From contig JADLEX010000097.1 in assembly GCA_020845895.1 (NCBI GenBank), positions 1 through 47,180 of the forward strand: a DNA stretch of 47,180 nt, read 5' to 3'. A program made the translations under genes and the position numbers. Below the pieces are notes generated by a model. It was not told the DNA's origin and made no database searches. It saw nothing but the letters and a program-made list of their open reading frames with translations. Source of the DNA: Deltaproteobacteria bacterium (GTDB lineage: Bacteria; Lernaellota; Lernaellaia; JACKCT01). Positions within the stretch are counted from its first letter, which is position 1. The number at the start of each line of letters is the position of its first letter. Positions 1-47,180 of this stretch are shown here, in pieces.

Positions 1-90
1 GCCCCTTGTAGACCACAAGGTTAATAGGCCGGGAGTGTAAGCGCGGCAACGCGTTCAGCTTACCGGTACTAATCGGCCGTGAGGCTTGCC
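1..90 (+). rRNA. 23S rRNA, 3' end (partial)
   Basis: The first ~90 bases match the conserved 3' terminus of bacterial 23S rRNA: the stretches ATAGGCCGGGAGTGTAAGCG, ACCGGTACTAATCGGCC and GTGAGGCTT occur in the expected order (domain VI, helices 98-101). The gene begins outside the window. The 3' boundary is placed by analogy and may be off by a few bases. About 90 nt separate it from 5S, and no tRNA lies in that spacer. Confidence 0.93.
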
Positions 91-179
91 AGGCTGTTCT
101 TCGATCAAAGCCAGGCGATATGCACCCAATGCGGAATTCACTTGTCGAATTGGTTCTTTTTCAATTTCGAATCACGGTT

Positions 180-295
180 TTCGGTGGCTATAGCGGAGAG
201 GTCACACCCGTTCCCATCCCGAACACGGTCGTTAAGCTCTCCAGCGCTGATGGTACTGCACGAGCAATCGTGTGGGAGAGTAGGTCGTCGCCGGA
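180..295 (+). rRNA. rrf: 5S rRNA
   Basis: Conserved 5S core elements are present: TATAGCGGAGAGGTCACACC, CCCATCCCGAACACGG, TTAAGCTCTCCAGCG, GATGGTACTGC and GTGGGAGAGTAGGTCG. Bases 182-188 pair with 287-293 to close helix I, which sets the ends. The length of about 116 nt is normal. It follows 23S in the standard order and is followed at once by a terminator, so the rRNA operon ends here. Confidence 0.95.
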
Positions 296-310
296 TCCAA
301 ATTTCCAAAA

Positions 311-337
311 GGGCGGTTCGAAAGAGCCGCCCGTTTT
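311..337 (+). terminator. Rho-independent terminator of the rRNA operon
   Basis: A perfect 9-bp stem (GGGCGGTTC / GAGCCGCCC with one G-T pair, 311-319 with 324-332) closes a GAAA-type tetraloop and is followed by a run of T. It sits 16 nt after 5S. The remaining ~190 nt before the next gene show no clear gene or RNA. Confidence 0.88.
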
Positions 338-527
338 TATTCCGCCTCGCAAATCGGCCCGGCTCGAATTTCCGCAACGGTCCAGCAGGCGGTTGGCAAC
401 GGGCTCAAAGCCGGATAAAAATCGCCCACTCGCGCCGGCTCGTCGAAGTTCGCCCTTCATCCGGCGCGGGGATTGCGTTGTGTTTCGTTTTCGTCCGCCC
501 CCGCGGATGGATTGAGGGTGGCTCCCG

Positions 528-3086
528 ATGCGTTCGGTGATTGATTTTCAGGTCTCCCCCGCGATTCCCGACAATCTGCGCGTACTTCAGGATCTGGCGT
601 ACAACGTCTGGTGGTGCTGGAACCACGTCGCGATCGACCTCTTCCGGCGCCTCGACGAAGAGCTGTGGGAGAAGACGAGTCACAACCCCGTCGAACTTCT
701 CGGACTGGTGTCGCAAAAGCGTCTCGAAGCTGTCTCGAAAGACGACACGTTTCTGAGTCACATGGAAGCCGCGCACCGGAAGTTTCGCGAGTACATGTCG
801 GCGGGCGATACGTGGTACGCAAAGGAATTCGGCAAGGTCGCCGCGCCGCGATTCGCCTATTTCTCGATGGAATACGGTCTCACCGAGTCGATTCGCATCT
901 ATTCGGGCGGCCTCGGCGTGCTCTCGGGCGACCACCTGAAATCGGCGAGCGACCTGGGATTGCCGCTCGTCGCGGTCGGTCTGCTCTATCAGAAGGGGTA
1001 CTTCCGGCAGTACCTGAATCCCGACGGCTGGCAGCAGGAAAACTACCCCATCCACGATTTCTACAACATGCCGCTCCACCCGGTGACGAACGCGGACGGA
1101 ACGCCGCTCGTGATCCCCATCGAGCTATTCGGCGCGGGCGTGTCGGTGCGTGTGTGGAAAATCCAGGTCGGTCGCGTGCCGCTGTACCTGCTCGATTCGA
1201 ATCTCCCCGAGAACCCGGAGTCGTTTCGCCCGGTCACCGGCCAGCTTTACGGCGGCGATCGCGAGAACCGCATCCGGCAGGAGATCATCCTCGGCATCGG
1301 CGGCTACCGCGCCCTCGTCGCCATGGGGCTCGACCCCGACGTCTGCCACATGAACGAAGGACACTCGGCGTTTCTCGCGCTCGAGCGCATCCGCGTCGTG
1401 ATGAAAAAGTCCGGCCTGTCCTTCGAGGAGGCGCGCGTCGCGTGCTCCGCGGGAAACGTGTTCACCACGCACACCCCGGTACCGGCGGGATTCGACCTGT
1501 TTTCGCGCGATCTGATCGAAAAGTACTTCGTTTACTACGTGAGCGAATTCGGCATCACGACCGATGCGATGCTCGAACTGGGCCGCGAGGACGGCGCCGC
1601 GCAGGATGCGCCGCTCAACATGGCGTATTTCGCCATGCGCAATTCGACGTACATCAACGCCGTCTCGAAACTGCACGGGCAAGTGACCCGCAAGATGGTC
1701 GCGCCGGGATTCCACAACATCCCGCTCGACGAAGTCCCGGTCGTCCCAATCACGAACGGCATTCACATCCGCTCGTGGATCTCGCCGGACATGGCGGAGC
1801 TTTTCCGTCGCTACCTCGGCCCGGAGTGGTACGAGAACATCGTCGATCCCGCCGTCTGGCAGAAAGTCGACCGCATTCCCGACACCGAGCTGTGGCGCAC
1901 GCACGAACGCCGCCGCGAGCGCCTCGTCGCGTACATCCGCGCGAATCTGCTCGCGCAGATCAAGCGGCGCAACGGCACCAGCGAGGAGCAGCGCGACGCG
2001 AGCGAGGTGCTCGATCCGCGCGCCCTCACCATCGGCTTCGCGCGGCGTTTCGCGACCTACAAGCGCGCAAACCTGCTGCTGCGCGACCCCGAGCGCTTCG
2101 CGCGCCTGCTGTCTGATTTCAAAGGACCCGTACAGATCATCTTCTCGGGAAAGGCTCACCCGGCCGATCAATCCGGTAAGGACCTCATCAAGGAGATCAT
2201 CCACTTCACGCGGCGCCACGCCGTGCGTCAGCGCGTCGTCTTCATCGAGGACTACGACCTGGGCGTCTCGCACTATCTGATCGGCGGCGTCGATGTGTGG
2301 CTCAACACGCCGCGCCGTCCGCTCGAAGCGAGCGGGACCTCGGGGATGAAAGTGCTGCCCAACGGCGGACTCAACTGCAGCGTGCTCGACGGCTGGTGGG
2401 CCGAGGCGTATCGACCGGAGGTCGGTTGGGCCATCGGCGCGGGCGAGGAGTACAAGGACGCCGAGACGCAGGATCAAATCGAATCGAATGCGCTCTACGA
2501 CGTGCTCGAAAAAGAGGTGATCCCCGCGTTCTACGACCGTGGCCGCGACGGTCTGCCGCGCCGCTGGATCCAGATGATGAAGGCGTCGATGCGCGAGTTG
2601 TGCGTCGATTACAACACCGATCGCATGGTCCAGCAGTACACGACGATGTTCTACGGCAACTCGCGGCGGTTCTATCGCGAACTCGTGAAAAAAGAGTTCG
2701 AGGGCGCGCGCGAGTTCACGGAATGGCAGCACAAGGTCAAAGCGGCGTGGGAGAGCGTGCGCGTCGAGAACGTCGATTCGAACGGCCAGTCGGCGCACGT
2801 CGTGGGCCAGAATCTCGAGGTCCGCGCGACGCTGCATCTCGGCCCGCTGACGCCCGACGACGTGCATGTCGAGGTGTACGGCGGCCTGCTCGACGGACAG
2901 CACGAGTTCGGCGATAGCATGGTCAGCAAGATGTCGGCGACCAAGAAGCTGAACGAAGGCCGGTGGCTCTATCAGGGCGTTTACGAATGCCACCGCGTCG
3001 GCAAGCACGGCCTCACGATCCGCGTCATGCCGCACCACCGATTCTGCGTGAAGCCCCACGCCATGGGGCTCATCAAGTGGGCGTGA
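528..3086 (+). CDS. glgP: alpha-glucan (glycogen) phosphorylase, short bacterial type
   Basis: An 852-residue GT35 enzyme that phosphorolyses alpha-1,4-glucan to glucose-1-phosphate in the cytoplasm. It belongs to the subgroup with an N-terminal DUF3417-like region (residues ~1-110, LAYNVWWCWN and LWEKTSHNP motifs) rather than to the E. coli type. The core has FSMEYGL and SGGLGVLSGDHLKSASDLG near residues 110-145 and MNEGHSAF near 275. The PLP lysine is expected at K608 in EASGTSGMK, followed by the LDGWWAEAY signature of this subgroup. The ATG at 528 gives the family's usual N-terminus, with a weak GAGGGTGG upstream. It stands alone between the rRNA operon and the convergent trp operon, with only 4 nt separating its stop from the trpA stop and no terminator between them. 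Confidence 0.95.
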   Translation: MRSVIDFQVSPAIPDNLRVLQDLAYNVWWCWNHVAIDLFRRLDEELWEKTSHNPVELLGLVSQKRLEAVSKDDTFLSHMEAAHRKFREYMSAGDTWYAKEFGKVAAPRFAYFSMEYGLTESIRIYSGGLGVLSGDHLKSASDLGLPLVAVGLLYQKGYFRQYLNPDGWQQENYPIHDFYNMPLHPVTNADGTPLVIPIELFGAGVSVRVWKIQVGRVPLYLLDSNLPENPESFRPVTGQLYGGDRENRIRQEIILGIGGYRALVAMGLDPDVCHMNEGHSAFLALERIRVVMKKSGLSFEEARVACSAGNVFTTHTPVPAGFDLFSRDLIEKYFVYYVSEFGITTDAMLELGREDGAAQDAPLNMAYFAMRNSTYINAVSKLHGQVTRKMVAPGFHNIPLDEVPVVPITNGIHIRSWISPDMAELFRRYLGPEWYENIVDPAVWQKVDRIPDTELWRTHERRRERLVAYIRANLLAQIKRRNGTSEEQRDASEVLDPRALTIGFARRFATYKRANLLLRDPERFARLLSDFKGPVQIIFSGKAHPADQSGKDLIKEIIHFTRRHAVRQRVVFIEDYDLGVSHYLIGGVDVWLNTPRRPLEASGTSGMKVLPNGGLNCSVLDGWWAEAYRPEVGWAIGAGEEYKDAETQDQIESNALYDVLEKEVIPAFYDRGRDGLPRRWIQMMKASMRELCVDYNTDRMVQQYTTMFYGNSRRFYRELVKKEFEGAREFTEWQHKVKAAWESVRVENVDSNGQSAHVVGQNLEVRATLHLGPLTPDDVHVEVYGGLLDGQHEFGDSMVSKMSATKKLNEGRWLYQGVYECHRVGKHGLTIRVMPHHRFCVKPHAMGLIKWA

Positions 3087-3090
3087 TCCG

Positions 3091-3875
3091 CTAACGCCCC
3101 ATCAGTCGCGAACATTCGCGCGCAACGGCAGAGGCGACGTTTGCCCGATCCGTTTGCGCGGCGATCAGCCGGACCAACGCACTGCCGACGATAGCGGCAT
3201 CGGCCTGCGCCCACACCGCGCGCACGTGCTCGGGTTCCGAAACGCCGAATCCCGCCGCAATCGGTAGCGCGGTGAATCGGCGCAGGCGATCGACCATGCG
3301 CCCGAGCGACTCGTCCGGCGCGGCGCCCACGCCCGTCACGCCGAGCCGCGACACGAAATACACGTATCCCGTGGAGGCGTCGGCGATTCGCCGCAATCGT
3401 TCGTCGGCGCTGGTGGTCGCGGCGAGAAAAATCGTCGCGAATTCGCGCCCGCGCGCCGCGGCGATCAGGTCGCCCGCGTCCTCGGGCGGAAGATCGGGCA
3501 CGATCACGCCGTCGGCGCCCGCGTCCGCGGCGTCGCGCACGAACGCGTCGAAACCGTGATGCAGGATCGGATTGACGTAGCCCATCAACACGACGGGCGT
3601 GTTGTGCGTGGTGCGAAATTCGCGAATCATCTCGAAGATAGCGCCCATGCGCACGCCCGCGCGCAGCGCCGCCTCGGACGACGCCTGGATGATCGGTCCG
3701 TCGGCGATGGGATCCGAAAACGGAATTCCGACCTCGATCGCGAGACTGCCCGCGTCGGCGGCGGCGCGAAGAATCGCTCCGAAGGTATCGCGGTCAGGGT
3801 AGCCCGCCGTGAAGTACGGAATGAAGCCGCGCGCGTTCTCGCGCAGCGCGCGCTCGAAAGCCGCGTCGATTCGGC

Positions 3876-3879
<4 letters not shown>
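3091..3879 (-). CDS. trpA: tryptophan synthase alpha subunit
   Basis: A 262-residue TIM-barrel subunit that cleaves indole-3-glycerol phosphate to indole and glyceraldehyde-3-phosphate and passes indole through the tunnel to TrpB. The catalytic pair falls at the canonical numbers E49 and D60 ([15 protein letters not shown]). The phosphate-binding segments GVTGVG and AAGFGVS follow. The start is the GTG at 3879: it overlaps the trpB stop as GTGA, and the protein then begins VSRIDAAF, which aligns with family N-termini. A longer reading in this frame runs through trpB and is a shadow. It is the last gene of the trp operon and converges on glgP. Confidence 0.95.
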
Positions 3880-5066
<1,187 letters not shown>

Positions 5067-5077
5067 TTCGGATTGCT

Positions 5078-5701
5078 TCACCTCACTGCCTTGGCGTTCC
5101 GAATGAAATTCGCCACGGCCGCGATGTCTTTCACGCCGGGCGCGGACTCCACACCGCTCGACACGTCCACCGCGAAGGGCCGCAAACGGTGGACCACCTC
5201 CGCGACGTTGTCGGGATCGAGCCCGCCGGCGACGAATAGGCGCGGTCGCGCGATGCCCGCGAGAGCCTTGGCAAGTTCGATATCGAACTGCCGTCCCACG
5301 CCGCCGCGCAGTTTCGAGTCCGGCGTGTCGAGCAGAATCTCGGGCCAGGCGGCGATCGCCTCGTCGTCGGGCGACAGCTCGCGATCCACCGGAATGGCCT
5401 TGATGATCTCGGCGACGTCGGAAAGATCCTCGATCACATCGGGCCCTTCGTCTCCGTGGAGTTGCACCGCGTCGAGTCCCACGTCGAGCGCGATCTCGCA
5501 AATCGTCGGAATCCGCTCGTTCACGAACACGCCGACGAGCTGCACGTTGGGCGCGGCGTCGCGGATGCGCTTCGCGACGTCCGTCGTAACGCGCCGCTTG
5601 GATTTGGCGAAGACGACGCCGAGGTACTCCGCGCCCAGACGCTCGATTTCCCGCGCCTGCTCGGGCTGAGTCACTCCGCAGATTTTCACGCGAACACTCA
5701 T
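5078..5701 (-). CDS. trpF: phosphoribosylanthranilate isomerase
   Basis: A 207-residue TIM-barrel enzyme that converts phosphoribosylanthranilate to CdRP. The general base is C8 in VKICGVT, and the acid Asp lies in [19 protein letters not shown] and the C-terminal DVSSGVE are further family signatures. The ATG at 5701 overlaps the trpC stop as ATGA. It is encoded separately from trpC, unlike the E. coli fusion. Confidence 0.94.
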
Positions 5702-6480
5702 CGCTGCACCAACTCCCGAATTTTCGCGCCCGGGTCCGCGCTCGTGACAATCGATTCGCCGACCAAAATTGCGTGGACCCCGGCCCGGCGCACGCGCTCG
5801 ACGTCGCCCGGCGCGTGAATGCCGCTCTCGGCCACCAGCGTCGTTCCCGCGTCGACCTGCGCCGCGAGGCGGATCGTCGTGTCGAGGTCGACGACGAAAG
5901 TGTCGAGGTTGCGATTGTTCACGCCGATCACGCTCGCTCCCGCGTTCATCGCGCGCTCGAGTTCGCGTTCGTCGTGCACTTCCACCAAGGCCGTCATCCT
6001 GAGCGCGGTCGCGAGGGCGTGCAAGTCCCGAAGCGTCGCGTCGTCCAGCGCGCGGACGATCAGCAGCACCGCGTCGGCGCCCAACGCACGCGCCTCGAAG
6101 ATCTGGTAGGGCTCCAACAGAAAGTCCTTGCGCAGGACCGGCAGGCCCGACGCATCGCGCGCGAGACGGAGGTATTCGGGACGCCCCTGAAAGAACCGAT
6201 CCTCGGTGAGCACCGAAATTGCGTCCGCACCGGCGTCGCGGTAAAGCCGCGCGAAGTGCGCGGGGTCGAGGTCGGCACGCAGCACGCCCTTCGACGGCGA
6301 CGCCTTCTTGATCTCGGCGATCAGGGCGACGCCGTCGGGCCGCCCGAGCGCCGCGCGAAAGTCGCGGGGAGGTTCGGCGGATTCGGCCAGCGCGCGGATC
6401 TCGGCGAGCGAAACACGCCCCGCGCGATCGGCTGTCACGCCACGCACGTGGTTGCAGATGGCCGTCAGAATATCAGCCAC
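5698..6480 (-). CDS. trpC: indole-3-glycerol phosphate synthase
   Basis: A 260-residue TIM-barrel enzyme that closes the indole ring from CdRP. E56 and K58 in [12 protein letters not shown] are the catalytic residues. [18 protein letters not shown] and VAESGI are the usual further motifs. The start is the GTG at 6480, which overlaps the trpGD stop by 8 nt and gives [12 protein letters not shown]. The longer upstream ATG reading lies over trpGD and is rejected. The gene ends in an ATGA overlap with trpF. Confidence 0.93.
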
Positions 6481-8056
6481 GAGTGATCTCGATGAAGGTG
6501 TCGAGGACGCGTCGGGCCGAGCCGGAGTCGATCGATCGCCGCGCGGTCTCGATGCCGGAGGCCAGATCGGCGGCGACGCCCGCGACGACGAGCGCGGCGG
6601 CGGCGTTGAGCAGCACCACGTCGCGCCGGGGGCCCGTTTCGCCGCCCAGAATCGCCAGGGCAATTTTGCGATTGAGCGGCGGCGCGCCGCCTTCCAGATC
6701 CTCGGGGCGGCAGAGTGTGAAATCGAACCGGCGCGGGTCGATTTCGTATTCGGTGATCGCGCCGTCCTTGAGTTCGCAAACGCTGGTCGCGCCGGTCAGC
6801 GTGATCTCGTCGAGCCCGTCGTGGCCGTGCACGACCATCGCGCGCTCGGCGCCCAGCAGGCGCAGCACCTCGGCGAAAAACCGCGTGAGCCGCGGCTCGT
6901 ACACGCCGATGAGCTGGCGCTTCGCCCCGGCGGGATTCGTGAGCGGACCGAGCATGTTGAAAAGGGTGCGGATGCCGATCTCGCGGCGCGGTTCGGCGGC
7001 GTACTTCATCGCGCCGTGGTGCGTGGGCGCGAACGCGAATCCGAACCCGACGCTCGCGAGGGCCCGCTCCATGCGCTCGCTGGGCGCAGCGATGTTCGCG
7101 CCGAGTTCGGCCAGCACGTCGGCGCTGCCGCACTTGCTCGACACCGATCGATTGCCGTGCTTGGCGACCGACGCGCCCGCGCCCGCCGCGACGAAGGCGG
7201 CGACCGTGGAGATATTGAACGTTTGCGCGCCGTCGCCGCCGGTGCCGCACGTGTCGATCACGCCGGGCGACGCGACGAGCGGTTTCGCGAATCGCCGCAT
7301 GGTGCGTGCGCAGGCGGCGATCTCCTCGGGCGTCTCGCCTTTCTGGCGCATCGCGACGAGCCACGCCGCGATCTGCGCGGAGGTGGCGTGGCCGGACATG
7401 ATGTCCTCGAGCACCTCGCCCGCGCCGTCGCCCGGCAGGTGTTCGTGTCGCGCGGCAAGGCGGATGCCGTCGCGGATCGTCACGCGCGAACGTCCCCCGG
7501 TCAGGAAGTTGCGCACGAGTAGGCGGCCCTGCTGAGTGAGAATCGATTCGGGATGGAACTGCACGCCCTCGACCTGAAAGTGCCGGTGACGCACCCCCAT
7601 GATCTCGCCGTCGGGCGCGGTCGCGGTGACGATGAGATCCGCGGGCAGCGTGTCGCGGTCGATGACGAGGGAATGGTAGCGCGCGACGGTGAGCGGATTG
7701 TCGAGGCCCGTGAACACCATCTGGCCGTCGTGGCGGATGTCCGACGTCTTGCCGTGCAGAAGCTGCCGCGCGCGGACGATGCGCCCGCCGAACGCCGCGC
7801 CGATCGACTGGTGACCGAGGCAGACGCCGAGCACGGGGACTTTGCCGGCGAAGTGCCGGATCGCGGCGACCGAGATGCCCGCTTTGTCGGGGTCGCAGGG
7901 GCCGGGCGAGATCACGAGGCGATCGGGCTTCATCGCCTCGATCTGCGCGACGGTCAGCTCGTCGTTGCGAACGACGCGGACCGGCTCGCCTTCCTGCTCG
8001 AAGTAGTGGGCGAGGTTCCAGGTGAACGAGTCGTAGTTGTCGATGAGAACGAGCAT
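6473..8056 (-). CDS. trpGD: anthranilate synthase glutaminase fused to anthranilate phosphoribosyltransferase
   Basis: One uninterrupted 527-residue reading frame carries both functions. Residues 1-~190 are a class I glutamine amidotransferase that supplies ammonia to TrpE, with Cys79 in GVCLGHQ and His168/Glu170 in GVQFHPES. Residues ~195-527 are anthranilate phosphoribosyltransferase, with the [21 protein letters not shown] site, [19 protein letters not shown]-type motif and [10 protein letters not shown]. The ATG at 8056 is preceded by GGAGGT ten bases upstream, which overlaps the end of trpE. The same fusion is known from enterobacteria, whereas many lineages keep trpG and trpD apart. No stop or frameshift is seen at the junction. 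Confidence 0.94.
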
Positions 8057-8064
8057 CGCGCGCC

Positions 8065-9537
8065 TTACCTCCGCTCCACGTGGCCGGCCGCGCCAAGCAG
8101 CACCATCGCCTTGTTGCGCGTCTCCTCGTACTCGGAATCCGGGTCCGAATCGGCCACGATGCCCGCACCCGCCTGGATGTACGCGCGATCGCCCTTCACG
8201 AGAATCGTGCGGATCGTGATGCACGAGTTCAGGTTTCCCGAGTTGCTGAAATAGCCCACGATCCCCGCGTAGGGGCCGCGACGCACCGGTTCGAGTTCCT
8301 CGATGATCTCCATCGCGCGTACCTTCGGCGCGCCGGAAACGGTCCCCGCGGGAAAGGTCGCGCGGATCGCGTCGAACGCGTTGCGCCCATCGCGCAGGCG
8401 GCCCTCGACGTTCGAGACGATGTGCATGACGTGCGAGTATTGCTCGACCGTCATGAACTGCGTGACCTCGACCGAGCCCGGCTCGCACACGCGCGACAGA
8501 TCGTTGCGCCCGAGATCGACGAGCATCACGTGCTCGGCGCGCTCCTTTTCGTCGGCGAGCAGGTCGCGCGCGCGCTCGGCATCCTCGCGGGCGTCCTTGC
8601 CGCGGCGTCGTGTCCCCGCGATCGGGCGCAGCGTCACGCGCCCGCTCTCGACCTTGACGTGCACCTCGGGCGACGCGCCGATCAACTTCAGGTCTTCGAA
8701 GTTCAGATAAAACATGTACGGAGACGGGTTCGTCGTCCGCAGCGATCGGTACAGGTCAAAGGGATCGCCTTCGAAGTCCACCTCGAATCGCTGCGAGAGA
8801 ACGGTCTGCAGAATGTCGCCGGCGCGGATGTACTCGCGGCAGCGCTCGACGGCTGCCGTGAAACCGGGCTTGTCGAAGGTGCTGCGCACGCCCTCGTCGC
8901 CGAACGGGGCGCCCCGCCGAACCGGCCGTTTGACGGTGCTCGTCTGAAGTTCGTTCGCGATTTGGGTGACCTTGCGCGAAGCGCGTTCCCACGCCGCCTC
9001 GGGATCGCCGTTGACGCGCGCGTAGGTGCCGATGGTGAGCATGTTCGTCACGCGGTCGAAGACCACGACGATCTCGGGAAACATGAAATAGAAGTCGGGC
9101 AGGTCGAGGTCGTCGGGGTTGACGGACGGAAGCCGCTCGAAGTCGCGCACGACATCGTACGACAGGTACCCCACCGCGCCGCCGACGAAGGGCGGAAGCG
9201 ACAGATCCGGCGCGGGGCGCTGATCGGCGAAGAGGTCTTCGAGCAGGCGCAGCGGGTCGCGGCCATACTCGACGTCGCGGGTTTCGGTGCCGGTACGGAT
9301 CGTCGCGCGGCCGGCCTTGCCCTTCACCACGGTCAGCGGATCGATCCCGAGGAACGAGTATCGGCCGATCGCGTCGCCACCCTCGACCGATTCGAGCAGA
9401 AAACTTTCGCGCGTGCGCGCGAGGGTCATGTAGGCCGACACCGGTGTGTCGAGGTCGTGCAGGATTCTCGTGTGAACCGCGACCAGATTGCCCTCGCGGG
9501 CGAGTTCCAGAAATTTCGACTTGTCCGGCTCGATCAT
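8065..9537 (-). CDS. trpE: anthranilate synthase component I
   Basis: A 490-residue chorismate-utilising enzyme that makes anthranilate from chorismate and ammonia, the committed step to Trp. The C-terminal chorismate-binding domain shows [28 protein letters not shown] and [15 protein letters not shown]. The N-terminal FLLESVEGG carries the LLES feedback-inhibition motif, so end-product inhibition by Trp is expected. The ATG at 9537 has GGGAG eight bases upstream. A GTG at 9570 would add 11 residues but lies inside the attenuator terminator hairpin, so it is rejected. It is the first structural gene of the operon. Confidence 0.95.
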
Positions 9538-9557
9538 CGCGCCGTCTCCCGAACCCG

Positions 9558-9588
9558 AAAAAAGAGCCACGGGGTTTCTCCCGTGGCC
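9558..9588 (-). terminator. trp attenuator terminator (arms 3:4)
   Basis: On the minus strand GCCACGGG (9587-9580) pairs perfectly with CCCGTGGC (9573-9566) around a 6-nt loop and is followed by TCTTTTTT (9565-9558). It lies 21 nt before the trpE start and after a Trp-rich leader ORF, as an attenuator should. Confidence 0.9.
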
Positions 9589-9644
9589 TTTGGCGTTGTC
9601 GTCTTGTCTCGCGCGGCGTTCACGGGCGTCCGTTTAGCGGACGC
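9580..9644 (-). promoter_or_regulatory. trp leader: 1:2 hairpin and competing 2:3 antiterminator
   Basis: Arm 1 (9644-9638, GCGTCCG) pairs with arm 2 (9632-9626, CGGACGC) around CTAAA, which includes the leader stop codon. The 3' part of arm 2, CCCGTG (9626-9621), can instead pair with CACGGG (9585-9580) in the 5' half of the terminator. After a 3-nt bulge, GCC/GGC extends this pairing by three more pairs. Arm 1 begins 1 nt after the second Trp codon. A ribosome stalled there would cover arm 1 and free arm 2 to block the terminator. A ribosome at the stop codon would cover arm 2 and let the terminator form. Confidence 0.82.
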
Positions 9645-9711
9645 GCCACCAACCCAAACAGAGGGGATTCACTCCCGATGACCGGGTATTCACTCGAACG
9701 CCGTTGTTCAT
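9634..9711 (-). CDS. trpL: trp operon leader peptide
   Basis: A 25-codon ORF, ATG at 9711 and TAA at 9636-9634, ending LGWWRVR with two adjacent Trp codons (21 and 22) three codons before the stop. Position and structure match ribosome-mediated attenuation: the Trp codons sit just before arm 1 of the leader hairpin. No good Shine-Dalgarno is visible. In-frame GTG codons 7 and 14 are alternative starts that keep both Trp codons. Confidence 0.85.
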   Translation of the reverse strand: MNNGVRVNTRSSGVNPLCLGWWRVR

Positions 9712-9717
9712 GTCGCC

Positions 9718-9746
9718 AACAAAACCGATTTCCCCCCGCGCGTCAA
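9718..9746 (-). promoter_or_regulatory. possible trp promoter
   Basis: TTGACG (9746-9741) is a 5/6 match to the -35 consensus. A 17-nt spacer leads to TTTGTT (9723-9718), a poor -10 match. It falls in the 41-nt gap between the upstream gene's stop and trpL. If real, transcription would start at or next to the trpL ATG, making trpL leaderless. Read-through from the upstream genes is the alternative. Confidence 0.35.
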
Positions 9747-9752
9747 GAGCCG

Positions 9753-11660
9753 TCAGCGCGTCACGAGCTGTCGCCGCGCGGGGAGCACGTAGCCGCGCAC
9801 GACCTCGTAACGACCCGCGCGCTCGAGTTCATCGTGCAGCGTCTCGCGCAGTCGCCGCGCCGTCGACGGTGTCCGCACGGCGATATTCTTCGATTCCTCC
9901 GGGTCGTAAAGCACGTCGTACAGTTCGTGAACCACGCCGCTCGGGGTCGGCATGGCGATGAGCTTGTATCGCCCGTCGAAGATCGCGCGGTGGCGCGCGA
10001 CATCGACCACGTCCGTGAAGCGTTCCTGAAATTCGGGTGTGCCGTCGAACCCCGACCAGCGAATCATGTTGCGCGCGTCGGGGTAGGGGATGCGTTCGTC
10101 CAACGTGAGTCCTCCGGCGTCGGCGTTTCGCCACAAGGCCGTCTCGAAGACGAGGTGCGACCGCCCGGGGATCTCGCCGCGGGCCACGCGCGCCAGGTCG
10201 AGTCCGCTCCACGAACGGTCAACCGGCGCGCCCACGAGCGCCGCCAGCGTCGGGGCGATGTCGGCGACGCTGACCAGGTCGAACACATGCGCCCCGGAGG
10301 GCATTCGAGAAGGCGCGTGAAGTACGATCGGCACGCGCAGTTCGTCCGCGTGCTGCATGCGCTCGCCGACCGCGTCCTCGTCCGCCCGAACCGCCGTGAG
10401 CACCACGATCGTTTCGCGTCCCTGGGGCGACGACGCGATCTCCTCGACGAGCCGGGCGACCTGCGCGAGCGTTTCGTCCCCCGTGTCGGAACCGTCGGGT
10501 GATCCGCTGAGGTCGATCGCGGGCCGACCGACGACGATCATCGTGAAACGCGGCTCATACACCGGTCGTCCGACGCGGCGAAGCGCTTCGTCGACGACCA
10601 GTTCGGGATTGGGTCCGGCGGCGAGGGTGTACGCGGGCATCGCAATCCCGCGCGTCGCCAGCGCGCCCCAGATCGGCAGCGCGGTTTTCGTCGCGCCGAT
10701 CGCGCGCACCCGCGCGGCGCGGCGCATCGACCAGACCGGGGCGCGGACGCGATCGAACCCGGTCGCGCGTCTCGTGAAAGGCTCGCCCGCCCGATCGGCA
10801 ATGAGCGTCGTCACGTACCCCAGCGAGTGCAGCGCCGAGGCGAGCGAGCCGTCGCGCGCGGGCGCGGATCGCGACGCATCCGTCCGCACGGGGGTCTCCC
10901 ACGGCAATCGCCCGGTGACGATCGTGCCCGCGGCGTCGGCCATCGTCGCGACCGGAACGTACGCTTCCTCGAAGACGGTCGACGATTCCAGCCACTCCGC
11001 GAAACGTGCGTCGATCCCCGCCGCGGATTCGAGATTCGTGGTGTCGAGCGACGACATGACGACGAGCACAATGTCAGGCTTGCGCGGATCGCCGGGCTTG
11101 GACGGCGAGGGCGTCGGCGGTGGTTCGGCGAGAAACCACGCCGCGGCGACGACGCCGACGAACATCGCGGCGAGACCGGCAAACGATCGATCGCGGCCGA
11201 GACGCAAAGCAACGATGGCCGCGACGGGAAGACACAACGTCATGGCGTAGTCGGGAGAATCGCGAAGAAAGTCGAGCGCCCAGGACCACAGCCCCCTTGG
11301 GACCCACTCGGGAGGGAGATACAACCCGGGATGAAGCCCGAGATCGCGAAGAAGAACCGCCGCGACCGTCGTCGTGGAAAACGCGAAAGCGATCCGGCCC
11401 GCCCGGGGCGACGGCCGAACGGCCAGGGGGATCGACAGGAGCGCGCCGAACAGCAGATGCGCGCCCAGGAGCCCCAGATGAACGAGCCCCATGTCGTTCT
11501 GGATTTGAACCGGCGCGGTGGAATCGTTGACGAACAGCACGCCGCGTTCCGCCGCGGCCGACCATGCGAGCCCGATGAACTGCATGAACGCCGCCCCGAA
11601 CGCGCCGGTGGCGACGATGCCGGCACGGCTGATCGCGGAGTGGGACGTCTTGCTCGTCAT
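9753..11660 (-). CDS. membrane-anchored sulfatase-like protein, probably altered active site
   Basis: 635 residues. About five hydrophobic segments occupy residues ~13-185, and an extracytoplasmic alkaline-phosphatase-superfamily domain follows. The domain order fits sulfatases: PDIVLVVMSSLD (first strand), VATMADAAGTIVTGRLPWE (nucleophile helix), and a C-terminal RSHLVFETALWRN...DGRYKLIAMP...ELYDVLYDPEESKN. The RYKLI and ELYD-PEE motifs are typical of the sulfatase C-terminus. The metal-binding Asp expected in the first motif (DTLR in active members) reads SSLD, and no CxPSR-type nucleophile is present, so the catalytic role is doubtful. The ATG overlaps the upstream sulfatase-like gene as ATGA. 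The gene ends 41 nt before trpL. Substrate unknown. Confidence 0.75.
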   Translation of the reverse strand: MTSKTSHSAISRAGIVATGAFGAAFMQFIGLAWSAAAERGVLFVNDSTAPVQIQNDMGLVHLGLLGAHLLFGALLSIPLAVRPSPRAGRIAFAFSTTTVAAVLLRDLGLHPGLYLPPEWVPRGLWSWALDFLRDSPDYAMTLCLPVAAIVALRLGRDRSFAGLAAMFVGVVAAAWFLAEPPPTPSPSKPGDPRKPDIVLVVMSSLDTTNLESAAGIDARFAEWLESSTVFEEAYVPVATMADAAGTIVTGRLPWETPVRTDASRSAPARDGSLASALHSLGYVTTLIADRAGEPFTRRATGFDRVRAPVWSMRRAARVRAIGATKTALPIWGALATRGIAMPAYTLAAGPNPELVVDEALRRVGRPVYEPRFTMIVVGRPAIDLSGSPDGSDTGDETLAQVARLVEEIASSPQGRETIVVLTAVRADEDAVGERMQHADELRVPIVLHAPSRMPSGAHVFDLVSVADIAPTLAALVGAPVDRSWSGLDLARVARGEIPGRSHLVFETALWRNADAGGLTLDERIPYPDARNMIRWSGFDGTPEFQERFTDVVDVARHRAIFDGRYKLIAMPTPSGVVHELYDVLYDPEESKNIAVRTPSTARRLRETLHDELERAGRYEVVRGYVLPARRQLVTR

Positions 11661-14005
11661 GGCATCTCCACGATGTCCGTCATCCAGGTCAGATCGTCCT
11701 TGCGTCGCGAATCATCCTGGCGAACGATCGGCGTCGCCCAGACGTCGACGAATTCGAGGGAATGATCCGTCGGCGGCGGATCATTTGCGGTCAGTACCGT
11801 GAGATCCCGCTCTCCGGCCAGGCGGGCCGGATTCCCGTAAATCGGCAGGCCGAGCGGTCCGAAACGCACGGCCGACTCGGGAAGCCGCTCGCCGTTCGCG
11901 AAAAACTCCAGTTCGAACGGGGCGACCGCGGGCCACGGCGTGAATCCGATTTGTCGGGTTCTTCCCGCGGGAACGTCGATGTCGAAATAGAGATTCGTTC
12001 GGTTCGAGGATATCCGAAATGCGCCTTCGTCCGTCGTACCGATCCGGCGATAGGTGTAGATTCCGTTCTCGCATCGAATCACGCCCTGAAAGCGCACCGG
12101 TTTCTGCGCGGCGTGGAAATTCACGTGAAAGCGTTCGAACGCGCGATCGGGATAGATCGAGTCCACGGGGAAACCGGCCCGACGCAGTTCCCGGATCTGG
12201 GTTCGGCGGGCCACGCGCAGCCCCTTTCGCGCATTCCACGCGATGGCCCGTTCGCCCTGCGAGATCGCCGCGTCGCCGATCAGATTGCGGTTTTCGCGCT
12301 CATCCGCCTCCAACGCGTACAGTTCCTCGAAATGGCCATCGTCCGTCGCACGGCCCACCATGACGCCGCCGTAGGGTTCGTCGCGAGCGATGAATTTTGT
12401 CCCGCCGCGAATCGCCGCGAACTGGCCCGGCGCTTCGGCGACGATCTCGGTGGGAACGGAGACAGGACTGAGCAGGGAACGACTCTCGATTCCGTCGGGG
12501 ACACGAACCCCGGCGAGCTGCGCGAGTGTCGCGTGGAGGTCGATCGTGCTTCGCGGCCCCGCGACCGGTCCAACCGGAACGAATCCCGGTCTGCGGACAA
12601 GGAGCGCCACGCGGATTTCGCCGTCATACAAGGCGTGACCGTGGCCGAGCGGGTGTCCCGATTCCCACGAAATTCCGTGCGTGCCGGCGATGGCGAACAC
12701 GGCGGGCGCGTCCCGGTGATTGTTCTCGAAATGGCGGACGATCCTCCCGATGGTCGCGTCCACCCGGCTCACCGCCGGCGCGAGCCGGTCGCGCGGATCT
12801 CCCGCGGGCATGATGGGCTCGATCGCACGGCGCTCCACCAGTTCGTTCCAAGTGCGCCGGATGCCGCCGAGATGAACGACGATCAGCGTCGGGCCATCGC
12901 GTCGGCGCAGGCGGGAGCGCAGCCACGCGTCGATCTGATCCGCCGAGACCTCGGGGCGCGCGAAAAACACCGCCTCGTCGAACGAAGCCGCGAAGGGGTC
13001 GTTTTCGCGGAAGGGGTCCTCGCCAAGATAGATCGTGCGATATCCGTTTCGCTGAAGCAGGCGCGGGAGTGAATCCGCCGACGCGCCGGGGATCGCCCCG
13101 TCCGCCGTCAGCGCGAGATGCGCGCGCAACTCATCCGGCGAGACGGGCCGGTTGCCGAGCGGAAGGCCGATTACCGACGCCGGCCGGCCGGCGAGCATCG
13201 CCGCCATGGAAGAGCGCGCCGTGTTGGACGGCGCGAGGGCGCGCTCGACGGTCATGCCCGAAACCGAAAGCCTCCACAGCGTGGGGGCGTGACGGGCACA
13301 CCACTCGCCCTCGGTCAGGTCACGACGAAGCCCATCCGCAAAGACGAGCACGATGTCGGGCCGGTCTCCCGGAATGGGCGCGGCGATGTCTCCGAACACG
13401 CGCGGCGCGACCAGCGCAAAGGGCGACTGCATGGCGCGCCCGACTTGGCGTTCGTAGCGCGCGACCAGCTCGTCCGCCGGTCGCTCGGCTTGCACGCGGA
13501 ATTCGACGCGCATCGTCTTTCCCGCATACTCCGACACGTCCCAGACGAATGACTTCGAGTGATCGACCGGCAGATCCCGAAATGCCCAACGGGAGCGAAG
13601 TCCGAGCCATGCGTTGCGCATCACCGATCGCCGGACCTTCCACGCACGCTCGGCGGCCACGTTCGACTCGTCGTCGAGGAGTCGTGCGCGAATCCGTACC
13701 GGCGCGCGACCGAGCACGGGGGGATCGACGGAATAAGAGAACGCGATCCGCGCGTTTCGGGGAATCTCGAACGACGGCGTCGTGAGGGTCCGCGCACCGT
13801 CGCCTTCGGGGATCGTCAGCGGAAGCGCCGCGCGCGTGACCACCGGCGCGGACGAACCCGTGACCGGCACGTGTACGTTCATCGTGCCGATCGCCCGCGT
13901 CAGCGCGATCAGGTCCACCGCCGCCGCATCCGTATCGCCGGACGTCGCCCCGCAGGCCGTCGACAGGGAAACGATCGCGACGATCACCAGCGCGCGGGTT
14001 TTCAC
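11657..14005 (-). CDS. sulfatase-like lipoprotein
   Basis: 782 residues with a lipoprotein signal (LSTAC, lipidated C18 predicted). Residues ~30-210 are a beta-rich region of unknown role. Residues ~215-600 are sulfatase-like: RPDIVLVFADGLRRD, APSNTARSSMAAMLAGRPAS (nucleophile helix with Ser/Thr, no CxPSR), and GTHGISWESGHPLGHGHALY in the place of the usual DHGE motif, with Thr replacing its Asp. The last ~180 residues hold a second beta-rich region. The metal site therefore looks only partly kept. The ATG at 14005 overlaps the stop of the upstream glycosyltransferase (ATGA), and its own stop overlaps the next gene. It may act on a surface glycan made by the neighbouring transferases; this is inference from context. 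Confidence 0.72.
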   Translation of the reverse strand: MKTRALVIVAIVSLSTACGATSGDTDAAAVDLIALTRAIGTMNVHVPVTGSSAPVVTRAALPLTIPEGDGARTLTTPSFEIPRNARIAFSYSVDPPVLGRAPVRIRARLLDDESNVAAERAWKVRRSVMRNAWLGLRSRWAFRDLPVDHSKSFVWDVSEYAGKTMRVEFRVQAERPADELVARYERQVGRAMQSPFALVAPRVFGDIAAPIPGDRPDIVLVFADGLRRDLTEGEWCARHAPTLWRLSVSGMTVERALAPSNTARSSMAAMLAGRPASVIGLPLGNRPVSPDELRAHLALTADGAIPGASADSLPRLLQRNGYRTIYLGEDPFRENDPFAASFDEAVFFARPEVSADQIDAWLRSRLRRRDGPTLIVVHLGGIRRTWNELVERRAIEPIMPAGDPRDRLAPAVSRVDATIGRIVRHFENNHRDAPAVFAIAGTHGISWESGHPLGHGHALYDGEIRVALLVRRPGFVPVGPVAGPRSTIDLHATLAQLAGVRVPDGIESRSLLSPVSVPTEIVAEAPGQFAAIRGGTKFIARDEPYGGVMVGRATDDGHFEELYALEADERENRNLIGDAAISQGERAIAWNARKGLRVARRTQIRELRRAGFPVDSIYPDRAFERFHVNFHAAQKPVRFQGVIRCENGIYTYRRIGTTDEGAFRISSNRTNLYFDIDVPAGRTRQIGFTPWPAVAPFELEFFANGERLPESAVRFGPLGLPIYGNPARLAGERDLTVLTANDPPPTDHSLEFVDVWATPIVRQDDSRRKDDLTWMTDIVEMP

Positions 14006-15510
14006 GGCTTCGCGCTCCGCAGATCGTAGATGCGAATCCGGTGCTCGCGGCCGTCGCCGAACGCGCGACCGGTCCGCACGATTCGGTATCGATCGTCGAG
14101 ATATCCGAGTGCGTCTTTCGCGCGTTCGAGCTGGTCATCCGACAGGCACGTGACGGCGAAGGTCGCGCCCCACGCGCGGTGGCGTTCGATGTCGTCCGGC
14201 GAGAGGCGACGCGAAAACCACCCTCGCCGATGCGCGTGGTAGATCACTTGGTTCTTTCGCGTCGAACCCGGATCGAGCACGAGCAGCAGTGCGTTGTCGG
14301 GGATGACCGTGCGCGCGAGTTCGCCGGCCCGCGTGCTGCTGGGATCGGTTCTGTACTCGTTGCGCACGTAGAGTGTCGAGACCGACAGAAACACCGCGAT
14401 CGCCGCGAGGCCGACGGCGAGGCGCCGGTCGGGCGAATCGAACCGGCGAAGGAATGTCACGAAACCCGCGCCCGCCAGCACCGCCAGTGGCGGCGTGAAC
14501 GGAAGCTGATAATAGTTGTGAAGAAAATGCCCCTCGCCCATGACCAGGGCGAAGACGCCGGTCGCCGCCAGCCACCAGAGCACGTAGCGGGAACGCGCGC
14601 GCGTGTCGCGTGAGATCAGCGCAACGACCGCGAGCGCCGTGACAACCGGCGTCATCGCGCGGTCGAGCAGGCGCGATTGCAGCGTCATCCAGAATTTGCC
14701 CGACGTCAGGAGCTCGGCCGAGCCCCAGAGTTTCGTCGAGCCGACGATCTGTCCCGCGCCCTCGGTCGCATTGCCGAGCGAGCCGATGCCCGCCGCGTAG
14801 ACAATCCACGCGACGGGGAGAAACGCGCACAACGCCGCGAAGATCCACGTACGAGCGCTCGTGAAAAACCGCGCACGATGCCGCGCGAGACCGGTCACGA
14901 GAAAAAGCACGCCGAGGTAGAGCGCAAAGACCTTGAACAGACCGGCCAGGCAGGTCGCCAAACCCGCGAGATACAGATCGCGCGGGCGGTCCGACTCGAG
15001 CCGGCGATGCCACAGGTCGGCCGCCGCGATGACGCAAGCCACCATCCACGGGTCCGACATGATGGTGCGTCCGAAGAACCAGGGGTAAGGCGCGAAATTC
15101 CAGAAGAAGACCGCCGCGACTCCGGTCTGTTCATCGAAAAGCCGCGTCGTGAGACGAAAGAGAAAGATCGAGCCCGTGAGCATGGCAACGATGGAGAGCA
15201 GGCGCGGCCACGCGTGCGACGCGCCGAACGCGCGATACGCCGCCGCCGCCGCGACGTGGTAGATCGGCGCTTCCTCGGCCTCGACATTGTCGCGCGCGGG
15301 GCCGGGATCGAGCACGTCCCACTGCGTGCGGAAGGGATTGAAGTCGCGCTCGGCGAGGTTGCGAATGACCGTCGCCGTCGAGCACTGATTCCACGAGTGG
15401 CGGTCCTCGATCGGCGCGGCCAGATGCGGCAAGCGGATGATGATCGACGCGGCGAGCACGACCCACAGGGCGCGGCGCATCACGCGAGGATCGGCCAGAT
15501 CGATCCTCAT
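14002..15510 (-). CDS. GT39/ArnT-like membrane glycosyltransferase
   Basis: 502 residues with about 11-12 hydrophobic segments and the PMT_2 fold pattern. An acidic pair lies in the first periplasmic loop (PIEDRHSWNQ), followed by a second conserved acidic cluster (VEAEEAPIYH). Such enzymes transfer a sugar from a polyprenyl-phosphate donor to lipid A, protein or glycan outside the membrane. The C-terminal ~90 residues are soluble. The start at ATG 15510 overlaps the upstream gene's stop (ATGA). A longer reading runs back over the upstream gene and is a shadow. The adjacent DPM1-like enzyme could make its polyprenyl-phosphate-sugar donor. Confidence 0.82.
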   Translation of the reverse strand: MRIDLADPRVMRRALWVVLAASIIIRLPHLAAPIEDRHSWNQCSTATVIRNLAERDFNPFRTQWDVLDPGPARDNVEAEEAPIYHVAAAAAYRAFGASHAWPRLLSIVAMLTGSIFLFRLTTRLFDEQTGVAAVFFWNFAPYPWFFGRTIMSDPWMVACVIAAADLWHRRLESDRPRDLYLAGLATCLAGLFKVFALYLGVLFLVTGLARHRARFFTSARTWIFAALCAFLPVAWIVYAAGIGSLGNATEGAGQIVGSTKLWGSAELLTSGKFWMTLQSRLLDRAMTPVVTALAVVALISRDTRARSRYVLWWLAATGVFALVMGEGHFLHNYYQLPFTPPLAVLAGAGFVTFLRRFDSPDRRLAVGLAAIAVFLSVSTLYVRNEYRTDPSSTRAGELARTVIPDNALLLVLDPGSTRKNQVIYHAHRRGWFSRRLSPDDIERHRAWGATFAVTCLSDDQLERAKDALGYLDDRYRIVRTGRAFGDGREHRIRIYDLRSAKP

Positions 15511-16424
15511 TTCGCGGCCTCGGCGCGCGGGCGTTTCGGCCACAGCGCCCCGGCCATGACGGTTTCGGCGGCGATCCACGCGAGGCGCGAGACGAGCGAA
15601 ATCGCCACCGCGCCCTCGGGCCCGAAGTGTCCCCTGAGCGCGAGAACGAGAATCCCCTCGCGAACGCCGAGACCGCCGGGGGTCAGAAACGACAGGAAGC
15701 CGACGAGCCACGAGAGCGCGAAGACGCCGGTGAGCTGCGCATACGCTCCGGTCGCATCCAATCCCAGCGCGGCCACGCACGCGACCGCCGACAGTCCGTG
15801 CACGAGCCAGCCGAGAGCGATCACGAGAGCCAGCGCGACGATCCGCGAATAGCCCAAACGCAACTCGATGGGATCGCGCTTCGCAAGACGCAGGCCGAGG
15901 TTCATGCCCCATTCGACCATGCGGGGATGCAGGCCGAGGACTCCCGCGGTCGCGAGCGCGGGAAACACCCACGGCGGCCACGCACCGGCAAGCGATTCGA
16001 TGCGCCCGGCGAGCAGGATGAAGACAACGGCGCTCGACGCGATCATGAGGACGATTTCGACGTAGAGGCCGATGGTCGCGGCGGCTTTGGTGGCCCCGGC
16101 GCGCACGGCCCAGCCGATGCGCACGAGTGGGAGCATGACCTTGCCGGGGACGTACTTGGCGACCTGTGACGAGGCCCACACGCACCACGCGGCTGCGGGC
16201 GGCATCGGCGGCGCGGACGCCGAGCACACGCGCCGCCAGACCTCCGCCTGCAACACGAAGAAGACGATGTTGGCCGCGACCGCCAGCGCGAAGAACGCGG
16301 GGTGAAAGCGGACGCCGGAGGCCATCAGGCGGTCCCATTGGGAGAACAAAACGTAGCCGAGAAACGCCAGGATGAGCGCGGCAAGGACGAGCTGAAGGAC
16401 CGACCGCCGCGCCGAGGCGTTCAT
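15507..16424 (-). CDS. LPG-synthase-type (UPF0104) integral membrane protein
   Basis: 305 residues with about eight hydrophobic segments and the family signature SFLTPGGLGVREG near residue 265. It belongs to the lysylphosphatidylglycerol synthase transmembrane family (PF03706). In many glycan loci these are flippase-like or accessory proteins with no synthase domain, as here. It is coupled by ATGA overlaps to the DPM1-like gene before it and the GT39-like gene after it. That three-gene pairing recurs in polyprenyl-linked glycosylation loci. The exact function is unknown. Confidence 0.82.
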   Translation of the reverse strand: MNASARRSVLQLVLAALILAFLGYVLFSQWDRLMASGVRFHPAFFALAVAANIVFFVLQAEVWRRVCSASAPPMPPAAAWCVWASSQVAKYVPGKVMLPLVRIGWAVRAGATKAAATIGLYVEIVLMIASSAVVFILLAGRIESLAGAWPPWVFPALATAGVLGLHPRMVEWGMNLGLRLAKRDPIELRLGYSRIVALALVIALGWLVHGLSAVACVAALGLDATGAYAQLTGVFALSWLVGFLSFLTPGGLGVREGILVLALRGHFGPEGAVAISLVSRLAWIAAETVMAGALWPKRPRAEAAK

Positions 16425-17353
16425 CCGAGTCGCTCAACGACGGAGGATTCGTCGGCGGACCGGCGACCGTGCTTCGTCATCATCTCGCCTAGCAGGCCGA
16501 TCGACACGAACTGCACGCCCGTGATGACGAGCAGCACGCCGAGCAGCAGCAGCGGCCGGTTGCCGATCGGGCGATCGCCGATCACCCAGAGGATCGACAT
16601 GTAGAGGCAGATCAGGAATCCGAAACCGCCGAGCACAATGCCGCCGCCGCCGAACAGGTGCGCGGGGCGCTGCATGTAGCGCGACAGGAACAGGACGGTG
16701 AGCAGATCCGTCGCACCGCGAAGGTAACGCTCGAAACCGTATTTTGAGCGTCCGTGCGCCCGCGCGTGGTGTTCGACCTCGATCTCGGCGCAGCGAAAGC
16801 CCTTCTGATGCGCCAGCACCGGAATGAATCGGTGGCGCTCGCCGTAGATCTCGATCTCGCCGAGCACCTCCCGCCGGTACGCCTTGAAGCCGCAGTTGAA
16901 GTCGTGCAGACGCACGCCCGAAAGCCGCGCGGTGACCGCGTTGAACAGGCGCGAGGGCAGCGTCTTTTCGATCGGATCGTTGCGACGCCGCTTCCAACCG
17001 CTGACGAGGTCGAATCCCTCGCGCGCTTTGGCCAGGAACCGGCCGATCTCGCGCGGATCGTCCTGCAGGTCGGCGTCCATCGTGACGACGAATTGCCCGC
17101 GCGCGGCCGCGAAGCCCGCGGACAGCGCCGCGCTCTTGCCGAAGTTGCGCCGAAAACGGATCGCGACGACGCGCGAATCGGCGTCGTGCAGCGCGCGCAG
17201 CACCTCGAATCCGCCGTCGGTGCTGCCGTCGTCGATGACGATGATCTCAAAGGGTCGCGCGAGCGTTTCGAGCGACTCGATCACCCGGCGAATCAATTCG
17301 GCCAGGGAGTCCTTCTCGTTGAAGCACGGGATGACGACGGAAATCTCGGGCAC
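16421..17353 (-). CDS. DPM1/GtrB-like polyprenyl-phosphate glycosyltransferase (GT2)
   Basis: 310 residues. The GT-A domain (1-~225) has VVIPCFNEKDSL, IDDGSTDGG, MDADLQDDP and FNCGFKAYRREV. Two C-terminal hydrophobic segments (~235-260 and ~270-300) anchor it. It likely moves a sugar from a nucleotide donor onto undecaprenyl phosphate. The GTG at 17353 is chosen because GAGAGG lies five bases upstream and translation then begins directly with the first beta strand. An upstream extension is Arg/Ser-rich and not family-like. It is the first gene of a five-gene chain coupled by 4-nt overlaps. Confidence 0.85.
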   Translation of the reverse strand: MPEISVVIPCFNEKDSLAELIRRVIESLETLARPFEIIVIDDGSTDGGFEVLRALHDADSRVVAIRFRRNFGKSAALSAGFAAARGQFVVTMDADLQDDPREIGRFLAKAREGFDLVSGWKRRRNDPIEKTLPSRLFNAVTARLSGVRLHDFNCGFKAYRREVLGEIEIYGERHRFIPVLAHQKGFRCAEIEVEHHARAHGRSKYGFERYLRGATDLLTVLFLSRYMQRPAHLFGGGGIVLGGFGFLICLYMSILWVIGDRPIGNRPLLLLGVLLVITGVQFVSIGLLGEMMTKHGRRSADESSVVERLG

Positions 17354-17447
17354 GAACGCCTCTCGCGCGCAAAACGCCCGCGCTCGAGGCGCGCGAGGGT
17401 CTCCGCGATGGTTCGGTTTCAAGCGAATCCGACCGCGCCCGGCGCGC

Positions 17448-17954
17448 CTAGATCGTCGCGGGGCTGCCCTGATTGATGAGGAACTGGAACACCAGCGACG
17501 CCTCGAAGACGTCCTCGGCGTCCTCGGCATCGACCGCCGAGAATCGGACTTCGAAATTCAGCACGGCCGGAATCGAGATCGTCTGCGGAACGATCAGATC
17601 CAGTTCCTCGCGCGCTGCATCGACCTCGAATTCCTGGATCCATTCGCCGTCTTTCGTGGCATTCGGATTGAGCAATTCGATCGTGGCTTGCAGGGGATTG
17701 TCCTTGAACCGTTCGAATTCGTCGAACTGCACGACCACTTCGACCGGCGTGCCGACCGGACCCTGGGAGTCCGAGAACCAGACGTCGCCGATGACGCGAT
17801 CCTTGGAGAATCCGAAGATGTCGTCCTGTTCGACGACGATCTCGATCGCCACCGCGTCCTCGTCGCCCTTCGCCTCTTCCTCGTCCTGCGGCGAGCAGGC
17901 GGGCGCGAACGCCAGCAAAACCACCACCACCGCGGCCCAGTCCCGAATTCGCAT
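17448..17954 (-). CDS. small predicted lipoprotein of unknown function
   Basis: 168 residues. The N-terminus MRIRDWAAVVVVLLAF-APAC is a signal peptide with a plausible though non-canonical lipobox, with C20 lipidated. An acidic stretch (DEEEAKGDED) follows, then an all-beta region rich in Val, Ile, Phe, Asp and Glu that could be an immunoglobulin-like fold. No family recognised. The ATG at 17954 has GGGGA upstream. An upstream in-frame ATG at 18014 would put 20 non-signal residues in front and overlap the divergent promoter. It sits 94 nt before the glycosyltransferase chain and is divergent from the exopolysaccharide operon. Confidence 0.7.
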   Translation of the reverse strand: MRIRDWAAVVVVLLAFAPACSPQDEEEAKGDEDAVAIEIVVEQDDIFGFSKDRVIGDVWFSDSQGPVGTPVEVVVQFDEFERFKDNPLQATIELLNPNATKDGEWIQEFEVDAAREELDLIVPQTISIPAVLNFEVRFSAVDAEDAEDVFEASLVFQFLINQGSPATI

Positions 17955-17995
17955 CCCGGTCCCCGTCTCGAAATTCCGCGCACGGCGGATGTTCG

Positions 17996-18024
17996 TTGAT
18001 CCGACAGGGCCCATTATGTAGAAT
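17996..18024 (+). promoter_or_regulatory. probable sigma70-type promoter of the exopolysaccharide operon
   Basis: TTGATC (17996-18001), a 17-nt spacer and TAGAAT (18019-18024) lie 26 nt before the first plus-strand gene, in the 96-nt divergent gap. TAGAAT matches 5 of 6 and TTGATC 4 of 6 consensus positions. The region is AT-richer than its surroundings. Confidence 0.55.
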
Positions 18025-18050
18025 CATCGCCGATTTTCAATGCTCATCGG

Positions 18051-19181
18051 ATGCCCATGAAAAACGCCCACGCCCCCGGTGCGCCCGTCGGCATCGCACA
18101 AATCGTTCACAGCCTCGAAATCGGCGGGATGGAGCGCGTGGCGATGTATCTGGCGACGCGCGTCGATCGCGCCCGATTTCGTCCGATGGTCGTGTGCCTG
18201 ACGGTGCGGGGGGACTTCGCCGACGAGATCGAGTCGCGGGGCGTCGAGGTCGTCGCCCTGGGGAAGCGCCCCGGTGTGGACCTGCGTCTGCCGTTTCGCC
18301 TCGCGAGATTGCTCGGGGAACGGAACGTCCGCATCGTGCACGCGCACAACTCCGGGCCGTGGTTCACCGGCGGACTCGCGAAAATCGTCGGCGGCCTCGA
18401 CGGCGCGGTGGTGACCGACCACTCACGGCCCTATCCCGAAAAATGGACCGTGCGATGCGTCGAACGCACGCTCGCGCACGCCGTGCACGTCGTTTCCGTC
18501 AGCGAGGACAACCGGCAGCTGCTTCACCGCAACATCGGCATCCCCCTCGGCAAGATCCGCGTGATTCCCAACGGCGTCGAAGCTCCGTCGCCGCCGTCGC
18601 CGGATCGACTCGCCGAACTGCGCCGAGAGTTCGGCATCGACGGTCGCGACGTCATCGGCGTGTGCGTCGCGCGTCTCGAAACCCAGAAGGCGCACGAGGT
18701 GTTGATCGACGCCGTGCGAAGACTCGCCGATCGCGGCGTACCCCTGCGGGCTCTGTGCGTGGGAATGGGCAGCCGTGAGGACGAATTGCGATCGCTGGCG
18801 GCGCAAAAAGGTGTCGCGGACCGGGTTACGTTCGTCGGCAAACGGATCGACGCGACGGATTTTCTTTTTCTCGCGGACCTGTTCGTGCTCTCAAGCGATT
18901 GGGAAGGACTGCCGATGTCCGTGCTGGAGGCGCTCGGCGTCGGGCTGCCCGTGGTGGGGACGCGCGTCGGCGACATGGAACTCGCGGTGAAGGACTCGGT
19001 CAACGGATATCTGTGCGCCCCGCGCGATGCTGTCGCGCTCGCGGACGCCCTGGCAAATCTCGCGCGGGACGCGGATCGGCGCCGTGCCATGGGCGGGGCG
19101 GGGCGGGAACTTTTCGCTCGCGAATTCCACGTCGATCGCATGATCGAGCGCTACGCCGCGATTTACGAGGAGTGCCTGTGA
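18051..19181 (+). CDS. GT4-family glycosyltransferase
   Basis: 376 residues, two Rossmann-like domains (GT-B). The N-terminal domain has IVHSLEIGGMERV and VRIVHAHN, and the middle VIPNGVEAP. The C-terminal donor site carries the E-x7-E pair E285/E293 in EGLPMSVLEALGVGLPVVGT. It is a cytosolic, membrane-associated enzyme that adds a sugar from a nucleotide donor to a lipid-linked intermediate. The ATG at 18051 or the second ATG at 18057 may be the start; neither has a strong Shine-Dalgarno. It is the first of eight co-directional genes and ends in a GTGA overlap with the flippase gene. Confidence 0.9.
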   Translation: MPMKNAHAPGAPVGIAQIVHSLEIGGMERVAMYLATRVDRARFRPMVVCLTVRGDFADEIESRGVEVVALGKRPGVDLRLPFRLARLLGERNVRIVHAHNSGPWFTGGLAKIVGGLDGAVVTDHSRPYPEKWTVRCVERTLAHAVHVVSVSEDNRQLLHRNIGIPLGKIRVIPNGVEAPSPPSPDRLAELRREFGIDGRDVIGVCVARLETQKAHEVLIDAVRRLADRGVPLRALCVGMGSREDELRSLAAQKGVADRVTFVGKRIDATDFLFLADLFVLSSDWEGLPMSVLEALGVGLPVVGTRVGDMELAVKDSVNGYLCAPRDAVALADALANLARDADRRRAMGGAGRELFAREFHVDRMIERYAAIYEECL

Positions 19182-20611
19182 GCCGGGGCGCGCGGGTCGC
19201 GCTCAACTCGGTCTGGCTTTTCGCGTCCGAAGGTCTGCGCCGGGCCATCGCGTTCGTCGTCATCTTCCTCGTCGGGCGTTCGCTGGCCGTGGATGACTTC
19301 GGCCGCTTCCGTCTCGCGCAGTCGTTTTTCGTCATCGCCCTCGTCGCCGCGACCTTTGGGCTCACGCCGCTCATCACCAAGCGCATCGCCGCGGGCGAGC
19401 GGGACGAATCGCGATTTCTCGGCAACGTGTATGGGCTCAAGATCCTGCTCGCCCTGATCGTGCTGGGCATCGCGACGCTGCTGGCCTCCCTCATGGGTTA
19501 CGACCGACCGACGTTTCTCGCGATCGTCGTCATGGCGCTCGCGATCCCCGCCGAGTCGCTCGCCTCGACGCACTTCGCGCTCTACGACGGCCGGCAGGCG
19601 ATGCAACTCAACGGCATCGTCGACTTCGCGCGCGGCCTCGTCCTTCTCGCGCTCATAGCGGCGGCGGTGTTCCTGCACTGGGGACTGATCGGGATTCTCG
19701 CCGCCTACGTCGCGCATTACGCTTTCGGGGCGATCCTCGCGCACGCGCTCTCTTCGGCGCGCGTGGTGCGATTCGGGTTTCGCTTCGAATGGAGCGAGTG
19801 GAAGGCGATCCTGCAACAGGCGTTGCCCTTCGTCGCCATCGGCATCGTCTGGGTCGTCACGTTCCGCATCGACATGGTGTTGCTATCGCTCATGCGCAAC
19901 GAGACGGCGGTGGGGTACTACGGCGCGGCGTATTCGATCTTCGAGATCCTGCTCGTGCTCCCCAACGTGCTCACGCGCGCGCTGTTTCCCGCGCTGGCCG
20001 GTTCGTCTTCGGAAGGCGGCGACGGCGAACTGATGCGCAAGGCCGTGCGCGTGTTCGCGCTCGTGGCGCTGCCCGTCGGGGTCGGAATCGCGCTCACCGC
20101 CACGAGCGCCGTCACGCTCGTCTTCGGCGAAAAGTACGCGCCGGGCGGCCGGGCGCTCGCCGTGATGGGCGGCCCGCTGGCGTTGTGGTTCTGCACGATG
20201 GGCTTCTCGTGGGCGCTCACCGCGCGCAATCAAATCCGGTATGTGCTTCGCGCGAACCTGGTGGCGCTCGGCGTCCGAGTCGTCGCCAACCTGATTCTGA
20301 TCCCGCGGTACGACTATCTCGGCGCGGCGATCGCCGCCGTCATCAGCGAGAGCGCCTACTTCGCGGTCATCATCGGCCCGGTTCATCGCGAAGTGCTGCG
20401 CATCGACCGATCTCTCGTGCATCCCGGGACGATCGCGGCGACAGTGCTGATGGCCGGGTGCGTGATGGGACTCGGCAACCGTCCGCTGTGGATCGTCGTC
20501 CCCGCGGGCATGGTGGTGTTCGCGGCCGTCGGTTGGGCCAGCGGTGCGTTGCGCGAGCCGTTCATCGTGTCGGCGTGGTCGGGACTGCGCGCACGGATGG
20601 CGCGGTCATGA
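19178..20611 (+). CDS. polysaccharide flippase (Wzx/MOP family)
   Basis: 477 residues with about 12-14 hydrophobic segments in the MOP pattern: an N-terminal NSVWLFASEGLRR, DFGRFRLAQS loop, YYGAAYSIFE in the middle, and a C-terminal half repeating the fold. It likely flips the undecaprenyl-linked repeat unit across the inner membrane. The GTG at 19178 is preceded by GAGGAG and overlaps the GT4 stop. A reading extended upstream is a shadow of the GT4 gene. It overlaps the next gene as ATGA. Confidence 0.88.
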   Translation: MSRGARVALNSVWLFASEGLRRAIAFVVIFLVGRSLAVDDFGRFRLAQSFFVIALVAATFGLTPLITKRIAAGERDESRFLGNVYGLKILLALIVLGIATLLASLMGYDRPTFLAIVVMALAIPAESLASTHFALYDGRQAMQLNGIVDFARGLVLLALIAAAVFLHWGLIGILAAYVAHYAFGAILAHALSSARVVRFGFRFEWSEWKAILQQALPFVAIGIVWVVTFRIDMVLLSLMRNETAVGYYGAAYSIFEILLVLPNVLTRALFPALAGSSSEGGDGELMRKAVRVFALVALPVGVGIALTATSAVTLVFGEKYAPGGRALAVMGGPLALWFCTMGFSWALTARNQIRYVLRANLVALGVRVVANLILIPRYDYLGAAIAAVISESAYFAVIIGPVHREVLRIDRSLVHPGTIAATVLMAGCVMGLGNRPLWIVVPAGMVVFAAVGWASGALREPFIVSAWSGLRARMARS

Positions 20612-22032
20612 AGCGCGAAGCGGCACCCGGGGGCAAGTGGACGCAGACGCGGATTCTCATCGCGCTGGCGGTCGTCACGGCGGCGATCGGTCTCGCCGCA
20701 CTGAAAATCGACGGCGTGTTCATCGTCGCGGGCCTCGTGGCGGCCGCGATCGGCTCGGTGCTCATCAGCTATCCGTTTGCCACCGTGCCGATCTACTTTG
20801 CCCTCATCTACCTGCGGCCCGGCGACATGTATCCGCAGCTCGAGAAACTGCGGCTCGTGCTGCTCGTCGTCGCGCTCATGGCTGGAGCCTTCGTCCTGCG
20901 GACGCTCGTCTACCGCACTTGGAAGCTGCAAAAAAACGTGCAGCTCATCTTCATCGCGGGTCTTCTCGCGGCGATCGGTCTGTCCATCATCGACGCGTTC
21001 TATCGCACGGCGGCGCTCGAAAAATTTTCCGACGTCAGCCGCTATCTCGTCATGGTGTTTTTGGTCGTCCACATCGTCGATTCGCTGAAAAAGTACAAGG
21101 TGATGATGTGGAGTATCCTGATCTCGCTGACGATCCTCGCGCTGTGGAATTTCGTGCTCTGGGCGTCGGGGCAGAAGGTCATCGACAACGGCGGCTCGGG
21201 CGGAATGGCGGGCGGCTTCCTCGGCGACGGCAACGACTTCGCCCTCGCGCTCAACGTCATGCTGCCGATCCCCGTCTTCCAGTTCATGGCGACACGACAC
21301 CGGTGGACGCGCGTCGCCTGTGCGGTCGTCATCGTGTCGTTTGTGCTCTCGATCATCGCCACCTACAGCCGCGGCGGGCTGCTGGGGATGATCGCGGTGT
21401 TCGCGTTCGCGTTTTGGTTCTACCTGCTGCGCTCTCGCAACTGGGCGCTCGGGATCGCCATGATCGTTGTCCTCGCGACCGTGGGGACGGGGTCCATCAT
21501 CCTGTTCGCCCCCGACAACTTCAAGGAACGCATGGCCGGAATGCACGACTACGAGAAGGACGAGTCGGCCCTTGGGCGTCTCGACGCGTGGGGCGCCGGC
21601 ATGCGGATGTTCGCCGACCGGCCCGTTCTCGGCGTCGGCGCGGGATGCTTCCCCGACGCGTATGGTCGCAAGTACAAACCGATGGACGCGGTCGCCGCGA
21701 ACTGGCGCGAGGCGCACAGCCTCTACGTTCAGACTTTCGCGGAGCTCGGCTCGCTCGGCGCGTTTTTTCTCTTTGGGCTCTGCGCCGTGGTGTCCGTGCA
21801 TCTGCGGCGAATCCACCAGTACGGGTTGCCAGACGCTCAGACGCAGAAAGAGGTTCATTATTACGCCGACGCGGTCACGACCGGGTTGATCGGTTTTCTC
21901 GTATCGGGGGCGTTTTTGTCGGTGGCGTACTATCCTCACCTCTACATCATGAGCGCCGAGACGATGATCCTCATGCGCATCGCCGAGGAAGAGTCGCGCA
22001 AGTCGCCCGACCTGGTGCCCGATGCGCGTTGA
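20608..22032 (+). CDS. O-antigen ligase/polymerase-like membrane protein
   Basis: 474 residues, about 10-12 hydrophobic segments. The Wzy/WaaL domain shows YSRGGLLG near the middle, a large periplasmic loop, and RLDAWGAGMRMFADRPVLGVGAG. The N-terminal ALIYLRPGDMYPQLEKLRL resembles the O-ligase subfamily found with exosortase loci (TIGR03097, from memory). It probably polymerises or ligates the exported glycan in the periplasm. The ATG at 20608 overlaps the flippase stop (ATGA). The last 11 nt overlap the FemAB-like gene. Confidence 0.85.
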   Translation: MKREAAPGGKWTQTRILIALAVVTAAIGLAALKIDGVFIVAGLVAAAIGSVLISYPFATVPIYFALIYLRPGDMYPQLEKLRLVLLVVALMAGAFVLRTLVYRTWKLQKNVQLIFIAGLLAAIGLSIIDAFYRTAALEKFSDVSRYLVMVFLVVHIVDSLKKYKVMMWSILISLTILALWNFVLWASGQKVIDNGGSGGMAGGFLGDGNDFALALNVMLPIPVFQFMATRHRWTRVACAVVIVSFVLSIIATYSRGGLLGMIAVFAFAFWFYLLRSRNWALGIAMIVVLATVGTGSIILFAPDNFKERMAGMHDYEKDESALGRLDAWGAGMRMFADRPVLGVGAGCFPDAYGRKYKPMDAVAANWREAHSLYVQTFAELGSLGAFFLFGLCAVVSVHLRRIHQYGLPDAQTQKEVHYYADAVTTGLIGFLVSGAFLSVAYYPHLYIMSAETMILMRIAEEESRKSPDLVPDAR

Positions 22033-23050
22033 AGCGCTGTCGAGTGCCCTCGTTCCCGCGTGGGACGAATTCGTTCGCGGGCATAAGGCCGCCGATCATT
22101 TTCACCGCGCGGCGTGGCGCGAGGTGATCGCGCGTTCCACGGGGCACGAACCGCACTACCTTGCCGCCGTGGAAGGCGACCGCGTGCGTGGTGTGCTGCC
22201 GCTGTTCGTGCTGCGCACGAAGATCTTCGGCACACTCGCGGTGAGCCTGCCGTTTCTCAACATCGGCGGCATCGTCGCCGACGGCCCCGAGGCGCGCGAC
22301 GCACTCGCGGCAGCCGGCCTGGAACTCGGGCGGCGCACCGGGTGCCGGTATGTCGAGCTGCGCCAGCGCGACGCGCTCGCCATCGAGGATCTGCCCGTCT
22401 CGTCGCGCAAGGTCACGAGCGTGATCGATCTCGCCGGCGGGGCGGATGCCGTGTTCGCGCGGCTTCACCAGAACGTGCGCAACAAGATCCGCAAGGCCGA
22501 GAAGAACGACGTCGTGGTGACGCGCGGCGCGGAAGGCCTCGGCGATTTCTATCGCGTCTACTCGCACAACCTGCGCGATTTGGGCACGCCGGTGATGTCG
22601 CGGCGATTTTTCGGCGAGATCCTGCGCGCGTTCGAGGACGACGTTCACGTCTACACGGCGCGCCGCCACGGGACGCTGCTCGGCGCGAAAATCGTGATCC
22701 ACGCGAGTTCCACGGCTTACTTCATCTGGGCGGCGGCCTATCGGAACGCGCTGGAGTATGCGCCGGTGCAGGCCCTCAACTGGGCGGCGATCCGCGACGC
22801 GTGTGACGCGGGGTGCGCCGAGATCGACCTCGGGCGCAGCACCGATGGCTCGTCCCACCAGAATTTCAAGAAATACTGGGGGGTGGAGATTCGCCCGCTG
22901 CACTGGACGTATCAACTCGTGACCGCGACGCACATGCCGGGGCTGAACCCCGACAACCCCAAGTTCGCGCTCGCGGTGAAGATCTGGAAATTGATGCCGG
23001 TGGCGCTGACGCGGATCTTCGGTCCGCCGCTCGCGCGCCTGTTGCCGTAG
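22022..23050 (+). CDS. FemAB-like / GNAT-fold acyltransferase of exopolysaccharide type
   Basis: 342 residues with the FemAB-like double-GNAT pattern: LHQNVRNKIRKAEKN, YSHNLRDLGTPVMSRRFF, IWAAAYRNALEYAPVQALNW and DLGRSTDGSSHQNFKKYWG. These match the FemAB-related proteins of PEP-CTERM/exosortase loci (TIGR03019, from memory). It may acylate or aminoacylate a glycan or lipid precursor; the substrate cannot be read from sequence. The ATG at 22022 overlaps the ligase gene by 11 nt. The stop is 6 nt before the next start. Confidence 0.85.
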   Translation: MRVEALSSALVPAWDEFVRGHKAADHFHRAAWREVIARSTGHEPHYLAAVEGDRVRGVLPLFVLRTKIFGTLAVSLPFLNIGGIVADGPEARDALAAAGLELGRRTGCRYVELRQRDALAIEDLPVSSRKVTSVIDLAGGADAVFARLHQNVRNKIRKAEKNDVVVTRGAEGLGDFYRVYSHNLRDLGTPVMSRRFFGEILRAFEDDVHVYTARRHGTLLGAKIVIHASSTAYFIWAAAYRNALEYAPVQALNWAAIRDACDAGCAEIDLGRSTDGSSHQNFKKYWGVEIRPLHWTYQLVTATHMPGLNPDNPKFALAVKIWKLMPVALTRIFGPPLARLLP

Positions 23051-23056
23051 GACGCC

Positions 23057-24268
23057 ATGAAGATCGGTCGATTGCCGCCCGTCGCCACGTCGCTGCCGCT
23101 GTCGCTCCGCCTTGCTCCGGGGCGGGCCGAGGCGAGCGACGTCGGGCGGCTCGAGTCGCGCATGGCACTCGACCATGGCGCGGATGCCGCCGCCGCGTTC
23201 TCGTCGGGTCGGGCGGGGCTCGCGAGGATGCTGGAGCAGATCGCGCTCACGCGTTCGGGCCGGGGCGTTCTTGTGCCCGCTTACACCTGCTATACGGTCG
23301 CGTCGGCCATCGTTCGCGCGGGTCTCCTCATCTACCCGACGGACCTGCACCCCGAAACGCTCGATTTCAATTATCGCAATCAGACGCAGCCGCCGCCCGA
23401 AGACGTCTTCGCGGTGCTCTCGCCGGGACTTTTCGGACTGCCCCCCGATCTCGCCAAGCTCGGCGAGGTCTGCCGCGCCCATCGCCTGTTTTTCATCGAG
23501 GACGCCGCGCAGACGCTCGGCGCGACCGTGGACGGCCGTCCCGCGGGATCGTTCGGCGATCTGTCGCTCTTCAGCTTCGGTCGCGGCAAGCCGCTGGGCG
23601 CGATCGGCGGCGGGGTTGTCGCGACGCGCGGCGAAGCGCTGTCCGCGATGCTCGAACGCGCTCGGCTCGCACCGCCCGCAGGCAACCGCATGCGTGCGAT
23701 GTTGACGGCCCTCGCCGGTGGCGCCGCCGCGAACCGGTTGGTGTTCGCCTGGCTGCGTCTGCTGCCGTTCGTGACCATCGGTCGTTCGGTCTTCGATACC
23801 CAATTCGGCGTCGCCGGCCTCGATCCGCCGCGCGCGCGGTTGATTCTCGATGGACTCGCCCGCCTCGCCGGCGTGGTGGAGCGCCGCCAGCAGGTCGCGG
23901 CGATGATCGAGGCGCGCCTGTCGGGCGTCCGCGGCGTCATCATCCCCCGCGTTCGGGCTGGGATCTTGGGCGCGGCGCTGCGTTTTCCGGTGATCTTCGA
24001 GGACTCCGCCGACCGCGATGCCGCGCTGTTCCGGCTCGTGGGTCGCGGCCTCGGGGCGTCGCCGATGTATCCGAAACCGGTGTACCGCATTGACAAAGCC
24101 CGGCCGCATGTCCGAATGGACCTCGGCCCTTTTCCCGGCGCGGAGAAGATCGCCCGGGGTCTCGTCACGCTGCCGACGCACGACGCGGTCGAAGAGCGGG
24201 ATGTGGACGACATCGCGGCCGTCATCCGAGAGGTGACGTCCGCCGGGAGTGCGCGCGTATGGGATTGA
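23057..24268 (+). CDS. DegT/DnrJ/EryC1/StrS-type sugar aminotransferase
   Basis: 403 residues, PLP fold type I. AAFSSGRAGLARML opens the cofactor site, FFIEDAAQTLGA gives the PLP-ring Asp149, and the Schiff-base lysine is K178 in FSFGRGKPLGAIGGG. Family members transaminate nucleotide-linked keto-sugars, so the repeat unit may hold an amino sugar. The spacer to the FemAB-like gene is 6 nt, and the end overlaps the deacetylase start by 10 nt. The PLP loop differs from the usual Y-x-TK form, but the lysine is kept. Confidence 0.85.
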   Translation: MKIGRLPPVATSLPLSLRLAPGRAEASDVGRLESRMALDHGADAAAAFSSGRAGLARMLEQIALTRSGRGVLVPAYTCYTVASAIVRAGLLIYPTDLHPETLDFNYRNQTQPPPEDVFAVLSPGLFGLPPDLAKLGEVCRAHRLFFIEDAAQTLGATVDGRPAGSFGDLSLFSFGRGKPLGAIGGGVVATRGEALSAMLERARLAPPAGNRMRAMLTALAGGAAANRLVFAWLRLLPFVTIGRSVFDTQFGVAGLDPPRARLILDGLARLAGVVERRQQVAAMIEARLSGVRGVIIPRVRAGILGAALRFPVIFEDSADRDAALFRLVGRGLGASPMYPKPVYRIDKARPHVRMDLGPFPGAEKIARGLVTLPTHDAVEERDVDDIAAVIREVTSAGSARVWD

Positions 24269-25281
24269 AGCAGACGATCAAACGGGCGGTGGTGGGGCCG
24301 CTGTCGGCGGTGGGAACGTGGTCCGCGACGCGCGCTTTGCTGGGCGCGCGAGACGTTGTACTGTGTTATCACCGCGTCGTCGACGACGATCTGTTGAAAT
24401 ACCAGCCCGGCATGGTCGTCTCCGGCCGCGTGTTTCGGCTTCATCTCGAATGGCTCTCGAAGCGGTTCGACATCGTGGACCTGGCGGAACTCGCAAAGAG
24501 TCATCTGACCGGCGAGCGGCCCGCGCGGCCCCGCGCCGTCATCACCTTCGATGACGGATGGCTCGACAATTACGAGGTCGCGTTTCCGATCCTGAAGTCG
24601 CTGGGCGTTCCGGCAACGATCTACCTGCCGACGGCGTTCGTGGGGCATGACGGCGCATACTGGAACGCGCGTGTTGAACACGCGCTGCGCATCGTGCACG
24701 AACGGCTCGACCGTGTGCTCACGGCGTTTCCCGATGAGGGATTACCGGAGGGCTGCGCGTTTTTCATGGATCTGCTCGCCTTGCGGCCCTCGCTTCCGGT
24801 GCTCATCGACCGGACGATCGAGACGGTGAAGGTGCTCGATCCGGCCGTCATCGCGCGAATGGCGGACTTCATCGAGGCGCTGGCCGAGATTTCGGACGAC
24901 CACCCGCGCGCCATCGTGAACTGGCCCGAGGTGATGGAGATGTTCGAGGCGGGCGTGAGCTTCGGTTCGCACTCGGTCAATCACCTAATCATGACGCAGA
25001 TCTCGGTGGAGGAGTGTCGCCGCGAGATGACGGAAAGCCGCGACGAGATGACGCGGCGCATGGGGATCGCGCCGCTCTCGTTCGCGTACCCCAACGGAAA
25101 TCACGACGAAAACGTGCGCCGCGAGGCTCGACGCGCCGGTTATCTGTGCGCGGTGGCCGTCGGCGGCGGATTCGTGCCGGGCGGCGTGGATCTGTTCGCC
25201 GTTCCGCGCTTTTCCATGCACGAGGGCGGCGCACCCGATGCGGCGACGCTCGACTATCTCCTTTCGGGGTTGCGGGAATGA
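24259..25281 (+). CDS. polysaccharide deacetylase (NodB/CE4)
   Basis: 340 residues. The NodB domain has motif 1 ITFDDGW (D98, D99), motif 2 GSHSVNH (H238, H242, metal ligands) and motif 3 FAYPNG. The LCYHRVVDDD start of the domain is typical of the exopolysaccharide subgroup. It removes acetyl groups from N-acetylhexosamines, matching the aminotransferase just upstream. There is no clear signal peptide, which is common in this subgroup. The ATG at 24259 overlaps the upstream gene by 10 nt, and the stop overlaps the next ATG (ATGA). Confidence 0.88.
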   Translation: MGLKQTIKRAVVGPLSAVGTWSATRALLGARDVVLCYHRVVDDDLLKYQPGMVVSGRVFRLHLEWLSKRFDIVDLAELAKSHLTGERPARPRAVITFDDGWLDNYEVAFPILKSLGVPATIYLPTAFVGHDGAYWNARVEHALRIVHERLDRVLTAFPDEGLPEGCAFFMDLLALRPSLPVLIDRTIETVKVLDPAVIARMADFIEALAEISDDHPRAIVNWPEVMEMFEAGVSFGSHSVNHLIMTQISVEECRREMTESRDEMTRRMGIAPLSFAYPNGNHDENVRREARRAGYLCAVAVGGGFVPGGVDLFAVPRFSMHEGGAPDAATLDYLLSGLRE

Positions 25282-27341
25282 GCCCGGGATCGCAAGCGAC
25301 GACAAAAGCCGCATCGACTCGCGGCGTGGCGGCGCGTCTCGCGAAATTCGGGAAGCGCAATCGCGTGATGGTGCTCGACGGCGACACCCGCGCGGCGCTC
25401 GCCGTCGCGCGGTCGCTCGGTCGATCGGGCATGGATGTCACCGTGGTGGCCGGTCGACGCGATGCGATGGGATTCGCGAGCAAGTACGCGAACGAAGTTC
25501 TCCTAGCCCCGCCGCCGATGGAGGCCCCCGGGGAATACGCCGACGTCATCGTGGAGCGGGCCGCGGGCCTCGATCTCGCGGCGATCGTGCCGTGTGGCGG
25601 CGCGTCGATCGCGGCGTTGATGAGCGTCAGGCGCCGCCTCGATCCGTTGGCCGCGCTGGTGATGGCCGCCGATCGGACGATCCGGTTTCTGGCCGATAAG
25701 CAGAAGATCATCGACCACGCGAACGCGCACGATGTGGCGGTGCCCCGGACGGTCATCGCGACGAGTCCGTTGAAGATTCCCACTCTGCCGTTTTCGTTTC
25801 CGGTTTATGTGCGTCCCGTGCACGCGCTGGTCGAGGAGAATGACGCGCTCGTGCGCATTCGCGTGCGCATGGCGCGAAATCTCGACGAGCTGTCGTACCT
25901 GTTGCGTTCGCTGCCCAAAAACGCGTGGCCGTGCCTGATTCAGGCGAAGCTGGTCGGTGAGGACGAAGCATACTATGCCGTCTACCGTCGCGGCGAACCG
26001 GTGGTCGAGTTCAGTCATCATCGCCTTCGCGATTTGCCGCGCCTCGGCGGTGCGTCGGTGCTGCGCGAGGCCGCTCCCCCGAGCGATGAGGTCCGCGATC
26101 TCGCGAGGCGGTTTCTCGCGCCGCTTCGGATCGACGGACCCGTGATGATGGAGTTCGTCCGCGACCGCCCGGGAGGGCGTCCGTGCCTGCTCAAGGCCAA
26201 GCCGCATTTTTGGCGAGCGCTTCAACTCGGAATCGACGCGGGGATCGACTTTCCGCGCTTGGCGCTCGACGTCGCGCTCGGTCGTCGGGCGTCGCCGCCC
26301 CCAGCCGTGAGATACGGGCTGCGGTCGCGATGGTTGCTCGGCGACATCGAATACCTGTTGACCTACGTGATGAAGGGACGGCGGATCTGGACGGGGCCGG
26401 GACGCGCGCCGGGACGCATCGAGGCGATCGCGCGTTTCATGCAGGAGAGCAAGGATCCCGCGACACGCCTCGAACTCGAGTCGCCCGAAGACATGCGCCC
26501 CGCGATCGTCATGCGAAAACGCTTTCGCCTGAGGATGCTGCAAAAGATCCGTTCCGCGATCATGACGCCGTTCGGCAAGGGCCTGAACCGTTACCATGGC
26601 GTGGTGATCGTCGAGGATGGCCTAAACCTACTCGATCGGCGCGCGTTCGGCGAGCTCGCGCAACGAATGCAGGCGGCCGGCCTGCGTTTCGTGTGCGTGA
26701 ATCTGCGCGCGGAGGGCAGGTCGGTCGACGATTATTCGCGTTTCGTTCGCATGTGCGCGCGCAACTCCACGGAGCGTTTCGTGGTCGTGCCCGGCGCGGA
26801 CTACACGTTCCCCGGCGGGGAGCGGGTGCTGGCCCTCGCGACGAAGACGCTGTTCGATGCGCGCACGATCGAGGCTCTCACGCACGCGGTTCGCGAGGTC
26901 GGCGGAGTCACGGTCTGGCACGACGTGCGTATCGGGGAGATGGAAACGAAGACGCAGATCGCCGACCTGGTGAACGGGATCGACATCTGGAGTCCGCCAC
27001 GCCACGGGCCGTTTGCCCCGTCGTCCCCGCTCGCCGAGGAGTTCGTCGCGCGCATGGAAAACTCCCCCTATCTGGGAGCGTTTCAAACCTGGCCCGCGAG
27101 CGAACTGCCCGCGAAACCCCGCGCGTACCTGCGCGCGCATGCCGGATTCCTCTCCGAAATGTCCATCGTGACCGCGCTCGAGTCCGGCGCGTTCGACCTG
27201 TGCAGTCCGCTCTTTCGCCTGCGTAACGACCGTGTGAGCTTTCCCGCCGTGCGCGTGGTTTGCTCGTGGCTCAACGTGTTCGCGGCCAAGCCCGGAGTCG
27301 AGACGCGGGCGCCGGCTCCCACAGCCGGAGATATCCGGTGA
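25278..27341 (+). CDS. degenerate ATP-grasp protein with C-terminal PHP-like region
   Basis: 687 residues. Residues ~30-370 follow the carbamoyl-phosphate-synthase-like ATP-grasp plan: VMVLDGDTRAALAVARSLGR, FLADKQKIIDHA, IQAKLVGEDEAYYAVYRRGE, FSHHRLRDLPRLGG, DGPVMMEFVRD. The usual EINPRFW metal-binding motif reads LKAKPHFWRAL, so both the Glu and the Asn are Lys, and the first nucleotide lysine is Arg (YVRP). Residues ~440-670 resemble a PHP-type TIM barrel (VVIVEDGLN, VVVPGADYT, DIWSPPRHG) but lack an HxH metal motif. It may be a non-catalytic or altered ligase. The ATG at 25278 overlaps the deacetylase stop. The long upstream reading is a shadow. Confidence 0.7.
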   Translation: MSPGSQATTKAASTRGVAARLAKFGKRNRVMVLDGDTRAALAVARSLGRSGMDVTVVAGRRDAMGFASKYANEVLLAPPPMEAPGEYADVIVERAAGLDLAAIVPCGGASIAALMSVRRRLDPLAALVMAADRTIRFLADKQKIIDHANAHDVAVPRTVIATSPLKIPTLPFSFPVYVRPVHALVEENDALVRIRVRMARNLDELSYLLRSLPKNAWPCLIQAKLVGEDEAYYAVYRRGEPVVEFSHHRLRDLPRLGGASVLREAAPPSDEVRDLARRFLAPLRIDGPVMMEFVRDRPGGRPCLLKAKPHFWRALQLGIDAGIDFPRLALDVALGRRASPPPAVRYGLRSRWLLGDIEYLLTYVMKGRRIWTGPGRAPGRIEAIARFMQESKDPATRLELESPEDMRPAIVMRKRFRLRMLQKIRSAIMTPFGKGLNRYHGVVIVEDGLNLLDRRAFGELAQRMQAAGLRFVCVNLRAEGRSVDDYSRFVRMCARNSTERFVVVPGADYTFPGGERVLALATKTLFDARTIEALTHAVREVGGVTVWHDVRIGEMETKTQIADLVNGIDIWSPPRHGPFAPSSPLAEEFVARMENSPYLGAFQTWPASELPAKPRAYLRAHAGFLSEMSIVTALESGAFDLCSPLFRLRNDRVSFPAVRVVCSWLNVFAAKPGVETRAPAPTAGDIR

Positions 27342-28531
27342 CGATCATCGCCGCGGTGTTTTTTGTCGCCTGCGTCATTGCCTTGTTCTTACCATACGTG
27401 GGTTATCCCTTCGTTCTGAAGAGTCTCGGCGACGCGCGGGCCGACACGTGGAGATCGAATTCGCCGCTTGCGGACGGGGTCTCCATCATCATCGCCGCAT
27501 ACAACGAAGCGGCGAATATCCGCGCGAAACTCGACAACCTGCTCGCGCAGGACGCACCGCTGCCCATGCAGGTGATCGTCGCCTCCGACGCGTCGGACGA
27601 CGGCATGGACGACATCGTGCGCGAATACGCGGATCGGGGCGTCGAACTTCTGCGCATGGACGCACGCGGCGGCAAGAGCCTCGCGCAAAACGCCGCTGTC
27701 GCGCTCGCACGTCACGAGATCCTCGTGTTCACCGACGCCTCGGTGCTGCTGGACAACGGCGCGATCGCGGCGCTCGTGCGCGAACTGCGCGATCCCACGG
27801 TCGGCTGCGTGTCGGGCGAGGACGTCAGCATCTCGGGCAGCGAGCACGACAGCACGCAGGCGGCAGGGTTCTACACGCGTTACGAAATCGCGGTGCGTCG
27901 TCTGGAGAACCGGAAACTCGGAACGCTGATCGGGGTTTCCGGGTGCCTGTTCGCGGTGCGTTCGTTTCTGCGCCGCGATGTGCCGCCCGAGGCCGTGGAC
28001 GATCTCGCCGTGCCGCTGCATGTCGTGGCGCGCGGGTTTCGCGTGGTCGCAACGCCGGACGCGCGCGCCTTCGTGCGCCGGGCGGTCGGTGTTCGGCAGG
28101 AATTTCGGCGAAAGGTCCGCACCTTTACCGGTGCGATGTTCACGCTGCGCAACGCGTGGACGCGCGAGGATCGGGTCGGGCTTCGCCGCGCGATGATTCC
28201 CATCGTCTTTCACAAACTCGGGCGCTGGCTGGGGCCCGCGTTGGCCGCCGGCGCGCTCGCGTCGTGCGCTTGGCTCGCGCGAACGCACGTTGTTTGGTGC
28301 GCGGTGTTGGTCGCGCAACTCAGTGCTTGGGTCGTCGGCGCTTTCGCGTTCGCCCGCGATCTCGCGCGCGACGGCGAATTTCGAAAGCCGGGCGGCGGCG
28401 CGGCGGCGAAGCTGACGAAGTTCGCGTCGTTCTTCGTCACGGTGCAGCTCGCCCTCGTCGCGGCCTGGTGGAGGTTCGCGCGCGGCAAGTCCTTCGCCGT
28501 CTGGTCGCCGACGGTCCGCGAGACCTCCTGA
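27338..28531 (+). CDS. membrane GT2-family glycosyltransferase
   Basis: 397 residues. An N-terminal hydrophobic segment (~1-22) precedes a GT-A domain with SIIIAAYNEAANI, ASDASDDGMDDIV, VFTDASVLLD and the acceptor-side GVSGCLFAVRS. The VDDLAVPLHVVARG and RRKVRTFTG segments correspond to the ED and QxxRW-like parts of processive GT2s. Two or three C-terminal hydrophobic segments follow (~285-400). The start is the GTG at 27338, which overlaps the upstream stop as GTGA and has GGAG seven bases before it. It is the last gene of the eight-gene operon. Confidence 0.85.
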   Translation: MTIIAAVFFVACVIALFLPYVGYPFVLKSLGDARADTWRSNSPLADGVSIIIAAYNEAANIRAKLDNLLAQDAPLPMQVIVASDASDDGMDDIVREYADRGVELLRMDARGGKSLAQNAAVALARHEILVFTDASVLLDNGAIAALVRELRDPTVGCVSGEDVSISGSEHDSTQAAGFYTRYEIAVRRLENRKLGTLIGVSGCLFAVRSFLRRDVPPEAVDDLAVPLHVVARGFRVVATPDARAFVRRAVGVRQEFRRKVRTFTGAMFTLRNAWTREDRVGLRRAMIPIVFHKLGRWLGPALAAGALASCAWLARTHVVWCAVLVAQLSAWVVGAFAFARDLARDGEFRKPGGGAAAKLTKFASFFVTVQLALVAAWWRFARGKSFAVWSPTVRETS

Positions 28532-28667
28532 CCGACCTCGTTGACGGAGAATTTCCTCGATTCGAGCCCACGCTGGGGACAGAACGGTTCGTTAAGAATT
28601 TCACTTACGCGATGACTCGGCGCGTCAAGCATCGGAAATTCCAGTCGATTCCCGTCGGCCCCCGCCG

Positions 28668-28684
28668 ATTTCCACATTTCCACA
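28668..28684 (+). promoter_or_regulatory. tandem DnaA-box-like sites
   Basis: ATTTCCACA occurs twice with an 8-nt period. Each matches 7 of 9 positions of the TTATCCACA DnaA box. They lie about 120 nt before the predicted nrdJ promoter. DnaA regulates ribonucleotide reductase genes in E. coli, but two-mismatch boxes are weak evidence. Confidence 0.3.
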
Positions 28685-28785
28685 GACCTGCCCACAGGTT
28701 TTCCCCGCATTGACCGGGTTTTCGGGCGCTGTCACGCTGGCGACGAATCCCGGTCATCGAGCCCACACATAGGAGCATTTTTCCC

Positions 28786-28814
28786 TTGCGTTCGGACGCG
28801 GCGCATACTATATC
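28786..28814 (+). promoter_or_regulatory. nrdJ: probable nrdJ promoter
   Basis: TTGCGT (28786-28791), a 17-nt spacer and TATATC (28809-28814) give a moderate sigma70-type promoter. The -10 element lies inside the NrdR box. The leader would be about 145 nt. Confidence 0.45.
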
Positions 28815-28820
28815 TAGTGT
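28805..28820 (+). promoter_or_regulatory. NrdR box
   Basis: ATACTATATCTAGTGT matches the 16-bp NrdR consensus (acaCwAtATaTwGtgt) at 14 positions and is an imperfect palindrome. It overlaps the predicted -10 element of nrdJ, fitting repression by NrdR-ATP/dATP. The usual partner box one or more helical turns away is not clear; a weak left half (ACAC) starts at 28765. Confidence 0.72.
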
Positions 28821-28966
28821 TCCGCGGTCAAGGAACGAACAAGATCTGGTCAAACGGCGCTTTTCGTATCGCTTGGCCACGGACGCTCGGAACGCGGGGA
28901 AAAACGGGTTTTGCGGTTCGTCTTGCGGTTCCCCGGGTGCGGGGATGAGCACATGGAGGGCAGGCG

Positions 28967-32572
<3,606 letters not shown>

Positions 32573-32694
32573 TTGATGATATCGACCGGGCGGGGGGAAG
32601 GGGCGCTTGTCCCGCCCCTCGTCCGGTCTCGTGAGAACCGGGTCGACGGCACGGCCCGCGCCATTCGACGCACATCGTTATCGGGGAGTCCGTC
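32573..32694 (+). other. short gap between nrdJ and the deaminase gene
   Basis: 122 nt. AGGGGCG and CGCCCCT pair around 7 nt, inside an outer GACCGG/CCGGTC pairing (about 32583-32634). There is no T-run, so it is not a clear intrinsic terminator. It may be an mRNA structure between two co-transcribed genes. Confidence 0.4.
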
Positions 32695-33174
32695 ATGTCT
32701 CGCGGGACCTGGCACGAGTATTTCATGAGCGTCGCCGAGGTCGTGGCGTCTCGGGCCACGTGCGACCGGCTCAAGGTCGGCGCGGTCATCGTCAAGGACC
32801 ACCGCATTCTCACGACGGGCTACAACGGCTCGCTGCCCGGCACACCGCACTGCGACGAGGTCGGGCATCTGGTCAAGGACGGCCACTGCGTGCGCACGAT
32901 TCACTCGGAGCAAAACGCCGTGTTGCAGGCTGCGCGCTTCGGCATCTCGCTCGACGGCGCGACATGCTACTGCACCTTCAAGCCGTGCCTGTCTTGCCTC
33001 AAGACGCTTCTGGGCGCGGGCGTCACGCGCATCATTTACGGCAAGGTCTACGGCAATGAAAAGTCGTATTTCGGCGAGGACGAGATCCTTCGCGGGTTCG
33101 ACCCTTATCCGCTCCAGTCGCTCGAAGAGGCGATCACCGTGGAGCGCGCCGCCCGCGATTCCGCCGTGGCGTGA
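32695..33174 (+). CDS. dCMP deaminase family protein
   Basis: 159 residues with the zinc-dependent cytidine/deoxycytidylate deaminase fold. H70-S-E72 (TIHSEQNAV) and C98-x2-C101 (FKPCLSC) form the zinc and catalytic site. GYNGSLPGTPHCDE and DGHCVRTIHSE are typical of the ComE/dCMP deaminase branch, which makes dUMP for thymidylate synthesis. The ATG at 32695 has GGGGAG upstream. Its position after nrdJ fits a shared role in deoxynucleotide supply. Confidence 0.92.
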   Translation: MSRGTWHEYFMSVAEVVASRATCDRLKVGAVIVKDHRILTTGYNGSLPGTPHCDEVGHLVKDGHCVRTIHSEQNAVLQAARFGISLDGATCYCTFKPCLSCLKTLLGAGVTRIIYGKVYGNEKSYFGEDEILRGFDPYPLQSLEEAITVERAARDSAVA

Positions 33175-33213
33175 CTCAGGCTCCAGAATGCGAATGGTTC
33201 CGCGCGCCGGGTC

Positions 33214-34449
33214 TTACGGACACGCCTCGAAAACGTTAGAGATGTTGCTTTCGAAGCACCAGTCGTTCACCTCGCTCAGCGTCCATTCGCTTCCGTCGTA
33301 GTCGAGATCGACCACCATCCAAACGGTGCCGGGCGTCTCGCCGTCGGGACGGAAGACGGTGTTGCCGTCCGGGTGGAACACCGTGACCTGAAGCCCGGCC
33401 GAAAGTGACATCGCGCGAGACGACGTTGACCCGATATTCGAGTAGTCGTGGACCGCGAATCGATAGGTTCCCGCCGTGCCGGAATTCACCGTCGTGACTT
33501 CCGGGCCATTACCCGTCGTGTCGTCCACATCCAGCGAAAAATGCGACCCCCACTGTCTCGCGGCGAAGTACATGAGGTAGAAACCGAGTCCGCCGCACGC
33601 GCCGGGGTCGGGGTCGGGGCACGGAGCGAGCAGATGGGAATCGAGGTCGCTGGGTGTGTCGCCCCAGTGAAGTGCGATGCGGACCTGGTCGTCTTCCATG
33701 CAGTCGTTGACGAACAAATCGGCGAAGGGCGGTGTGGGATTGTCCTCGAGGACCTCGATCTCGTACTTGGCGACCGCAAGACCCGTTTCCTCGGGGGGTG
33801 TGACGACCACGCTGTACCACCCCGCCGGGATCGTGAGGGCGTAGTCACCGGATGCCGAGGTGGTCGTGGTGGCGATCGGTGTCTCGTCGCGCGCAGTCGC
33901 CGAGTAGAAATCCAGTTGGGCATTCGCCACAGGGGTCGGCGGATAGACCTCTTTGACGCTGCCGATCAGTGTGGGATCGGCGACGGTGTCATCGTCCCCG
34001 GTATCATCATCGCCCGCATCGTCGTCGCCGGAATCGTCATCGTCGGTATCGTCATCGTCGGTGTCGTCGTCGTTCCACCACGGGTCTTCGCCGTTGACGC
34101 ACACCGATTCGACGCACAGAGCCCATTCTGAACATCCGGACGTATGCTCGAAGCACTCGACCCAGCAATCGGCGTCCGCCGTGCCGCAGACTTCGCCCGC
34201 AGTGAGCCCCTCGAAGCATGCGTCGACCTCGCCCGCCAAGGTTTCCTCGCAGGCGGACGGCGCGTCGTCGTCCGTGTCGCCGTCGTCCACATCGTCATCA
34301 CCGATATCGTCATACACATCGTTGACCGCATCGTCGTCTTTGGATGCGGAGTCTCCGGTAGCTCTTGATGTGCACCCCGGAAACGCGAGAACGGTGACGA
34401 TGCCGACGCACGCGAGCATACACAGCAACGCCATTCTCGATTGCGACAT
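33214..34449 (-). CDS. Asp-rich predicted lipoprotein with carboxypeptidase-regulatory-like domain
   Basis: 411 residues. Lipoprotein signal MSQSRMALLCMLACVG...LAFPGC (C26). Two Asp-rich low-complexity linkers (~35-62 and ~125-155) flank a Cys-containing segment with eight cysteines (ACEETLAG...CVESVCV), probably disulfide-bonded. Residues ~160-235 look like a CarboxypepD_reg beta sandwich (GSVKEVYPPTPVANAQ, SGDYALTIPAGWYSV). Residues ~245-400 contain ALHWGDTPSDLDSHLL, as in YfaP/DUF2135-like domains. It is probably exposed at the outer membrane; acidic linkers could bind calcium. The ATG at 34449 has GGAGG seven bases upstream. It is divergent from queC and convergent with the deaminase gene. 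Function unknown. Confidence 0.8.
   Translation of the reverse strand: MSQSRMALLCMLACVGIVTVLAFPGCTSRATGDSASKDDDAVNDVYDDIGDDDVDDGDTDDDAPSACEETLAGEVDACFEGLTAGEVCGTADADCWVECFEHTSGCSEWALCVESVCVNGEDPWWNDDDTDDDDTDDDDSGDDDAGDDDTGDDDTVADPTLIGSVKEVYPPTPVANAQLDFYSATARDETPIATTTTSASGDYALTIPAGWYSVVVTPPEETGLAVAKYEIEVLEDNPTPPFADLFVNDCMEDDQVRIALHWGDTPSDLDSHLLAPCPDPDPGACGGLGFYLMYFAARQWGSHFSLDVDDTTGNGPEVTTVNSGTAGTYRFAVHDYSNIGSTSSRAMSLSAGLQVTVFHPDGNTVFRPDGETPGTVWMVVDLDYDGSEWTLSEVNDWCFESNISNVFEACP
33986..34075 (-). repeat. six 15-nt tandem units encoding the Asp-rich linker
   Basis: Read on the plus strand, six consecutive 15-nt units occur, such as GAATCGTCATCGTCG, GTATCGTCATCGTCG and GTGTCGTCGTCGTTC. Each encodes a pentapeptide dominated by Asp with T, SG, AG or TG. 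The period is a multiple of three, so copy-number change would lengthen the linker without a frameshift. Confidence 0.85.
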
Positions 34450-34679
34450 GATTTCGCCTCCGTGCGATACGGATCGCGCCGAAAACTCCAATCCGCGCCC
34501 GGCACGTCGTATATGAATCATCTCACAAAGAATCTCCGATGGGAAGAAAATTCTTTTGCGAATCTCTTGCCCGACTTTTTTCGGCTCGCGGCGCGTTTAC
34601 GCTGAAGAGGGAACATGCGAGAAGACGGGAGTCGGACCCGGGACCGGCGGACCGGACGAATTCATGGAGGATCGATCGG

Positions 34680-35384
34680 ATGGCCGATCGGGATGCGGAG
34701 AACAAGCGGGCGGTCGTCCTGCTGAGCGGCGGGCTCGATTCCACGACGGTGCTCGCCGTCGCGCGTCGCGAGGGCTACGCGCTTCATGCACTCACGTTTC
34801 GCTACGGCCAGCGGCACGCCGTGGAGATCGACGCCGCCCGGCGCGTGGCCGTATCCTTCGGCGTCCTGCGGCACGTGATCGCCGACATCGACCTGCGGAC
34901 CTTCGGCGGTTCGGCGCTGACGGGCGATCTGCCGGTACCCAAGGGGCGTACGGCTGATGAGATGGCGGACGGAATCCCCGTCACCTACGTCCCCGCGCGC
35001 AACACGATCTTTCTTTCGTTCGCGCTCGCATTCGCCGAGGTGACCCGGGCGGCCGACATCTTTATCGGCGTCAACGCGCTCGATTACAGCGGCTATCCCG
35101 ATTGTCGTCCCGAATACATCGAGGCATTCGAGCGCATGGCGAACCTGGCGACGAAGGCGGGCGTCGAAGGGCGAACGCGCGTGAAAATCCACACACCGCT
35201 GATCGACCTGACGAAGGCGCGGATCATCGAACTCGGCTTGTCGCTTGGCGTCGACTACGCGCTCACGACGAGCTGCTACGATCCCGACCCCGAAGGCCGC
35301 GCCTGCGGCGAATGCGACGCCTGTCGGTTGCGCCTCAAGGGATTTGGCGAGGCGGGCCGCACCGATCCGGCAACGTATCGCTGA
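34680..35384 (+). CDS. queC: 7-cyano-7-deazaguanine synthase
   Basis: 234 residues. It makes preQ0 from 7-carboxy-7-deazaguanine using ATP and ammonia, in the queuosine pathway. The PP-loop SGGLDSTT (16-23) binds ATP. C199, C209, C212 and C215 (SCYD...ACGECDACR) form the zinc site. FRYGQRH and [10 protein letters not shown] are family motifs. The ATG at 34680 is chosen over an upstream ATG at 34539 because GGAGGA lies eight bases before it and the extra 47 residues are unlike the family. No other queuosine genes are nearby, and no preQ1 riboswitch was recognised in the leader. Confidence 0.94.
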
Positions 35385-35424
35385 CGCACTTGCGCGCTAC
35401 GCGGCACTTCCCGATACTCGCGCC

Positions 35425-36576
35425 ATGTCTTGCATCACCTTCATTCTGGTCATTCTCGCGCTCGGTTGGACGCTGCTGCGTTTTGCGGCCGGGCGATACG
35501 CACCCAAACCGCGTCCCGACGAGACGCACTACACCGTCACGTCCGACGGCTGGCGCATCGCGATCCATCGCTGGCGTGCGCGCGGTGCAAGCCCTCACGG
35601 CGAACCGGTGCTGCTGCACCACGGCTACTCGGCCAACCACAAGGGATTCGACCTCGGCGTCGGATCGCCGGAAGCGCCCGTGCCGTCAATCGCGCACGCC
35701 CTCGCCGATCGCGGGTACGATGTGTGGGCGTGCGACCTGCGGGGCCGCGCCGACAGCGACCGCCCCGTGCCCTTCGGCGAGCGCAAGTGGAACTGGTCGG
35801 TTGACGACTACATCCATCGCGACGACCCGGCGATCGTGGACTACATCCTCTTCCGCTCCGCGTATTCGCAGCTCCACTGGATCGGCCACAGCATGGGCGG
35901 TCTTCTGCTCTTCTGCCATTGCGGCGTGCACGGCTCGTCGCGGGTCGCGTCGGGGATCACCGTGGGCTCGGGAATCGATTACTCCGACTCCGGCTCGTAC
36001 TACATCCCGCTGCTGCGTTTTCATCCCCTGATCCGTTGGATGAAACGCAATCACCTCGGCCTGATCTCGAAGATTTCCTCGCCGATGGACGGCCGAGGGC
36101 ATACGATCACCGAGGAGTTCAATTATTGGCCGTCGAACACGGCCCCCGCAGCCGGGCGAGCCATCCACGCGGGCGTCATCAACGACGTATCTGGAAACGT
36201 CACGAAACAAATGACGACGCTGTTTTCACCCGGCGGATTCCGATCTGCGGACGACTCCGTGCGTTATGCCGACAAGATGTCGTCCATCGAAACGCCGATC
36301 CTGCTTCTCGGCGGAGACCGCGACCGCCAGGCGCCGCCGATACTGATCGACCGGACGCTGTCGCAGCTCGGCCACGCGCGTCATGCCAAGGCGCAATTCG
36401 GACCGGAGCACGGCCACCGCGATCACTACGGCCACTTCGACCTGCTGGTGGGCCTGCGCGCCGAGACCGAGGTCTTCCCGACGATCTTCGATTGGATCGA
36501 GAAGCATCCCGCGAAGAAGAAGGACGCCGCCGCTCAGCCCGGCGCGTCGCCGAAGGCAAAATCGAAACGGTCGTAA
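35425..36576 (+). CDS. alpha/beta hydrolase with N-terminal membrane segment
   Basis: 383 residues. An N-terminal hydrophobic segment (~3-22) could anchor it. The hydrolase domain has LLHHGYSANHKGFD (oxyanion region), the nucleophile S146 in GHSMGGL, an acid in LLLGGDRDRQAP and a histidine near DHYGHFDLLVG, so the triad appears complete. The C-terminus is Lys/Ala-rich. The layout resembles lipases/esterases of the lysosomal-acid-lipase-like group (SDGWRIAIHRW). The ATG at 35425 follows queC by 40 nt. Substrate unknown. Confidence 0.82.
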   Translation: MSCITFILVILALGWTLLRFAAGRYAPKPRPDETHYTVTSDGWRIAIHRWRARGASPHGEPVLLHHGYSANHKGFDLGVGSPEAPVPSIAHALADRGYDVWACDLRGRADSDRPVPFGERKWNWSVDDYIHRDDPAIVDYILFRSAYSQLHWIGHSMGGLLLFCHCGVHGSSRVASGITVGSGIDYSDSGSYYIPLLRFHPLIRWMKRNHLGLISKISSPMDGRGHTITEEFNYWPSNTAPAAGRAIHAGVINDVSGNVTKQMTTLFSPGGFRSADDSVRYADKMSSIETPILLLGGDRDRQAPPILIDRTLSQLGHARHAKAQFGPEHGHRDHYGHFDLLVGLRAETEVFPTIFDWIEKHPAKKKDAAAQPGASPKAKSKRS

Positions 36577-36602
36577 CGTCGTTCGCGCGGTCGGTCAGGG
36601 CG

Positions 36603-36641
36603 GAAAGAAAAACGGGTCAGGCGAAAACCGCCCAACCCGTT
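36603..36641. terminator. bidirectional terminator between the hydrolase gene and tRNA-Lys
   Basis: AACGGGT (36611-36617) pairs with ACCCGTT (36635-36641), and GGCG/CGCC pairs inside. Read on the minus strand it is followed by TTTTTCTTT, a strong terminator just after the tRNA. Read on the plus strand it is followed by a weaker GATTTCTTT. Confidence 0.8.
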
Positions 36642-36652
36642 GATTTCTTTGA

Positions 36653-36725
36653 TAGGCCTGGAGGGATTCGAACCCCCGACCAAGGGATTAAGAGTCCCCT
36701 GCTCTACCAGCTGAGCTACAGACCC
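36653..36725 (-). tRNA. tRNA-Lys (anticodon CTT)
   Basis: 73 nt. On the minus strand the D arm GTAGCTCAGCTGGTAGAGC, the anticodon loop GACTCTTAATC with CTT, and the T arm GGGGGTTCGAATCCCTC are all present. The acceptor stem GGGTCTG/CAGGCCT has two G-T pairs. The base after the discriminator A is T, so CCA is not encoded and must be added enzymatically. Confidence 0.96.
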
Positions 36726-36787
36726 TCGAACGGCGCGCACTTTACGAATGCGCGTGCTTGCTGTCAAGAAATTCCCGGCGTAAACGG

Positions 36788-37897
36788 ATGCTTCGGCACA
36801 GGAGCGTGTTGACGGTGGCACATCCCATTCTGGGCGGCCTTTGGCCGCTGATGATCGTGTTCGCGGCGCTCGGCGCTTTGGGCGCGGGCGGGGCAGGGGC
36901 GCCGATCGGCGTGGACGACCTGCTCGGCGTTTTCACCACGTCCGGCGATTCGCCCGCGGGATTCGTCGCGGGATACATCGAGTTTTCGCCCGACCATTCC
37001 TGGGTATGCGTCACGCATACCGATGTTGATCGCGACCGCGTCGCGGATCAGGTGAAGGTGCGTCGCGGCACCTTCCGCATCGGCGCGCAGCCGTCGGGGA
37101 CAGTCGTCCGCATGACGACGGATGACGGCGCCGCACTCGCTTCGCCGGAATCGCCCGCGTTCCGCGACCGGCGCGTGATGGGTTTTCGCTGGGAGGGCAG
37201 GGCGTATGCGCGCAAGGCGTTCGATCAGCCCTACTTCAACTACGCCGAAGACGAGAAACCCAAAGCGCAGGCGATCGCGGTGCGCAGCGACCCCCCGGGC
37301 GGCACCGTGTTCTTCAACGGCGCGGCGCAGTCCGACCGCACCCCGATGACCATCGAGACGCCGATCGCGGGCGTCGATCACGAGGTGCGCGTCGAGATGC
37401 CGGGGTTCATGCCCGGCGTGCGTACGGTGAACGCGAAGCCCGGCGAGCGCGTGGAGGTCGAGATCGATCTGCGCGAGGGGCTCGCCGAGCTGTGGGTCCG
37501 CTCCAGACCGCGCATGCGCGTGGAGATCGACGGCGGCCTGCGCGGCGACACGCCGCTCAAGCTGAACGACCTGACCCTCGGCGAGCACCGCGTGCGCCTG
37601 AGCCTTGCGGCGTCGGGCCTCGAGCACGAGGAGACGGTCGTGCTGAAACGCGGCGAGATCACGAAGATCTCGCGCAACTTCATGGGGCGGCTTTCGATCG
37701 ACGTCGGAATCGCGGCGGACGTGATGGACGCGGACGGCAAACGCGTCGGCGTCGCGCCGCTCGTCGAAAAATCGCTGCCCGTGGGACGGCATCTGCTCAC
37801 GCTGCGCGCGCCGGACGGTCGCGAGACACGCGTGAGCGTGGACATCCGCCTGAACGAGCTGACGACGTTCACGCAGCCCTTCGACGCGCTGCCGTGA
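36788..37897 (+). CDS. PEGA-domain repeat protein, probably exported
   Basis: 369 residues from the ATG at 36788. An N-terminal hydrophobic segment follows a basic stretch and looks like a signal peptide or anchor. Residues ~30-165 are a unique region. Three PEGA-like beta repeats then follow (~168-235, ~236-300, ~305-368): SDPPGGTVFFNG, SRPRMRVEIDG and DVMDADGKRVG open the units, with VGVAPLVEKSLPVGRHLLTL in the last. PEGA repeats are usually surface or periplasmic and mediate interactions. The start is uncertain: a GTG at 36815 has a better-placed GGAG. The stop is 2 nt before the first palindromic repeat. Confidence 0.75.
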   Translation: MLRHRSVLTVAHPILGGLWPLMIVFAALGALGAGGAGAPIGVDDLLGVFTTSGDSPAGFVAGYIEFSPDHSWVCVTHTDVDRDRVADQVKVRRGTFRIGAQPSGTVVRMTTDDGAALASPESPAFRDRRVMGFRWEGRAYARKAFDQPYFNYAEDEKPKAQAIAVRSDPPGGTVFFNGAAQSDRTPMTIETPIAGVDHEVRVEMPGFMPGVRTVNAKPGERVEVEIDLREGLAELWVRSRPRMRVEIDGGLRGDTPLKLNDLTLGEHRVRLSLAASGLEHEETVVLKRGEITKISRNFMGRLSIDVGIAADVMDADGKRVGVAPLVEKSLPVGRHLLTLRAPDGRETRVSVDIRLNELTTFTQPFDALP

Positions 37898-37899
37898 GG

Positions 37900-37967
37900 C
37901 CCTCACCCCGGCTCGCTTCGCTCGCCACCCCTCTCCCGTCTGACGGGAGAGGGGCCGGGGGTGAGGG
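37900..37967. repeat. palindromic repeat R1 (intergenic form, 68 nt)
   Basis: An imperfect palindrome opening CCCTCACCCCGGCTCGCTTC, with the core CCCCTCTCCCGTC/GACGGGAGAGGGG, and ending GTGAGGG. It is nearly identical to R6 in the same orientation, and these two bracket the restriction-methylation gene. The left arm with GCTCGCTTCGCTCGC is absent from the four intragenic copies. Confidence 0.92.
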
Positions 37968-38044
37968 CGACTATTCTCCCCCCTTTTCATCGGTTCGCAT
38001 TTCGACCAATCTCATTCGACACGAAAACGCAGGACGGGTCCGAC

Positions 38045-42145
<4,101 letters not shown>

Positions 42146-42155
42146 CGGGGTGAGG

Positions 42156-42224
42156 CCCTCACCCCGGCTCGCTTCGCTCGCCTCCCCTCTCCCGTCATGA
42201 CGGGAGAGGGGCCGGAGGTGAGGG
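42156..42224. repeat. palindromic repeat R6 (intergenic form, 69 nt)
   Basis: The same form and orientation as R1, with about four differences. It fills the gap between the convergent stops of the MmeI-like gene and the MepA-like gene. The strong hairpin could also act as a transcription barrier there, although there is no T-run. Confidence 0.92.
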
Positions 42225-42228
42225 TCTA

Positions 42229-42924
42229 TTACTCCGCGCAGCCGTCGTCGCCTTCGGAGCACTTGAAACGCACGTGCAGGTGATCGCGGTGGCCGGGGAC
42301 GTGGCGGATGATCGCCTTCGCGCGCGGGCCGCGCGGATATTGGAACCACGCTTCTAGGCGCTGCGGCGGGTAGATCTCGCGCACGTGTTCGTAGAGAAGA
42401 CGTTGCACCGAATTGTCGATGAAGATGTACTGGACGCGCTCGGTGAGCAGCATTGTCTCGATGAGATACCAGGTGCGTTCCACGTCGAAGTTCGCGGTCG
42501 TGGCGGGGATGAACATGCGGCCGGGCGGCTTGCCGAGGTAGTAGAATCCCAGGTCGATGTCGCGGCCCGATTGGTGGCTGCGGTGCGGCGCGATCGGCCC
42601 GCCTTCGCGATGCGAGATGTCGCCGAGTACGAGGTCATGCGCGTCGGGGAATGCGCGGCGCGTCTCCTCGATCGCGACGGCGAGCAGCGCCGCCGTCTCG
42701 TCCGTCGCCCAGCACTGATCGGGATTCACCACGACCGCGCCGGGGAACGAACGCAACTGCACGCCATTTTCGAGCCGCCCCGCATTCGGCCGTCCGACCG
42801 ATCGCGACATCCCAACGGGACTTGTGATGTTAGGCACGGTTCTTTCGGGGATTTTCGCGGCGCAGGACGAAAGCGCGGGCGCGACGGCAAGAGCGAGAAA
42901 AAGCGCCGCGAGGATTCTACGCAT
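42229..42924 (-). CDS. MepA-like penicillin-insensitive murein endopeptidase (M74), predicted lipoprotein
   Basis: 231 residues. Signal MRRILAALFLALAVAPALSSC with lipidated C21. The LAS-type zinc peptidase core has H117 and D124 (SHQSGRDIDLGFY) and the C-terminal H212/H215/H217 cluster (PGHRDHLHVRF), spaced as in E. coli MepA. It cuts peptide cross-links in peptidoglycan in the periplasm. E. coli MepA is periplasmic and soluble, so lipidation is a difference. The ATG at 42924 gives a clean signal peptide; the Shine-Dalgarno is weak. It is convergent with the MmeI-like gene. Confidence 0.9.
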   Translation of the reverse strand: MRRILAALFLALAVAPALSSCAAKIPERTVPNITSPVGMSRSVGRPNAGRLENGVQLRSFPGAVVVNPDQCWATDETAALLAVAIEETRRAFPDAHDLVLGDISHREGGPIAPHRSHQSGRDIDLGFYYLGKPPGRMFIPATTANFDVERTWYLIETMLLTERVQYIFIDNSVQRLLYEHVREIYPPQRLEAWFQYPRGPRAKAIIRHVPGHRDHLHVRFKCSEGDDGCAE

Positions 42925-43122
42925 GGGTGACTTTATCCGCCGCGCGGATATTTTTGTCGATATGCCGCCGCCCGGGAATCCCGCGAACAGGCGAAAGTCA
43001 CGCGGTCGGAACATCGCGGTCAATCGAAATCCCGGCGAACGCCGGCATCGCGGCGCCGCCCGGATCTTGATCGGTCCCGGCGGCGGGGGTAAGGTACTTG
43101 GACAGAACGTCGGAGGCCGCGC

Positions 43123-43413
43123 GTGGACAAATCGAATCTGTCGGACTTTTTCGATCAGGCCAGGGACAAGGCTCGGCAGGTCTCGCGGGCGCTCGTGCTC
43201 TTCGAGCCCGAGCCGCCGTTTCGCGGGCGCGGTCTGCTGACGGTGCTCGTGACCACGGCGAGCCTCATCACGGTCACGATTCTCGGCGGCGTCACGCTGT
43301 CCTCCCTCGTCGTACTGCTGCTCGCGCTCGCGCTCATCATGCTGATTCTGACGCGCGTGCTGGGGATCGATTTCGACGTCGCGCCGGAGGAGATCTTCGG
43401 CTTCCGACCGTAG
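43123..43413 (+). CDS. small membrane protein of unknown function
   Basis: 96 residues, GTG start at 43123 with GGAGG six bases upstream. A short amphipathic N-terminus (DKSNLSDFFDQARDKARQV) precedes two hydrophobic segments (~38-60 and ~62-82) that would form a hairpin, and an acidic tail (DVAPEEIFGF). No family recognised. It lies 55 nt before the PilZ-like/lipase gene and may be co-transcribed with it. Confidence 0.75.
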   Translation: MDKSNLSDFFDQARDKARQVSRALVLFEPEPPFRGRGLLTVLVTTASLITVTILGGVTLSSLVVLLLALALIMLILTRVLGIDFDVAPEEIFGFRP

Positions 43414-43468
43414 TCATGTGATGTTTTTCGTGGATGACGCACTGCGTTTTGTGACGGGTCGTTGACGC

Positions 43469-44596
43469 ATGGACATTGCCCGCCTCGCGGATTTTCCCGA
43501 CATTCCGGTCGACGTTTCGGCGCGCGTGGTCGTCAACCGCGGTCACCAGTTCCTCGTCTCGCAGGCGGCGCGGGTGAGTTCGGGCGGCATCTCGCTGGTC
43601 GTGCGCGAAACGCTGCCGCTCGGCGCGCTCGTCGACATCGAGTTCGCGATTGTGGACGAGCTGCACCCCTATCGCGGCGAGGCCCGCGTGAAGTCCTGCG
43701 AGCCGGGGGGCGCGAAGGGCGAGTACCAACTCGACCTCGAATTCACGCGCGTCACGCACAAAAGCCTGACGTTTCGCGAGACGCTCATCGACTGGAATCG
43801 CAAGCGACGCGTCGTCGTTCAGCTCGCCGTCGATGCGGCGCAGTACGTGCGCCATCAGGCCAGGGGCAACCGGCTCGACGACAAGGATTTCGGCCTGCGC
43901 GGCGCGGGGCATCGGCGGTCGGTGCTGCTGATTCACGGATTTCTGGGCACGCGCGGCGCGATGTTCCTGATGGAGCAGCACCTCAAGGCGAAGGGATTTC
44001 CCGTCTTTTCGATCACGCTCGGCTGGCTCAACGTCCACGACATCAACCGTTCAGCGCAGCAGATCGCCGAGCGCGTCGAAACGATCCGCCGCAGGTTCGA
44101 CCTCGACCGAATCAACATTCTCGGTCACTCGATGGGCGGTCTGATCGGCTTGCAGTACATCAAATGCTTCGGCGGCGCGGATCACGTGAACAAGCTCGTC
44201 ACCGTCGGCACGCCGTTCGGCGGAGCTCGGCTCGCGACGGCGGCAATGATCGCGATGCCGTGGTTCGGCCTGATCGCGCCGAGCACGCGCCAGATGCAGC
44301 CGCACAGCCAATTCCTGTCGCAATTGATCGCGCCGCCGCTGCCGGACGGCGTGCGCGTCGTCTGCCTCGCGGCGATGCACGACGCGGTGGTGCATCCGCG
44401 GGCGTGCGTGCTCGACGGCGCCCGCAACATCCTGATGGCGACGAATCACGCCGGGCTGGTCGTGTCGCCGCGCCTGTTCGCCATCGTGGAGCGGGAACTC
44501 GGCGGACCGACGGCATCGCCGGAGCGGCGACGCGCGGACCTGGCGATCGTTCGTGACGAAGAGGCTCAGGGCGCGGCGGTCGATCCCGCCATTTGA
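43469..44596 (+). CDS. PilZ-like domain fused to alpha/beta hydrolase (lipase-like)
   Basis: 375 residues. Residues ~12-100 form a beta-barrel pattern like PilZ (QAARVSSGGISLVV...GEYQLDLEFTRV). The c-di-GMP-binding RxxxR is absent and the [D/N]xSxxG motif is only partly kept, so ligand binding is doubtful. Residues ~150-345 are a lipase-like hydrolase with LLIHGFLGTRG, S221 in ILGHSMGGLIGLQY, D305 (AAMHDAVVHP) and H327 (ATNHAGLV), a complete predicted triad. There is no signal peptide. The stop lies 31 nt inside the 3' end of the convergent lipoprotein gene. Confidence 0.8.
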   Translation: MDIARLADFPDIPVDVSARVVVNRGHQFLVSQAARVSSGGISLVVRETLPLGALVDIEFAIVDELHPYRGEARVKSCEPGGAKGEYQLDLEFTRVTHKSLTFRETLIDWNRKRRVVVQLAVDAAQYVRHQARGNRLDDKDFGLRGAGHRRSVLLIHGFLGTRGAMFLMEQHLKAKGFPVFSITLGWLNVHDINRSAQQIAERVETIRRRFDLDRINILGHSMGGLIGLQYIKCFGGADHVNKLVTVGTPFGGARLATAAMIAMPWFGLIAPSTRQMQPHSQFLSQLIAPPLPDGVRVVCLAAMHDAVVHPRACVLDGARNILMATNHAGLVVSPRLFAIVERELGGPTASPERRRADLAIVRDEEAQGAAVDPAI

Positions 44597-46764
44597 AACG
44601 CGGCGAGCGACGCGGACCGGGCGTCGGCCCCGTAGCGCCGCTGTACGATTCGCTCCGCAGTCGTCACCGGCATCACCTGTGCCATCTTGAGCCGCGTCCC
44701 GTAAAACGAGAGCGTGAGAAGCTGCCCGCTCGCGCCGTCGTCGCCGAGAAACTCACCCAATGGAATGTCCACCGGTCCGAGCCCCGCGAGCCCCGCCACG
44801 CGCGAGCCGGCGAGCACGACTTCGGCCCCCGCGGCAAGCGACGCGCGCACGGCGTCGACGTCGGCCGCTTGCGGCAGAACGACGATGTGAATCCCCTCGG
44901 ATGTCGGCGGGACGGGGTTCGTTCCGATGGTCACCGGCAACCCCCGGACGAGATAGGCGGCCGATTCGCCGGTTTCGTCACCGTCGAGGAGCACTCTCCG
45001 GATGCCGGCGTCACCGATTCGCGCCCGCGCGCCGAGCGCCCGCAGTAGGAACGCATCGGAAGCTTCGCCCGCGTCCCAGAAGGCCGCGAGGTCGTATTTG
45101 CGGATCTGCGGCAGAATCGAATACACGGGACGCAGCCGCTGCGCGATGGGGTCCTCGGCCTCGGCGCCGGAGCCGGTGACGATGCGCGTGACGCGCACCG
45201 ACGCGGGGTCGAATCCTTCCGGCGCGCGCACGGTGCCGCCGATGGCGATGGTGCGGATCTGGTAGGGATCGAAGCGCGTGACCGGGGCGTCGGCGGCGAA
45301 CTCCGCCGGCACGAGCAGGGGGTAATTGGGGAAATAGGTCGAGACCGTCGGCGAGGATTTCGATGCGCAGAAGGCGACGTTGCTGACGAGCGGGTTGTCG
45401 CCGTTGACGGCGACGATCTCGAGTCGTCCGTCGAGGGCATCGACGGGCATGAGGCCGAGAATGGCGTGATCTGCGAGAATCGCCTCGGTGAGCTCCTCGG
45501 CGGTGTCGAAGGTCCGCAGTTCCGCGACCAGCGGAGCGTCGAGCTGCGCCGACAGGATGCGCGCGAGCGGACCGACCGAGCCGAGCACGATGGGGCCGGG
45601 CTCGCCGTTCAATTCCTTCCAGTCCCCGATCTTGCCCGCGAAGACGTCGCGCAGACGCTGCGTCGAAACGCGGTTCACGAGTTTCTGGTGCGAGCACGCG
45701 AGGGCGGGGATCAGCCGTGACGGCACGATCGGGTTGAAGTGCCACTCGGTCGGAACGCTCAGCACGAGCGAGGAAAACTCGATCGGCGGTCGTTCCTGAA
45801 ACGACTTTCCGATGACCTTGAGGAAGTTGCCGTAGTAGATCTTTTCGAGCAGGTCGTCGGACAGCGCGAGGCCGCCGAACTCGCGCGGTACCCACGCGCG
45901 CGCCTCGTCCATCAGGCGCATCCGGTTCGTTTCGCGCTCCAGAAACGCGCGATACGCCTTCTGCGTCTGCATCCCCCACACGCCGTGGCGATAGAGCCGG
46001 TGGTCGAACTGCAGGCCGCCCGCGAAGAGGATGCGGTCTTGCCAAAGCGTGAAGACTTCGGCCGCGGCGTCGCCCTGCTCCAGGATCTCGCCGAAACGCT
46101 GCTCGAACCCCGGTCCGCCGTCGCCGCCGATGGAAACGTACAGATTATTGTGCAGCTCCATCGCGGTTTGCACGAGCGCGAGGTCGCCGGGCATGCCCAG
46201 CAGCCCCGCGCCGATGACGCGCATCTCCGGGTGGTCGAAGAGCACCGCCGACAACTCGTCGAGGAATTCTCGCCCGGCGATATGCGCGAAGACCGGCACG
46301 CCGTACAGCTCGACGTACTGATACAGCCCTTCCATCTCCGGGGCGTCGAGCCGGCGCTCTCCGGTCTCGCCGCGCCGCCAAAGCGCCAGGCCCCGCGCGC
46401 CGCGCTGGTGCAGGGCCTTGAACGTTTCGAGCGGCGCGGGATCGTCGGACGCGATGGTGACAAAGGGGATGAGAATGCCTTTCGACTCCTCGAAGGCCTT
46501 GAGCACCAGTTCGTTGGGATCGGGGGTCGGGCCGGGGTCGGGGAAAGGGGCTTGGACCGCGGGCTCGCGGCTTCCGGCGATTAACGCTACGCCGGTCAGT
46601 CCCGCCTGCTGGATGGAGTATACCAGCTCGTCCGCCCGGTCCTCGCGCGTCAGGTATTCGTGGGCAGAGTAGACGGGTTTTTCGTCGTAGTACGCATCGC
46701 GGCAGCCGCTGGCCCCGGCGAGGGCCAACATCGCGAAAACAATTAGGAATTTTCGTCGCACCAT
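44566..46764 (-). CDS. large lipoprotein: degenerate amidohydrolase-like plus substrate-binding-like domains
   Basis: 732 residues, signal MVRRKFLIVFAMLALAGASGC (lipidated C21). Residues ~35-265 follow the amidohydrolase_2 TIM-barrel plan (QAGLTGVALIAGS, VPVFAHIAGREFL, HNNLYVSIGG, DRILFAGGLQFD). Most metal ligands are missing: the N-terminal HxH reads SAHEYL, and the HLGG and GTD motifs are altered. Residues ~330-460 resemble a PstS-type binding domain (STQRLRDVFAGKIGDWKELN). The last ~200 residues are unassigned. It probably faces the periplasm or cell surface. The ATG at 46764 gives the signal peptide; 12 upstream residues of the longer reading are not signal-like. Function unknown. Confidence 0.7.
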   Translation of the reverse strand: MVRRKFLIVFAMLALAGASGCRDAYYDEKPVYSAHEYLTREDRADELVYSIQQAGLTGVALIAGSREPAVQAPFPDPGPTPDPNELVLKAFEESKGILIPFVTIASDDPAPLETFKALHQRGARGLALWRRGETGERRLDAPEMEGLYQYVELYGVPVFAHIAGREFLDELSAVLFDHPEMRVIGAGLLGMPGDLALVQTAMELHNNLYVSIGGDGGPGFEQRFGEILEQGDAAAEVFTLWQDRILFAGGLQFDHRLYRHGVWGMQTQKAYRAFLERETNRMRLMDEARAWVPREFGGLALSDDLLEKIYYGNFLKVIGKSFQERPPIEFSSLVLSVPTEWHFNPIVPSRLIPALACSHQKLVNRVSTQRLRDVFAGKIGDWKELNGEPGPIVLGSVGPLARILSAQLDAPLVAELRTFDTAEELTEAILADHAILGLMPVDALDGRLEIVAVNGDNPLVSNVAFCASKSSPTVSTYFPNYPLLVPAEFAADAPVTRFDPYQIRTIAIGGTVRAPEGFDPASVRVTRIVTGSGAEAEDPIAQRLRPVYSILPQIRKYDLAAFWDAGEASDAFLLRALGARARIGDAGIRRVLLDGDETGESAAYLVRGLPVTIGTNPVPPTSEGIHIVVLPQAADVDAVRASLAAGAEVVLAGSRVAGLAGLGPVDIPLGEFLGDDGASGQLLTLSFYGTRLKMAQVMPVTTAERIVQRRYGADARSASLAAFQMAGSTAAP

Positions 46765-47180
46765 GCCGCATGGTCCCCCGAAGCGCGCGGATTCTTCCAC
46801 AGGGGCGAAACGGTGTCAAACGGCGCCGCCAAATGACGCACTGGAAGTCGGGAATGCGGCCTCTCGGCGCGGCCGCCAGAACCGAAGATCAGTCCATCGC
46901 GCGTGTGGTGGGAGTGGTGCGGGTGAGCCGATCCTTGGGCCTGCGCCGCTACGCTCGCAGGGAAATGCACCGAAACCATTCAGCGTTTCGACGTTGAAAC
47001 AGTTCATCGCCGATCAAATTCTTATGTCGATAGCCGACCTGTGCCGCGCCACCGGTCATTCCGATTGCTCGCGGTCTGTCATCCTGAGCGCAGCGAAGGA
47101 TCTTCCCGTCCAAAAAGACCAGTCGTTTCAACGGTTTATCCGTTGCCATTTCATGTTTTACTGGAAGAATCTCAGCAGCC
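46765..47180. other. 416-nt region without a recognised gene
   Basis: Small ORFs here have no recognisable family and lack good ribosome-binding sites. The 5' half would hold the promoter of the minus-strand lipoprotein gene, but no clear hexamers stand out. The 3' half contains a short repeat of a widespread type (47077-47104), preceded by a related GTCATTCCGAT fragment at about 47055. Confidence 0.6.
47077..47104 (+). repeat. short interspersed repeat (TCATCCTGAGCG... type)
   Basis: GTCATCCTGAGCGCAGCGAA followed by GGATCTT is a variant of a short imperfect palindrome I know to be scattered through intergenic regions of many bacterial genomes. Only one clear copy is in this window. Its right boundary is unclear. 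Confidence 0.6.

Follow-up and report, generated by a model that had tools for sequence, protein, structure and literature searches.

Trp attenuators of the classical type have been described in proteobacteria and actinobacteria (PMC1262725, PMC4833913). The trpL mRNA of Sinorhizobium meliloti is leaderless and begins at its ATG, and a trans-acting rnTrpL/peTrpL has been reported from the same organism (PMC7298713). The trpL of Streptomyces lividans is also leaderless (TrpL1 MFAHSTRNWWWTAHPAAH; PMC8079986).

The trp operon leader described here lies in a stretch of 47,180 nucleotides (hereafter the window), and its attenuator resembles the classical ones in every respect testable here. With E. 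coli trpL (RF00513) it shares a Trp-Trp (WW) leader peptide, the 1:2, 2:3 and 3:4 pairings, a terminator before trpE and a fused trpGD. It differs in having no sequence homology to E. coli trpL (18.4 bits against a cut-off of 41, the level of chance matches elsewhere), in belonging to a phylum where no TrpR was found, and in a leader that has no Shine-Dalgarno sequence and is probably leaderless. The trpL-trpE(G) system of S. meliloti has a leaderless trpL, as predicted for the window, and no transcriptional repression of the operon has been reported (PMC7298713); its peptide, however, is 14 amino acids long and controls trpE(G) only, whereas the entire trp pathway lies downstream in the window. 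The attenuators of Streptomyces and Corynebacterium (PMC1262725) have a WW or WWW leader and a GC-rich terminator with a U-tract, and are leaderless in S. lividans; the GGCC core of their alternative pairings is also present in arm 3 of the window and of two relatives described below (G002 and G003). They differ in phylum and operon layout, and by inspection no sequence can be aligned past the Trp codons.

Architecture of the trp operon leader

We conclude that the leader is very probably a classical ribosome-mediated attenuator of transcription, one whose leader peptide is probably translated from a leaderless mRNA. All of its parts are on the minus strand and fall in the interval that separates trpE from a sulfatase-like gene ending at 9753; a complete trpE-GD-C-F-B-A operon follows on that single strand (Table 1). 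The initial annotation had reported a complete trp attenuator without giving its strand; the element is real and was read correctly. The 25-codon open reading frame, the perfect 7-bp 1:2 hairpin beginning 1 nt past the second TGG, and the pairing of CCCGTG with the 5' arm of the terminator (CACGGG, 9585-9580) were all recovered, the last of these further extended by GCC/GGC. The 8-bp terminator with its T-run was also as described, but 20 nt, not the claimed 21, separate the run from the trpE ATG. Every part stands at the distance expected of the classical arrangement. In the computed fold the 1:2 hairpin is lengthened by the Trp codons, which pair with CCGT, and the antiterminator is mutually exclusive with both the 1:2 and the 3:4 hairpins. 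The trpE start codon is preceded by GGGAG (Shine-Dalgarno duplex of -7.4 kcal/mol).

Table 1. Features of the trp leader and operon in the window.
Feature	Position	Strand	Details
Predicted sigma-70-type promoter	9746..9718	-	-35 TTGACG 9746-9741, 17-nt spacer, weak -10 TTTGTT 9723-9718
Leader peptide ORF (trpL-like)	9711..9634	-	25 codons, MNNGVRVNTRSSGVNPLCLGWWRVR and stop; end LGWWRVR
Regulatory codons TGG TGG (Trp21-Trp22)	9651-9646	-	kept in 4/4 trp-encoding phylum genomes and in L003
1:2 (protector) hairpin	9644-9626	-	GCGTCCG (9644-9638)/CGGACGC (9632-9626), 7 perfect pairs, loop CTAAA
Region 2, 5' half of antiterminator	9626-9610	-	CCCGTG 9626-9621, GCC 9617-9615, GCG 9612-9610
Region 3	9588-9580	-	GGCCACGGG, common to antiterminator and terminator
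3:4 intrinsic terminator	9588-9558	-	GCCACGGG-loop-CCCGTGGC, 8 bp, then T6 (9563-9558)
trpE, first structural gene	8065..9537	-	PF00425 E = 9e-98, PF04715 E = 6e-38; ATG 9537
trpGD fusion, trpC, trpF, trpB, trpA	3091..8065	-	PF00117 + PF00591 (one ORF), PF00218, PF00697, PF00291, PF00290

TrpG and TrpD form a single protein (window 6476-8065, minus strand), as in E. coli; the fusion is also found in L003, a MAG contig from another phylum discussed below. The far end of the window (1-3086) holds the end of a 23S rRNA and a 5S rRNA, followed by a glycogen/starch phosphorylase-like gene (528-3086, named by eye) that converges on the trp operon.

Comparison with shuffled sequences gave z = -2.6 for the fold of the complete leader and showed that the hairpin after the WW codons is matched by 0.7% of shuffles (p = 0.007) and that the 2:3 pairing is matched by 1.6% (p = 0.016). 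Between 9480 and 9830 the terminator of Table 1 is the sole terminator-like site (1 found, 0.3 expected). We also scanned both strands of 2.3 Mb of the same genome, about half of it, where 345 terminator-like sites yielded four pairings with a W-rich mini-ORF; the window holds the only convincing combination of a WW mini-ORF and a strong terminator. One other pairing in these 2.3 Mb scored above 10, and was rejected: its ORF has only W.W and overlaps its own hairpin. The scan revealed no convincing attenuators with His, Phe, Ile/Leu/Val or Thr runs.

The predicted promoter is the best-scoring site in the region, although a plain consensus promoter scan gave no site. Its predicted +1 coincides with the A of the ATG of the leader (9711). 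The same spacing between promoter and leader start recurs in three relatives, and the predicted +1 falls no more than 2 nt from the start codon of the leader in each of the phylum's four trp-encoding genomes. None of the four leader starts has a Shine-Dalgarno sequence, while the trpE starts mostly have one. Because of this placement and the absent Shine-Dalgarno sequence, the leader mRNA is probably leaderless, a feature absent from the initial annotation. In each genome the -35 box of the region's best promoter reads TTGACn; since the -10 boxes are weak, the leaderless start is a prediction.

Conservation and divergence within the phylum

Seven genomes from three families represent the phylum in our sample. 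TrpE and TrpC are encoded in four: the window genome, G001 and G002, which form one family, and G003, the most distant of the four. The other three (G004, G005 and G006, family f3), two of them 96% complete, have neither trpE/PF00425 nor TrpC (PF00218). The family seems to have lost the capacity to make tryptophan and, PF00425 being absent, pabB-type enzymes too.

Upstream of trpE, all four trp-encoding genomes carry a mini-ORF with the same nine bases, TGGTGGCGC (Trp-Trp-Arg). A hairpin follows directly in each case, with different arms (GCGTCCG/CGGACGC, GCCCGG/CCGGGC, CTCTAT/ATAGAG and GGCG/CGCC; combined p = 8e-5), and beyond it lies a terminator-like hairpin followed by a run of U. Arm 3 is 63, 64 and 64 nt from the first Trp codon in the window, G001 and G002, and 43 nt from it in G003. 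The leader peptides of G001 and G003 are MDAHSARPLACSLPIWWRRRITPDA and MVDKAVVQVLQAVQIKGWWRSMQ, respectively. The leader frame of G002 ends RRWWRPEDRAA and has no ATG, GTG or TTG start in frame, an apparent frameshift; an intact leader would require either an uncommon start codon or one more base than the assembled sequence contains. Since the trpE of G002 is likewise split between frames, the assembly is probably at fault.

The antiterminator is supported in three of the four genomes (p = 0.0065 and 0.039 in addition to the value for the window). In G003 the 2:3 pairing is weak (-13.5 kcal/mol, p = 0.71), and support is therefore limited to the leader, hairpin and terminator. The pabB-like paralogues in the trp-encoding genomes lack the WW leader architecture; one of them, a second chorismate-binding paralogue at G000:C165 (locus L002), follows a glutamine amidotransferase gene (pabA/pabB-like).

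With its architecture present in all four genomes, the attenuator is kept by selection in these relatives. The reading as a ribosome-mediated trp attenuator, for which the initial annotation had proposed related genomes as a check, is supported by them: the WW codons are kept in every one and the hairpins persist with altered sequence, although the 1:2 regions of the four genomes yielded no demonstrable column-wise covariation with MAFFT/RNAalifold, the leaders having diverged too far for their hairpins to be aligned.

We also looked for other tryptophan-dependent regulators. In the window's phylum neither TrpR nor a TRAP protein (PF02081) was found, and the T-box covariance model matched neither the window nor the phylum. 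Pfam and NCBIfam have no model that matches the leader peptides of the phylum. Matches to RF00513 were no better than chance and turned up in each of the seven genomes, even the ones with no trp genes, and its result is therefore evidence neither way; the Rfam Trp_leader model describes a single sequence lineage, not the mechanism.

Proposed mechanism and alternative readings

The established attenuation mechanism is Yanofsky's trp model, and by analogy with it the switch in the window would read charged tRNA-Trp. RNA polymerase would start at or beside the leader ATG, with a ribosome presumably loading on the 5' end. When charged tRNA-Trp is abundant, the ribosome would reach the UAA at 9636 and cover region 2 (9632-9621), no antiterminator would form and the terminator would stop transcription ahead of trpE. 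When it is scarce, the ribosome would stall on the two UGG codons and cover arm 1 (9644-9638), leaving region 2 free to pair with region 3 while region 4 has yet to be transcribed, and the polymerase would continue into trpE-GD-C-F-B-A. In a transcript that is not translated, the 1:2 hairpin would form and termination would result.

Folds computed with the ribosome positioned by hand and transcription cut before arm 4 reproduce this classical logic. With the ribosome on the Trp codons, the 2:3 pairing amounts to -15.9, -20.4 and -26.3 kcal/mol in the window, G001 and G002, respectively, and drops to -7.3, -5.3 and -5.2 kcal/mol once the ribosome is moved to the stop codon. The terminator wins every time when the entire RNA is folded thermodynamically; as in the classical model, antitermination would rest on co-transcriptional folding.

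The hairpin lies about 165 nt past the stop of the sulfatase-like gene and on the same strand, and it might thus be no more than the ordinary terminator of that gene, next to a mini-ORF whose WW codons are coincidental. We consider this highly improbable: WW codons, a hairpin after them and a terminator-like hairpin recur upstream of trpE in G001, G002 and G003, 2.3 Mb of the window genome hold essentially no second example of the arrangement, and a terminator 20 nt from trpE would separate the operon from its predicted promoter. Scarcely more credible is a leader that acts at another level, either by coupling trpE translation to that of the leader peptide or through its RNA or peptide in trans, as with rnTrpL/peTrpL of S. 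meliloti. A terminated leaderless RNA would indeed arise whenever tryptophan is plentiful, for which there is precedent (PMC7298713). However, the distance from the leader stop to trpE and the terminator in between speak against translational coupling, the attenuator geometry suffices to explain the element, and a role in trans could add to attenuation instead of replacing it. Ribosome-mediated attenuation of transcription remains the preferred reading.

Occurrence beyond the phylum and significance

A strict scan of other phyla found leaders with WW codons and a terminator at 4 of 79 trpE loci, compared with 3 of 2726 control windows; the former count is a lower bound, since the strict terminator rule misses G001-G003. 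Among the strict matches are three Desulfobacteria/'Deltaproteobacteria' MAGs (L025, L067 and L070), with WW or WWW leaders and terminators. The initial annotation's remark that such attenuators are best known from gamma- and alpha-proteobacteria and some actinobacteria is fair, but Trp-codon trpE leaders thus extend to these MAGs as well. In L067 a near-consensus promoter places +1 exactly at an ATG, and leaderless trp leaders may therefore be more widespread.

In the TrpE tree the four members of the phylum group together (support 0.965), and their sister (support 0.996; 57% identity) is the TrpE of L003, a contig of a MAG labelled Spirochaetales whose genome is absent from the listing of the window's phylum. 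This locus (JAFGQJ010000239.1, 2747-6984) has the trpE-trpGD-trpC order of the window and a WW leader of its own, MNRNILCSIWVWWSGPHGPPG, with a terminator. Other full-length TrpE matches from the phylum of L003, a larger group, are at most 50% identical. The sister TrpE, the shared gene order and the WW leader suggest that operon and attenuator were transferred together between phyla; contamination of the MAG contig is another possible source of the likeness. Tentatively, and with somewhat less than even confidence, we propose that tryptophan synthesis in this phylum, without TrpR, TRAP or T-boxes, was ancestrally controlled by a leaderless attenuator, and that this attenuator moved between phyla with the trpE-GD-C operon.

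The device is of a well-known type, and the picture of how attenuation works is unchanged. What is new is that the range of classical trp attenuation is extended to a small, little-studied and uncultured phylum, across which the device has been kept while its sequence has been almost wholly rewritten. Together with the leaderless trpL of alphaproteobacteria and actinobacteria, the locus points to the leaderless start as a design that recurs among such switches.

Follow-up and report, generated by a model that had tools for sequence, protein, structure and literature searches.

A predicted lipoprotein of Candidatus Lernaellota built from an amidohydrolase barrel that lost its metal site, a PstS-like lobe and a CapA remnant

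P0001 is a 732-residue lipoprotein, encoded on the reverse strand at positions 44566 to 46764 of the window (the whole 47,180-nucleotide stretch of DNA that was analysed), and sequence comparison argues strongly that it consists of three domains: an Amidohydro_2 barrel, a single PstS-like lobe and a shortened CapA (PGA_cap) domain. The reading proposed here is that fusion followed by residue loss gave rise to a lipid-anchored protein with a non-catalytic binding or scaffold role in the envelope, which in the window's family (f1) would serve O-acylation. As a whole, this reading is plausible but is held tentatively; the envelope location, the absence of activity, the ligand and the link to acylation are all things that we infer from sequence.

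The window belongs to the phylum FEN-1099 (Ca. Lernaellota), of which seven genomes were included in the comparison. FEN-1099 is a lineage that has been proposed as Ca. Lernaellota or Podoxiota, and the same source describes a FEN-1099 MAG with syntrophy-associated domains, CapA included (PMC13248872); no link to the P0001 gene is drawn here. The gene is single-copy in the window's genome (G000). Near-full-length orthologues were found in two other genomes, L002 in G001 (46% identity) and L003 in G002 (47-48%), and more distant relatives in three more (L004-L006 in G004-G006, about 25% identity). L008, a second copy in G002, counts 1099 aa from its first ATG.

The N-terminus of P0001 reads MVRRKFLIVFAMLALAGASGC. 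Residues 1-21 (positions 46702 to 46764, reverse strand) form a signal sequence whose end resembles a lipobox (LAGASGC, Cys21), and a cysteine following a hydrophobic stretch was also observed in L002, L004-L006 and L008. The original prediction of a lipoprotein at this place was therefore borne out, as regards both the genuine open reading frame and the exported, lipobox-bearing N-terminus. At its 3' end the gene overlaps by 31 nt a convergent neighbour on the forward strand (positions 43469 to 44596) that encodes a PilZ plus alpha/beta-hydrolase protein. Such a PilZ plus alpha/beta-hydrolase gene also lies near the lipoprotein gene in G001 (L011, 2049-3140).

The first domain, an Amidohydro_2 barrel, covers residues 22-325 (positions 45790 to 46701, reverse strand) and was delineated by Pfam, hhalign and a count of metal ligands. 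Amidohydro_2 was the sole Pfam match on P0001 and passed narrowly, with 27 bits against a cut-off of 26.4 over residues 84-313. In profile comparison by hhalign, the barrel of the window's family matched its intact relatives at 100% (E 3e-40). The metal ligands correspond to six columns of the alignment (HxH, K, H, H and D), which in P0001 are occupied by H35, Y37, A127, H161, G187 and G250, so that only H35 and H161 (2/6) are kept. L002, L004, L005 and L006 each keep one of six and L003 none of the four positions that are readable in it. All six are present in seven intact relatives, of which five do not belong to the phylum. Because the kept residue differs among lineages, the eroded proteins have no metal site in common. 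This is in line with the original description of an amidohydrolase_2-like barrel with most metal ligands replaced. The barrel is homologous to that of the PF04909 proteins, which include LigY, LigJ, 2-pyrone-4,6-dicarboxylate hydrolase and BB4693 (3irs), but P0001 differs from them by the replacement of four of the six metal positions and by the fusion of two further domains.

The barrel might nevertheless still belong to an enzyme, in which an active site rebuilt within it or between the domains would carry out a new chemistry. The fold regions are retained and polar residues such as N84, R124, E152, E170, R272 and E276 are invariant across seven aligned proteins. However, no metal position of the six is shared by all the eroded proteins, and the invariant polar residues may be structural, since at least some of them also occur in intact relatives. 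Retained catalysis is accordingly judged quite improbable.

The second domain is a PstS-like piece of one lobe only, at about residues 352-455 (VSTQRLRDVFAGKIGDWKELNGEPG; positions 45400 to 45711, reverse strand), and was identified by profile comparison and Foldseek. Matches of P0001 itself were weak, both to TIGR02136 (PstS) in NCBIfam (13.2 bits, E 0.036, residues 361-394, for a cut-off of 206.6) and to PstS chains in a PDB sequence search (E 0.04). Profiles were also compared with an alignment of eight PstS proteins, from which L095 and L096 had been left out of ten candidates as antisense ORFs. The window's family alone reached 57% (E 1e-4) over one lobe only, and the score rose to 94% (E 1e-7) with family f3 added and to 96% (E 1e-8) with family f3 and L008 added, compared with 0.1-0.8% for unrelated profiles used as negative controls. 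The match corresponds to about columns 127-241 of the 320 columns of this alignment. In parallel, a degenerate-pattern scan of the genome contigs with the PstS-like segment retrieved two true PstS genes, L083 and L084. While one lobe of PstS (TIGR02136) appears homologous to the P0001 piece, the alignment indicates that P0001 is devoid of the N-terminal lobe and of RD-x-x-SGT, the phosphate-loop stretch of PstS, which both L083 and L084 possess. With both missing, nothing in the sequence points to phosphate binding. On the same grounds, namely the single lobe and the missing phosphate loop, P0001 was not taken for an ordinary ABC substrate-binding protein.

The PstS-like segment had been put forward as resembling a substrate-binding protein; its homology to PstS is supported by the profile comparison, but it amounts to one lobe, which apparently arrived together with the CapA domain, as in the outside-phylum protein L100. 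A surface receptor, as originally suggested, whose PstS-like and barrel parts would capture a small molecule for delivery to a transporter or a signalling system, could account for the lipid anchor and the lobe. Yet only one lobe is there, lacking the RD-x-x-SGT of L083 and L084, and the neighbourhoods of the eroded copies inspected, which were partly annotated, showed no evident gene for a transporter or a sensor; such a receptor is considered unlikely.

Structure prediction gave poor models, with a mean pLDDT of 45.4 for the 732 aa of P0001 modelled with three sequences and of 39.2 for a second model of 402 aa. Within the PstS-like piece, pLDDT ranged from 49 to 81 in ten-residue blocks. Foldseek on the poor first model nonetheless placed Amidohydro_2 structures (3irs, 5vn5 and 4i6k) and PstS structures (1twy, 4gd5 and 4exl) at the top of its ranking. 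Modelling, which had been suggested as a check, lends weak support to the barrel and the PstS-like lobe and is uninformative on the CapA part.

Downstream of the lobe, the segment CASKSSPTVSTYFPNYPLLVP (residues 466-486; positions 45307 to 45369, reverse strand) is conserved in the six eroded proteins and was not recognisable in L008 or L100 by alignment. It is followed by the third domain, a CapA (PGA_cap) remnant shortened in its middle (residues 497-732; positions 44569 to 45276, reverse strand), which was recognised by way of family f3. CapA proteins were represented by an alignment of 14 intact members (loci L047-L062), leaving out L055, for which only an antisense ORF was obtained, as well as fragments, GT39 fusions and the L008 gene. 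When compared with it, the C-terminus of f1 alone was not recognised (2.5%). The C-terminus of family f3 matched at 98.8% (E 1e-16) and the two families together at 99.0% (E 7.5e-18). Since the f1 C-terminus in turn matched that of f3 at 96.1% (E 3e-9, over 204 columns), common descent with CapA can be followed from f1 to f3 and from f3 to CapA. The C-terminus that had been left unassigned is therefore better described as an eroded CapA domain.

The erosion of this domain is marked. Pfam found no PGA_cap match on P0001, and the cut-off was passed by its relatives L005 (43.9 bits) and L008 (153 bits). The alignment indicates that the f1 copies have lost a central block of the CapA domain. When the alignment was read by eye, the GD, NxE, NNH, HW and H motifs, which show little or no variation among the 14 intact CapA proteins, were absent from P0001, and part of the CapA motifs was kept by L008 and L100. 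Compared with CapA/PGA_cap proteins (PF09587) that carry a PstS-like front, such as L100, P0001 has the order PstS-lobe to CapA in common with detectable homology, but its CapA copy is shortened, escapes Pfam, has lost its motifs and is preceded by an amidohydrolase barrel.

Among the genomes searched, the order of the three domains was seen in this phylum alone. Neither profile searches nor profile comparison found a single known family over the full length of P0001, in agreement with the earlier claim of an unusual domain order. A search for the same order retrieved seven copies of the fused gene in six of the seven phylum genomes, and matches outside the phylum were partial. The seventh genome (G003) contains only a standalone amidohydrolase lipoprotein of 345 aa with intact ligands (L007). 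Among 386 genomes of the same domain (7 of the phylum and 379 others), matches at E<=1e-15 were obtained in 17; ten of these lie outside the phylum and align with a single part of the three-domain model. With no more than two candidates scored in each genome, the three-domain gene was not found in the 379 other bacterial genomes. Likewise, 198 genomes of another phylum gave no match at E<=1e-20, in a search run without a positive control and covering at most five candidates per genome among the matches listed. A contig scan with P0001 alone as query gave no matches. Finally, a plasmid search with the PstS and CapA part of L008 returned 102 records, none of which covers 80% of the query, and the matches listed (30 of 102) concern mainly CapA. 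A literature search for a fusion of amidohydrolase, CapA and PstS found none by title or start of abstract, although this does not establish that the fusion is unpublished.

CapA proteins with a PstS-like front part include a Chloroflexi-type "long CapA". One exported protein of this composition was found in a genome outside the phylum: L100 (469 aa) combines a PstS-like piece with CapA and has no barrel, and it is the sole one with a PstS-like front part among six CapA-only outside-phylum matches inspected. Because such a two-domain protein exists outside the phylum, the simplest and likely history, as read from the sequences, is that an exported Amidohydro_2 lipoprotein fused with a "long CapA", in which one PstS-like lobe stands ahead of the CapA domain, and was then eroded. 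In this lineage all three parts have lost the residues of their known activities, with the chain and the lipid anchor retained. L008 is informative in this regard, as one chain matches in Pfam Amidohydro_2 (78 bits), PBP_like_2 (17 bits, weak and under the cut-off) and PGA_cap (153 bits). The metal ligands of its first barrel are intact, and an extra C-terminal barrel-like region matches intact amidohydrolases at 97.4% with none of six ligands. Since L008 keeps its ligands and a strong CapA and family f3 is intermediate, the erosion can be traced stepwise.

Gene position is consistent with this history. The fused gene is divergently adjoined by dnaK in G002:C23 and G004-G006, and the standalone amidohydrolase lipoprotein of G003 occupies the same place. 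This suggests positional descent, although the barrel tree is too uncertain for proof: its 14 rows have long branches and no branching order was drawn from it. The same arrangement, with dnaJ and a DegP-like gene lying beyond dnaK in these four genomes and the G003 lipoprotein at an equivalent place, could also mean that the protein is an accessory of a DnaK/DnaJ/DegP-like stress gene cluster. However, the adjacency is divergent rather than operonic and dnaK is absent from this position in G000 and G001, which makes a stress accessory very unlikely.

The fusion gene might also be in decay and retain little function. CapA is strongly shortened in f1 and poorly conserved in f3, and the G002:C23 copy seems to have a frame break close to its N-terminus. 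Conversely, six of the seven fused copies are open over their full length and the G002:C23 copy from about residue 51, and the f1 copies remain 46-48% identical across genera. Moreover, dN (0.36-0.85) was lower than dS (1.00-1.54) in every one of six pairs tested over three domains, with constraint gauged only roughly because dS is near saturation. Constraint was weakest in the CapA part of f3 (27-36% identity). Decay towards loss of function is considered unlikely.

What P0001 would do was approached through its neighbours. In G001 the lipoprotein gene is followed by a gene for a 392-aa SGNH-like protein and then by an MBOAT gene (87 bits), with overlapping frames. In G002 the lipoprotein gene, a 24-nt gap and the SGNH-like gene precede an overlapping MBOAT gene, the frame of which is split. 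The SGNH label relies on a weak Pfam match (13.7 bits, under the cut-off) together with GDS and DxxH-like motifs seen by eye. This operon-like order was found in two of three f1 genomes. In the window's genome the orthologous SGNH-MBOAT pair, whose SGNH-like member is 50% identical, lies apart from the lipoprotein gene on another contig, C27, and in family f3, where the gene lies beside dnaK, no orthologous pair is adjacent; the acylation link therefore covers two of the seven copies. Pairs of MBOAT and SGNH proteins are known in exopolysaccharide O-acetylation (PMC4148444). The G001 and G002 genes precede SGNH-like and MBOAT genes in a way that recalls the AlgI/AlgJ/AlgX/AlgF-type systems of MBOAT, SGNH and accessory proteins, but the pair is non-adjacent in the window's genome and the likeness is one of gene order alone.

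Taken as neighbours, these genes in two relatives suggest a role in surface glycan acylation. P0001 itself may be held in the envelope by its lipid anchor and act, without catalysis, as a binding or scaffold protein for an anionic or carbohydrate ligand, and the window's family would probably serve a surface-glycan O-acylation system of SGNH-like and MBOAT proteins. This functional assignment is possible and somewhat more doubtful than the reading as a whole. A bolder version, rather speculative, sees a Lernaellota scaffold made of three exported, active-site-less domains that in f1 holds the nascent glycan for SGNH-MBOAT, with dead CapA domains acting as general glycan-handling modules. In five proteins of the phylum, an eroded CapA domain is joined to a PMT_2/GT39-like membrane part (Pfam scan on three of the five), a further case of a CapA remnant connected with glycan machinery.

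Within one candidate phylum, the fused proteins form a readable series from L008 with its intact ligands through the half-eroded family f3 to f1, in which the third domain is recognisable through intermediates only. An "unassigned" C-terminus can turn out to be a familiar domain eroded until it is no longer recognisable. The series illustrates how the fusion of domains and the loss of their residues may give rise to pseudo-enzyme scaffolds, and suggests that CapA-type domains may handle glycans without catalysis.

The six other genomes of the phylum Lernaellota contain two classes of dnaK, while in the whole genome to which the window belongs (G000) only one of the two, the 63%-identity class, was found. 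The class that adjoins the amidohydrolase lipoprotein gene in other genomes of the phylum was not found in the whole of G000, and it may be located in an assembly gap.

CapA genes and domains were also observed in other arrangements. In G000, two CapA genes lie convergent, tail to tail, on contig C27 (about 63.6-66.2 kb; locus L078, 3632-6193), at a distance of ~17 kb from the SGNH-MBOAT pair, the putative surface O-acylation genes. In G002, a 1099-aa fused protein (contig C3; locus L010, 6892-10191) combines an amidohydrolase with intact ligands, a PstS lobe, a strong CapA domain and a C-terminal second, eroded barrel that matches intact amidohydrolases at 97.4% and has 0/6 of the metal ligands. 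A broken CapA gene lies directly upstream. In addition, GT39/PMT_2-like membrane proteins of 1125-1188 aa were found fused to an eroded CapA domain (L074, 2512-13286; L075, 4795-8172; L076, 2813-6328), and G004 carries a tandem of three such fusions.

The window itself contains a gene for a PglX-like DNA methyltransferase of 1394 aa (37961-42145, + strand) with weak matches to BREX PglX. In-frame copies of a palindrome-containing repeat of 47-110 nt were observed within it; the 47-nt form occurs six times over 37922-42225, some of these copies lying just beyond the reading frame. Between two of the copies within the gene lies a DUF559 (Vsr-like) endonuclease domain, as if it had been carried or inserted by the repeat.
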